Shown: in pieces, positions 1 through 35,490 of the stretch
Layout of the letters: each line of letters begins with the position of its first letter
Numbering within the stretch: the stretch's first letter is position 1
DNA from: a virus
Strand: one strand, 5' to 3'
Virus record (IMG/VR): IMGVR_UViG_3300033388_000598
Location: 1 to 35,490 of that record
DNA: 35,490 nt
Made by a program: the position numbers and the translations under genes
Notes under the pieces: generated by a model
Told to the model about the DNA's origin: nothing
Databases searched by the model: none
What the model saw: only the letters and a program-made list of their open reading frames with translations

Positions 1-107
1 TCAGAGTCGCCAGGGTTAGCTCCTCCATTAAATGATAAATAGTTATCACTCAATAATTGTTGTTTTTGACTCGGTTTAATTGTACCGAATGCTGGTGTTA
101 AAGCCAT
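1..107 (-). CDS. Partial 5' end of a head gene, possibly the major capsid protein
   Basis: Only the first 35 codons are present, running off the left edge of the window. The peptide begins MALTPAFGTIKPSQKQQLLS and continues with an Asn/Gly-rich stretch. It is the next gene after terminase, portal and a scaffold-like gene in transcription order, and phages usually encode the major capsid protein or a head protein there. That position is the only argument for function; the fragment has no motif I recognise. The ATG follows an A/T-only leader, as most late genes here do. Confidence 0.5.
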   Translation of the reverse strand, partial: MALTPAFGTIKPSQKQQLLSDNYLSFNGGANPGDS

Positions 108-124
108 GTTTTAAATTTTTTAAG

Positions 125-1327
125 TTAAAATTTTCTTGTTTTTATTTTTAATTTTGTAGAATCAGCACCAGAAATAGACTTAACTTTAAATCCGTTAACA
201 AACACATCACCTTGTGTGGACCTAGCTTTGGTATCACTTAAGTTTTTAGATTTGTTTACAACTTCTTTAACAGCGTCTGCTTTTCCTTGCTCATAAAAAT
301 GAGCTGCTATTTTATCTACGTTTTCAGCGGCATACATAGCTTTGTGATAACCTTTCGTGTCACTAACGTTACCGTTTTTGTCAAGGAACTTCCCTACAAG
401 GTTGTTAATGTTTGATTGGTTTTCTGCAACTTTATCACGATTTTGAATATTATACTTATAATTCTTGTCACCGACCTTGATATCGAAACCTTCGAAACTA
501 TCGCTGAAAAGTTTTTTAGTACTTTCTTTAAATTGTGCGTGTTGTTGCTCAGCTACTTCCTGCTGCTTATTATATCGGTTGAAAAAGTCCATTGCTTTTT
601 GTTGATCCTGAGTAACGCCCGGTCTCAACTTGATCTCGTCGTAATATTTACTCTTAGTCTCTTCTAAAAAGCTTTTAGCTTTTGCAACTTCTTCTTTAAA
701 CGCAAGTTTTTTCTTACGTATATCTTTATCCTCGTCTAGATCTTCGTCGTAGTCAAAATCTTCTAATAATAACTCAACATCTGAATTATCTAAGTAAGGT
801 TTATTTTTTTTGTAATATTCTTTTAATAAAGTTTTATCATCTACATTAGAGTAGTCCGCGTTTAAGCGGGTATAATCCTCTATTGTCCCACCTGTTTCTT
901 CCATAAATGAAACTAGTTTTTCGATGTTTTCAGGCAATTGTCTACCTAACACTTTTTCATCTCTAATAGCTTCTTTAACTTCAGCCTCTGTTTTTTTAAC
1001 TTCTTCAGCTGAAACTTCTTTTAGTGGACTAAAGTCTTCTAACTTTTCTTCGGTGGCCCGTACTTCTTCAACCACTTTTTTGCTGTCGCCACTGTCTTTG
1101 GGCTCTTCGACAACAACATTGCTATCATCTGTCTTTTGTGCTTGAACGGCATTATCTTCTTTTTTTACTTCTTCTTTAGGTATTACAACTTTTGTAACCT
1201 CCTCTTCAACTTTTTTCACGGGTTCTTTTAATTCAACCTTTGTGATTTCGTTTTTTTTACCTAGATTTTTAGGTTTTTTAGGCTTAGCCTTCATCTTGAA
1301 GTCACCTTCTTGTTTTACTTCTGACAT
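125..1327 (-). CDS. Charged coiled-coil protein, probable scaffold or head-assembly protein (400 aa)
   Basis: The N-terminal third is a low-complexity Lys/Glu/Val region (about residues 10-120), with a run of KEEV and VEEV-like segments. An acidic patch near residues 185-205 (DVELLLEDFDYDEDLDEDKD) and a helical, Gln/Lys-rich middle follow. The C-terminus is basic and ends KLKIKTRKF. The composition is typical of scaffolding or capsid-assembly proteins, and the place between portal and the next head gene agrees, but no specific family motif is visible. The start at 1327 follows a leader made only of A and T. The function is inferred from composition and position. Confidence 0.6.
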   Translation of the reverse strand: MSEVKQEGDFKMKAKPKKPKNLGKKNEITKVELKEPVKKVEEEVTKVVIPKEEVKKEDNAVQAQKTDDSNVVVEEPKDSGDSKKVVEEVRATEEKLEDFSPLKEVSAEEVKKTEAEVKEAIRDEKVLGRQLPENIEKLVSFMEETGGTIEDYTRLNADYSNVDDKTLLKEYYKKNKPYLDNSDVELLLEDFDYDEDLDEDKDIRKKKLAFKEEVAKAKSFLEETKSKYYDEIKLRPGVTQDQQKAMDFFNRYNKQQEVAEQQHAQFKESTKKLFSDSFEGFDIKVGDKNYKYNIQNRDKVAENQSNINNLVGKFLDKNGNVSDTKGYHKAMYAAENVDKIAAHFYEQGKADAVKEVVNKSKNLSDTKARSTQGDVFVNGFKVKSISGADSTKLKIKTRKF

Positions 1328-1361
1328 AATATAATATAATTAAATAATTGTTAATAGCGTT

Positions 1362-3749
1362 TTACATAAACGCACCCAATCCTTGTTCAGGTTGGTTTTC
1401 AAAATCTATCGGCAAGCCATCGTTTTTTCTTTGGCTTATCATTTCACTCTGTTGAGTTGCTTGTATTTTAGTTCTTTTATCTTTACGATCTTCTATAGCT
1501 GCTTCTTTTTGTTGAGTAGCTTGAACTTCTAGTTGCTTAAGTTTCATATCGTACTCAAACTTTTGTTGCATTTTCCGCATATCAAGTTGAGCTTCGGTTT
1601 GCATACGCTGTATCTCCATTTGAGATTTAGCTTGCTCAAATTGAACTTTAGAACCGCTAATAGCTTCTTGCTTTTGAACTTCCGCCATAGCTGTTTTTTC
1701 GGCAGTAGAAGCTTGAGCATCAGCTTGAGCTTGTATATTTGACTGCTGAATAAGCATATCTTGTTTTTGCTTTTGCTTACGCTTAATTTTAAGCATTTGG
1801 TTAGCAAGCTTAAGATTTTTAATCTGTCTTAAGTCAATAGCGTCTTCAAGATCAATACCTCCTTGTTGTATAGCAACTTGTATATTTTGCTCTAATTGAG
1901 CTTTTTCTTCTTCATCTGGTTCTAGTTCTAAGAAAATACCAAAATCATGCAGATTAAGATTTATTATCTCATCTAGTGTTTTAATGTTATAAGTAGATAT
2001 AGAGTTTTGCAAAGAGCTTCTTGTTAATGGAAACTCTAAAGCATCAGCTATTTTAAGAGCTATATTCTCAGCTATTTTAAGCGTTAAGAATAAGCTAGAC
2101 TGAACAATATGTCTAGTAGCAACATTAGATGCGTTAGCGGCCATTTTCTGTAAACCTACTAAAGAGTTTTTGTCTACAGTACTTCCATCTCTAGCTTCAT
2201 TTAATCCCGTAACATCACGGATCATTTGTAAGTAGTATTGGTAAGTTTGTATTAAACTCTGTATTTTACCATAACCATTAGAACTACTTAGCTCTTGAAT
2301 AGGTACTTTTCCGGCGTTCATATCACCGTCTTGAGTTAATGATCTACCAACAATAGAACCTGTTTGGAAATACATATTTAAAGCTTCAGCAGGGTTATAG
2401 CTTGTGCCATTACCTAAATCAACTTCTGCTAAACCGTCCATATCTAAGTATACACCGTCTGGCACCATACGAGATAACACTTGTTGTAATTTCAAGTGTG
2501 TTATTTGTATCATATCAGCAAAGCCGACACATTTACTAACTACAGACTCTATTCTACCTTTATATAATCTAGGAGCACAAATAGCATAATTCATTTCCAC
2601 CTTAGTAGTATCAGCCATTGGTCTTGACATATTTTCTGCCAACTCCCACTTAAGCATTGTTTCAGTACCTAATACTTTTGCTCCACTGTATAAAACCTCT
2701 ATAGATCTTGAAACTCTTTCAAAGTTATCATTTTCTGGTGGATTAAAGGTATCTGGTTTTTCAATTGCTTTTAACAAGCCTTGATCTGTTTGCTTTATTT
2801 TGAATACTTGGTTATGGTACGTCTTATAATCAAAGTACATAACTTGAACAGTATTCTCATCGTAGTTACCCCAACCAGTTACATATGACCTGTTTCCAGG
2901 CATAGACTGTATTCTTTTTAATTCATCTTCTGATATATCAGGAAACTCTTTTTTAAGCTCTGGTATTGTAATAGCTTTTACTTCACCAACATAGTATATA
3001 TCATCAAAGTTTGGATCTTCTGTATATGAATAAACCATATAAGCAGGATCTACGTAATCTACAGTTATTCCTTCAGCTGTATTAAATCCAGTTTTTGTAG
3101 CAGCAATACCTAATACGGTTAAATCCATATTAAGTCTTCGTCTGGTTAGATCATATTTATTTTGAGCTAAAATACTAGATATAGCTTCTTCTTCTGCTAT
3201 TTCAATTGATTGCTTGTAGCTTAACTGCATTTGAAGCTCTAGATCTTCTTTGCTTTCTGGAACAATATCAGGGTTTGGTGACTGATAAGCGTTTATACCC
3301 AATGTCGCTTGCAAGTTATCCAGATAATCTCTAGCTAACATGTCTTCATAAAGCTTAGAAGCGTAATCAGTTCTTTTCTTTACAGACTCAGGATCTTGAG
3401 CATAAGCTTTTATATCGTAAGTTTTTTGAGATATACCGTTTACAACTATATCTACAAATTTAGACAATATAGGCACTGGAGTCCAGTCTAAGTTTAAATA
3501 AGACAAATCACCGTTTATAGATAATTCATCTTTATATTTTTGTATACTTTGCTCTCCTCTAGCGTAAAGTCTTAATTGGTGAAAGTTATTCCAATTAGTT
3601 AAATATCTATTACCGTTAGATCTACCCTGGTCAAACCATTCGCCTTCAATAGCCTGAGCAACTTGCCGACCATACTCTATACTAGATTTTTTTTCATCAC
3701 TTACTACTTGACTAGGAAATGAGCTATTAGTGTTAGTATATATATTCAT
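1362..3749 (-). CDS. Portal protein (795 aa)
   Basis: This is the probable dodecameric portal that forms the DNA-packaging channel and head-tail connector. It lies directly downstream of the large terminase with no gap, since the terminase stop ends at 3750. The size of 795 aa is like podoviral and crAss-like portals and much longer than typical siphoviral ones. The body contains a long alpha/beta region; around residues 510-545 is a helical segment (IRDVTGLNEARDGSTVDKNS) that resembles the portal stem region. The last ~170 residues are a Gln/Lys/Met-rich coiled coil (for example KRKQKQKQDMLIQQSN), as in crown/barrel tails of large portals. The call rests on size, order and the DVTGLNEARDGS-like motif; no homology search was possible. 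Confidence 0.8.
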   Translation of the reverse strand: MNIYTNTNSSFPSQVVSDEKKSSIEYGRQVAQAIEGEWFDQGRSNGNRYLTNWNNFHQLRLYARGEQSIQKYKDELSINGDLSYLNLDWTPVPILSKFVDIVVNGISQKTYDIKAYAQDPESVKKRTDYASKLYEDMLARDYLDNLQATLGINAYQSPNPDIVPESKEDLELQMQLSYKQSIEIAEEEAISSILAQNKYDLTRRRLNMDLTVLGIAATKTGFNTAEGITVDYVDPAYMVYSYTEDPNFDDIYYVGEVKAITIPELKKEFPDISEDELKRIQSMPGNRSYVTGWGNYDENTVQVMYFDYKTYHNQVFKIKQTDQGLLKAIEKPDTFNPPENDNFERVSRSIEVLYSGAKVLGTETMLKWELAENMSRPMADTTKVEMNYAICAPRLYKGRIESVVSKCVGFADMIQITHLKLQQVLSRMVPDGVYLDMDGLAEVDLGNGTSYNPAEALNMYFQTGSIVGRSLTQDGDMNAGKVPIQELSSSNGYGKIQSLIQTYQYYLQMIRDVTGLNEARDGSTVDKNSLVGLQKMAANASNVATRHIVQSSLFLTLKIAENIALKIADALEFPLTRSSLQNSISTYNIKTLDEIINLNLHDFGIFLELEPDEEEKAQLEQNIQVAIQQGGIDLEDAIDLRQIKNLKLANQMLKIKRKQKQKQDMLIQQSNIQAQADAQASTAEKTAMAEVQKQEAISGSKVQFEQAKSQMEIQRMQTEAQLDMRKMQQKFEYDMKLKQLEVQATQQKEAAIEDRKDKRTKIQATQQSEMISQRKNDGLPIDFENQPEQGLGAFM

Positions 3750-5960
3750 TTAACTTATTATTTTCGATGTAATTCCTTTATTGTCGTATCTTTTTATACC
3801 TAAATCTACTGGCTTTAATTTTCTAGGTGCGCTTGGTGCGTATCTATGTTTATTACAAGCCATTAATGCTAAGCCCGAACTAATAGAGGCATCGTGCTTT
3901 GTTCTATTGTTTATATTAAATTTAGCCCAGTCTTCCAGTGTTCTTTGAAAGTACATATCACCATAACCGTTATTAGTTAACCCTATAAAGCTTTCAATAT
4001 AAGACTCTATAGCTGCAGCGTGAGCTTGTTTTATGTCTTCGCTAGAGTTTGGTATTCCACCTAACTCTTTTTCCGTTACAGATAATTTGTTATATTTTCT
4101 ATCAGGTCTATTAATTGAAAAACCTCTATAACCTCTTCTTTTAAAATGGTATAATAATCTAGGCTTATTATTTTCAGCTAATATTGGCATACCGTAAAAA
4201 ACGCAAGCCATTAAAACATCTTCAAAAAATATTTCGGCTGTTTGAGGTCTTGCTATATATTCTAAAAAGAAATGGTTTGGTGGCGCATCTTCCATTGAAA
4301 ACATTGTAAGCCCGTGCAATGCACCATTAGAACCTCTTTTATCTACAGTTCCTGATATATCATAGCTATCACAACCAAAAGCGCCAACGTGTTCATTACC
4401 CGGATGTTTTACTCCACCTTTTATTATCACACGGTTTTGTAGATTTGTAGGTGGAACCCACGTTACTAAAAATCTACCATCTTTATTAGGGTTAAAAATA
4501 ACTTTAGTGTCTTTTATTCCATTTTCCCAACTAAAGCTACCTTTTGTTACATTTATAGAGTTTTTAAGATCTTCATTAAAATCTATCTGCTCGTATATCT
4601 TAGTTAGATTAAATAAAGATTCTTTTGATTCATCTCTAAAAGCGTGCTTTTCAGTTCTTGGAAATTGTCTGTAAAATTCATTTAAACCGTCTTGATCGTG
4701 TTTTAAACCTTCTACTTCATTTTCCCAATATTCTATAACGCCTTGATCTATATAATCACCTAAAGGACCTTCTATAGGTTTTTCTGGCGTATTGAATACA
4801 GGTAATCCGTAAGAATCAATGTAGCCTTCGTAGTTCCACTCCATAGGTATAAACAAAGAATATAATCCTGAGCGAGTTTGTCCATTAGCATTTCTCTGCG
4901 TAACGTCTGAATCATTATATAGCTTTTTAAAATTACTACCTCCTTTGTCTAAAGCGTTAGACGTTGAGCCCATCATACACTTACCTATAACCCTAGAACC
5001 TAGTCTAAGACAAGTTTTTGTGACCCTCCAGTTGTTTAATATATTAGTTGGTTTTTCCCACTTTCCACTTTCATCGTGTACTAGTAGTTTTAATTTTTCA
5101 CCATCATAAGAGTTGTCACCCGTGTTCTTCCAGTCAATGGTAGTATCGAGTCCAGATATATCTTGTAATTTTTCGTTTGTATCAAGTTTTCTTCTTGTAA
5201 ACTTCGATGCAGGTACTCTATATGCGAGTTCCGTTTTCGGTCGATCCATACCGTCTTGGATCGGTTTAAAGAAAAATGGGTAGTTAACTGAAATTGGTAC
5301 GACTTTATCGGTAAACATCTTTTTAGCGTCTGGCCCTGATTTTGACAATATACCGAATCTAGAATCTGTTGATATTGTTGCTTGGTTGACTGTCTCGCCA
5401 CTTGCCATGAATGAAAATCCAGAACGTCTGTTTTTAAGATAGCACATTCCGTAGCTTCTGTGGTCTGCTTTACAAGCTTCCCAGAATATAAAGAATAATC
5501 TGTTTGACTCCCTGAAGTCTGGTTGCCCAACGTCAATTTTACTCCACTGCAAGTACATAAAATGAGCACCAGTGACGTAAGTAGCCACGCTCTTATTATA
5601 GAACCAAAAGCCGTTTTCTCGTTTAATAAATTCGTTATCAATGTAATCATACCATTTTTCCTTAAAGTCTATAGGATATTCTTCCCAATCAAATACAGAC
5701 TTTATTTTTTTTAATTCTTTAGGGTATTCGGTATATTCCCATTTGTTGGTTTTAAATGTGTGTACATCTTTAGCTTTTGGTAAAGCTATTTTTAGGTTTT
5801 GTATTTCATATATCTCATCAATCTCTCCGGTTTTACTTATTATAACCATATCGTGTTCTTGATTATAACCGTATTTCCATTTTTTATACCTGTTGTTTCT
5901 TTTTAAAACTTTAGGCTTGATGTGGTCTTTTAATACTTTATATAAGGTTTGTTCGTACAT
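3750..5960 (-). CDS. terL: Terminase large subunit, TerL (736 aa)
   Basis: This is the packaging motor ATPase and headful/cos nuclease. A deviant Walker A sits at residues 177-184 (KNRRSGFS), where the basic residue is placed early, as is common in terminases. A hydrophobic Walker B follows at about 292-297 (LLVHDE) with the catalytic Glu. A coupling-motif-like GSTSNALDKGG lies at 331-341. The C-terminal nuclease shows GAFGCDSYDISG near 527-538, supplying the first acidic residues, with further acidic residues around LAENNKP and PDRKYNKLS. Upstream are a probable small subunit (adjacent, stop and start abutting) and a GroES-like gene; downstream is portal. The length and gene order are diagnostic even though Walker A is atypical. 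Confidence 0.9.
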   Translation of the reverse strand: MYEQTLYKVLKDHIKPKVLKRNNRYKKWKYGYNQEHDMVIISKTGEIDEIYEIQNLKIALPKAKDVHTFKTNKWEYTEYPKELKKIKSVFDWEEYPIDFKEKWYDYIDNEFIKRENGFWFYNKSVATYVTGAHFMYLQWSKIDVGQPDFRESNRLFFIFWEACKADHRSYGMCYLKNRRSGFSFMASGETVNQATISTDSRFGILSKSGPDAKKMFTDKVVPISVNYPFFFKPIQDGMDRPKTELAYRVPASKFTRRKLDTNEKLQDISGLDTTIDWKNTGDNSYDGEKLKLLVHDESGKWEKPTNILNNWRVTKTCLRLGSRVIGKCMMGSTSNALDKGGSNFKKLYNDSDVTQRNANGQTRSGLYSLFIPMEWNYEGYIDSYGLPVFNTPEKPIEGPLGDYIDQGVIEYWENEVEGLKHDQDGLNEFYRQFPRTEKHAFRDESKESLFNLTKIYEQIDFNEDLKNSINVTKGSFSWENGIKDTKVIFNPNKDGRFLVTWVPPTNLQNRVIIKGGVKHPGNEHVGAFGCDSYDISGTVDKRGSNGALHGLTMFSMEDAPPNHFFLEYIARPQTAEIFFEDVLMACVFYGMPILAENNKPRLLYHFKRRGYRGFSINRPDRKYNKLSVTEKELGGIPNSSEDIKQAHAAAIESYIESFIGLTNNGYGDMYFQRTLEDWAKFNINNRTKHDASISSGLALMACNKHRYAPSAPRKLKPVDLGIKRYDNKGITSKIIS

Positions 5961-6235
5961 TACTTAGATCTTCCTTCAGCAAAACCTTTAAAAGTTCTTT
6001 CTTCTTTTACTTCTTTAGGTTTTTCAGTTAATAAATCTTCTTCGTGTTCTATACGAGTTAATATTTCAAAAGCATCGAATATAGCTAGTTTTTTAGTAGC
6101 AGCCGCATTTTTAAGTCTGTCAGCAGAAATATCATCATCAGAATCAACAATAGGTTCTTTAGCAACTTTTATTAATTCTTCAACTGCTCTGCGCCCAGCT
6201 TGGATTATATTCTTCTTCGTCTCCTTGGTATTCAT
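5960..6235 (-). CDS. Probable small terminase subunit or packaging accessory (91 aa)
   Basis: This short helical, highly charged protein lies immediately upstream of terL and overlaps its start by one base. A conserved-looking helix occupies about residues 38-65 (ADRLKNAAATKKLAIFDAFE). The small size, alpha-helical charge pattern and position before TerL suggest TerS or a packaging accessory, but no HTH is obvious. The first 56 bases overlap the preceding GroES-like gene in a different frame. There is no internal Met to shorten it, so either the overlap is real or a non-ATG start is used. Confidence 0.55.
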   Translation of the reverse strand: MNTKETKKNIIQAGRRAVEELIKVAKEPIVDSDDDISADRLKNAAATKKLAIFDAFEILTRIEHEEDLLTEKPKEVKEERTFKGFAEGRSK

Positions 6236-6785
6236 ATTTAATTACAATATCATTTGATTTCATACAGTAAATTCTTTCACCTTCAACTAAAAACTCCCAT
6301 TCACCGTCAGGCGTGTAACCAACTAAATCTCCTGGGTTTATTTTAAGAGCTTCTAAGGACTTATTGCCATATCTTAATATACCAACAAGCTCGCGCTCTT
6401 TATCTAGCGTTAGAGTGTCATTACTCTTTATTGGTTTTATAAAGCACCTGTCACCGACAGTATGCCAACCATTTTTATTTTTATATAAATATACTTGATC
6501 TATGCTACAAAAGTATAAGCTGTCTTTAAACCAAGACCTACTCTTCTTTTTGTTACCTCGCATATCATAAAACGTTCTAAATACGTTTTGATGTAAAACT
6601 ATAGTATCACCTTTTTCAATATCTAAATTAAAAGCTAAAGGTGTTTCAATTACTTTAGCTAATCTGTTTACAAACTTAAAGCTTTCTATTTTAGTGTTTA
6701 CTACTAAATTTTTATTACCAACTTTAACAGTGTTGCTATATTCATCTCCTATCGGTTCAACGATAAAGTCGTATAAACTTCTCAT
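6180..6785 (-). CDS. Large GroES-like co-chaperonin fold protein (201 aa)
   Basis: The protein contains a GroES-like beta-barrel signature: a hydrophobic N-terminus ending in a conserved Pro (YDFIVEPIGD), then KVIETP...IEKGDTIVLHQNVFR, which corresponds to the GroES strand K-V-I-A-V-G...VKVGDIVIF. Similar 200-aa proteins occur in marine phages and are annotated as co-chaperonins; I recall this from general knowledge and have not searched. The C-terminal half (ELVGILRYGNKSLEALKINP and GDLVGYTPDGEWEFLVEGER) looks like a second pass of the same fold, so this may be a duplicated GroES barrel. It is distinct from the 86-aa GroES gene at 10960-11220. It sits upstream of the terminase genes, fitting a role in capsid assembly. 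Confidence 0.55.
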   Translation of the reverse strand: MRSLYDFIVEPIGDEYSNTVKVGNKNLVVNTKIESFKFVNRLAKVIETPLAFNLDIEKGDTIVLHQNVFRTFYDMRGNKKKSRSWFKDSLYFCSIDQVYLYKNKNGWHTVGDRCFIKPIKSNDTLTLDKERELVGILRYGNKSLEALKINPGDLVGYTPDGEWEFLVEGERIYCMKSNDIVIKYEYQGDEEEYNPSWAQSS

Positions 6786-7012
6786 CAGTATTGAAGATCA
6801 TATTCAACAGATATTGCCATGTTAGAATTAAATTTCTTCCATGGCATTACCTCGTTATTTTTCTTTATGTGTATATTATAGGAGTTATCAGATTCATTAA
6901 AAAGAATATGTGATATTTCATGACCACCATAAACTTGTTGACCTACAGAATAATGCATCGCATCATTTTTGTAATCTGCTCCAATACTTATTTTTCTTAT
7001 AATCGAAGACAT
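6785..7012 (-). CDS. Conserved phage protein of unknown function (75 aa)
   Basis: I chose the ATG at 7012 (MSSIIRKISIGADYKNDAMH) because it lies one base after the stop of the upstream gene, in the TAATATG arrangement seen elsewhere in this genome. A longer reading from 7045 would overlap that gene by 32 bases. The product is a small mixed alpha/beta protein with an N-terminal RKISIG..YK..MHY..GQ pattern and a C-terminal WK.FN...SVEY pattern that I associate with uncharacterised short phage proteins. I assign no function. Confidence 0.7.
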   Translation of the reverse strand: MSSIIRKISIGADYKNDAMHYSVGQQVYGGHEISHILFNESDNSYNIHIKKNNEVMPWKKFNSNMAISVEYDLQY

Positions 7013-7013
7013 A

Positions 7014-7262
7014 TTATGCTTTTTTAAGTTCAGCGTCTTCTTCAATAGTTTCGTATTCTCCAGTGGCTAAATCTATAGATATTTTACCATATTCACTTTC
7101 TAGCTCTGATTTGTATTCTTCTAATACTTTATTAACTTGAGATACTTCGTGTAGTAAAGCGTGTTTTTGTGTTTCTAATACACCTATTCTACTTACAATA
7201 TCTTGTAATTGTTCGTTTTGTCCAACAATCTTTTCTAATTGTTCTTTTTTAATTTTCGCCAT
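7014..7262 (-). CDS. Coiled-coil small protein (82 aa)
   Basis: This is a mostly helical protein with heptad-like Leu/Ile spacing from residues 8 to 58, followed by an acidic tail (EYGKISIDLATGEYETIEED). The GKI.IDL.TGEY ending is recurrent in small marine-phage proteins of unknown role. The ATG at 7262 is preceded by a leader of tandem AATTT pentamers, so a transcript processing or initiation point is possible here. The function is unknown; a structural or chaperone-like helper is possible from the context. Confidence 0.7.
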   Translation of the reverse strand: MAKIKKEQLEKIVGQNEQLQDIVSRIGVLETQKHALLHEVSQVNKVLEEYKSELESEYGKISIDLATGEYETIEEDAELKKA

Positions 7263-7320
7263 TTTATTTAATTTAATTTAATTGTTTTATAGCTATATAG
7301 TTACATTCGTTTTAGTGAAT

Positions 7321-7368
7321 CTACCTTTGCTTTCCTATTCCAATACCTATTCCTATTCCTATTGCCAT
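7321..7368 (-). pseudogene. 15-codon Gly-Ile repeat ORF, possible remnant of a virion gene start
   Basis: ATG at 7368 opens the peptide MAIGIGIGIGIGKQR and a TAG follows. Tandem GGAATA hexamers encode the Gly-Ile repeats. Marine flavobacterial phage structural proteins often begin with similar Met-Ala-Ile-Gly strings, so this could be the surviving N-terminus of a deleted fibre gene. It could also be a real micro-peptide. It lies in the 107-bp gap between two virion-module genes. Confidence 0.3.
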
Positions 7369-7369
7369 A

Positions 7370-7672
7370 TTATTTTGCTGCTATAAGTTCTATTACTGTT
7401 GTACCTGTTGCTAAAACGTAGTCTACTGTTACAGGTAAAAATCCACCAGTTTGTAATCCTTTAAAAGTTACAGCTTGAGCAGCAGTAGGTAAACCGCCAC
7501 CTGGACCTATAACGCCCGCGGGTATAACTGTCATTTCATTGCCAAATGAAGTATTGTCACCAATGTATATAACTGAACCATTTAAAAAATAGTCTTTACT
7601 TATAGTATCGTCAGCAGTTATCTCTTGGATATTAGTAGTTGCGAAATCAGGTTGATTACCGAATTGTCCCAT
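7370..7672 (-). CDS. Small virion-like beta protein (100 aa)
   Basis: This is a Gly/Thr/Val-rich predicted beta protein with no charged coiled coil. A Gly/Pro turn occurs at about residues 55-60 (IGPGGG), and the C-terminus has alternating Val/Thr strands (PVTVDYVLATGTTVIELI). The composition fits a capsid decoration or tail-accessory protein. It lies 3 bases after the holin gene. No family was recognised. Confidence 0.65.
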   Translation of the reverse strand: MGQFGNQPDFATTNIQEITADDTISKDYFLNGSVIYIGDNTSFGNEMTVIPAGVIGPGGGLPTAAQAVTFKGLQTGGFLPVTVDYVLATGTTVIELIAAK

Positions 7673-7675
7673 TGT

Positions 7676-8077
7676 TTATTTATTTTTATTTGTTATTGAT
7701 TTTGCTTTTTCCCAAGTACGACCCACAAAGTACGCACCGTATACTGTTACAAGAAGAGTTTGGAATATTGGAATATACTCTTCTGCTATTTTAAACTCTC
7801 CGATGTTTCCATCAAAAAACGCACATACAGTAAATATAACTGTTAAGTATATAAGTACCATTGGTCGTATATTTTTAGATAGAAAAGAATCAGATTTCAT
7901 ATCTGACTCCCATCTAGCTGTAACTTGCTCTTGAGCTTCTTTGTCAGCTTTTTCAAGAATTTCTGTAATAAGACGCTGTGCTTCTAACTTTTCTTCTTTA
8001 GTAGTTGTAAGATTATCTAAAACTTCGCCAACTTCTTTTATGACTGAACCTGTTAGCCATTGCCAAAATTTTTTCAT
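7676..8077 (-). CDS. Holin, GTA_holin_3TM-like family (133 aa)
   Basis: The protein has an amphipathic N-terminus, a charged helix (residues 20-60), the motif ARWESDMKSDSFLSKNIRP, and then two or three hydrophobic segments (about residues 74-90 and 101-119). The motif W-x-SD-M-x-SDS-x-LSKN-x-RP is a good match to the phage/GTA three-transmembrane holin family as I know it. Such proteins permeabilise the inner membrane to time lysis. The start overlaps the upstream HExxH protein by 4 bases (ATGA). No classical lysozyme or amidase lies beside it in this window. Confidence 0.75.
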   Translation of the reverse strand: MKKFWQWLTGSVIKEVGEVLDNLTTTKEEKLEAQRLITEILEKADKEAQEQVTARWESDMKSDSFLSKNIRPMVLIYLTVIFTVCAFFDGNIGEFKIAEEYIPIFQTLLVTVYGAYFVGRTWEKAKSITNKNK

Positions 8078-8382
8078 GATCTTCTATAAGCCTCAGCTTC
8101 CCAAGGTAGGTTTTTAGCGCCTTCCTCCATATCGGAGCGTGAATATCTTTTACCTTTCCAATAAACATATTTATCGTCATAATCAAGGTCTCCACGTTTC
8201 ATTTGCTCAATATGTATTTTTTCGTGAGCAACAACGCTGTCTATTTGTGATGGATCTAAATCTTTGTTTATGATTATAGTTCCATTATTATTGGCTTTAC
8301 CCATAACACCTGCTTCCATACTAACGTGGTATATAGGAGTATCAGTACTTGAGTATGGAGGATTATTTAGTTTAAAAGCCAT
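8074..8382 (-). CDS. Minimal HExxH metallopeptidase-like protein (102 aa)
   Basis: The sequence HEKIH at residues 53-57, inside VVAHEKIHIEQ, is a textbook zincin zinc-binding helix. A downstream acidic segment (WEAEAY, Glu95/Glu97) can supply the third ligand. The protein is about as short as a zincin can be and has no signal peptide. Similar single-domain phage peptidase-like genes are common and uncharacterised. It overlaps the holin gene by 4 bases, which raises the possibility of a role in lysis or in virion protein maturation. A hairpin with terminator character (8403-8425) lies just upstream. Confidence 0.65.
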   Translation of the reverse strand: MAFKLNNPPYSSTDTPIYHVSMEAGVMGKANNNGTIIINKDLDPSQIDSVVAHEKIHIEQMKRGDLDYDDKYVYWKGKRYSRSDMEEGAKNLPWEAEAYRRS

Positions 8383-8402
8383 ATATTTATTATAAATTAT
8401 AA

Positions 8403-8425
8403 CAAGAGGACTTTACGTCCCCTTG
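8403..8425 (-). terminator. Hairpin between virion genes, terminator-like
   Basis: On the minus strand the RNA would form a 9-bp stem (CAAGGGGAC with GUCCUCUUG, including one G-U pair) around a 5-nt loop, followed by an A/U-rich tract. The same inverted repeat read on the plus strand is followed by a T-rich run, so it could act in either direction. It sits in the 62-bp gap between two genes that are otherwise in a continuous operon. Confidence 0.5.
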
Positions 8426-8444
8426 CTATATTATTTTTATTTAT

Positions 8445-8762
8445 TTATGCGCTAAAATTCCAACCTGTAAGTTGCAATGTAGTTTGAAGTGTTATAACTC
8501 TAGCTCCAGGAGCTGCAGTTATAGCGTCTTGTATTTCAGCTAATAATTGCTCAACATCTTCATTAGTTGCAGAACCGCTGTCTACGCTTATAAATCCAGT
8601 GTTTATATCATCACCAAGACCACTTTTAGAAGACGTGGTTGCGTATATTCTAATTCCAAAGTTATTAGCAGTTACAAAGTTTGTAATATTGTCTAAATTG
8701 ACAACAAACGGAGCCCCGCTTTTATACCCTGGTGATACGTGTGTAAGTTTTAATAGTTTCAT
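8445..8762 (-). CDS. Small virion-like protein, paralogue family member A (105 aa)
   Basis: The N-terminus MKLLKLTHVSPGYKSGAPFV and the C-terminal segment ending AITAAPGARVITLQTT match the next gene (8773-9081) in order and spacing: lysine-rich strand, G-x-P-hydrophobic, N-Asp/Glu-N-Ile/Leu, then the ITAAPG motif. The predicted fold is all beta with one helix (DVEQLLAEIQDAI). The product is probably a capsid surface or fibre-associated protein, by composition and context. A third, more distant relative is at 13219-13569. Confidence 0.65.
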   Translation of the reverse strand: MKLLKLTHVSPGYKSGAPFVVNLDNITNFVTANNFGIRIYATTSSKSGLGDDINTGFISVDSGSATNEDVEQLLAEIQDAITAAPGARVITLQTTLQLTGWNFSA

Positions 8763-8772
8763 TTTTAGTTTT

Positions 8773-9081
8773 TTAAAGGTAAGAAAAAGTTGATATTTCA
8801 GTTGTTGTATTTATTTCAATAACAGGTCCGCCAGGAGCGGCAGTTATAGCTGCGTTTACTTCTTTAGCAAAGTCAGCGTAACCAGTTCCACCAGTTAAAA
8901 TAATTTGACCAACATTTGTAAATGTTCCAGCCGCTTGATCTGCTTCGCTATTCAAGTTAACTACGAAACATCCGCTATCAGTATTGTTAGCGTATAGTGA
9001 TATAAGGTTTTCACCGTTTAACACTAATGGTGTACCTCCTTGAAAACTAGAAGCTACGTTTGTAAATTTAAGATATGCCAT
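8773..9081 (-). CDS. Small virion-like protein, paralogue family member B (102 aa)
   Basis: This gene is a tandem paralogue of the adjacent downstream gene. It begins MAYLKFTNVASSFQGGTPLV and carries the shared helix-plus-motif VNAAITAAPGGPVIEINTTT. Ten bases separate the two, so they look like a divergent duplication within one operon. There is no enzymatic motif. The role is probably structural. Confidence 0.65.
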   Translation of the reverse strand: MAYLKFTNVASSFQGGTPLVLNGENLISLYANNTDSGCFVVNLNSEADQAAGTFTNVGQIILTGGTGYADFAKEVNAAITAAPGGPVIEINTTTEISTFSYL

Positions 9082-9109
9082 TTTTTTTTAATTGTTAATT
9101 ATTATTTAT

Positions 9110-9433
9110 TTATCCTTTTAATTCTGATTTATATATGTCTATATCTCTTTTGATAGCTTTAACCACTTCTGGTTTTTCTTTATTTAATTCTAAAGCTTTT
9201 TTAAATATAGTAGCATATTTCTTTTTATTGCCAACTTCGGCAATATCTCCAGCTATAGTTAATCCTGCGTAATTTTTACCTGGTTTAAATACAGAAGGAA
9301 CTGGATCACCATCTTTTTTCATTGGTGAACCATAGTTGATAGGGCTACTTACATGTTTAGACATCCAAGACCCGTGTTTAGCTACAGGATTATCGTGCAG
9401 CAAATTGTACTTTTCTTGTTTTTTACTTTCCAT
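9110..9433 (-). CDS. Hypothetical basic protein (107 aa)
   Basis: The N-terminal half is low in structure and Gly/Pro/Ser-rich (HGSWMSKHVSSPINYGSP, residues 20-37). The C-terminal half is a Lys-rich helix (residues 70-105). It overlaps the end of the upstream 51-aa gene by 11 bases. No family was recognised, and its position among the virion genes suggests a virion or assembly component. Confidence 0.6.
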   Translation of the reverse strand: MESKKQEKYNLLHDNPVAKHGSWMSKHVSSPINYGSPMKKDGDPVPSVFKPGKNYAGLTIAGDIAEVGNKKKYATIFKKALELNKEKPEVVKAIKRDIDIYKSELKG

Positions 9434-9578
9434 AAGGGAATAATTTATTTAGTTTATCTTTTCTTTTACCGCAACCGCAAGGCGTATTAGTAGCTTTAGA
9501 AACTGTATCTACTATTTTTTTTATGCCTGTAGCTTTAGTTACTTTTTCTATTGAATCGCCTAGTCCTGTTGATTTCAT
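9423..9578 (-). CDS. Small CGCG-motif phage protein (51 aa)
   Basis: The ATG at 9578 opens MKSTGLGDSIEKVTKATGIK, and the protein ends with PCGCGKRKDKLNKLFPY. The paired cysteines (Cys34, Cys36) next to the basic KRKDKLNKLFPY tail form a motif I recognise as recurrent in short phage virion-region proteins, with no known function. It may bind metal. It is too short for most ORF callers, but the conserved ending argues it is real. Confidence 0.7.
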   Translation of the reverse strand: MKSTGLGDSIEKVTKATGIKKIVDTVSKATNTPCGCGKRKDKLNKLFPYGK

Positions 9579-9604
9579 TATTTATAGCAATTTGATTTAG
9601 CTGG

Positions 9605-9853
9605 TTAACCATAATGTTTTTTATCATACTTGATGTTTCCAGCTAGTTTAGAGATATGCTTCTCATCATCTGTCATCTGCTTGTCACTACCGCCGTGTTT
9701 AGAATCATAAATGATATCTTGTTTTAAATAGCTGATATGAGCAGCATCATCTTTAACAGATGAATCGTAATTTGCTTTTGTAACCTTAGTGTGAGCGTGA
9801 TCCGCGCAGCATCTAGCATTTCCTGTGTATTGTCCGAAGTGTCCTTTTTCCAT
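9605..9853 (-). CDS. His/Cys-containing protein with two internal repeats (82 aa)
   Basis: Residues ~35-55 (DDAAHISYLKQDIIYDSKHG) and ~60-81 (DDEKHISKLAGNIKYDKKHY) are imperfect tandem copies of a DD-x2-HIS-x-L-x3-I-x-YD-x-KH unit. The N-terminus has Cys-Cys and three His (ARCCADHAHTKV). The His/Asp content could bind a metal. The gene lies in a string of tiny virion-region genes and overlaps its upstream neighbour by one base. The function is unknown. Confidence 0.6.
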   Translation of the reverse strand: MEKGHFGQYTGNARCCADHAHTKVTKANYDSSVKDDAAHISYLKQDIIYDSKHGGSDKQMTDDEKHISKLAGNIKYDKKHYG

Positions 9854-10065
9854 TATAATTTTATTTTCGTGGGAATTTCGTAGTTAAGACCAAAACTAGG
9901 TTTATCTTTAAAGCTAGTTATTGTAGAATTTATTTTATCATTACTATTATCTTTAGGCTGCATAAACTTAAGTGTAGTTTTAGCTATAGTATCTTGCAGT
10001 CTTTGAAAATCAGCTCTATTGGATATATATGGAGCAACATCAGCTCCTGATGTATAAGCACCCAT
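9853..10065 (-). CDS. Hypothetical small protein (70 aa)
   Basis: The N-terminus is helical (about residues 14-35) and the C-terminus is polar and extended. No motif was recognised. It is coupled by single-base overlaps to the genes on both sides, which supports it being translated as part of the late operon. Confidence 0.6.
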   Translation of the reverse strand: MGAYTSGADVAPYISNRADFQRLQDTIAKTTLKFMQPKDNSNDKINSTITSFKDKPSFGLNYEIPTKIKL

Positions 10066-10265
10066 TATTTATATACTTTAGCTTTTTGAGTAATTGGAAC
10101 TCCAGGAGCAGATTTGCAAGGGTACTTAGAAACTTCTAGTCCTGTAATACCTGAGCTTGAGCCTACACCCATTGGAAAACCTTCTTTGCTTAACGGCCCG
10201 TCCCAAACTGCATTTTCACCAATTTGACCAGCTAGTTCAGCTTTTAAATTTTTAATATTCTTCAT
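10065..10265 (-). CDS. Hypothetical small protein (66 aa)
   Basis: This is a Gly/Ser/Pro-rich protein (PMGVGSSSGITGLEVSKYPC) with a short basic helical N-terminus. No family was recognised. It lies 6 bases downstream of the 80-aa gene and is coupled to the next gene by a one-base overlap. Confidence 0.6.
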   Translation of the reverse strand: MKNIKNLKAELAGQIGENAVWDGPLSKEGFPMGVGSSSGITGLEVSKYPCKSAPGVPITQKAKVYK

Positions 10266-10271
10266 TGTAAC

Positions 10272-10514
10272 TTATTTTTTATATTTACATTTCTTCATTA
10301 AAGGAGCTCCAGTTAAAGGATCAATAGCTCTACCAAAAGTACCTGGCACTTGCTCTTGACCGTAAATTCCAGCTGCTGCTCTTTGTGCTCCAGAGTCAAA
10401 TACAGGTTTAGCAGCTCCCAATGTATTAGAAGCTATAGCTGGTGCTACAGGTAGACCAGTAAGTGGATCAATAATCCCTTGCACTTGTTTTGCTGGTGAT
10501 TCATTATACGCCAT
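10272..10514 (-). CDS. Small protein with duplicated IDPLTG motif (80 aa)
   Basis: Two copies of IDPLTG occur: IDPLTGLPVAP near residue 15 and IDPLTGAPLMKK near residue 64. They frame an Ala/Gly-rich centre, and the C-terminus is Lys-rich. The duplicated extended motif suggests a peptide that docks onto two equivalent partner sites, perhaps in the virion. This is inference; no database family was recognised. Confidence 0.6.
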   Translation of the reverse strand: MAYNESPAKQVQGIIDPLTGLPVAPAIASNTLGAAKPVFDSGAQRAAAGIYGQEQVPGTFGRAIDPLTGAPLMKKCKYKK

Positions 10515-10516
10515 AA

Positions 10517-10963
10517 TTATCTATTTTTATCTTTGTTAACGTTTAGTATTGATTTAGATAAAACTTTATCTGTATAGGTTTTACCTTTCATTATACTATT
10601 TCTATGGTGACTTATTGGTAAATCCTCTTCACCTAGCATAATTCTATACATTTGTTTTATTAGATGTTTACACTTGAAAGATGTTTTATATATATGGTAC
10701 TTTTGTGTAGTTCTATTACGCTCTCGCCAAACTACTATCCAACCTTGTTTTAAAAGTCTATTCCATCTTCGGTTATCCCAACTATAAGAATAGCTACCAT
10801 CTTTAAAATCTTGCTTTGTAAAAAACTCTATACAGTCTAGATAAATTAATAACTCTAAATCAGCATCGTTAAGTTCGTTGTTTCTACAAGCCCATTTCCT
10901 TATAATTCTGTAATGCTTTAAAAGATTAAGCTCTTTTATATCATTAGCATCTAAGCTTCTCAT
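10517..10963 (-). CDS. Probable winged-helix-like protein (148 aa)
   Basis: The centre (about residues 35-95) follows a helix-helix-helix-beta-wing pattern: DLELLIYLDCIEFFTKQDF, then WNRLLKQGWIVVWRERN, then TTQKYHIY. This is reminiscent of MarR-type winged helices that read polymorphic phage operons. The protein is basic overall, with a charged tail. The ATG overlaps the groES stop (ATGA). A DNA-binding role is plausible but not shown; it could instead be a structural protein. Confidence 0.5.
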   Translation of the reverse strand: MRSLDANDIKELNLLKHYRIIRKWACRNNELNDADLELLIYLDCIEFFTKQDFKDGSYSYSWDNRRWNRLLKQGWIVVWRERNRTTQKYHIYKTSFKCKHLIKQMYRIMLGEEDLPISHHRNSIMKGKTYTDKVLSKSILNVNKDKNR

Positions 10964-11220
10964 AAAACAACAACAACGTCACTAGCTTTTATGACTCTAT
11001 ATGTTTCTTTGTTTATTTCTATTTTGTGACCAGCGTGTCTATCGTAGAATATTGTATCATTTTGATTTAACCCACTGACTTCTTCACCTACAGAGAATAT
11101 AGTAGCTTCAACGTATCTAATATCCTCTCTTTGGTTTTCTGCAAGTAAGAGACCACCTTTTGTTTTAGTGGTCCCTTCTTTTATTTTATTTATTATAATG
11201 TTTCTACCTATTGCTTTCAT
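10960..11220 (-). CDS. groES: Co-chaperonin GroES (86 aa)
   Basis: This is the ring-shaped lid for GroEL. The sequence has the GroES order: N-terminal strand (MKAIGRNIIINKI), a mobile-loop region with the conserved GG-hydrophobic motif (TTKTKGGLLLAENQ), VEATIFSVGEEV (the A-x-V-x-A-V-G strand), and a closing segment YRVIKASDVVVV matching the usual E-SDILA-hydrophobic end. I prefer the ATG at 11220, with which the reading frame gives 86 aa; a TTG six bases upstream is the only extension. The gene overlaps the 3' end of groEL by 17 bases, so the two are co-translated. The order groEL then groES is the reverse of the usual bacterial groESL. Confidence 0.85.
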   Translation of the reverse strand: MKAIGRNIIINKIKEGTTKTKGGLLLAENQREDIRYVEATIFSVGEEVSGLNQNDTIFYDRHAGHKIEINKETYRVIKASDVVVVL

Positions 11221-12763
11221 TTTCAACTCTCAAGTTATTAATTACACAATCTGTAGATAATATCGTTGTCGCTACTGAAGCTGCATTTTGAAGAGCGCAC
11301 CTTGTAACTAGTGAAGGATCTATAATACCTGACTTAATCATATTTACCATATTTCCTGTAACCACATTTAGACCTTTACCTTTTACTTTAGGTAGTTCAA
11401 CGTCTGTTATACCAGCATTCTCTAAAATGGTGTAGAAAGGCGCTCTAATAGCTTCTAGTAGAACCTCTTCACCTATAGATCTTGGTTTTGTACGCGATGA
11501 TGCGTTTAACAGCGCTATACCACCTCCAGGAACAATCCCTTCTTTTATAGCAGCTTTTGTAGCGCAGATAGCGTCTTCGACCCTGTCTGTTTTTTCTTTA
11601 AGCTCGATGTCAGAGTTAGCTCCAACTTTAACAATCGCTATTTTAGCGGCAAGCATTGCCAATCTTTTCTCGAGCTTTATTATTTTATTAGGATTTTTTT
11701 CCTTATCTATATCACCGCGTATGCAGTATATAATATCTGAGACTTCTTCACTTTGCTCTTCAACCTGTATAATAGTTTCGCTATGTGTAGTTACACTCTT
11801 TATACAAGATCCTAAATGGTCTACACTTATAAGATCCATATCATCTCCAAGATCTTCGTTTATAACTGTAGCTCCTGTAAGTAAAGCTAAATCATCAAGC
11901 ATTTGCTTTTTGCTAACACCGTAAGTAGGCGCGTCGATAACATTTACTCTAATGTTACCTTTTGATTTATTCATAGCTAGAGCGGATAAAACACCTTGTT
12001 CTAAATCACCTATAATAAGTAAAGGTTTATTGTTTTTTATTACGTACTCTAGCACAGACTGAATCTGTCTTATTGTATCAACCGGAGACTCTAGTAAAAG
12101 CACTAATGGCCTTTCAAGTTCCGCCGATTTATTTTGTTGGTTTGTTATAAAGTGAGAGTTCTTTAGACCCTTGTCATATTGAACGCCTTCAACTACTTCA
12201 ATTTCTGTTTCACCAGAATCAGAAGCCTCCATCATAACAACACCTGTATTGTCTACTGCTCTAAAAGCATCCGCTATTAACTTACCTAAAACAGGGTCGT
12301 TATTAGTGGATATAGTAGCTATCTGATCAATCATGTCGTCTTTTACGTCGACAGATATTGATTTAATATATTTTACAACTTTGTCAACAGCTGAATTAAT
12401 ACCGTCTTTAAGTTCTCTTGAGTTTGTTTTATCAGAAACTTTATAAGCTTCTTTTAAAATAGCATGTGCTAATACTGTAGCTGTGGTTGTACCGTCTCCA
12501 GCTTCTGCCACTGTTTTCCTAGCCGCTTGCTTTAACAGTGTAGCACCCATATTTTCTACTGGGTCTCTTAGTATTATTGAATCAGCAACTGTTACACCGT
12601 CTTTAGTAATAATAGGTCTACCAGTATGATCCTCTAGCATCACACATTTACCGCTAGCGCCAAGCGTAGAGCTAACAGCGTTTGTGAGCTTTTCTATTCC
12701 TTTAAATACATTAACTCTAGCGTCTTCGCCGAAGTTAAGGTTTTTGACTATTGCGTCTGACAT
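11204..12763 (-). CDS. groEL: Chaperonin GroEL (519 aa)
   Basis: This is an ATP-dependent protein-folding chamber subunit. The ATP-site motif GDGTTTATV is at residues 89-97, with Asp90 matching E. coli Asp87. The apical-domain segment EGVQYDKGLKNSHFITN and the return equatorial motif DAICATKAAIKEGIVPGGG (around residue 390) are unmistakable. It is 519 aa, against ~545 in bacteria, and lacks the C-terminal Gly-Gly-Met tail. The apical domain is well diverged, as expected for a phage copy. An A/T-only tandem-pentamer leader precedes the ATG. It sits with groES among the virion genes, so capsid or tail folding is the likely job. Confidence 0.95.
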   Translation of the reverse strand: MSDAIVKNLNFGEDARVNVFKGIEKLTNAVSSTLGASGKCVMLEDHTGRPIITKDGVTVADSIILRDPVENMGATLLKQAARKTVAEAGDGTTTATVLAHAILKEAYKVSDKTNSRELKDGINSAVDKVVKYIKSISVDVKDDMIDQIATISTNNDPVLGKLIADAFRAVDNTGVVMMEASDSGETEIEVVEGVQYDKGLKNSHFITNQQNKSAELERPLVLLLESPVDTIRQIQSVLEYVIKNNKPLLIIGDLEQGVLSALAMNKSKGNIRVNVIDAPTYGVSKKQMLDDLALLTGATVINEDLGDDMDLISVDHLGSCIKSVTTHSETIIQVEEQSEEVSDIIYCIRGDIDKEKNPNKIIKLEKRLAMLAAKIAIVKVGANSDIELKEKTDRVEDAICATKAAIKEGIVPGGGIALLNASSRTKPRSIGEEVLLEAIRAPFYTILENAGITDVELPKVKGKGLNVVTGNMVNMIKSGIIDPSLVTRCALQNAASVATTILSTDCVINNLRVENESNR

Positions 12764-12782
12764 AATTTAATTTAATTTGATT

Positions 12783-12893
12783 TTATTTAAAAATACTTAT
12801 AATTCCTAATATTGCTAAACTATAAGCAAGTATGGTTATTAAGATTCCTATAACACCTAAAGTCATAGCAACACTAGGTCTTAATTTTTTCAT
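12783..12893 (-). CDS. Single-pass membrane micro-protein (36 aa)
   Basis: The peptide begins MKKLRPSVAM and runs into an uninterrupted hydrophobic helix (about residues 9-33, TLGVIGILITILAYSLAIL), ending SIFK. The basic N-terminus predicts a cytoplasmic N-side. Its start overlaps the stop of the upstream gene (ATGA), the usual coupling in this operon. It could be a small holin-like or spanin-like accessory; the sequence does not tell which. Confidence 0.6.
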   Translation of the reverse strand: MKKLRPSVAMTLGVIGILITILAYSLAILGIISIFK

Positions 12894-13180
12894 TTAAAGG
12901 TTTTAATCACCTTAGGTCCGTTTATAAATTCAACTTTCTTTTGGTAGTGTTCAACAGTCTTATCAATAGCTGTTTCTGCGGCTTCAACTGTTTCACGTCT
13001 AGTGACGTCGATCCAATTGTCCTCATTTTCTAGGTCTTGATATTCTGTTTGGTAATATCCGTTTGGTAATTGAACTATACGCCAATTAGCCTTGTCAGCT
13101 ATATGGTTCCACAGTTTAAAACGGTTTGCATTGGGTTGTGGTTGACTAGACCACGAATTAGTCTGATAAAATAGTGTCAT
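12890..13180 (-). CDS. Hypothetical Trp-rich protein (96 aa)
   Basis: The N-terminus is Gln/Asn/Trp-rich (NSWSSQPQPNANRFKLWNHI). A beta segment WRIVQLPNGYYQTEYQD follows, and then a helical stretch (TVEAAETAIDKTVEHYQKKV). It looks like a small phage structural or internal protein. I do not recognise the family. Confidence 0.6.
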   Translation of the reverse strand: MTLFYQTNSWSSQPQPNANRFKLWNHIADKANWRIVQLPNGYYQTEYQDLENEDNWIDVTRRETVEAAETAIDKTVEHYQKKVEFINGPKVIKTFK

Positions 13181-13218
13181 TGGTTTTGGTTTTTAAATTA
13201 CTATTGGTTTTTATTTTT

Positions 13219-13569
13219 TTACGTAAGAACTATATTAGTTACAACTATACCTACTGGTGGATAAAAATCTACAACAATATGCTTAGAAGTTTGGCCTACC
13301 ATATGAGCGTTTTGCAATGCACTTGTAAAAGCTAAAATTCCTTTTGAATCTGTTTCAGATCCATCACACGGGTATAAGTTTTCATCTACATTTATAGATA
13401 CTAAATTACCTACATCTTGCCCGTTATCATACTCTACTACAACACCTTGATTAAAGCAAGGTGAGTTTGATGGGCGAGTGTTTATTGCTGTTATTTTTTC
13501 AGCATCAATTAACCCTACAGATGTGGCTGATTCTAAATCATTAGAAGACATTATTTTTATATACTTCAT
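13219..13569 (-). CDS. Small virion-like protein, distant member of the paralogue family (116 aa)
   Basis: This is a beta-rich protein with the N-terminal pattern MKYIKIMSSNDLESATSVGL followed by a Lys-Ile-Thr strand. It resembles the layout of the two proteins at 8445-9081, but the ITAAPG motif is absent. It is near the fibre genes, so a tail or capsid surface role is likely. The relation to the other two is weak and by eye. Confidence 0.55.
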   Translation of the reverse strand: MKYIKIMSSNDLESATSVGLIDAEKITAINTRPSNSPCFNQGVVVEYDNGQDVGNLVSINVDENLYPCDGSETDSKGILAFTSALQNAHMVGQTSKHIVVDFYPPVGIVVTNIVLT

Positions 13570-13590
13570 TTTTGTTTTTTTTAAATTATA

Positions 13591-14715
13591 TTAAGAACAG
13601 CCTGAAACACCGTCTATAACTCCATTTGTGTTATAACCTAATAGCCAAAGTTTTTGATATCCATCTAAATTATTTCCAGCACCAACGTCCACGTATATAT
13701 GCGTTTGAGAAAGCGTGTTTACAATATTGCCATATGTTGAGCTATTTGGTACTTCTCCAAAGGGAGCGTTAGACCATCTAGGGTGACCTTCAACCCACGT
13801 TGCAGAAGAAGGGTCTGTTGGATCATAATCAAAAGAATAATATATTTGACCACCTGTAGCTGTTGTAGGTGAAGGTGTTACTATACCTATAGTTGGTATT
13901 TCACCTCCAAGATTAAATGTTGGCCACATTTTATTATTAGCATCTGGGGTAGCAGCCGCTGTACAATTTAACCCATTATATGAGTTTGGTGCTGTAGCGT
14001 TTGGATCTTGATTAATCCATCTATGAGCGAAGGTACCTGGTAATCCAAAAGTAAAAGCCGGATCAGTTATTTGACCAACACCGTCTTGAGGTACGTGGAA
14101 AATATAACTCATAGTTAAAGGACATGGTTCTGGAGCTCCAAATATTTTACCTCCTTTTATATTTACAAAATAAAAATCTTCAACATATCCATCTGGCCAA
14201 TTATAATATCTATTGCAAAGCGCGTAAGTACCATCCTCTATAGCTTCAAAGAAAGTACCTGTGTTCTTTAATATAACAGTCCCACTTGGTGGTGCTAGGT
14301 TTGAGCTAACATTACTTATTGTATACGCATTTATAGTCATAGAACTATAAGAAATACCACAAGCTGACTCTAAATTACCAGCTGGTTCTAATCTAATTTG
14401 TGTTGATATGTTGCTAGCCGATGTTTTTAATACTCCGGTAACTTTTAATTGTGGAAAAAAATCGTTTAAAATTACAACACTAGAGCTAGACCCACCAACA
14501 GCGTTTATCCAATCACAGAAAACATCTAGAACATCAAATGTGTTAGGTTCAAATTGAATAACAACTTGACCGTGACCAAAATTTGGTTGTGATCCAGTAT
14601 TAAATGGAACACCCCAAGTTATATAAACTCCATCACCTATAACTCTAACGTTTGATATGTTGCTTAATTTAATTGGCACCATATTTCCGTCGTGCTCTCT
14701 TATATATCCGTACAT
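13591..14715 (-). CDS. Tail fibre or virion protein (374 aa)
   Basis: The predicted fold is all beta, rich in Gly, Asn, Thr and Pro, with almost no long helices. Short strands are separated by Gly/Asn turns throughout (for example PNSYNGLNCTAAATPDANNK). The start MYGYIREHDGNMVPIKLSNI has the same 'hydrophobic strand, LSN-I' layout as the small virion proteins nearby. It lies in the fibre cluster between a C1q/TNF-like fibre and small virion genes. A structural role is likely; the exact location in the particle is unknown. Confidence 0.65.
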   Translation of the reverse strand: MYGYIREHDGNMVPIKLSNISNVRVIGDGVYITWGVPFNTGSQPNFGHGQVVIQFEPNTFDVLDVFCDWINAVGGSSSSVVILNDFFPQLKVTGVLKTSASNISTQIRLEPAGNLESACGISYSSMTINAYTISNVSSNLAPPSGTVILKNTGTFFEAIEDGTYALCNRYYNWPDGYVEDFYFVNIKGGKIFGAPEPCPLTMSYIFHVPQDGVGQITDPAFTFGLPGTFAHRWINQDPNATAPNSYNGLNCTAAATPDANNKMWPTFNLGGEIPTIGIVTPSPTTATGGQIYYSFDYDPTDPSSATWVEGHPRWSNAPFGEVPNSSTYGNIVNTLSQTHIYVDVGAGNNLDGYQKLWLLGYNTNGVIDGVSGCS

Positions 14716-14780
14716 TTTCTTTTTTTAATTACTTATTTATTGTTGGTTTTATTATCACTTGATTTTAGTGATTTTTACTA

Positions 14781-15671
14781 TTATGTAGTAAGTTTAAGTA
14801 TTACTATTGACGCTGATGCTGTTTGTGTCCAACCAGTTGGTTCACCATTAGCCGATAATAATCCAGCACCATTGTTGTAGTTACTATTACTATTAACACC
14901 TAATTGATACTCTAACTGCCAACCATCTGTATCTACTGGAACTATTATGCTTCTTTCTATTGGGTTTTCATCTGCGAACTTAGCTGCAAACTCTTGAGTA
15001 GGTCCAAATTGCTCAGCATCTGTTACATTATAAAATCTAGAATTTAAAACAGCATCACCTTGATTATTAGGTTTACCTAAAGAAGCGGTTAGATTTAAAA
15101 AATATGTACCAGCTGTATTAAATGTTATTAATCCATCACTAGCTATAGTTACATCAGTTGTTACTATACCAGGCCCAAATTTAATTCTTAAAGGTGGGTC
15201 TGTCTCTAAAAGTAATTGATTAGTGAACTCGGAGGCATCTCCATTACCAATAATTGTAGTGTATGTACTTCTATCAACCCATTCTGTAGCTGCTCCTGTC
15301 GAAGCTAGCACTTGACCATCTGTACCTTTGCTACCAAAGCTGTCTAATATCCAGCCATCAACTTTTAAGTTCTCAGTGGCTATACCACCAGTTCCACCTA
15401 TTTGTATATAGTCAGAGTTAAATTCACCAGCAGCTGTTTGCTGTGTCATTATTGAGTCTCCAAGCGTGTTACCATCTGGCGTCCAAAGAGGTATAGTATT
15501 TAACGTGCCTGAGCCACTAACTCCACCAACTTCACCAATAAAAGAAGCTAAACTACCTAATGTAGCGCTTTTTGTTATATTAGTGGTTGGTGTTGAAGCA
15601 GAGTCTGACAACAATATTAAGTCGTCAGATGACAGGGTAGTTTTTTGTGGGTATGTGTATATTGTTGCCAT
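14781..15671 (-). CDS. Tail fibre with C-terminal jelly-roll-like head (296 aa)
   Basis: The N-terminal region (about residues 1-45) resembles virion-attachment sequences seen in fibre proteins (TLSSDDLILLSDS). It is followed by a repeat-like motif GTDGQVLASTGAATEWVD (residues ~114-131), a signature found in many phage and bacterial fibre proteins. The C-terminal ~150 residues look like a TNF/C1q-type jelly roll (GLITFNTAGTYFLNLTASL). This architecture is typical of a trimeric host-recognition fibre. Confidence 0.7.
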   Translation of the reverse strand: MATIYTYPQKTTLSSDDLILLSDSASTPTTNITKSATLGSLASFIGEVGGVSGSGTLNTIPLWTPDGNTLGDSIMTQQTAAGEFNSDYIQIGGTGGIATENLKVDGWILDSFGSKGTDGQVLASTGAATEWVDRSTYTTIIGNGDASEFTNQLLLETDPPLRIKFGPGIVTTDVTIASDGLITFNTAGTYFLNLTASLGKPNNQGDAVLNSRFYNVTDAEQFGPTQEFAAKFADENPIERSIIVPVDTDGWQLEYQLGVNSNSNYNNGAGLLSANGEPTGWTQTASASIVILKLTT

Positions 15672-15693
15672 TTTTTTATTTTAATATTTATAT

Positions 15694-17271
15694 TTACAAA
15701 TCTCTAACAAATCTTATAAAACAACCTGTTCTATCATCAAAGCTAGCGGAGCCTGGATAAACTGATATATTATTACTTAGTTGAAATACACCTATATTTC
15801 TAGCGTTTTGTAGCCAGATATATTCTGCTTGACCTTCAAATTGAAAACTTCCGCCATTAGCCCCGTTAAATATTCCATAACCTTGGATATCTAAACCACT
15901 TGCACCCCAATACGTCGTAGAAGAAGGCGTAGGATTCCAAGCGCCTGGTTTAGCCGCGGTAGAGTTTGTTTTATCAGAAAATTCACAACCAGATACGCTA
16001 GCCTTTTGTGTGCGTATTTTTTCAAAATCAAAGTCTGGTGTTGAATTATTTGGTATTCTCCAAGTATTACCACCGTCACTTGGTACAGCAATTGCATCTC
16101 TAGCAAACACATTGTATAGCGCGCCTAAACTTTGATTACTTATATCAAAATTTTTATAAGCTCGACAAGGTAAACCTTGATCGCAGTAGTTATTCCACTC
16201 TGATGTGTTACTTGCTAGTGGTATTGTATTTCCAACGTCGTCTATGCTTGTGTCAGCATTTACCGCCGTCCATTCTCTTTCGCAAAACTCTACTGTAGGT
16301 ACTGCTACTTCTGGCTGTAAGATAACATTAGAAACTAATGTGTTGTTATTTTCAAGAGGAGTAGATACTGTAATAGTTTTATACTCAGCATATGAATCTA
16401 AGTTACTACATACGTTTGATTTTATAGCTATTGGTATTATATCGCTAGATGAATCTTTTATTTGATATCTCCAGTATATAGTAGAATTATTACCAGGTGT
16501 TGTAGTTACCGTGACTGATGGGAAGTTAACTATATTAGGGCAAGCTAAAAGATTAGCGCTAGCAGATGAAATTGTAAACGTCGGAGTATCATTAGGATCT
16601 GTGCTTTGGAACACAAATAAATCATATCCATTAGCATCAACATCTCTGCTAGGGTCTATTGAAGCCTGTATTTGAACTTTAGGATCGCCTGGCCCTGGAA
16701 CTGTATCATCACTTGTTATAGCTCCAGTTATATATCTAGTGTTTGATATATCTGCAGTATTTAGTCTATATGTATATACTGCCGTTGGAAACGTTGAACA
16801 TGCTGTAACTGGAGGTGCTGGTGAGTTATAAATCTCAGGATTAAACTTATAAAGCAAACTTCCATCTAAACTTCTTACTTGAAAGAAATACGATGTATTT
16901 AATTCTAAAGGTACAGCTATATCAAACGGGTTGAAATCTGGACAAGAGCCAAAACTTCTAACACCATCTATCTGCGTCCACTCTGATAAATCAGGGAAAG
17001 TAGCTGTTGTTGGGTAATAAGGCGCAACTGCAGGATCCCAAGTTGGATCTGTTGGCCCAGGAGGACTAGTATAAGAGTCAGTTGCATACCATAAAGTATA
17101 CTGACCCGCTTGTTGTACCGTTGTACCTGTCGCTTCAAAGAATATATCACCAAAGCTAACATCTGAAGGCCATACTTTTGTAGAACCGCTGTATATAGCA
17201 TCTACATCTGTTGAACCTAATTTTATCTTGCCAGAGGCAGGTGTTATGTCTTGAAACTTTAAATCACCCAT
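15694..17271 (-). CDS. Putative adhesin with C-terminal FISUMP-like (Fib_succ_major) domain (525 aa)
   Basis: Residues 10-35 contain a fibre-type motif (KIKLGSTDVDAIYSGSTKVW). The middle is a series of Thr/Ser/Asp-rich beta segments resembling fibronectin-like modules. From about residue 360 the sequence follows the Fibrobacter/Bacteroidota FISUMP pattern: GLPCRAYKNFD.SN...GALYNVFA, then TWRIPNNST (the 'GWRVPT' signature) and the terminal GCFIRFVRDL (the 'G..VRCVRD' ending). That domain family has a C-type-lectin-like fold and often binds cell-surface ligands. A host-receptor role is inferred. The domain is also evidence for a Bacteroidota host. Confidence 0.7.
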   Translation of the reverse strand: MGDLKFQDITPASGKIKLGSTDVDAIYSGSTKVWPSDVSFGDIFFEATGTTVQQAGQYTLWYATDSYTSPPGPTDPTWDPAVAPYYPTTATFPDLSEWTQIDGVRSFGSCPDFNPFDIAVPLELNTSYFFQVRSLDGSLLYKFNPEIYNSPAPPVTACSTFPTAVYTYRLNTADISNTRYITGAITSDDTVPGPGDPKVQIQASIDPSRDVDANGYDLFVFQSTDPNDTPTFTISSASANLLACPNIVNFPSVTVTTTPGNNSTIYWRYQIKDSSSDIIPIAIKSNVCSNLDSYAEYKTITVSTPLENNNTLVSNVILQPEVAVPTVEFCEREWTAVNADTSIDDVGNTIPLASNTSEWNNYCDQGLPCRAYKNFDISNQSLGALYNVFARDAIAVPSDGGNTWRIPNNSTPDFDFEKIRTQKASVSGCEFSDKTNSTAAKPGAWNPTPSSTTYWGASGLDIQGYGIFNGANGGSFQFEGQAEYIWLQNARNIGVFQLSNNISVYPGSASFDDRTGCFIRFVRDL

Positions 17272-18323
17272 TATCCTACTATTATATAAAGGTATGAATT
17301 ATCAGGTGTAGTTATAGCATCGTATTCCACTTGTGTCAATGTGATTATTTGCTGAACAGCATTTACGCTTGGGTATGTGTCTTCATTTGTTCTAACGAAA
17401 TCAGCTATTTGTCCTTGAGCAGCTGATGTCAACCTACCTTTTGAATCTACTGTGAAATCTGAAGGGAATGTATAAGTGCCAGGGGTTACAGCTGTATTAT
17501 CTAAACCAATCTCTAATTGATAACCTCCAACTATACTTGTCGCTGTTGTATTTACTTCGTTAGCAACTCCGGCTATTTTAACTTTATCATCATCTTCTAC
17601 GTCCTTTGTTACAAGTGCGTCATCTTCTAAAACCCACTTATCATACTGAGGGTTTGTAGCACCATCAGCGCCTCTTATGTCGTCAGTTATAAAGGTAGTT
17701 AAGTCTGTATAGTCAAATGTTACTTTATATTGAGCATCTGCAGGTATAGGATCACCTGGAGGTATTGGAACTCCACCAGCTGTGTAATATCCACCTGTTG
17801 TAGAATCTATACCATTACCAGTTGCACCTGTGTTACCTTGTGCTCCTTGAGGTCCTTGAGGTCCTGTTGCACCCTGAGGTCCTGTTGTACCTTGAATACC
17901 TTGTGGTCCGCGTAAAGGCCCGACATTTAACCAAGTTAAACCCGCAGTCCAAGTGTAACCGTCACCAGCTAGACCTGCTCCGTAAGAACAACCAGGGTCA
18001 TCCGCGTCTAAAATATACACATCGCCAACTGTATTGCCAACTAAAGGCAGACCAGCGCAATTAGCTACAGTACCTAGTATTCTTATCGATGTACCGTCAG
18101 CACCTGCTGGTCCTTGAGCACCATCTTGACCATCTGCTCCTGCAGCTCCGGCTGGACCGATTGGACCCTGTGGACCTTCGCTACCTGAACCAATAACATC
18201 TTTAATGTCACTTATAGTATAATTCTTTGTTGACCCATTAGCTTCGCTACTTGGACCTTCAGTACCTATCAAATAATCATCAAGCGATGGTGTACCTATG
18301 GGATAACTCTTTATTTCTGCCAT
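17271..18323 (-). CDS. Collagen-like tail fibre (350 aa)
   Basis: Two Gly-X-Y collagen-type blocks are visible: one near residues 49-80 (GPQGPIGPAGAAGADGQDG) and one near 138-170 (GPQGIQGTTGPQGATGPQG), with non-collagen segments around them. The collagen triple helix implies a trimeric fibre. The N-terminus (SYPIGTPSLDDYLIGTE) is an attachment-type sequence common in marine phage fibres. Repetitive Gly-Pro codons make this a likely place for slipped-strand length variation. It is the second gene of the late operon, and its first base overlaps the stop of the 49-aa gene. Confidence 0.85.
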   Translation of the reverse strand: MAEIKSYPIGTPSLDDYLIGTEGPSSEANGSTKNYTISDIKDVIGSGSEGPQGPIGPAGAAGADGQDGAQGPAGADGTSIRILGTVANCAGLPLVGNTVGDVYILDADDPGCSYGAGLAGDGYTWTAGLTWLNVGPLRGPQGIQGTTGPQGATGPQGPQGAQGNTGATGNGIDSTTGGYYTAGGVPIPPGDPIPADAQYKVTFDYTDLTTFITDDIRGADGATNPQYDKWVLEDDALVTKDVEDDDKVKIAGVANEVNTTATSIVGGYQLEIGLDNTAVTPGTYTFPSDFTVDSKGRLTSAAQGQIADFVRTNEDTYPSVNAVQQIITLTQVEYDAITTPDNSYLYIIVG

Positions 18324-18472
18324 TATTTTCTACCTTTACGTTTGTGTCCTTTAATTGCTGGCCAAATATCTTTTAATTGCTTACATGCTAACTTCAAATG
18401 CTTCTTAACATCGCCAAGTTCTTGACCAACTCTATGAACTCTAAATTTTATATCTTTTAATATGCTTTTCAT
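18323..18472 (-). CDS. Small basic protein opening the late operon (49 aa)
   Basis: The gene encodes MKSILKDIKFRVHRVGQELG and ends KGHKRKGRK, with stop and next start joined as TAATG. It is Lys/Arg-rich, amphipathic and helical, and could bind nucleic acid or act as a small virion packaging protein. It is the first gene read leftward from the divergent control region, so the late promoter must lie within the ~350 bp to its right. Confidence 0.65.
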   Translation of the reverse strand: MKSILKDIKFRVHRVGQELGDVKKHLKLACKQLKDIWPAIKGHKRKGRK

Positions 18473-18525
18473 ATCGTCTATTTATACTTTATATACTTAC
18501 ATAAAACACTCATATTTTACAAAGT

Positions 18526-18571
18526 GTGACAATAGCCCCTTACTCTATATAACTTAACAGGCTTATGTCAC
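18526..18571. promoter_or_regulatory. Imperfect palindrome, copy 1 (probable operator)
   Basis: The arms GTGACAATAGCC and GGCTTATGTCAC are reverse-complementary at 10 of 12 positions, around a TATATAA-containing centre. An equivalent element with the same arms and centre lies at 25008-25051. Copy 1 sits where it could control the leftward late operon, the rightward early operon, or both. Confidence 0.6.
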
Positions 18572-18615
18572 TGTTTTTATAGAGATGTCACATAATACGG
18601 ACTATGGGGCTGTAC

Positions 18616-18647
18616 TTTTCCTAAAAACTTACAATTCTCTAGGAAAA
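18616..18647 (+). other. Perfect 8-bp stem hairpin in the divergent region
   Basis: TTTTCCTA at 18616-18623 pairs with TAGGAAAA at 18640-18647 over a 16-nt loop. It could be an RNA hairpin or a dyad operator. A rightward transcript would have T-poor flanks, so classic terminator function is doubtful. Confidence 0.4.
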
Positions 18648-18752
18648 ACAACTATGCTAAACTGCCCCCGGTTGCATTTTTCAATAAAAAATCAATATAT
18701 TTAGACTTTTTTCATACGCATTACAAAGCATTTTACATTTTATATATATAAT

Positions 18753-18797
18753 TTTACAAACTAAATACGATACTATTCGGATAATAATAATGTAACT
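18753..18797 (+). promoter_or_regulatory. Early promoter copy 1
   Basis: The element is TACAAA-N4-TACGA-N8-GGATAAT, followed by ATAATGTAACT. It lies upstream of the first early gene with an A/T-only leader of ~35 bases. The element, with the same internal spacing, recurs four more times. Confidence 0.7.
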
Positions 18798-18832
18798 AAT
18801 AACTAATAAATAATAACTTAAATATAATAACT

Positions 18833-19060
18833 ATGCAAAATTTACAATCAAAACGCTTTGTCGTTCGTCAATCACTAGTCGGTAAAAATCAAATCATTGA
18901 AGTTACTTTCAAAAATGGTAAACAATTCACTTACAATCATGATCTTGTCTATGATATTATGAAAGACAAACTAGAAAATATGAACTGTTTCAAGAAATAT
19001 AAGTCATATACTTCTTCTACAAGTGTACCTGTAGTACTTCGTGACAAAGTAGTTATGTAA
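18833..19060 (+). CDS. First early gene, hypothetical (75 aa)
   Basis: The protein has an N-terminal basic strand region (MQNLQSKRFVVRQSLVGKNQ), a central VTFKNGKQFTYNHDLVYDIM segment, and a Ser/Thr-rich tail. No family was recognised. Its promoter, leader and first codons (AACTATGCAA) repeat at two other early genes. Small first-expressed phage proteins are often host takeover factors, but nothing here proves that. Confidence 0.6.
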   Translation: MQNLQSKRFVVRQSLVGKNQIIEVTFKNGKQFTYNHDLVYDIMKDKLENMNCFKKYKSYTSSTSVPVVLRDKVVM

Positions 19061-19143
19061 TTACACGTCGCTACACTCCGTGCAGTACCTCTACTATAAA
19101 TTAAACTAATAAACAATTATACACTCTATAAACAAAACTAATT

Positions 19144-19242
19144 ATGAGAAAATTCATTCACACTATTGTGTTCTCTATCAAGAAGTTTAAACTTTCTAAC
19201 TATGTAGAAAAAGGCTATTCACCTAGCTGTACAAGGTGGTAA
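19144..19242 (+). CDS. Basic micro-protein (32 aa)
   Basis: The peptide MRKFIHTIVFSIKKFKLSNY ends with EKGYSPSCTRW. It is short, basic and amphipathic. It sits between the first early gene and promoter copy 2, after a leader rich in A and T. The GYS-x-basic ending resembles small phage proteins of unknown role. I rate its coding status as moderate. Confidence 0.45.
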   Translation: MRKFIHTIVFSIKKFKLSNYVEKGYSPSCTRW

Positions 19243-19249
19243 CTTACCT

Positions 19250-19290
19250 CTACAAACAAAATACGACTTCTTTTGGATAATATAATAAAC
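19250..19290 (+). promoter_or_regulatory. Early promoter copy 2
   Basis: This copy has TACAAA, TACGA and GGATAAT with the same 4 and 8 base spacers as copy 1. It precedes the gene starting at 19305 by a short A/T leader ending AACTATGCAA. Confidence 0.7.
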
Positions 19291-19304
19291 TAATATAAAT
19301 AACT

Positions 19305-19532
19305 ATGCAACACAGAAATATACCTTACACCTTTGAAGATGGCTACTATACTTGTAAGTACTTTAACTTCTCACCATATCACATTATGTCTTTCTCGACA
19401 GAACTAGAACAAGATATGATTAATCAAATTGATGAGTATGTAGATAACCGCGAGGTGTACAACATAAGGCGTAAACTAAATACTAAAGCAGCAAGTGAAT
19501 TCTATAATACATTAACATATAAAGGAGATTAA
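19305..19532 (+). CDS. Early hypothetical protein (75 aa)
   Basis: This is an aromatic-rich N-terminus (IPYTFEDGYYTCKYFNFSPY) followed by a helical acidic/basic C-terminal part. No motif was recognised. It is the first gene of the segment driven by promoter copy 2 and is followed within 2 bases by the next micro-gene. Confidence 0.6.
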   Translation: MQHRNIPYTFEDGYYTCKYFNFSPYHIMSFSTELEQDMINQIDEYVDNREVYNIRRKLNTKAASEFYNTLTYKGD

Positions 19533-19533
19533 T

Positions 19534-19677
19534 ATGATTTACATACAAACATTACCTAACGGAGAACAAATAGATATGTCAAGTTACATACTAAAACAAA
19601 TGAAAGGCGAGATGACTCGTGAAGAAGTAGAACAAATAATAGAAAATAATAAAAGAAAATATGAAGAAAACAAGTAG
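19534..19677 (+). CDS. Early micro-protein (47 aa)
   Basis: The sequence starts MIYIQTLPNGEQIDMSSYIL and ends in a charged helix (REEVEQIIENNKRKYEENK). An AAAGGAG sequence 8-10 bases before the ATG looks like a Shine-Dalgarno site, which is rare in this genome. The 3' end overlaps the next gene by 17 bases. The function is unknown. Confidence 0.55.
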   Translation: MIYIQTLPNGEQIDMSSYILKQMKGEMTREEVEQIIENNKRKYEENK

Positions 19678-19873
19678 AAATGTAGTATTTATCACTAGAC
19701 TATGTGAGTTAATGGGGAACGACCGATTCTTCTTGTGTCACCAATATTGCCAAGATGACTTATTTGAAATGCAAGATAATATCGCTAAATACATAGCGGA
19801 GCAGGCAAACGAAGGATTAGGCTTAGCGAAATATATGGTGTCTCAATTTCCATCAACCTTTACAACAGAGTAA
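19661..19873 (+). CDS. Early hypothetical protein, N-terminal duplicate 1 (70 aa)
   Basis: The first ten residues (MKKTSRNVVF) are nearly the same as those of the following gene (MKKISRNVVF), and the underlying DNA matches at 27 of 30 bases by eye. The proteins diverge afterwards. This one contains two Cys and a helical centre (FEMQDNIAKYIAEQANEGLG). A shared N-terminus on unrelated bodies points to recombination or partial duplication. Confidence 0.6.
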   Translation: MKKTSRNVVFITRLCELMGNDRFFLCHQYCQDDLFEMQDNIAKYIAEQANEGLGLAKYMVSQFPSTFTTE

Positions 19874-19875
19874 TT

Positions 19876-20070
19876 ATGAAGAAAATAAGTAGAAACGTAG
19901 TATTCGCTACAATGATAGGACTGTGTACTTTCCAAATAGGTAAGATAGCGCAAGACAATGAAACAAGAGAGTTAAAAGAATCTTACTTAATATATACAGA
20001 AGACGGTGAAATACTCGGGTATAACATAGCGATTCTTGACGATAAAACACTATTTGGTTATGAAGATTAA
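19876..20070 (+). CDS. Early hypothetical protein, N-terminal duplicate 2 (64 aa)
   Basis: This gene starts MKKISRNVVFATMIGLCTFQ, with a hydrophobic stretch at residues 8-21 that may be a membrane anchor or signal. Acidic strands follow (YLIYTEDGEILGYNIAILDD). It lies 2 bases after its N-terminal twin and overlaps the start of the next gene by 11 bases. Confidence 0.6.
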   Translation: MKKISRNVVFATMIGLCTFQIGKIAQDNETRELKESYLIYTEDGEILGYNIAILDDKTLFGYED

Positions 20071-20194
20071 AAGATCTAAGCGTAAATTCTCTCACCATAA
20101 ACTACTACAAGCTCAAGTTAAAATACTTGAACAAGAGTACTATGATCGCTTAAACGCAGAGATACCACAGTGGCAACAATCGTTTTACAAATAA
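20060..20194 (+). CDS. Basic micro-protein (44 aa)
   Basis: MKIKRSKRKFSHHKLLQAQV is followed by a helical, Gln-rich tail ending QWQQSFYK. The basic N-terminus could bind nucleic acid. The stop codon lies inside promoter copy 3, so the promoter is embedded in the end of this gene. Confidence 0.5.
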   Translation: MKIKRSKRKFSHHKLLQAQVKILEQEYYDRLNAEIPQWQQSFYK

Positions 20195-20228
20195 AATACG
20201 ATATCCTTCGGATAATATAAATGTAACA
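20184..20228 (+). promoter_or_regulatory. Early promoter copy 3
   Basis: This is the TACAAA-N4-TACGA-N8-GGATAAT element followed by ATAAATGTAAC. It overlaps the 3' end of the preceding gene and drives the gene at 20244 through a leader that ends AACTATGCAA. Confidence 0.7.
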
Positions 20229-20243
20229 ATTAAATAAATAACT

Positions 20244-20423
20244 ATGCAACAAATTAAATTCCTTTCCAAAACATCAATATTACTAGCTGGCGTACTCTAC
20301 AAAGGCTACCCAATAGGTGAACTCCCAAAAACATTTGGTTTCATCTACAATGAAGACTCAGATCAAGAAGGTATTACAGAATGGTTTAACTACAAAGGAC
20401 TTACTTATGTACAATCCAAGTAA
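20244..20423 (+). CDS. Early hypothetical protein (59 aa)
   Basis: Starts MQQIKFLSKTSILLAGVLYK, with a short hydrophobic stretch at residues 11-18, and continues as a mixed polar domain (GFIYNEDSDQEGITEWFNYK). It overlaps no other gene and is followed one base after its stop by the next gene (TAATATG). The family is unknown. Confidence 0.6.
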   Translation: MQQIKFLSKTSILLAGVLYKGYPIGELPKTFGFIYNEDSDQEGITEWFNYKGLTYVQSK

Positions 20424-20424
20424 T

Positions 20425-20661
20425 ATGAAAGAACTATGCCTCTATGTAAAAAAGGCTAGAAGAGATCGTGCAGCGGAGCATAGACGCTTGCACTCACATG
20501 AAGGTTTGTGTGGTGGACTCACTGATAAAGAATACAGAAATGTAATTCATAAGCAGAAATCTAGTTTCTCAAAGGCTAGAAAGTTCACCCACAACAAAAT
20601 GTGGAGAGACACTCATACTAAATTTGAATTAAAAGACTTAAAATTAATAGCGAAATCATGA
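20425..20661 (+). CDS. Basic early protein (78 aa)
   Basis: I chose the ATG at 20425 (MKELCLYVKKARRDRAAEHR) because it follows the upstream stop as TAATATG. A longer reading from 20317 would run antiparallel to coding sense across the preceding gene. The protein is Arg/Lys/His-rich with several short helices, such as KARRDRAAEHRRLHSHEG and KSSFSKARKFTHNKMWRD. It is plausibly a nucleic-acid-binding protein. Confidence 0.6.
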   Translation: MKELCLYVKKARRDRAAEHRRLHSHEGLCGGLTDKEYRNVIHKQKSSFSKARKFTHNKMWRDTHTKFELKDLKLIAKS

Positions 20662-21089
20662 CAAATTATCAAAGACAACAACTAGAACTTGAGAATAGTT
20701 TTGTAGAAATAATGCTAACTAAGCATGGAATCAGAGAAGTTACAACAACTAAACAAGCAGAAAATGGTACTCGTGAGTTTGAGTTTCCTGTGCCTTGCTA
20801 TTCTAAGCAAAGACTTAAGTGGTTTAAGCATAAGAAATATAACTTAAAAGACTTACCTCGACTACGTATTGCTTCATTCAAATCAGGTTACGTACGCAAG
20901 CAAAATGGTGCTTACACTGCTTATCAAATAAATCCTATGTACATACAAAATACTCAGTACGTATGGATGCGAGACAATGGTGAGTTATATACTTCACGTA
21001 GTGAAACTTACGCGCGTGCACTTATGTTTTCACCAATTGTAAGACTAAACTATATACTAAAATTTTATCTAAAAAACTACGCACAATGA
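20658..21089 (+). CDS. Early hypothetical protein (143 aa)
   Basis: This is a basic, aromatic-rich protein with Tyr/Arg-rich segments (RLRIASFKSGYVRKQNGAYT). It shows no catalytic motif I recognise. It is coupled by ATGA overlaps to the genes on both sides. The C-terminus is hydrophobic/aromatic (LNYILKFYLKNYAQ). Confidence 0.6.
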   Translation: MTNYQRQQLELENSFVEIMLTKHGIREVTTTKQAENGTREFEFPVPCYSKQRLKWFKHKKYNLKDLPRLRIASFKSGYVRKQNGAYTAYQINPMYIQNTQYVWMRDNGELYTSRSETYARALMFSPIVRLNYILKFYLKNYAQ

Positions 21090-21280
21090 GTAAAATGAAA
21101 GAAATAGATCTTATAGCGCAAGGCGTTGCAGATCACTGTAAAGAAATAATGTATGACACTGTAGAGTGGCAAATAGCAGATCAACCTGTAGATGGTGATG
21201 ATTTTAATAAGCTACATAGTTATGTAATGAATAAAGCAATCGAATATCTTTACAAACAAAATACGATTATCTCTGGATAA
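21086..21280 (+). CDS. Early hypothetical protein (64 aa)
   Basis: This is an acidic helical protein (MSKMKEIDLIAQGVADHCKE, then VDGDDFNKLHSYVMNKAIEY). The last ~10 codons are formed by promoter copy 4 (LYKQNTIISG encoded by TACAAA...GGATAA), so the promoter is inside the gene's 3' end. The function is unknown. Confidence 0.6.
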   Translation: MSKMKEIDLIAQGVADHCKEIMYDTVEWQIADQPVDGDDFNKLHSYVMNKAIEYLYKQNTIISG

Positions 21281-21292
21281 TATATATGTAAC
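21249..21292 (+). promoter_or_regulatory. Early promoter copy 4
   Basis: This copy has the same TACAAA, TACGA, GGATAAT boxes and spacers, followed by ATATATGTAAC. It is the nearest promoter upstream of the zinc-finger gene and the tRNA-like RNA, so it probably drives both. Confidence 0.7.
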
Positions 21293-21309
21293 AAATAAAA
21301 TAACAAACT

Positions 21310-21498
21310 ATGTATTGTAAATGTGGAGAAAAAGTACACCCTGTACGACTAGAATTAGGTTATAAAACTTGTGTTAAACACAGTCAAACTCAAACATACT
21401 CGTATGTACCTATTATCGAGCACAAAACAGGTAATACAATACAAATTGTCAGTCAAGAGGTGAGCGCTTCAGTTCACCGAGCTTGGCGGCGTAAATAA
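21310..21498 (+). CDS. Small zinc-finger-like protein (62 aa)
   Basis: Cysteines at positions 3, 5 and 20, with His residues at 10 and 23 (MYCKCGEKVHPVRLELGYKT, then CVKH), suggest a small zinc site of DksA/TraR or zinc-ribbon character. A HKTGNTIQI segment follows near residues 38-46. Similar short proteins occur in marine phages. Its TAA stop ends at base 21498, and the tRNA-like element begins at the very next base. Confidence 0.6.
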   Translation: MYCKCGEKVHPVRLELGYKTCVKHSQTQTYSYVPIIEHKTGNTIQIVSQEVSASVHRAWRRK

Positions 21499-21592
21499 GG
21501 GCGTGAAAATGGTTAGTTGAAAATGAACTGGTGAGGGATCGTTATGAACTCAGGAATTTTTCAAAACGCAGGTTCGATTCCTGCCACGTCCA
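21499..21592 (+). ncRNA. tRNA-like RNA with tmRNA-type architecture (94 nt)
   Basis: GGGCGTG (21499-21505) pairs fully with CACGTCC (21585-21591) as a 7-bp acceptor stem. The third pair is G-U (G3:U70), the discriminator base is A (21592), and both are alanine identity features shared by tRNA-Ala and tmRNA. The T arm is perfect: stem GCAGG/CCTGC (21568-21572, 21580-21584) with loop TTCGATT. Between them there is no D arm and no canonical anticodon arm. Instead TTGAAAA (21517-21523) pairs with TTTTCAA (21558-21564), and an inner TGAG/CTCA stem follows. This resembles the acceptor, short D-loop and P2 helix of the tmRNA tRNA-like domain. No CCA is encoded. A degenerate or intron-bearing tRNA remains possible. 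Confidence 0.6.
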
Positions 21593-21608
21593 CTAAAACA
21601 AATAAATT

Positions 21609-21866
21609 ATGAGTAAATACAACGGATGGACTAACTACGCTACTTGGCGTGTAAATTTAGAAATACTCGGAGATATCGAGTTTGAAGAGCAGGTTTCTGC
21701 AGATTATTTAAAAGAAATAGTATATGACTGCGTTTTGAACAAGAAAGTAGCAAATGATTGTTTAGCAGCGGATTACGCTAGAGCTTTTTTAAGTCAAGTA
21801 AACTATTATGAGATCGCTGAGCATATCAACGAAGAACTAGAACTACAAACAAATTACGAACACTAA
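21609..21866 (+). CDS. GWTNY-type phage protein (85 aa)
   Basis: The N-terminus YNGWTNYATWRVNLEI carries the G-W-T-N-Y-x-T-W-x-V-N-L motif of a widespread uncharacterised family (DUF7249-like, from memory). The rest is acidic and helical. It begins 16 bases after the tRNA-like element. Its last codons overlap promoter copy 5. The family's function is unknown. Confidence 0.7.
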   Translation: MSKYNGWTNYATWRVNLEILGDIEFEEQVSADYLKEIVYDCVLNKKVANDCLAADYARAFLSQVNYYEIAEHINEELELQTNYEH

Positions 21867-21880
21867 CGGATAATATAATA
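21844..21880 (+). promoter_or_regulatory. Early promoter copy 5
   Basis: TACAAA-N4-TACGA-N8-GGATAAT again, overlapping the 3' end of the GWTNY gene, with an ATATAATAAAATAAT leader directly before the ATG at 21888. It is the last copy I found in the window. Confidence 0.65.
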
Positions 21881-21887
21881 AAATAAT

Positions 21888-22109
21888 ATGAAAACACGAT
21901 TAACACTTTACGAAAGACTCAAACCAGAGTACAAACAAATGATTAAAGAATCAAACACTGAATACCCTTCTATATATGAAAATATAGTAAAAGAACTATC
22001 TGAAGCTTATTATTGGATTGATATTAGATATGGTACAGCTTATGATATTATGTATCCTTGTGAGCTTTCATTTCTTGGTGATGCATTTAATAGAGAATAC
22101 TATGAATAA
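21888..22109 (+). CDS. Early hypothetical protein (73 aa)
   Basis: This is a Tyr/Glu-rich helical protein (TLYERLKPEYKQMIKESNTE ... YYWIDIRYGTAYDI). No motif was recognised. It is the first gene after promoter copy 5 and overlaps the next by 8 bases. Confidence 0.6.
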   Translation: MKTRLTLYERLKPEYKQMIKESNTEYPSIYENIVKELSEAYYWIDIRYGTAYDIMYPCELSFLGDAFNREYYE

Positions 22110-22314
22110 AGAAATACAGCAGCGAGCACATAACAAAGCATTTAGCAAATTATTAACAATTAAGCGTGACATCCACGAGTTAAAGCTAGATATTATACAT
22201 GGCGGCGATGGGCGTGTTAGTGTTGATATGCTGCGAACTTGCTTGTCATCAACAGAAAAAGAATTACAAACCTGGCAGTATATTGCCACATTAATAGAAA
22301 AAAACAATGAGTAA
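22102..22314 (+). CDS. Early hypothetical helical protein (70 aa)
   Basis: I chose ATG 22102 (MNKEIQQRAHNKAFSKLLTI), which overlaps the preceding stop region by 8 bases; the longer reading from 22018 would overlap that gene by 92 bases. The protein is predicted helical with a basic first half and a GGDGRVSVD turn. The function is unknown. Confidence 0.6.
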   Translation: MNKEIQQRAHNKAFSKLLTIKRDIHELKLDIIHGGDGRVSVDMLRTCLSSTEKELQTWQYIATLIEKNNE

Positions 22315-22786
22315 AGGACTAATTACAAACGAACTAATTAACGAAAGACTAGAAGCCAAAGGCTTTGGTGAAAAACAATCTGAAGATTTTGAATCGGCTT
22401 TAAAAGCTGTGGTAAATCATTACTACGTAAAGATAACTGATGATTTTATAGATGATGCTGACTTTTATATTTATGAAGAAAGCACAGCTGATGGTTATTC
22501 AGTATTTGTAGCAACTCATGATCAGAGCCGAGTAAACATAAACGAAAATGTATACTACTATGATAGCGACTTGAGTGGTGCTCTTGAAGAATGGATCAGG
22601 TGGGGTTCTAGCGGTGACGAAGATTACCCTGAAGTTATTTATGTAGATGATATATATGCTGACTATGTAGAGTATGCAATTCAAAATATGTTTGTTTACT
22701 TAGCTGAAAGATTTGAAGAAGAAGTTATTAACGAATTAATAGATGAAGGATATGAAGAATATACAGAAGCTACCGAATTGGTTTAA
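22307..22786 (+). CDS. Very acidic early protein (159 aa)
   Basis: Asp/Glu make up roughly a quarter of the residues, with runs such as DDFIDDADFYIYEESTADGY and DYPEVIYVDDIYADYVEY. The high negative charge suggests DNA mimicry or a partner-titrating role, but that is speculation; the sequence has no catalytic motif. It overlaps the gene before it by 8 bases and the one after it by 44 bases. Confidence 0.6.
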   Translation: MSKGLITNELINERLEAKGFGEKQSEDFESALKAVVNHYYVKITDDFIDDADFYIYEESTADGYSVFVATHDQSRVNINENVYYYDSDLSGALEEWIRWGSSGDEDYPEVIYVDDIYADYVEYAIQNMFVYLAERFEEEVINELIDEGYEEYTEATELV

Positions 22787-23012
22787 CGGCCAACTGTATA
22801 GAGAAGGTGAAAAAATTACTAACCCTTTCTCAGGTGAGTCTTACGAATTAAACAATGTAGAGCTTAGTATGTATGACTTTATAATGGGTTGTCAAATGCT
22901 ATTCGAGCGAGCACCTAATAGAGTTAACGAACAAATGATAGAAGATTTTCAAAAAGGTATAACTTGGTTCAGGCAAAATAACCCTGAAGCATATATGGCA
23001 TTATTAGATTAA
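22743..23012 (+). CDS. LPNWFNG-type phage protein (89 aa)
   Basis: LPNWFNGQLYREGEKITNPF followed by SGESYELNNVELSMYDFIMG matches a short protein widespread in marine phages and cyanophages, to my knowledge uncharacterised. Two in-frame ATGs (22743, 22752) are possible starts. The start overlaps the preceding acidic gene by at least 35 bases. Confidence 0.65.
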   Translation: MKDMKNIQKLPNWFNGQLYREGEKITNPFSGESYELNNVELSMYDFIMGCQMLFERAPNRVNEQMIEDFQKGITWFRQNNPEAYMALLD

Positions 23013-23013
23013 T

Positions 23014-23292
23014 ATGACAGACAAAGAATTAGATAAACTAGCAGATATTATTGTAGAAAAAATATTTAAAAAACAAAAAGAATATGACGAAGAGTTCAAG
23101 AAAGATATACAACATATGATGGACGAAAATCCTGGTCTTGAATTTGGAACTACAACTACAGAAGATCTTATACTAGACGAGTTAAATGATTTACAAATAA
23201 GACTTAAACAACTCGAAGACAAAGAAGACTACGAAGCAGCAGCTATTGTAGCTAACAAAATTAAACACTTAAAAAATAAATATAAACTATAA
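23014..23292 (+). CDS. UVR-motif-like helical protein (92 aa)
   Basis: The C-terminal ~30 residues (QLEDKEDYEAAAIVANKIKH) resemble the UvrB/UvrC interaction (UVR) motif, L-E-x-K-E-D-Y-E-x-A-A. The N-terminal half is a charged helix. It starts one base after the previous gene's stop. A role in protein pairing, perhaps with a repair protein, is possible. Confidence 0.55.
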   Translation: MTDKELDKLADIIVEKIFKKQKEYDEEFKKDIQHMMDENPGLEFGTTTTEDLILDELNDLQIRLKQLEDKEDYEAAAIVANKIKHLKNKYKL

Positions 23293-23302
23293 ATTTAACT
23301 AT

Positions 23303-24142
23303 ATGATTAAACCAATGCTCGCATACAAAGTAAACAAGAAAGCTGTTGACTGGTCCGAGAAAGTATTCATACAACCTAAGCTTGACGGTGTTCGTTGTAT
23401 ATTCACTAAAGACGGTGCGTACTCTCGTACAGGTAAACAATTTAAAAACCTAGCTCATCTTGAGTATGATCTAACAGACTTTTTTAGAAAAAACCCAAAC
23501 ACTGTACTAGACGGTGAGTTGTATAATCATCGTCTAAAGAACGATTTTGAAAAAATCATATCATTAGTCAGAAAACAAAAACCGACTGATCAGGACGCGC
23601 GTGACGCACAGCATTTAGTACAATTTCACGTGTACGACGTGGTTAAAATACATCCATTTTTCGTGTATAATTACGAAGAACGCTATAATTGGCTTAGAAA
23701 TAACTTACCAATTGCAGCTTCAATGACACTTATTAAAAATACCAATGTTGATAGCTATGATGAAGCTAAAATGTTACATGATGTACACTTAGCTCAAGGC
23801 TACGAAGGTTCGATACTTAGACTAAACAAACCTTACGAGCAAAAACGTTCTTACAACTTACAAAAGTTTAAAGACTTTCAAGATACTGAAGCAACTATTA
23901 TCGGCTATGAAGCTGGTAAAGGTAAGTTTACAGGTCTTATTGGTAAGTTTTTTATGCAAGATGATGATGGCAATGAGTTTGGCTGTCCTATTGGTAAAGG
24001 CTATAACTTTGCTGATCGTAAGGCTATACTAGACAATGTGCATGATTATATTGGTCAACGCGCTACATTCACTTATTTTCAACGAACACAAGCAGGTTCT
24101 TACAGACACCCGCTATTTAAAACATTACGAAACTATGAGTAA
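23303..24142 (+). CDS. ATP-dependent DNA ligase (279 aa)
   Basis: This seals nicks in the DNA backbone. The adenylation motif is QPKLDGVR with Lys26 as the nucleotidyl acceptor (motif I, KxDGxR). VLDGELY is motif III, LVQFHVYDVV is motif IIIa, YEGSILRL is motif IV, and the NLQKFKDFQDTEATI segment supplies motif V. The C-terminal ~80 residues form the OB-fold region. At 279 aa it is a compact phage ligase. It begins 10 bases after the UVR-like gene in the replication block. Confidence 0.9.
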   Translation: MIKPMLAYKVNKKAVDWSEKVFIQPKLDGVRCIFTKDGAYSRTGKQFKNLAHLEYDLTDFFRKNPNTVLDGELYNHRLKNDFEKIISLVRKQKPTDQDARDAQHLVQFHVYDVVKIHPFFVYNYEERYNWLRNNLPIAASMTLIKNTNVDSYDEAKMLHDVHLAQGYEGSILRLNKPYEQKRSYNLQKFKDFQDTEATIIGYEAGKGKFTGLIGKFFMQDDDGNEFGCPIGKGYNFADRKAILDNVHDYIGQRATFTYFQRTQAGSYRHPLFKTLRNYE

Positions 24143-24221
24143 ACTTATTTGGCAATTATATCACGAAAACGCGATAGGAGAAGAAGTAGTACAACGATTA
24201 TTAGATGAGCTATACAAATGA
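24135..24221 (+). CDS. Micro-protein (28 aa)
   Basis: The peptide MSKLIWQLYHENAIGEEVVQ ends RLLDELYK and is helical with acidic and basic faces. It overlaps the ligase stop by 8 bases and the next start by 4 bases, which fits translational coupling. Real coding is likely but not proved. Confidence 0.5.
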   Translation: MSKLIWQLYHENAIGEEVVQRLLDELYK

Positions 24222-24709
24222 ACATATTTTATTTAGATAAAAACCCATACAAAGCTGCAACATACTTTTATGATAAACATAAAGTAAAGATGATTTTAGA
24301 ATCAGCTCAAATGCTTTGTACAGCACATCACCACTATGCTGAACTTTATGGTTACGATACAAGTTATATACCATACAAGAAAGCACATTACAACCACCCT
24401 TCAACAATATGGGTTAGACAAAATAGTAGAAATTACTATTGGTTGTTTCAGCATATGTTAGCTATTGGCAATGAATATACTAAACGTTATGGTAAGAAAC
24501 ATTTAAGTATTACCAAATGCTTTAACGTATTGAAAGATTGCCCTATTGGTATGCCATTAGGTGGTCCATTAATTGAGCCACCTCAATGCATGCCCGACGA
24601 ATACAAAGTTGAAGGCGATAGCGTTTCAGCTTATTGGAATTATTATGAACAAGAAAAACATAACGTAAGAAATAAAAATGAGAAGAAAATTATACGACCA
24701 CTTAACTAA
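24218..24709 (+). CDS. Conserved marine-virus protein of unknown function (163 aa)
   Basis: The start MNIFYLDKNPYKAATYFYDK is followed by HKVKMILESAQMLCTAHHHY and HYNHPSTIWVRQ. The His/Cys pattern (CTAHHHYAEL, HYNHP) and the fixed spacing suggest a metal-dependent enzyme. I know this family as frequent in marine phages without a verified function. The stop of the gene overlaps the start of a small basic gene by 32 bases. Confidence 0.6.
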   Translation: MNIFYLDKNPYKAATYFYDKHKVKMILESAQMLCTAHHHYAELYGYDTSYIPYKKAHYNHPSTIWVRQNSRNYYWLFQHMLAIGNEYTKRYGKKHLSITKCFNVLKDCPIGMPLGGPLIEPPQCMPDEYKVEGDSVSAYWNYYEQEKHNVRNKNEKKIIRPLN

Positions 24710-24794
24710 AACTAATTATAATGGAATTAATGATAAGATTAAAGCGGAGACAAAGAAAAATAAACCACGTAAAGTTTCTAGAACTAAGAATTAA
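24678..24794 (+). CDS. Basic micro-protein (38 aa)
   Basis: MRRKLYDHLTKTNYNGINDK ends with a Lys/Arg tail (KNKPRKVSRTKN). It overlaps the genes on both sides, by 32 and 74 bases, in other frames, so this and the next ORF compete. It could be a real nucleic-acid-binding peptide or a chance ORF. Confidence 0.4.
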   Translation: MRRKLYDHLTKTNYNGINDKIKAETKKNKPRKVSRTKN

Positions 24795-24903
24795 TGAGCT
24801 TTACAACGGTATTGTTTCAGATACTTTAAACGGCTATAGCCCCGTAAATAAGGCTAAGTTGTTGAAAAAATATAATAGAAGATTAAAATTAATAAAATAC
24901 TAA
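24721..24903 (+). CDS. Basic small protein (60 aa)
   Basis: The protein is rich in Arg/Lys/Leu with a C-terminal helix (VNKAKLLKKYNRRLKLIKY). It overlaps the 38-aa ORF by 74 bases, and one of the two may be the true gene. It ends one base into the next gene. Confidence 0.45.
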   Translation: MELMIRLKRRQRKINHVKFLELRINELYNGIVSDTLNGYSPVNKAKLLKKYNRRLKLIKY

Positions 24904-25037
24904 TGGGTTCAACAAAAGATTTATTTATTAAATTAAGAGAAAAAGAAATTCAAGATGAATTTTTAAACGACAGAATAATATTCTGTACACTGAAACCACA
25001 AGGGACTGTGACAACAGCCCCTAAAGTATATAAGTAA
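24903..25037 (+). CDS. Small protein ending in the palindrome (44 aa)
   Basis: MGSTKDLFIKLREKEIQDEF and a C-terminal segment whose codons include the left arm of palindrome copy 2 (GTVTTAPKVYK). The stop TAA lies inside the element. It starts one base after the preceding stop (TAATG). Because part of its coding sequence is the palindrome, translation here could influence that structure. Confidence 0.5.
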   Translation: MGSTKDLFIKLREKEIQDEFLNDRIIFCTLKPQGTVTTAPKVYK

Positions 25038-25051
25038 TAGGCTAATGTCAC
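25008..25051. promoter_or_regulatory. Imperfect palindrome, copy 2 (probable operator)
   Basis: The arms GTGACAACAGCC and GGCTAATGTCAC pair at 10 of 12 positions around a TATATAA-containing centre, as in copy 1 at 18526-18571. The right arm contains the ATG of the HTH gene at 25045, so a protein bound here, or an RNA hairpin formed here, could control that gene. Confidence 0.6.
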
Positions 25052-25665
25052 AAAATAGAAACCTTGATTATTTAAACAAGAGACGTATTATATATCGTAG
25101 AAATCCTATAAATGATAAACCTACTGAGGTTTTTGAGTGGGGTCAATACTACGAAGATGGTACATACGAGTGTTATGAGTTGTTTCGCAGCAAAGCTAAG
25201 ATAACAACCTATAAATCTCTCAAATGGCACATGCTTGTATTATGGTATTTAAACCCGCAACTTGATCCAGATGACTTTGATGATTTATCAAGGTTCATAT
25301 GTAATAAGTCTAACGGTTTTGTAACCTTTACAGTGTCAGAACATTTACTAAATAACATGATATATGAAGTAAGTATGCATGATTTAGAAGAAGCTCCTAA
25401 AAATAAATTACGCAAAATCATATTTAAGGAATTTAGTAAACTGGCCCCAGAAGAAAAAATGAGTATAGTTGGTCAGTTGGTAGGAAGATCTAAACAAGTA
25501 CACGAAGATGACATATATGAATGTATGTTAGATGTGCACGATATGGGTAAGAAGATAACGATAAGTTTAATAGCGGCATCATTAAATTGTTCTTCTAGAA
25601 CTATACATCGTAATATGAGTAATCAATTGAAAAAAGAAAAAGAATTACTAAATCAAGAATTATGA
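25045..25665 (+). CDS. HTH protein, probable regulator (206 aa)
   Basis: The C-terminal ~40 residues carry a helix-turn-helix: ITISLIAASLNCSSRTIHRN (about residues 170-190), with the small residue and turn (LNCSSRT) in the expected place. The N-terminal ~140 residues are a mixed domain I do not recognise. The start codon lies in the right arm of palindrome copy 2, and the stop overlaps the sigma gene start by 4 bases. An autoregulatory switch protein is the natural inference. Confidence 0.6.
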   Translation: MSQNRNLDYLNKRRIIYRRNPINDKPTEVFEWGQYYEDGTYECYELFRSKAKITTYKSLKWHMLVLWYLNPQLDPDDFDDLSRFICNKSNGFVTFTVSEHLLNNMIYEVSMHDLEEAPKNKLRKIIFKEFSKLAPEEKMSIVGQLVGRSKQVHEDDIYECMLDVHDMGKKITISLIAASLNCSSRTIHRNMSNQLKKEKELLNQEL

Positions 25666-26417
25666 AAAAATATAACGTACAAAATTACGTAAGATATAAA
25701 GAAGATTTAAAAGCTTCAATGCCTCCAGATAAATTCTATGACTATTATAGTAGAGATGAAATGATAATTAAGTTTATGCCTCTTGTAGAAAATCTAGCGC
25801 GAAAGTTTTCAACAACTCAGCAAGCGTCAGGCGTGTTAAGCATTAACGATCTTATACAGATAGGTAACGAAGCATTGATAAAAGCTGTTGACAAACTAGA
25901 CTGGGAAATGTTAGTTGACTCAGAAGACATTGAAAAAACTTTAAAGTCGTTTCTATCTAAACGTATAAAAGGGCATCTTAGAAGACGTATAGATATGGCT
26001 AGAGGCAATATACGTATACCAGAACATAAGCTAAATGAAATACGTAAAAACCCTAAAGATAAAAAAATGGTTTCTATATTTTTCAATAGTATATTTCTAA
26101 GTATAGATGCTCAAGTAACTAATGATGATGAAGAAAATATGATGTATCAAATCGCTGATAAATCAGAGCCATACAATATACAGCTTTTAAATATTTACTT
26201 GAAAGGTTTAATGGAAAAATACCTTGATAAAAATGAATATGAAGTACTTCGTATGTCATATGGTCTTGATTGTGATAAACACTCGGCTAAAGAAATAGCT
26301 AGTAAGCTTAACATAAAAGGTGTCAGCTCTTATGTGAGAGTTTCAGAGATTAAAAAGCAAGCTGTAGATAAATTAATAGACAGCGTAGATCACTCGCAAG
26401 TGCTTGACATAGTGTAA
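25662..26417 (+). CDS. Sigma-70-like RNA polymerase sigma factor (251 aa)
   Basis: Region 2 is seen as FMPLVENLARKFSTTQ...GVLSINDLIQIGNEALIKAVDKLDW followed by FLSKRIKGHLRRRIDMARG, with the core-binding 'DLIQIG-ALI-AVDKLDW' motif. A short linker (residues 120-175) leads to region 4 with an HTH around LDCDKHSAKEIASKLNIKGV. Such phage sigma factors redirect host RNA polymerase to phage promoters. It is co-translated with the HTH gene (ATGA overlap). The repeated TACAAA/TACGA/GGATAAT promoters or the late promoter are candidate targets. Confidence 0.8.
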   Translation: MKKYNVQNYVRYKEDLKASMPPDKFYDYYSRDEMIIKFMPLVENLARKFSTTQQASGVLSINDLIQIGNEALIKAVDKLDWEMLVDSEDIEKTLKSFLSKRIKGHLRRRIDMARGNIRIPEHKLNEIRKNPKDKKMVSIFFNSIFLSIDAQVTNDDEENMMYQIADKSEPYNIQLLNIYLKGLMEKYLDKNEYEVLRMSYGLDCDKHSAKEIASKLNIKGVSSYVRVSEIKKQAVDKLIDSVDHSQVLDIV

Positions 26418-26471
26418 GTTAAGTATGTAAAACTAAAAACAAATGTGTAATTATAATAATAACAAAACCTT

Positions 26472-27029
26472 ATGAACCATATGACCATAAACGAAAAACT
26501 GGCAACGATCCAGACAAGGTTTAAATCGAAAAAAAGTAGGTTTAACTCATTCGGCAAATATTACTTCAGATCAGCCGAAGACATTCTCGAAGCAACAAAA
26601 CCCTATCTGTTAGAGCTAGGAGTATCAGTAACGATTACCGAAGAACTAATCGCTAGCGATCCTATGCCTATACTACAAACTGCAGCAACTGTGTCTAATG
26701 GTACAGATGCTATAACCGCTACAGCATTAGTAGGTGTAGACTTAAATCAGAAAGGTATGCAAGTACCTCAACAGTTTGGTTCTGCTTCTAGTTACGGTAA
26801 GAAATACGCGTTAGGTAATTTATTTCTTATCGATGATACCCAAGACAGCGATGCTGTTAACACCCACGGTAAAGCGCCGAAAGCTAAAACAAAAAATACC
26901 TTAACCTCGACTACAGATCCAGCTTATTCAAAAGCTAAGGAATATATAAAGTCAGGTGGTAAGTTAGAAGCTATAAAAGCTAAGTATGCCTTGTCTAAAG
27001 AAATCGAGGCTGAATTAAAAACCCTGTAA
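26472..27029 (+). CDS. ERF-family single-strand annealing protein (185 aa)
   Basis: The ERF signature is clear: YYFRSAEDILEATKPYL near the N-terminus and QQFGSASSYGKKYALGNLFL followed by DDTQDSDA at residues ~98-126. The family promotes annealing of complementary ssDNA and pairs with an exonuclease, which is the next gene. The C-terminal third is Lys/Ala-rich and likely flexible. The gene opens a recombination block and overlaps the exonuclease start as TAATG. Confidence 0.85.
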   Translation: MNHMTINEKLATIQTRFKSKKSRFNSFGKYYFRSAEDILEATKPYLLELGVSVTITEELIASDPMPILQTAATVSNGTDAITATALVGVDLNQKGMQVPQQFGSASSYGKKYALGNLFLIDDTQDSDAVNTHGKAPKAKTKNTLTSTTDPAYSKAKEYIKSGGKLEAIKAKYALSKEIEAELKTL

Positions 27030-27757
27030 TGGATAAAGATGCATTAAAAAAGTTAGAAAATGACGAACACTACTATGGAGACTTTGGTAAAAAGTATCTT
27101 AGTAATTCCGACATTTCTACATTGCTTACAAATCCTTTAGCGCTTGGTCAACCATCAAAGCAAATACCAGCTTTTTTGGTTGGCGGGTACTTTCACACTG
27201 CTATACTCGAGCCTGATAAACTTAAAAAGTTTAAAATAATTGAGGCTAGCACTAGAAATACAAAAGCGTACAAAGAGATGTCTGGCGGCGAACTATGTTT
27301 ATTGCAAAGCGAAGTTGATAAGATAGAGGTTATGACTGAAAAAGTCTTAGCAAATGATGTTTGTAGAGATCTTATTCGCGGTATAAATATAGAATATGAA
27401 AAACCAGGCATTACAGAGATTGAAGGTGAGATGTGGAAAGGTAAAGCTGATATTGTAAATCATGATGAGAAATTAATCATTGATTTAAAGACAACAGCTG
27501 ACCTTAACAAATTCAAATACTCTGCGTCTAAATATAATTACGACTCTCAAGCTTACATATATAGTAAGTTATTTGGTTATGAGTTTATTTTTATAGCTAT
27601 AGACAAAACCACACATCAAATAGGTATATTCGACTGTTCACCTCAGTTTTATGAGCGTGGAGCTGATAAAGTTAAGCGAGCAGTAGAACAATACAAATTA
27701 TTTTTTAAGTCCGAGGATTTTGATCCTCAACAATTTTTTATTAATTTAACCCTTTAA
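27029..27757 (+). CDS. PD-(D/E)XK exonuclease, RecE/DUF3799-like (242 aa)
   Basis: The N-terminus YLSNSDISTLLTNPLA carries the S-x-S-x-I-x-x-L pattern of the RecB/RecE-like family. The core GKADIVNHDEKLIIDLKTTADL supplies the nuclease D...D-L-K catalytic residues (PD-(D/E)XK). It most likely resects DNA ends to provide ssDNA for the adjacent ERF protein. A 3-base gap precedes the next small gene. Confidence 0.85.
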   Translation: MDKDALKKLENDEHYYGDFGKKYLSNSDISTLLTNPLALGQPSKQIPAFLVGGYFHTAILEPDKLKKFKIIEASTRNTKAYKEMSGGELCLLQSEVDKIEVMTEKVLANDVCRDLIRGINIEYEKPGITEIEGEMWKGKADIVNHDEKLIIDLKTTADLNKFKYSASKYNYDSQAYIYSKLFGYEFIFIAIDKTTHQIGIFDCSPQFYERGADKVKRAVEQYKLFFKSEDFDPQQFFINLTL

Positions 27758-27760
27758 ACA

Positions 27761-27940
27761 ATGGCAAGAACCAGAAACCCACAAACACGAGTATGTACAG
27801 TAACAGGATTAGAAACTAACGTTAATAATTTTTATGCAAATCAAACTCATGTAAAAGCCGTAGATAACTTGAGGCGGAATAGCGGCGCAACTAAAGAACA
27901 GTTGCAAAGAATGTTTAATCAATTAAATCAATACGTGTAA
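27761..27940 (+). CDS. Small protein between exonuclease and SSB (59 aa)
   Basis: MARTRNPQTRVCTVTGLETN, then NNFYANQTHVKAVDNLRRNS and a helical C-terminus. One Cys and several Arg/Asn. Its start and stop are joined to neighbours within the recombination block (TAATG to the SSB). I do not recognise the family. Confidence 0.6.
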   Translation: MARTRNPQTRVCTVTGLETNVNNFYANQTHVKAVDNLRRNSGATKEQLQRMFNQLNQYV

Positions 27941-28263
27941 TGGCAAGTATTATTAAAGCAAGTATTAATCTAAACAATATCGATAAATCAAAAATTATTG
28001 ATGGTAAAAAAGGTAAATACCTACCTATAACAATAACGCTTAACGATGAACCAGATCAGTTTGGTAATCAAGGGCCTATTGTTGTAGCTCAATCAAAAGA
28101 AGAACGTGAAACAAAAGCAGCTAAAACTTACTTAGGTAATGTTCAAGTGGTTTGGACTAACGGTGATAATGTAGCTGCGGCTCCTAGACAGGATCAACCT
28201 CAGCAAGCAGCACCACCACCATACGAAGCTAAATCTGCAGTTGAAGATGATTTACCTTTCTAA
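27940..28263 (+). CDS. Likely single-stranded DNA-binding protein (107 aa)
   Basis: The first ~75 residues have the beta-strand pattern of an OB fold (ASIIKASINLNNIDKSKIID, then GKYLPITITLNDEPDQFGNQ). The C-terminal tail is Gln/Pro/Ala-rich and ends in EDDLPF, the classic SSB acidic tip that recruits partner proteins (DDxPF). It coats ssDNA between the exonuclease/annealing and replication genes. Confidence 0.7.
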   Translation: MASIIKASINLNNIDKSKIIDGKKGKYLPITITLNDEPDQFGNQGPIVVAQSKEERETKAAKTYLGNVQVVWTNGDNVAAAPRQDQPQQAAPPPYEAKSAVEDDLPF

Positions 28264-28442
28264 TGCCGTTTTGTGAAATGTGTGCAGAAGAGATGTCACA
28301 AGAAGATCACGACTACTGCGACATATGTCCTAAATGTTTAGAAGAATGGCATATCTTAAATTTACAAAAAATGGTAGACGATGAAGATTACGTCAGCATT
28401 CAAAAAGACGAGCAAGGTAATATAACCTTGATTGAAGATTAA
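28263..28442 (+). CDS. Small Cys-rich zinc-ribbon-like protein (59 aa)
   Basis: MPFCEMCAEEMSQEDHDYCD then ICPKCLEEW has five Cys with CxxC spacing (C4/C7 and C22/C25, plus C19), enough for one zinc site. The C-terminus is acidic. It overlaps the SSB stop by one base. A tandem ATTAA leader for the primase follows it directly. Confidence 0.6.
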   Translation: MPFCEMCAEEMSQEDHDYCDICPKCLEEWHILNLQKMVDDEDYVSIQKDEQGNITLIED

Positions 28443-28457
28443 ATTAAATTAAATTAA

Positions 28458-30071
28458 ATGCAGACAACAGAGATCAATGGATTTGAGATTGACACGTTCA
28501 ATCAACATAAGCTTGAGGAGGGTAAAAAGCAGGGCACATGCCCTCTTTGCTCTCATACAAGAAAACCCAAAAATCAAAAGGCAAAATGTGCGTCTTATGA
28601 TTGGGAACGGGGTCTCGGTACTTGTCATAACTGTAATACAACTTTCCAGCTACACACTTACAAACGTAAAGGTGAAACTGAAAAAGTCTATGAAAGACCT
28701 AAAAATCAAGTAGTAAAACCACCTGATAGTAAAGTTGTAGAATGGTTTAAATCAAGAGGAATATCTCAGAAAACCTTAACCGATCTTCGGGTCGGTGAAG
28801 GTCCTGAGTATATGCCACAGACCGGTAAAACCGAGAATGCAATAAAGTTCAATTATTTTATGGGCGGTGATTTAATTAATATTAAATACCGAGATGGAAG
28901 AAAGAACTTTAAATTATATAAGGGTGCTGAGAAAATATTTTATAATATTGATAGCACTATAGGTTATGAGCACTGTGTTATAGTTGAAGGAGAAATGGAT
29001 GTGCTAGCTTTACACGAAGCTGGTGTTACAAATGCTATATCAGTTCCAAATGGAGCTACGTTAAATACTAATAACTTAGATTATCTTGATAATTGTATTG
29101 ATTATTTCGAAGATAAAGAAAAGGTTATTTTAGCTGTAGATTCAGACGAAGCTGGACAAGCATTACAAGCAGAGCTTATAAGACGATTAGGCTCTGAAGT
29201 ATGTTATATAGCTACATTTGACGACTGTAAAGATGCTAACGAATACTTAACAACACATGGAAAAGAAAAATTGGTACAGCGTATTACCGGAGCGAGACCG
29301 GTACCGCTTGAGAACGTTACGACGTTTAAAGACATCGAAGACGAGGTTACAGACTTTGTTAGAAACGGTTTTAAGCCGGGATATCAAATTCAAATGGTCG
29401 TGGGATATAACCAAAACTATGGTTGGAAAACGGCGTTCGCTAGTCCTGAAAATGTACCGACTTACTTACACGCTCACAAACTAATGCGTAAGGTTTGGCA
29501 AGGTATGCCAAGCAAAGAGGATATACACGGAGAGAAATGGAACCAGGTCGCGGACCACTGTAATACAAACTTTTTTCATATAGATATGGAACGCTATACG
29601 TTAGAGTCAGTACTTAAAAAAGGCGCTGAACTAGTTAAACGTAAAGGTATTAAGTGTTTAGTTATCGATCCATTTAATAAAGTTAGAGACGTTGATTGTA
29701 AAACAGAAGACGTTAATAGGTACACAATGGAGTATCTTCAAAAAATAGAAATTTTTGCTAAAAAGTTCGATGTGCTAGTATTTATAGTAGCGCATCCAAC
29801 TAAAATGTATAAAGATAAAGATGGTAAAATTGAAGAGCCTACAATGTATAATATCAAAGGTGGTGGTGAATGGTATGATGCTAGTTACCACGGTATATTA
29901 GTTCACAGAGATTATGAAGCTAGAACAGTTAAAGCTAAAGTACTTAAAGTTAAGTTTCAAAACCTTGGTCAAAACGGTGAAGAAGCTCATTTTAAGTGGG
30001 AACCAAAGTCCGGTTGTTTTATACCACACGAACCTATAGATATTGGTACTGAAAAAATGCCCTGGGAATAA
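28458..30071 (+). CDS. Primase-helicase lacking Walker A (537 aa)
   Basis: N-terminal zinc finger CPLC (28-31) and CHNC (56-59); TOPRIM primase with IVEGEMD (175-181) and AVDSDEAG (227-234); then a RecA-like helicase region with Walker B at 401-405 (LVIDPFNK) and a PTK segment (VFIVAHPTKM, 441-450). The phage T7-gp4/Twinkle family normally carries a Walker A (GxxxxGK[ST]) of ~45 residues between the linker and the GWKTAF segment. Here GFKPGYQIQMVVGYNQNYGW (304-323) joins the two with no GK[ST] at all. The junction codes for two CAAAT repeats six bases apart (29385-29395), which could mark an in-frame deletion. The primase half looks intact; helicase activity is doubtful, or the gene has been misassembled. 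Confidence 0.85.
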   Translation: MQTTEINGFEIDTFNQHKLEEGKKQGTCPLCSHTRKPKNQKAKCASYDWERGLGTCHNCNTTFQLHTYKRKGETEKVYERPKNQVVKPPDSKVVEWFKSRGISQKTLTDLRVGEGPEYMPQTGKTENAIKFNYFMGGDLINIKYRDGRKNFKLYKGAEKIFYNIDSTIGYEHCVIVEGEMDVLALHEAGVTNAISVPNGATLNTNNLDYLDNCIDYFEDKEKVILAVDSDEAGQALQAELIRRLGSEVCYIATFDDCKDANEYLTTHGKEKLVQRITGARPVPLENVTTFKDIEDEVTDFVRNGFKPGYQIQMVVGYNQNYGWKTAFASPENVPTYLHAHKLMRKVWQGMPSKEDIHGEKWNQVADHCNTNFFHIDMERYTLESVLKKGAELVKRKGIKCLVIDPFNKVRDVDCKTEDVNRYTMEYLQKIEIFAKKFDVLVFIVAHPTKMYKDKDGKIEEPTMYNIKGGGEWYDASYHGILVHRDYEARTVKAKVLKVKFQNLGQNGEEAHFKWEPKSGCFIPHEPIDIGTEKMPWE

Positions 30072-30313
30072 TGGCTAAAAAAGGTAAAGTAAATATGGGT
30101 AATTATATGCCTGATGAGTCAGAGTTTAAAGCTTATCGATGGTGTATAACTAACAATATATACATTGCTCCAAAAGCATTAACAGAAGCTAGATGGTCTA
30201 TAGTTATAACTAATAAAGATAAGACTAACGAAGATCCTAATAGCTATACCAAGGTTGATATATGGAAAAAGATTTACGAATACTATAAATATTATTATGA
30301 CAAATATAAATAA
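30071..30313 (+). CDS. Hypothetical basic protein (80 aa)
   Basis: The sequence has a Lys-rich start and a Tyr/Lys-rich end (KKIYEYYKYYYDKYK). It overlaps the primase-helicase stop and the TS-family start (ATG at 30297). No motif was recognised. Confidence 0.55.
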   Translation: MAKKGKVNMGNYMPDESEFKAYRWCITNNIYIAPKALTEARWSIVITNKDKTNEDPNSYTKVDIWKKIYEYYKYYYDKYK

Positions 30314-30953
30314 CGCAGAATTCCAAAATGCAAGTGATGCTTACAACTGGTTGTTTCCAAAAATAATTTGGGACGGCGTTGAGTTTGATGACACAAGAGC
30401 TTTATTCAATGTAGGTTTTACATTATTAAACCCTCTTGATAATCACATCACAAACAAAAACAGGAAATGGAATTTAGAATACGCTGAAGCTGAATGGCAA
30501 TGGTATTTATCTGGTGATCCTAGTGTTAAAAAGCTAGGTGAAATATACGGTAAAGTGCCACCAATATGGCAACGAATGGCTGACAGTGATGGTAACGTTA
30601 ATTCAAACTACGGTTATCAATGGAAAAGAAACTGTCAAATAGATTATGTATGTGCTAAGTTAAAGTCTAATAAAAACACTAGACATGCGGCTATAAGTAT
30701 ATATGATGCTAAAGAATATAACAAATACAAGAAAGATACACCTTGTACATATGCGGTTCAGTTTACAATACTAAACGACAAGCTTAATATGTCTGTTTAT
30801 ATGCGTTCTAATGATCTCTGGTACGGTTTCTGTAATGATCAGTATCAATTCTCATCATTGCAAAAAATGATTGCAGACAGATTAGCTATTGAAGTTGGTA
30901 CATATTATCATCATGCACATAACTTACATCTGTATAATGATAAAATAACTTAA
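30297..30953 (+). CDS. Thymidylate-synthase-family enzyme, possibly dCMP hydroxymethylase type (218 aa)
   Basis: The ThyA-fold motifs are present: catalytic Cys150 in DTPCTYAVQF, phosphate-binding Arg in MRSNDLWYG (Arg170, Asp173), and the C-terminal HHAHNLHLYN. Aligning RSNDLWYGFCND with the E. coli ThyA RSCDVFLGLPFN segment puts Asp181 at the position of TS Asn177, which pairs with the uracil ring. Phage dCMP hydroxymethylases are known to carry Asp there. I therefore favour a dCMP-modifying enzyme, but the alignment is by eye. I chose ATG 30297; a longer reading from 30255 would overlap the upstream gene. Confidence 0.65.
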   Translation: MTNINNAEFQNASDAYNWLFPKIIWDGVEFDDTRALFNVGFTLLNPLDNHITNKNRKWNLEYAEAEWQWYLSGDPSVKKLGEIYGKVPPIWQRMADSDGNVNSNYGYQWKRNCQIDYVCAKLKSNKNTRHAAISIYDAKEYNKYKKDTPCTYAVQFTILNDKLNMSVYMRSNDLWYGFCNDQYQFSSLQKMIADRLAIEVGTYYHHAHNLHLYNDKIT

Positions 30954-30962
30954 AAAACATTT

Positions 30963-31736
30963 ATGTACTATTTATACCACATACCTGGTAAAAAGATCGG
31001 TGTTACACGTGATCTTAATAACAGGGTTACGCGGCAACAAGGTTATACCGCAGATGAATACGAAGTTCTACTTACTAGCGATGATATTAATTTTATATCA
31101 AACAAGGAAATAGAACTTCAACAGTCTTATGGCTACAAGAAAGACAGAACATTATATAAAAATTTATTTAAATCAAATATGAAGATAAACCCAACAGAAC
31201 AAACATCAACGTTTCCAGTACCTTTAAATAAACTAAAAGGTCATTTAATGGATAACTTAGGACTTAAATGGATAACACCACAAGGTTATAAGTTTGAAAT
31301 TAAAACTGAGTTTATAAACTGGATAATGGCAAACGCTTCTACCTCGATGTATAATGAAAATCGAAGTTACATCTATAACAAGGCTTTTTATGAAGCCTTT
31401 TTTAATCCAAAGCATAATCCACCTAAACAAACTAGTTTAACTAATTACTTTCCTTTAATTAGAAAATGGGCTGAAGATAGAGGGTTATATGATAAAGGTA
31501 ATCCTATGACTCAATATATAAAGCTGCAAGAAGAAGCTGGAGAGTTAGCTAAAGCTTTATTGAAAGATGATCAACCAGAGGTTATAGACGCTATAGGAGA
31601 TATGATTGTTGTATTAACAAACTTAGCACATCAAAGAGGAGTAACTGTAGAATATTGTATTGAATCAGCTTACAATGAAATTAAAGATCGTAAAGGATCA
31701 ATGCAAGGTGGAACATTTGTAAAAGAGACGTTATGA
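30963..31736 (+). CDS. GIY-YIG-like / MazG-like fusion (257 aa)
   Basis: Residues 1-45 look like a GIY-YIG-type segment (MYYLYHIPGKKIGVTRDLNN then RV), with the KIGVT and R-x3-R pattern. The C-terminal ~90 residues (about 165-250) are all-alpha NTP-pyrophosphatase: QEEAGELAKALLKDDQPEVI, then DAIGDMIVVLTNLA, with the E-x-x-E and E/D-x-x-D metal sites of MazG. The middle is a linker domain I cannot place. MazG-type enzymes hydrolyse dNTPs or alarmones. A DNA-cleaving domain fused to one is unusual. The start is 9 bases after the TS-family gene. Confidence 0.65.
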   Translation: MYYLYHIPGKKIGVTRDLNNRVTRQQGYTADEYEVLLTSDDINFISNKEIELQQSYGYKKDRTLYKNLFKSNMKINPTEQTSTFPVPLNKLKGHLMDNLGLKWITPQGYKFEIKTEFINWIMANASTSMYNENRSYIYNKAFYEAFFNPKHNPPKQTSLTNYFPLIRKWAEDRGLYDKGNPMTQYIKLQEEAGELAKALLKDDQPEVIDAIGDMIVVLTNLAHQRGVTVEYCIESAYNEIKDRKGSMQGGTFVKETL

Positions 31737-32143
31737 AGATAAAAACTAAAGATGAAATAGTATTAACAGTACTAAAGAAAATGGACGAACGTAGCTTGAT
31801 TGGTCAACAAAAGTATGGAGCTACAATGATGCAAGAAATAGAAGGTCAAGAAAAAGATCTTAATCGTTTCTTAATTGACGTACAAGAAGAACTGATGGAT
31901 GCATTGTTATATATTGAAGCTGCTAAGCGATGCTTGTCAGATGAGGTTGAACAAGCTATGATTAATAGAAATAATATCATTGGTCAAAACGGTAATGATG
32001 GTTTGCATTATTACAAAGATCCAGGTTTAGATCCTTACGATGGAGATTTATCTTTAGATATTTACGATGAAGATTCACGAGTTAAACATGGTTTTCCATT
32101 CTTGGGTAAAGACATAGAAGTAAATGAACAAGAGACCTTATAA
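31733..32143 (+). CDS. Second all-alpha NTP-pyrophosphatase-like protein (136 aa)
   Basis: IGQQKYGATMMQE and FLIDVQEELMDALLYIEAAK show the helix-rich, E-x-x-(E/D)-type metal pattern of the MazG/DUF superfamily. The C-terminal third is acidic and lacks motifs (DPYDGDLSLDIYDEDS). It overlaps the MazG fusion by 4 bases and the nuclease by 20 bases, so both pyrophosphatases are co-translated. Confidence 0.6.
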   Translation: MKIKTKDEIVLTVLKKMDERSLIGQQKYGATMMQEIEGQEKDLNRFLIDVQEELMDALLYIEAAKRCLSDEVEQAMINRNNIIGQNGNDGLHYYKDPGLDPYDGDLSLDIYDEDSRVKHGFPFLGKDIEVNEQETL

Positions 32144-32585
32144 AAAAAGACGACGTAAAAAAGGTCCGGTACAGTCGAAGAAGGTGTCGTACGACGGCAT
32201 CAACTTCGCCTCTGGCCTTGAGCGTTATATGTATATGGCTTTGAAAAAAGCTAAGATAAAAGCTAAGTACGAAGGAGAAACATTTGTTTTACTTAATGGT
32301 TTTCATTTTGAAAACGAAGTATATGAAAGACAAGCTAATGGTAAAGGTGATTACAAAAATAGAGGTTGCAAGCGCATATTACCTATTAAGTATACACCAG
32401 ATTTTATTGGCGATGATTTTATAATTGAAACAAAAGGTAGAGCAAACGAATCATTTCCAATGCGCTGGAAGTTATTTAAGCAATTGGTAATGAGGCAGTT
32501 TCCTAACGTAACATTATATAAACCACAAAATCAAAAGGAATGCGACGAAACAATAAGGCTGATCCTGGGCAAGCAAAAAGGATAG
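32124..32585 (+). CDS. Endonuclease I-type Holliday junction resolvase (153 aa)
   Basis: This is a PD-(D/E)XK nuclease of the T7 endonuclease I kind. SGLE (near residue 31) supplies the Glu, YTPDFIGDDFIIETKGRA (residues ~90-107) supplies the catalytic Asp and the E-x-K, and FPMRWKLFK follows. The N-terminus is very basic (KRPYKKRRRKKGP). Such enzymes resolve branched DNA before packaging. It lies in the replication block. Confidence 0.8.
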   Translation: MNKRPYKKRRRKKGPVQSKKVSYDGINFASGLERYMYMALKKAKIKAKYEGETFVLLNGFHFENEVYERQANGKGDYKNRGCKRILPIKYTPDFIGDDFIIETKGRANESFPMRWKLFKQLVMRQFPNVTLYKPQNQKECDETIRLILGKQKG

Positions 32586-32710
32586 CAAGACAAAAGTATG
32601 CTGAACGACAGGTTGATAAGTTTGTTAAATGGAGTTGGGAAATACGAGGTAAAGTTAAATATAAAGAATTAGTAGAATTACAAGAACAATATGGGATTAG
32701 ATGTAGCTAA
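32540..32710 (+). CDS. Basic micro-protein (56 aa)
   Basis: MRRNNKADPGQAKRIARQKY then ERQVDKFVKWSWEIRGKVKY and a Glu/Gln-rich end. The start overlaps the resolvase C-terminus by 46 bases, and the next gene starts 20 bases before its stop. It is likely real, because the codons continue the surrounding pattern, but no family is known. Confidence 0.5.
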   Translation: MRRNNKADPGQAKRIARQKYAERQVDKFVKWSWEIRGKVKYKELVELQEQYGIRCS

Positions 32711-32858
32711 AATAGAAGAATATGTTAGGAATAAATACCCTAAAACATTTAAAGATAAAAATATAGTGGTTACTGAAAACCAAAGTTTTTATTTAATAAA
32801 AAGAAATAAAGACGAATCACCATTAATATTAAGTAAATCATATGGAGCAGAAAAATAA
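32691..32858 (+). CDS. Hypothetical small protein (55 aa)
   Basis: MGLDVAKIEEYVRNKYPKTF then KDKNIVVTENQSFYLIKRNK. Charged helix followed by a beta-type tail. It overlaps the basic gene before it by 20 bases and the next gene by 17. The function is unknown. Confidence 0.5.
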   Translation: MGLDVAKIEEYVRNKYPKTFKDKNIVVTENQSFYLIKRNKDESPLILSKSYGAEK

Positions 32859-32991
32859 TGTATCTTGGAGTTTAGAACTAGGTCTTTATCCTGGAATATT
32901 ACTAGGTATTAGAACTTACGAGGAACCAACGCAAACAGCTTATGTTTTTTACTTACCATTTGTTGACTTTGCTTTAACAGTTTATAAATAA
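32842..32991 (+). CDS. Short hydrophobic phage protein (49 aa)
   Basis: WSLELGLYPGILLGIRTYEE and YVFYLPFVDFALTVYK form a pattern (SLELG-YPG-LLGIRTY ... YLPFVD) that I associate with a widespread small phage protein of unknown function. Its hydrophobicity suggests membrane contact. The stop and the next start are joined as TAATG. Confidence 0.6.
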   Translation: MEQKNNVSWSLELGLYPGILLGIRTYEEPTQTAYVFYLPFVDFALTVYK

Positions 32992-33329
32992 TGGATATTA
33001 GAATTGAAAATATATTTCAGGAAGCAATGAAAGGAAAATCATTGCTCCTTTTTCAAGAAAGAGAAAGCGGTTTAAGCCTATTATTTGGCGGAACTAAATA
33101 CAGCAAACACGAAATGCGTGAGACTTGGAATAATGGTATAAAACTAGGTATTGAGATAGGCTTGAATAGAGCGAGTTTAGAAGGACAAAGAATTGAATTA
33201 AACCACAATACACCCGAAGGAAAGAATAAGGAGTTTCTTGAAAAGTTCTACAAACTTGCAGAAGAATATAAGTGTGCAATACAATATCATCCGCAAATAG
33301 GAATGGTTGTTTTAGACCGAGAATATTAG
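32991..33329 (+). CDS. Hypothetical protein, possible cargo gene (112 aa)
   Basis: This is a helical, charged protein (MDIRIENIFQEAMKGKSLLL then FQERESGLSLLFGG). No phage family was recognised, and the next gene is separated by a 54-bp gap unlike the usual tight overlaps. Its base composition by eye is slightly closer to a bacterial chromosome than its neighbours', which would fit a later acquisition. Confidence 0.55.
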   Translation: MDIRIENIFQEAMKGKSLLLFQERESGLSLLFGGTKYSKHEMRETWNNGIKLGIEIGLNRASLEGQRIELNHNTPEGKNKEFLEKFYKLAEEYKCAIQYHPQIGMVVLDREY

Positions 33330-33383
33330 TGCTTGTACATAACGTTGTGCAAATAAACGTAGAACGAATTAAATAAAAATAAA

Positions 33384-33719
33384 ATGGATTTAAAAAGATC
33401 AAAGTTAGCTAAAGAATGTGTTGGGATAATAAACCAATTATATGATTTAGCAGAAGTGCCAACAGAAAAAAGACAAGCCATAAATGACAAAGCTGACAAA
33501 TATTTACTTGACCAAGTTTTACGTTTATGTGGTGTTAGCAATAGTAGCTATTTGTATGTAGTTGAACTTTCGGATGAAGAAATAAAGATTATAGACCAAA
33601 AAGAACTTGACGAATGGTATAAAAGTGCAGAAGAGTTTGATGGAATACTTGGCTTTACTATAAGAGGTAAATTCTTGAGGAGAACTAATTTAAACGCAAT
33701 TAAAACAACAACAGAATAA
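33384..33719 (+). CDS. Hypothetical acidic/helical protein (111 aa)
   Basis: MDLKRSKLAKECVGIINQLY continues as a helical, mixed-charge body (AEVPTEKRQAINDKADKYLL ... VVELSDEEIKIIDQKELDEW). The stop overlaps the start of nrdB as TAATG, so it is translated with it. It is the only gene with a longer leader just before nrdB. Its function is unknown. Confidence 0.6.
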   Translation: MDLKRSKLAKECVGIINQLYDLAEVPTEKRQAINDKADKYLLDQVLRLCGVSNSSYLYVVELSDEEIKIIDQKELDEWYKSAEEFDGILGFTIRGKFLRRTNLNAIKTTTE

Positions 33720-34687
33720 TGGGATTATTTGATGAAAGAATAGCCTATAAACCTTTTGAATATCCAGAATATTATACAGAAGGTTGGTTGAAACAAGCTC
33801 AAGCTTTTTGGTTACATACTGAAATATCAATGCAGAGCGATATCAAAGATTGGAACGAAAAATTAAATGATAAAGAGAAAAATTTGGTCGGTAACATTTT
33901 ACTCGGCTTTGCACAGACGGAGTGCGCGGTATCAGATTATTGGACACAGAAAGTAGTTAGTTGGTTTCCTAAACACGAAATACAACAAATGGCAATGATG
34001 TTTGGCTCGCAAGAGACTGTACATGCTGTTGCATATAGTTATTTAAACGAAACATTAGGACTTGAAGATTATGAAGCATTTTTGCATGAACCTGCTACGG
34101 CAGAAAGATTTGATAATTTGGTGGCTTATGACGGTACAAATTCTGTCGGTATTGGTAAATCTCTTGCCGTTTTTTCTGCTTTCGCTGAAGGCGTTAGTTT
34201 GTATTCAGCTTTTGCTGTACTTTATAGTTTCCAGCTTCGTAATCTTCTCAAGGGTATTGGACAGCAAATGAAATGGAGTGTAAGAGACGAAAGCTTACAC
34301 AGTAAAATGGGTTGTCAATTATTTAGACATATGTGTGAAGAAAATAATCAACTTCAACATCTATGTAGAGAAGATATAATAAAAGCTGCTGAAACAATGG
34401 TTAAGCTTGAAACAAACTATATAGACAAGATGTTTGAAATGGGTGACATTGAAGGCATTAAAGCAAATGATTTAAAACACTTTATAAAAAAGAGAGCAAA
34501 TGAAAAACTTGTGGAACTCGGTTATATCGACCTTGGCGGATATTTTGCGTTTGACGAAAAAGCAGCAAGTAATCTTGATTGGTTCTATCATCTTACCGGC
34601 GGGGTCACTCATACTGATTTTTTCGCAATTAGGCCGACAGACTATAGCAAAGCTGGTGAAGGCGAGGACTTCGAAGATATTTGGTAA
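33719..34687 (+). CDS. nrdB: Ribonucleotide reductase class I beta subunit (322 aa)
   Basis: This subunit makes the tyrosyl radical for deoxynucleotide synthesis. Metal ligands and the radical Tyr can be read: Asp41 (QSDIKDW), Glu99-x-x-His102-x3-Tyr106 (ETVHAVAY), Glu157 (FAEGV), and Glu191-x-x-His194 (ESLHSKMG). All six ligands and the Tyr are present, so a Fe/Mn cofactor and radical are expected. The C-terminus (GEDFEDIW) resembles the tail that docks on NrdA. nrdA is not in this window and could lie outside, or the phage relies on the host's. Confidence 0.9.
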   Translation: MGLFDERIAYKPFEYPEYYTEGWLKQAQAFWLHTEISMQSDIKDWNEKLNDKEKNLVGNILLGFAQTECAVSDYWTQKVVSWFPKHEIQQMAMMFGSQETVHAVAYSYLNETLGLEDYEAFLHEPATAERFDNLVAYDGTNSVGIGKSLAVFSAFAEGVSLYSAFAVLYSFQLRNLLKGIGQQMKWSVRDESLHSKMGCQLFRHMCEENNQLQHLCREDIIKAAETMVKLETNYIDKMFEMGDIEGIKANDLKHFIKKRANEKLVELGYIDLGGYFAFDEKAASNLDWFYHLTGGVTHTDFFAIRPTDYSKAGEGEDFEDIW

Positions 34688-34729
34688 CTTAGGTTTATCG
34701 ATGAAAGATATAGAACACGATTTAATTAA

Positions 34730-34927
34730 ATGAAAAACTTTATAAAATATACTATCATATGGATTAGCCAAAATTTAGCTATACCTTTTTGGGCTGTAGG
34801 GCACGTGCATTTATCAATACATAATTTTAAAGATGCATATGAAATACTAGCTAGTTTAACTATGAATATAATAGTACTTATAGGATTTATAATAGATTAC
34901 AATAATGAAAGGACAAAAACAAAGTAG
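34730..34927 (+). CDS. Small membrane protein with two hydrophobic helices (65 aa)
   Basis: Hydrophobic segments at about residues 6-25 (KYTIIWISQNLAIPFWAVGH) and 41-56 (ILASLTMNIIVLIGFI) suggest two membrane helices, with a charged C-terminus (DYNNERTKTK). No family was recognised. It starts after nrdB with a 42-bp gap. Confidence 0.6.
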   Translation: MKNFIKYTIIWISQNLAIPFWAVGHVHLSIHNFKDAYEILASLTMNIIVLIGFIIDYNNERTKTK

Positions 34928-35129
34928 AACAGATTTGCTAGAGAAAAAAGTACAAGCTTTAATAGGTGTTGTACAGCAACTGTTAGATGAAACAGCTTAT
35001 TTAAAAGATTTAGCTGTAGGAACACTAGAAACAATTAAACAAATGGACGATTATGAGCAGGCAATCGAAGACCTTAAAAAGAAAATGGCTAAAGAATCTA
35101 GTCAGACAGAAGAGGCTAACGCCAATTGA
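34905..35129 (+). CDS. Coiled-coil protein (74 aa)
   Basis: The sequence is a near-continuous helix with Leu/Ile repeats (LLEKKVQALIGVVQQLLDET then LKDLAVGTLETIKQMDD). The overlap with the membrane gene before it (23 bases) suggests coupling, perhaps as partners. The C-terminus is acidic. Confidence 0.6.
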   Translation: MKGQKQSRTDLLEKKVQALIGVVQQLLDETAYLKDLAVGTLETIKQMDDYEQAIEDLKKKMAKESSQTEEANAN

Positions 35130-35334
35130 AAGACTTTCTAGTAGATTAGGATATATGGGGACGGCGTTTATGATGACGTCTCCCCATTTATTACCTGACA
35201 CAACTGGTATTATAACATACATAATAGCAGGTATAATATCAATACCACAGGTTTTTGTGGCTAAACAATGGAACTTAGTAGCAGTAAATTTAAACGTAGC
35301 AATAGCTTATATAATATTATATTTATCACAATGA
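35053..35334 (+). CDS. Multi-pass small membrane protein (93 aa)
   Basis: The conserved-looking part begins LTPIERLSSRLGYMGTAFMM (about residues 22-41) and continues with hydrophobic segments (TTGIITYIIAGIISIPQVFV and VAVNLNVAIAYIILYL). The ATG at 35053 overlaps the coiled-coil gene by 77 bases, so a later non-ATG start near residue 20 may be the real one. Two to three membrane helices are likely. The function is unknown. Confidence 0.55.
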   Translation: MSRQSKTLKRKWLKNLVRQKRLTPIERLSSRLGYMGTAFMMTSPHLLPDTTGIITYIIAGIISIPQVFVAKQWNLVAVNLNVAIAYIILYLSQ

Positions 35335-35490
35335 AAACAGCAAGAGATTTAATTTTAGAATTATATAAAGAGGATCATATAACAAAAGAAGAAACAAGTT
35401 TACTTTTGGACGCAGTTAATAAAACAGCGAGACACCCCGACTGGACTTACAGACCTTATAAACAACCTTATTGGACAATAACATCAAATA
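35331..35490 (+). CDS. Partial gene cut by the window edge (53 codons visible)
   Basis: MKTARDLILELYKEDHITKE and ETSLLLDAVNKTARHPDWTY lead into PYKQPYWTIT at the edge. It is helical, then aromatic and polar. It overlaps the preceding stop by 4 bases. No family is clear from this fragment. Confidence 0.55.
   Translation, partial: MKTARDLILELYKEDHITKEETSLLLDAVNKTARHPDWTYRPYKQPYWTITSN

What the first reader, a model, noticed from the sequence alone, without database searches (positions are those of the whole stretch)
21499..21592. tRNA-like RNA with tmRNA-type fold and alanine identity, but no anticodon or tag
Seen: a complete 7-bp acceptor with G3:U70, A73, a perfect T arm (GCAGG-TTCGATT-CCTGC), a single-stranded D-like stretch containing GG, and a 7-bp TTGAAAA/TTTTCAA helix where an anticodon arm would be, capped by TGAG/CTCA. 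Known: alanyl-tRNA synthetase reads G3:U70, and tmRNA has this acceptor/T-arm plus P2 helix in place of the anticodon arm. Inference: it may be an alanylatable tRNA mimic, perhaps a stripped-down tmRNA acting in trans-translation or draining Ala-tRNA resources, encoded inside an early operon exactly after a stop codon. No tag ORF of tmRNA kind is visible.
Basis: partly seen in the sequence, partly recalled or inferred. Interest (0 to 1): 0.82.

Follow-up and report, generated by a model that had tools for sequence, protein, structure and literature searches.

The report
Phage mini-tmRNAs without a tag
Many marine bacterial viruses carry a cut-down copy of the bacterial ribosome-rescue RNA (tmRNA) that keeps the part loaded with alanine but has lost its protein-tagging message, in its place carrying interchangeable RNA hairpins; it probably jams or redirects the host's ribosome rescue during infection.

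Summary
The structure is real and is not a lone oddity. Window 21499-21595 fits the Rfam tmRNA model end to end with the whole mRNA-like domain deleted (37.8 bits, E 1.7e-15, below the curated cut-off of 47). It fits the tRNA model less well (28.3 bits). I found more than 90 distinct relatives (60-190 nt) in viral contigs; several exceed the Rfam tmRNA cut-off. In related phages collected without using the RNA itself, 27 of 30 carry it at the same site, 0-470 nt behind a conserved 62-aa zinc-finger-like gene; all 27 keep G3:U70 and A73. The central (P2) helix differs in sequence in nearly every phage but stays paired (covariation score 0.389 versus 0.088 shuffled). The short forms have no real tag frame, whereas full-length phage tmRNAs in the same scan do. 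The P2 tip carries interchangeable hairpin modules, shared between backbones, free-standing nearby, and nested in one another. CDS-less tmRNAs have a precedent: mycobacteriophage DS6A, whose RNA is reported to inhibit host tmRNA. Best reading: an alanylated decoy of host trans-translation. Identity is well supported; function is inferred. New: the family's size, its fixed place, and the modular caps. New variant of a known kind.

The parts
21499..21505 (+). acceptor stem, 5' strand (GGGCGTG)
   Evidence: 7 bp with 21585-21591; pair 4:69 is C:G, A:U, G:C or U:A among homologues while 3:70 stays G:U
21506..21516 (+). single-stranded D-like stretch with GG (AAAATGGTTAG)
   Evidence: GG invariant in 47 homologues; shorter than the tmRNA D loop of type B relatives (GGTTTTGACG)
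21517..21523 (+). P2-like helix, 5' strand (TTGAAAA)
   Evidence: 50 distinct P2s: own mean helix run 5.6 bp, best of 10000 permuted means 3.14; 6 of 6 counted pairs with two-sided changes
21524..21557 (+). P2 cap, module M6; core GAGGGATCGTTATGAACTC at 21533-21551
   Evidence: same module caps another TLD backbone (L220) and occurs outside TLDs in L096, L131, L144, L125, L089, L257
21558..21564 (+). P2-like helix, 3' strand (TTTTCAA)
   Evidence: pairs with 21517-21523; see above
21568..21584 (+). T arm GCAGG-TTCGATT-CCTGC
   Evidence: 5 bp; compensatory changes in two pairs among homologues
21585..21591 (+). acceptor stem, 3' strand (CACGTCC), U70 at 21589
   Evidence: G3:U70 in 47 of 47 aligned homologues and in 27 of 27 gathered without the RNA pattern
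21592..21595 (+). A73 and CTA tail (CCA presumably made by host trimming and CCA addition)
   Evidence: 97 of 98 short relatives end in ACTA; sampled Bacteroidota host tmRNAs do not encode CCA either (ACTT in two, ACCG in one)
21310..21498 (+). 62-aa ORF (p62), CxC...CxxC zinc-finger-like, ends on the base before the RNA
   Evidence: 27 of 30 loci with p62 found without the RNA pattern carry the RNA 0-470 nt downstream; no Pfam, NCBIfam or PHROG match
21609..21866 (+). 85-aa DUF7249-like ORF downstream
   Evidence: Pfam DUF7249 E 1.7e-5, just under its cut-off; p62 - RNA - DUF7249-like order in 23 loci, some of them overlapping copies of one contig

Best explanation
It is a phage tmRNA reduced to its tRNA-like domain (TLD): acceptor stem, D-like stretch, P2 helix and T arm, with the mRNA-like domain and pseudoknots replaced by a short exchangeable hairpin. 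It is transcribed with the p62 operon, cut out by host tRNA-processing enzymes and charged with alanine by host AlaRS through G3:U70/A73. It then competes with the host's own tmRNA for AlaRS, EF-Tu, SmpB and stalled ribosomes. Having no resume codon or tag, it blocks or short-circuits trans-translation in the infected cell. Shown here: TLD homology, conserved structure, invariant alanine identity, absence of a tag, conserved location, no phage SmpB, SmpB and tmRNA in sampled Bacteroidota genomes. Inferred: expression, charging, SmpB/ribosome binding, inhibition.
For: RF00023 end-to-end matches: window 37.8 bits E 1.7e-15 and 11 of 13 related records at E 1e-16 to 1e-12; type B, L173 and L190 above the curated cut-off, up to 66 bits. 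Helix covariation. G3:U70 and A73 in all 27 unbiased homologues although the neighbouring pair varies. 9 of 10 full-length phage tmRNAs end a frame in a tag-like xAA* or similar; among roughly 100 short ones (<190 nt) none has an xAA tag, and 2 of 101 have a chance-like VVV* end. In 84,980 bacterial/archaeal genomes the same 3' pattern returns mostly full-length tmRNAs, plus some ordinary tRNAs; clear short forms lie on phage-like contigs in MAGs. No SmpB in 27 phage records; SmpB and full tmRNA in three Bacteroidota genomes. CDS-less tmRNA of phage DS6A reported to inhibit endogenous tmRNA in E. coli (PMC11915505, citing Mao et al. 2009). Same kind of RNA in unrelated phage contexts: SSB-RNA-DNA polymerase (L190), RecE/Erf (L173), terminase (L172, L245).
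Against: No expression, charging or binding data. The D-like stretch of the window's type is 3-4 nt shorter than in tmRNA and lacks the UUCGAC-like segment, so SmpB binding may be weak. The hypervariable modular caps are not explained by a simple SmpB/AlaRS decoy. The DS6A experiment was read only through a citing paper. Three related phages with p62 lack the RNA (L103, L104, L116).
Confidence: 0.55

Rival explanations
1. Tag-less ribosome rescue for the phage's benefit: the alanylated mini-tmRNA enters ribosomes stalled on broken messages and takes over the peptide without tagging it, so that ribosomes are recycled and phage proteins are not marked for proteolysis, as proposed for mitochondrial tmRNAs without a tag.
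For: Same anatomy as tag-less mitochondrial tmRNAs, which persist together with SmpB (PMC11915505, PMC7050145). Alanine identity kept.
Against: No known way for a TLD without a resume codon to release the ribosome; DS6A data point to inhibition.
Confidence: 0.15
2. Natural tRNA scaffold: the TLD mainly serves as a nuclease-resistant, self-processing carrier that displays interchangeable RNA modules (decoys, antisense or protein-binding hairpins) on its P2 helix.
For: Caps are hypervariable and modular: identical caps on different TLD backbones (window/L220, L152/L272), the same modules free-standing nearby, and modules nested in the tips of others (L132 module split by M9 in L108, L249, L261). 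Engineered tRNA scaffolds replace the anticodon arm in just this way (PMC3753655).
Against: A pure carrier would not need an invariant G3:U70. Some minimal forms have only a tetraloop (L173), that is, no cargo.
Confidence: 0.2
3. Decoy for host defence toxins that attack the tRNA acceptor end or elbow.
For: Phages of this group also carry other anticodon-less tRNA-likes with CCA-like tails; fast-changing caps fit an arms race.
Against: Strict alanine identity points to aminoacylation; no matching toxin identified.
Confidence: 0.08
4. Degenerate relic or attachment-site remnant of host tmRNA.
For: tmRNA genes are common integration sites (PMC9004378, PMC11915505).
Against: Both acceptor strands, D-like stretch, P2 and T arm are kept under covariation; no integrase match among the neighbouring genes scanned; several unrelated contexts.
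Confidence: 0.02

Closest known systems
CDS-less tmRNA of mycobacteriophage DS6A (Mao et al. 2009, described in PMC11915505)
   Same: phage tmRNA without a tag frame; by the paper's description a form similar to the ~65-bp plastid ones
   Different: DS6A infects mycobacteria and was not available in the collections searched, so it was not aligned; here there are more than 90 distinct forms, mostly in Cellulophaga/Tenacibaculum-phage relatives, at a fixed site next to p62, with exchangeable P2 caps
Bacterial one-piece tmRNA (RF00023)
   Same: acceptor with G3:U70 and A73, GG in the D-like loop, P2 helix, T arm; several relatives exceed the curated score
   Different: no mRNA-like domain, pseudoknots, resume codon or tag; 60-190 nt instead of about 300-430
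Mitochondrial and plastid tmRNAs without tag
   Different: organellar; mitochondrial ones mostly permuted; no shuffled caps reported in what I read
Full-length phage tmRNAs (e.g. Cellulophaga phage Calle_1; L196, L206, L218)
   Same: same TLD, phage-borne
   Different: Calle_1's annotated tmRNA is 360 nt; those in the viral contigs carry tags such as VAA, AVAA and ALAA
Engineered tRNA scaffold (PMC3753655)
   Same: foreign hairpin in place of the anticodon arm
   Different: synthetic; made from a tRNA, not a tmRNA

Membership tests
tmRNA (RF00023) | tRNA-like domain: acceptor, T arm, D-like loop with GG, P2 helix in place of the anticodon arm | tested here: met
   end-to-end RF00023 match, E 1.7e-15 for the window; relatives above the curated cut-off
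tmRNA (RF00023) | score at or above the curated gathering score of 47 bits | tested here: not met
   window 37.8 bits; type B, L173 and L190 relatives do meet it
tmRNA (RF00023) | alanine identity G3:U70 and A73 | tested here: met
tmRNA (RF00023) | mRNA-like domain with tag reading frame and pseudoknots | tested here: not met
   34-nt cap only; no xAA tag in the short set
tmRNA (RF00023) | SmpB partner | tested here: inconclusive
   none in the phages, present in sampled Bacteroidota genomes; binding not testable here
CDS-less tmRNA (DS6A, mitochondrial, plastid) | TLD kept, tag frame lost | tested here: met
CDS-less tmRNA (DS6A) | inhibits endogenous tmRNA when expressed | not testable with these tools
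   reported for DS6A
ordinary tRNA (RF00005) | cloverleaf with D arm and 7-nt anticodon loop; curated score 29 | tested here: not met
   28.3 bits, no ARAGORN call on the window
permuted two-piece tmRNA (RF04321) | 3' acceptor half upstream of the 5' half | tested here: not met
   both halves in standard order joined by one hairpin; only a 22.3-bit match using bases inside the next ORF

The most novel reading that the evidence does not exclude
A natural, modular RNA display system: marine flavophages keep an alanylatable mini-tmRNA as a standard carrier and swap, nest and recombine small structured RNA modules on its P2 helix and in neighbouring scaffolds, giving each phage its own set of RNA effectors against the host's translation or defence machinery.
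Probability: 0.25. Interest if true: 0.92.

Novelty: new variant of a known kind. Interest (0 to 1): 0.74.

Why it matters
CDS-less tmRNA is a rarity in the literature: a 2025 database lists 9 'standard, no CDS' forms among 97,179 sequences (PMC11915505). Here one scan of viral contigs yields more than 90 distinct short forms, so the loss of the tag is a recurrent, selected state in phages. It makes testable whether phages attack or redirect trans-translation, and what a TLD does on a ribosome without a message. The exchangeable caps are a hypervariable RNA locus that a specialist would not expect. Annotation pipelines miss the window's form: it scores below both the Rfam tmRNA and tRNA cut-offs, and ARAGORN makes no call.

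Tried and rejected
Ordinary tRNA: no ARAGORN call on the window; tRNA-model score below cut-off and 9.5 bits under the tmRNA model. A few short relatives do get ARAGORN calls in isolation: four as tRNAs (some look like genuine tRNAs caught by the filter) and one as a tmRNA with an implausible tag. Two-piece permuted tmRNA: order of halves wrong. Hidden short tag: no xAA ending among forms shorter than 190 nt. Chance. Attachment site: structure under covariation, several unrelated contexts, no integrase match among the scanned neighbours. Phage-encoded SmpB: none in 27 records. p62 as a known family: no Pfam, NCBIfam or PHROG match and absent from isolate phages; the DksA/TraR-like look of its Cys pattern is only my reading. 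Modules as known Rfam RNAs: nothing credible in L142 2950-3900 besides the TLD. blastn of the element in isolate phages gave only T-arm matches; inspected isolates carry full-length (Calle_1 360 nt, Moab 268 nt) or apparently permuted tmRNAs. DS6A is not in the collection and Mao et al. 2009 is not held.

Full report
Observation. The described structure is present at window 21499-21595 on the + strand, beginning on the base after the stop codon of a 62-aa ORF. ARAGORN calls nothing in the window. Rfam's tmRNA model matches the element from its first to its last position with the internal domain skipped (37.8 bits, E 1.7e-15; curated cut-off 47); the tRNA model gives 28.3 bits (cut-off 29). In randomised windows such an acceptor + T-arm + GG arrangement occurs 0.05 times per window. 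Folding energy by itself is not striking.

Relatives. The window is a viral record from IMG/VR. Its primase/helicase has many relatives in IMG/VR, and among isolates is nearest to Cellulophaga phage phi10:1 and Tenacibaculum phage JQ (41.6% and 37.5% identity). Scanning the retrieved loci gave the same kind of RNA in several sequence types. After filtering, 98 distinct short sequences (60-190 nt, median about 80) remain in 133 loci, some of which are overlapping copies of the same contig. 95 of the 98 have G3:U70 and 97 end in ACTA; five also receive ARAGORN calls, a few of which look like ordinary tRNAs. This set is partly selected by the pattern, which fixes U70.

Unselected sample. In 30 loci that hold the p62 gene and were found only through protein searches, 27 (window included) have the RNA 0-470 nt downstream, every one with G3:U70 and A73; L103, L104 and L116 lack it. 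The gene order p62 - RNA - DUF7249-like ORF holds in 23 loci, including a 56-kb contig of a Bacteroidetes MAG.

Structure. In an alignment of 47 distinct sequences (A1) the acceptor and T stem pair in 100% of cells and the P2 helix in 80%. All six counted P2 pairs show two-sided changes, and the covariation score is 0.389 against 0.088 for shuffles and at most 0.079 for slid partners. A permutation test that swaps 3' strands between sequences agrees: own mean run 5.6 bp, best of 10000 permuted means 3.14. Pair 4:69 changes between C:G, A:U, G:C and U:A, while the neighbouring 3:70 stays G:U. I read this as selection for alanine identity, since a G:U in a stem would otherwise drift to G:C or A:U.

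tmRNA affinity. Type B (GGGGGTG...GGTTTTGACG...GGAAGACAG...), the 62-nt L173 RNA with a GCAA tetraloop on P2, and L190 exceed the Rfam tmRNA cut-off although nearly the whole middle of the model is absent. In bacterial and archaeal genomes the same 3' pattern retrieves mostly full-length tmRNAs, with some ordinary Leu/Tyr/Ala-type tRNAs; the clear short forms (L285, L319, L320, L361) lie on phage-like contigs in MAGs. Among phage sequences, 9 of 10 full-length forms end a frame in a tag-like sequence, as does the compact 242-nt L188; the shorter ones have no xAA tag. So the short RNAs are tmRNAs reduced to the TLD. They occur in several unrelated phage settings, which suggests repeated reduction or exchange.

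Caps. The P2 tip is not random. Recurrent modules are found on different TLD backbones (the window's cap on L220; L152's on L272), free-standing in nearby intergenic RNA, inside a second scaffold (GACGAGTA..TTAATTAGG...ACATAACTGA), and nested in one another: the L132 module has its tip replaced by module M9 in L108, L249 and L261. Apart from the TLD, none is recognised by Rfam in the stretch tested.

Mechanism. The phages carry no SmpB, whereas sampled Bacteroidota genomes have SmpB and a full tmRNA. From established knowledge, AlaRS reads G3:U70 without an anticodon, and EF-Tu and SmpB act on the TLD. [quoted passage not shown] coli, and that tag-less mitochondrial tmRNAs persist with SmpB (PMC11915505; PMC7050145). 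I therefore commit to a decoy or antagonist of host trans-translation, with tag-less rescue and natural scaffold as rivals. The short D-like stretch of type A argues for caution about SmpB binding. Expression, charging, binding and effect are all inferred.

Novelty. CDS-less tmRNAs are known but rare (9 'standard, no CDS' among 97,179), and full phage tmRNAs are known (402 phages, 2.3% of genomes, in PMC9004378). I found no report in the held library of a large phage family of TLD-only tmRNAs with exchangeable caps; subscription papers were not searchable. I classify it as a new variant of a known kind.

Noticed in passing
L142:1206, L125:1673, L134:1627, L120:1644, L108:601, L184:10457 and about 25 others: A second tRNA-like family of about 43 nt: acceptor, GGTT stretch and T arm with no anticodon arm at all (TGACATAATGGTTAATGTGAGTTCGATTCTCACTATGTCAACTA), acceptor pairs covarying, about 1.5-2 kb upstream of the mini-tmRNA.
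   Followed up: partly
L139:814, L144:1802, L112:2606, L142:3664, L089:203: A third tRNA-like element of about 85 nt starting AACTAGGTATGG and ending ACTAGTTAC(T/A)A, often just upstream of the mini-tmRNA; no ARAGORN call.
   Followed up: no
L108:2855-3000, L249:8510-8660, L261:12990-13140 against L132:2328-2455: Nested RNA modules: the hairpin tip of one module replaced by another complete hairpin module.
   Followed up: partly
L361:5160-5680: One phage contig with two mini-tmRNAs in tandem; the cap of the first recurs as a free-standing hairpin between them.
   Followed up: no
window 21310-21498 and homologues: p62: conserved 62-70 aa protein with CxC...CxxC, reminiscent of the DksA/TraR finger, next to the RNA in 27 of 30 loci; no family match.
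   Followed up: partly
L188:2650 (- strand): Unusually compact phage tmRNA of 242 nt that still has a tag ending FALAA.
   Followed up: no
L096:2847-2900: A 56-nt tRNA-like at the syntenic place with A3:U70 and G73 instead of G3:U70 and A73.
   Followed up: no
tRNA-like elements and tRNAs of these phages, e.g. L139:1050, L161:2764: 3' tails read CTA or CAA where CCA would be encoded.
   Followed up: no
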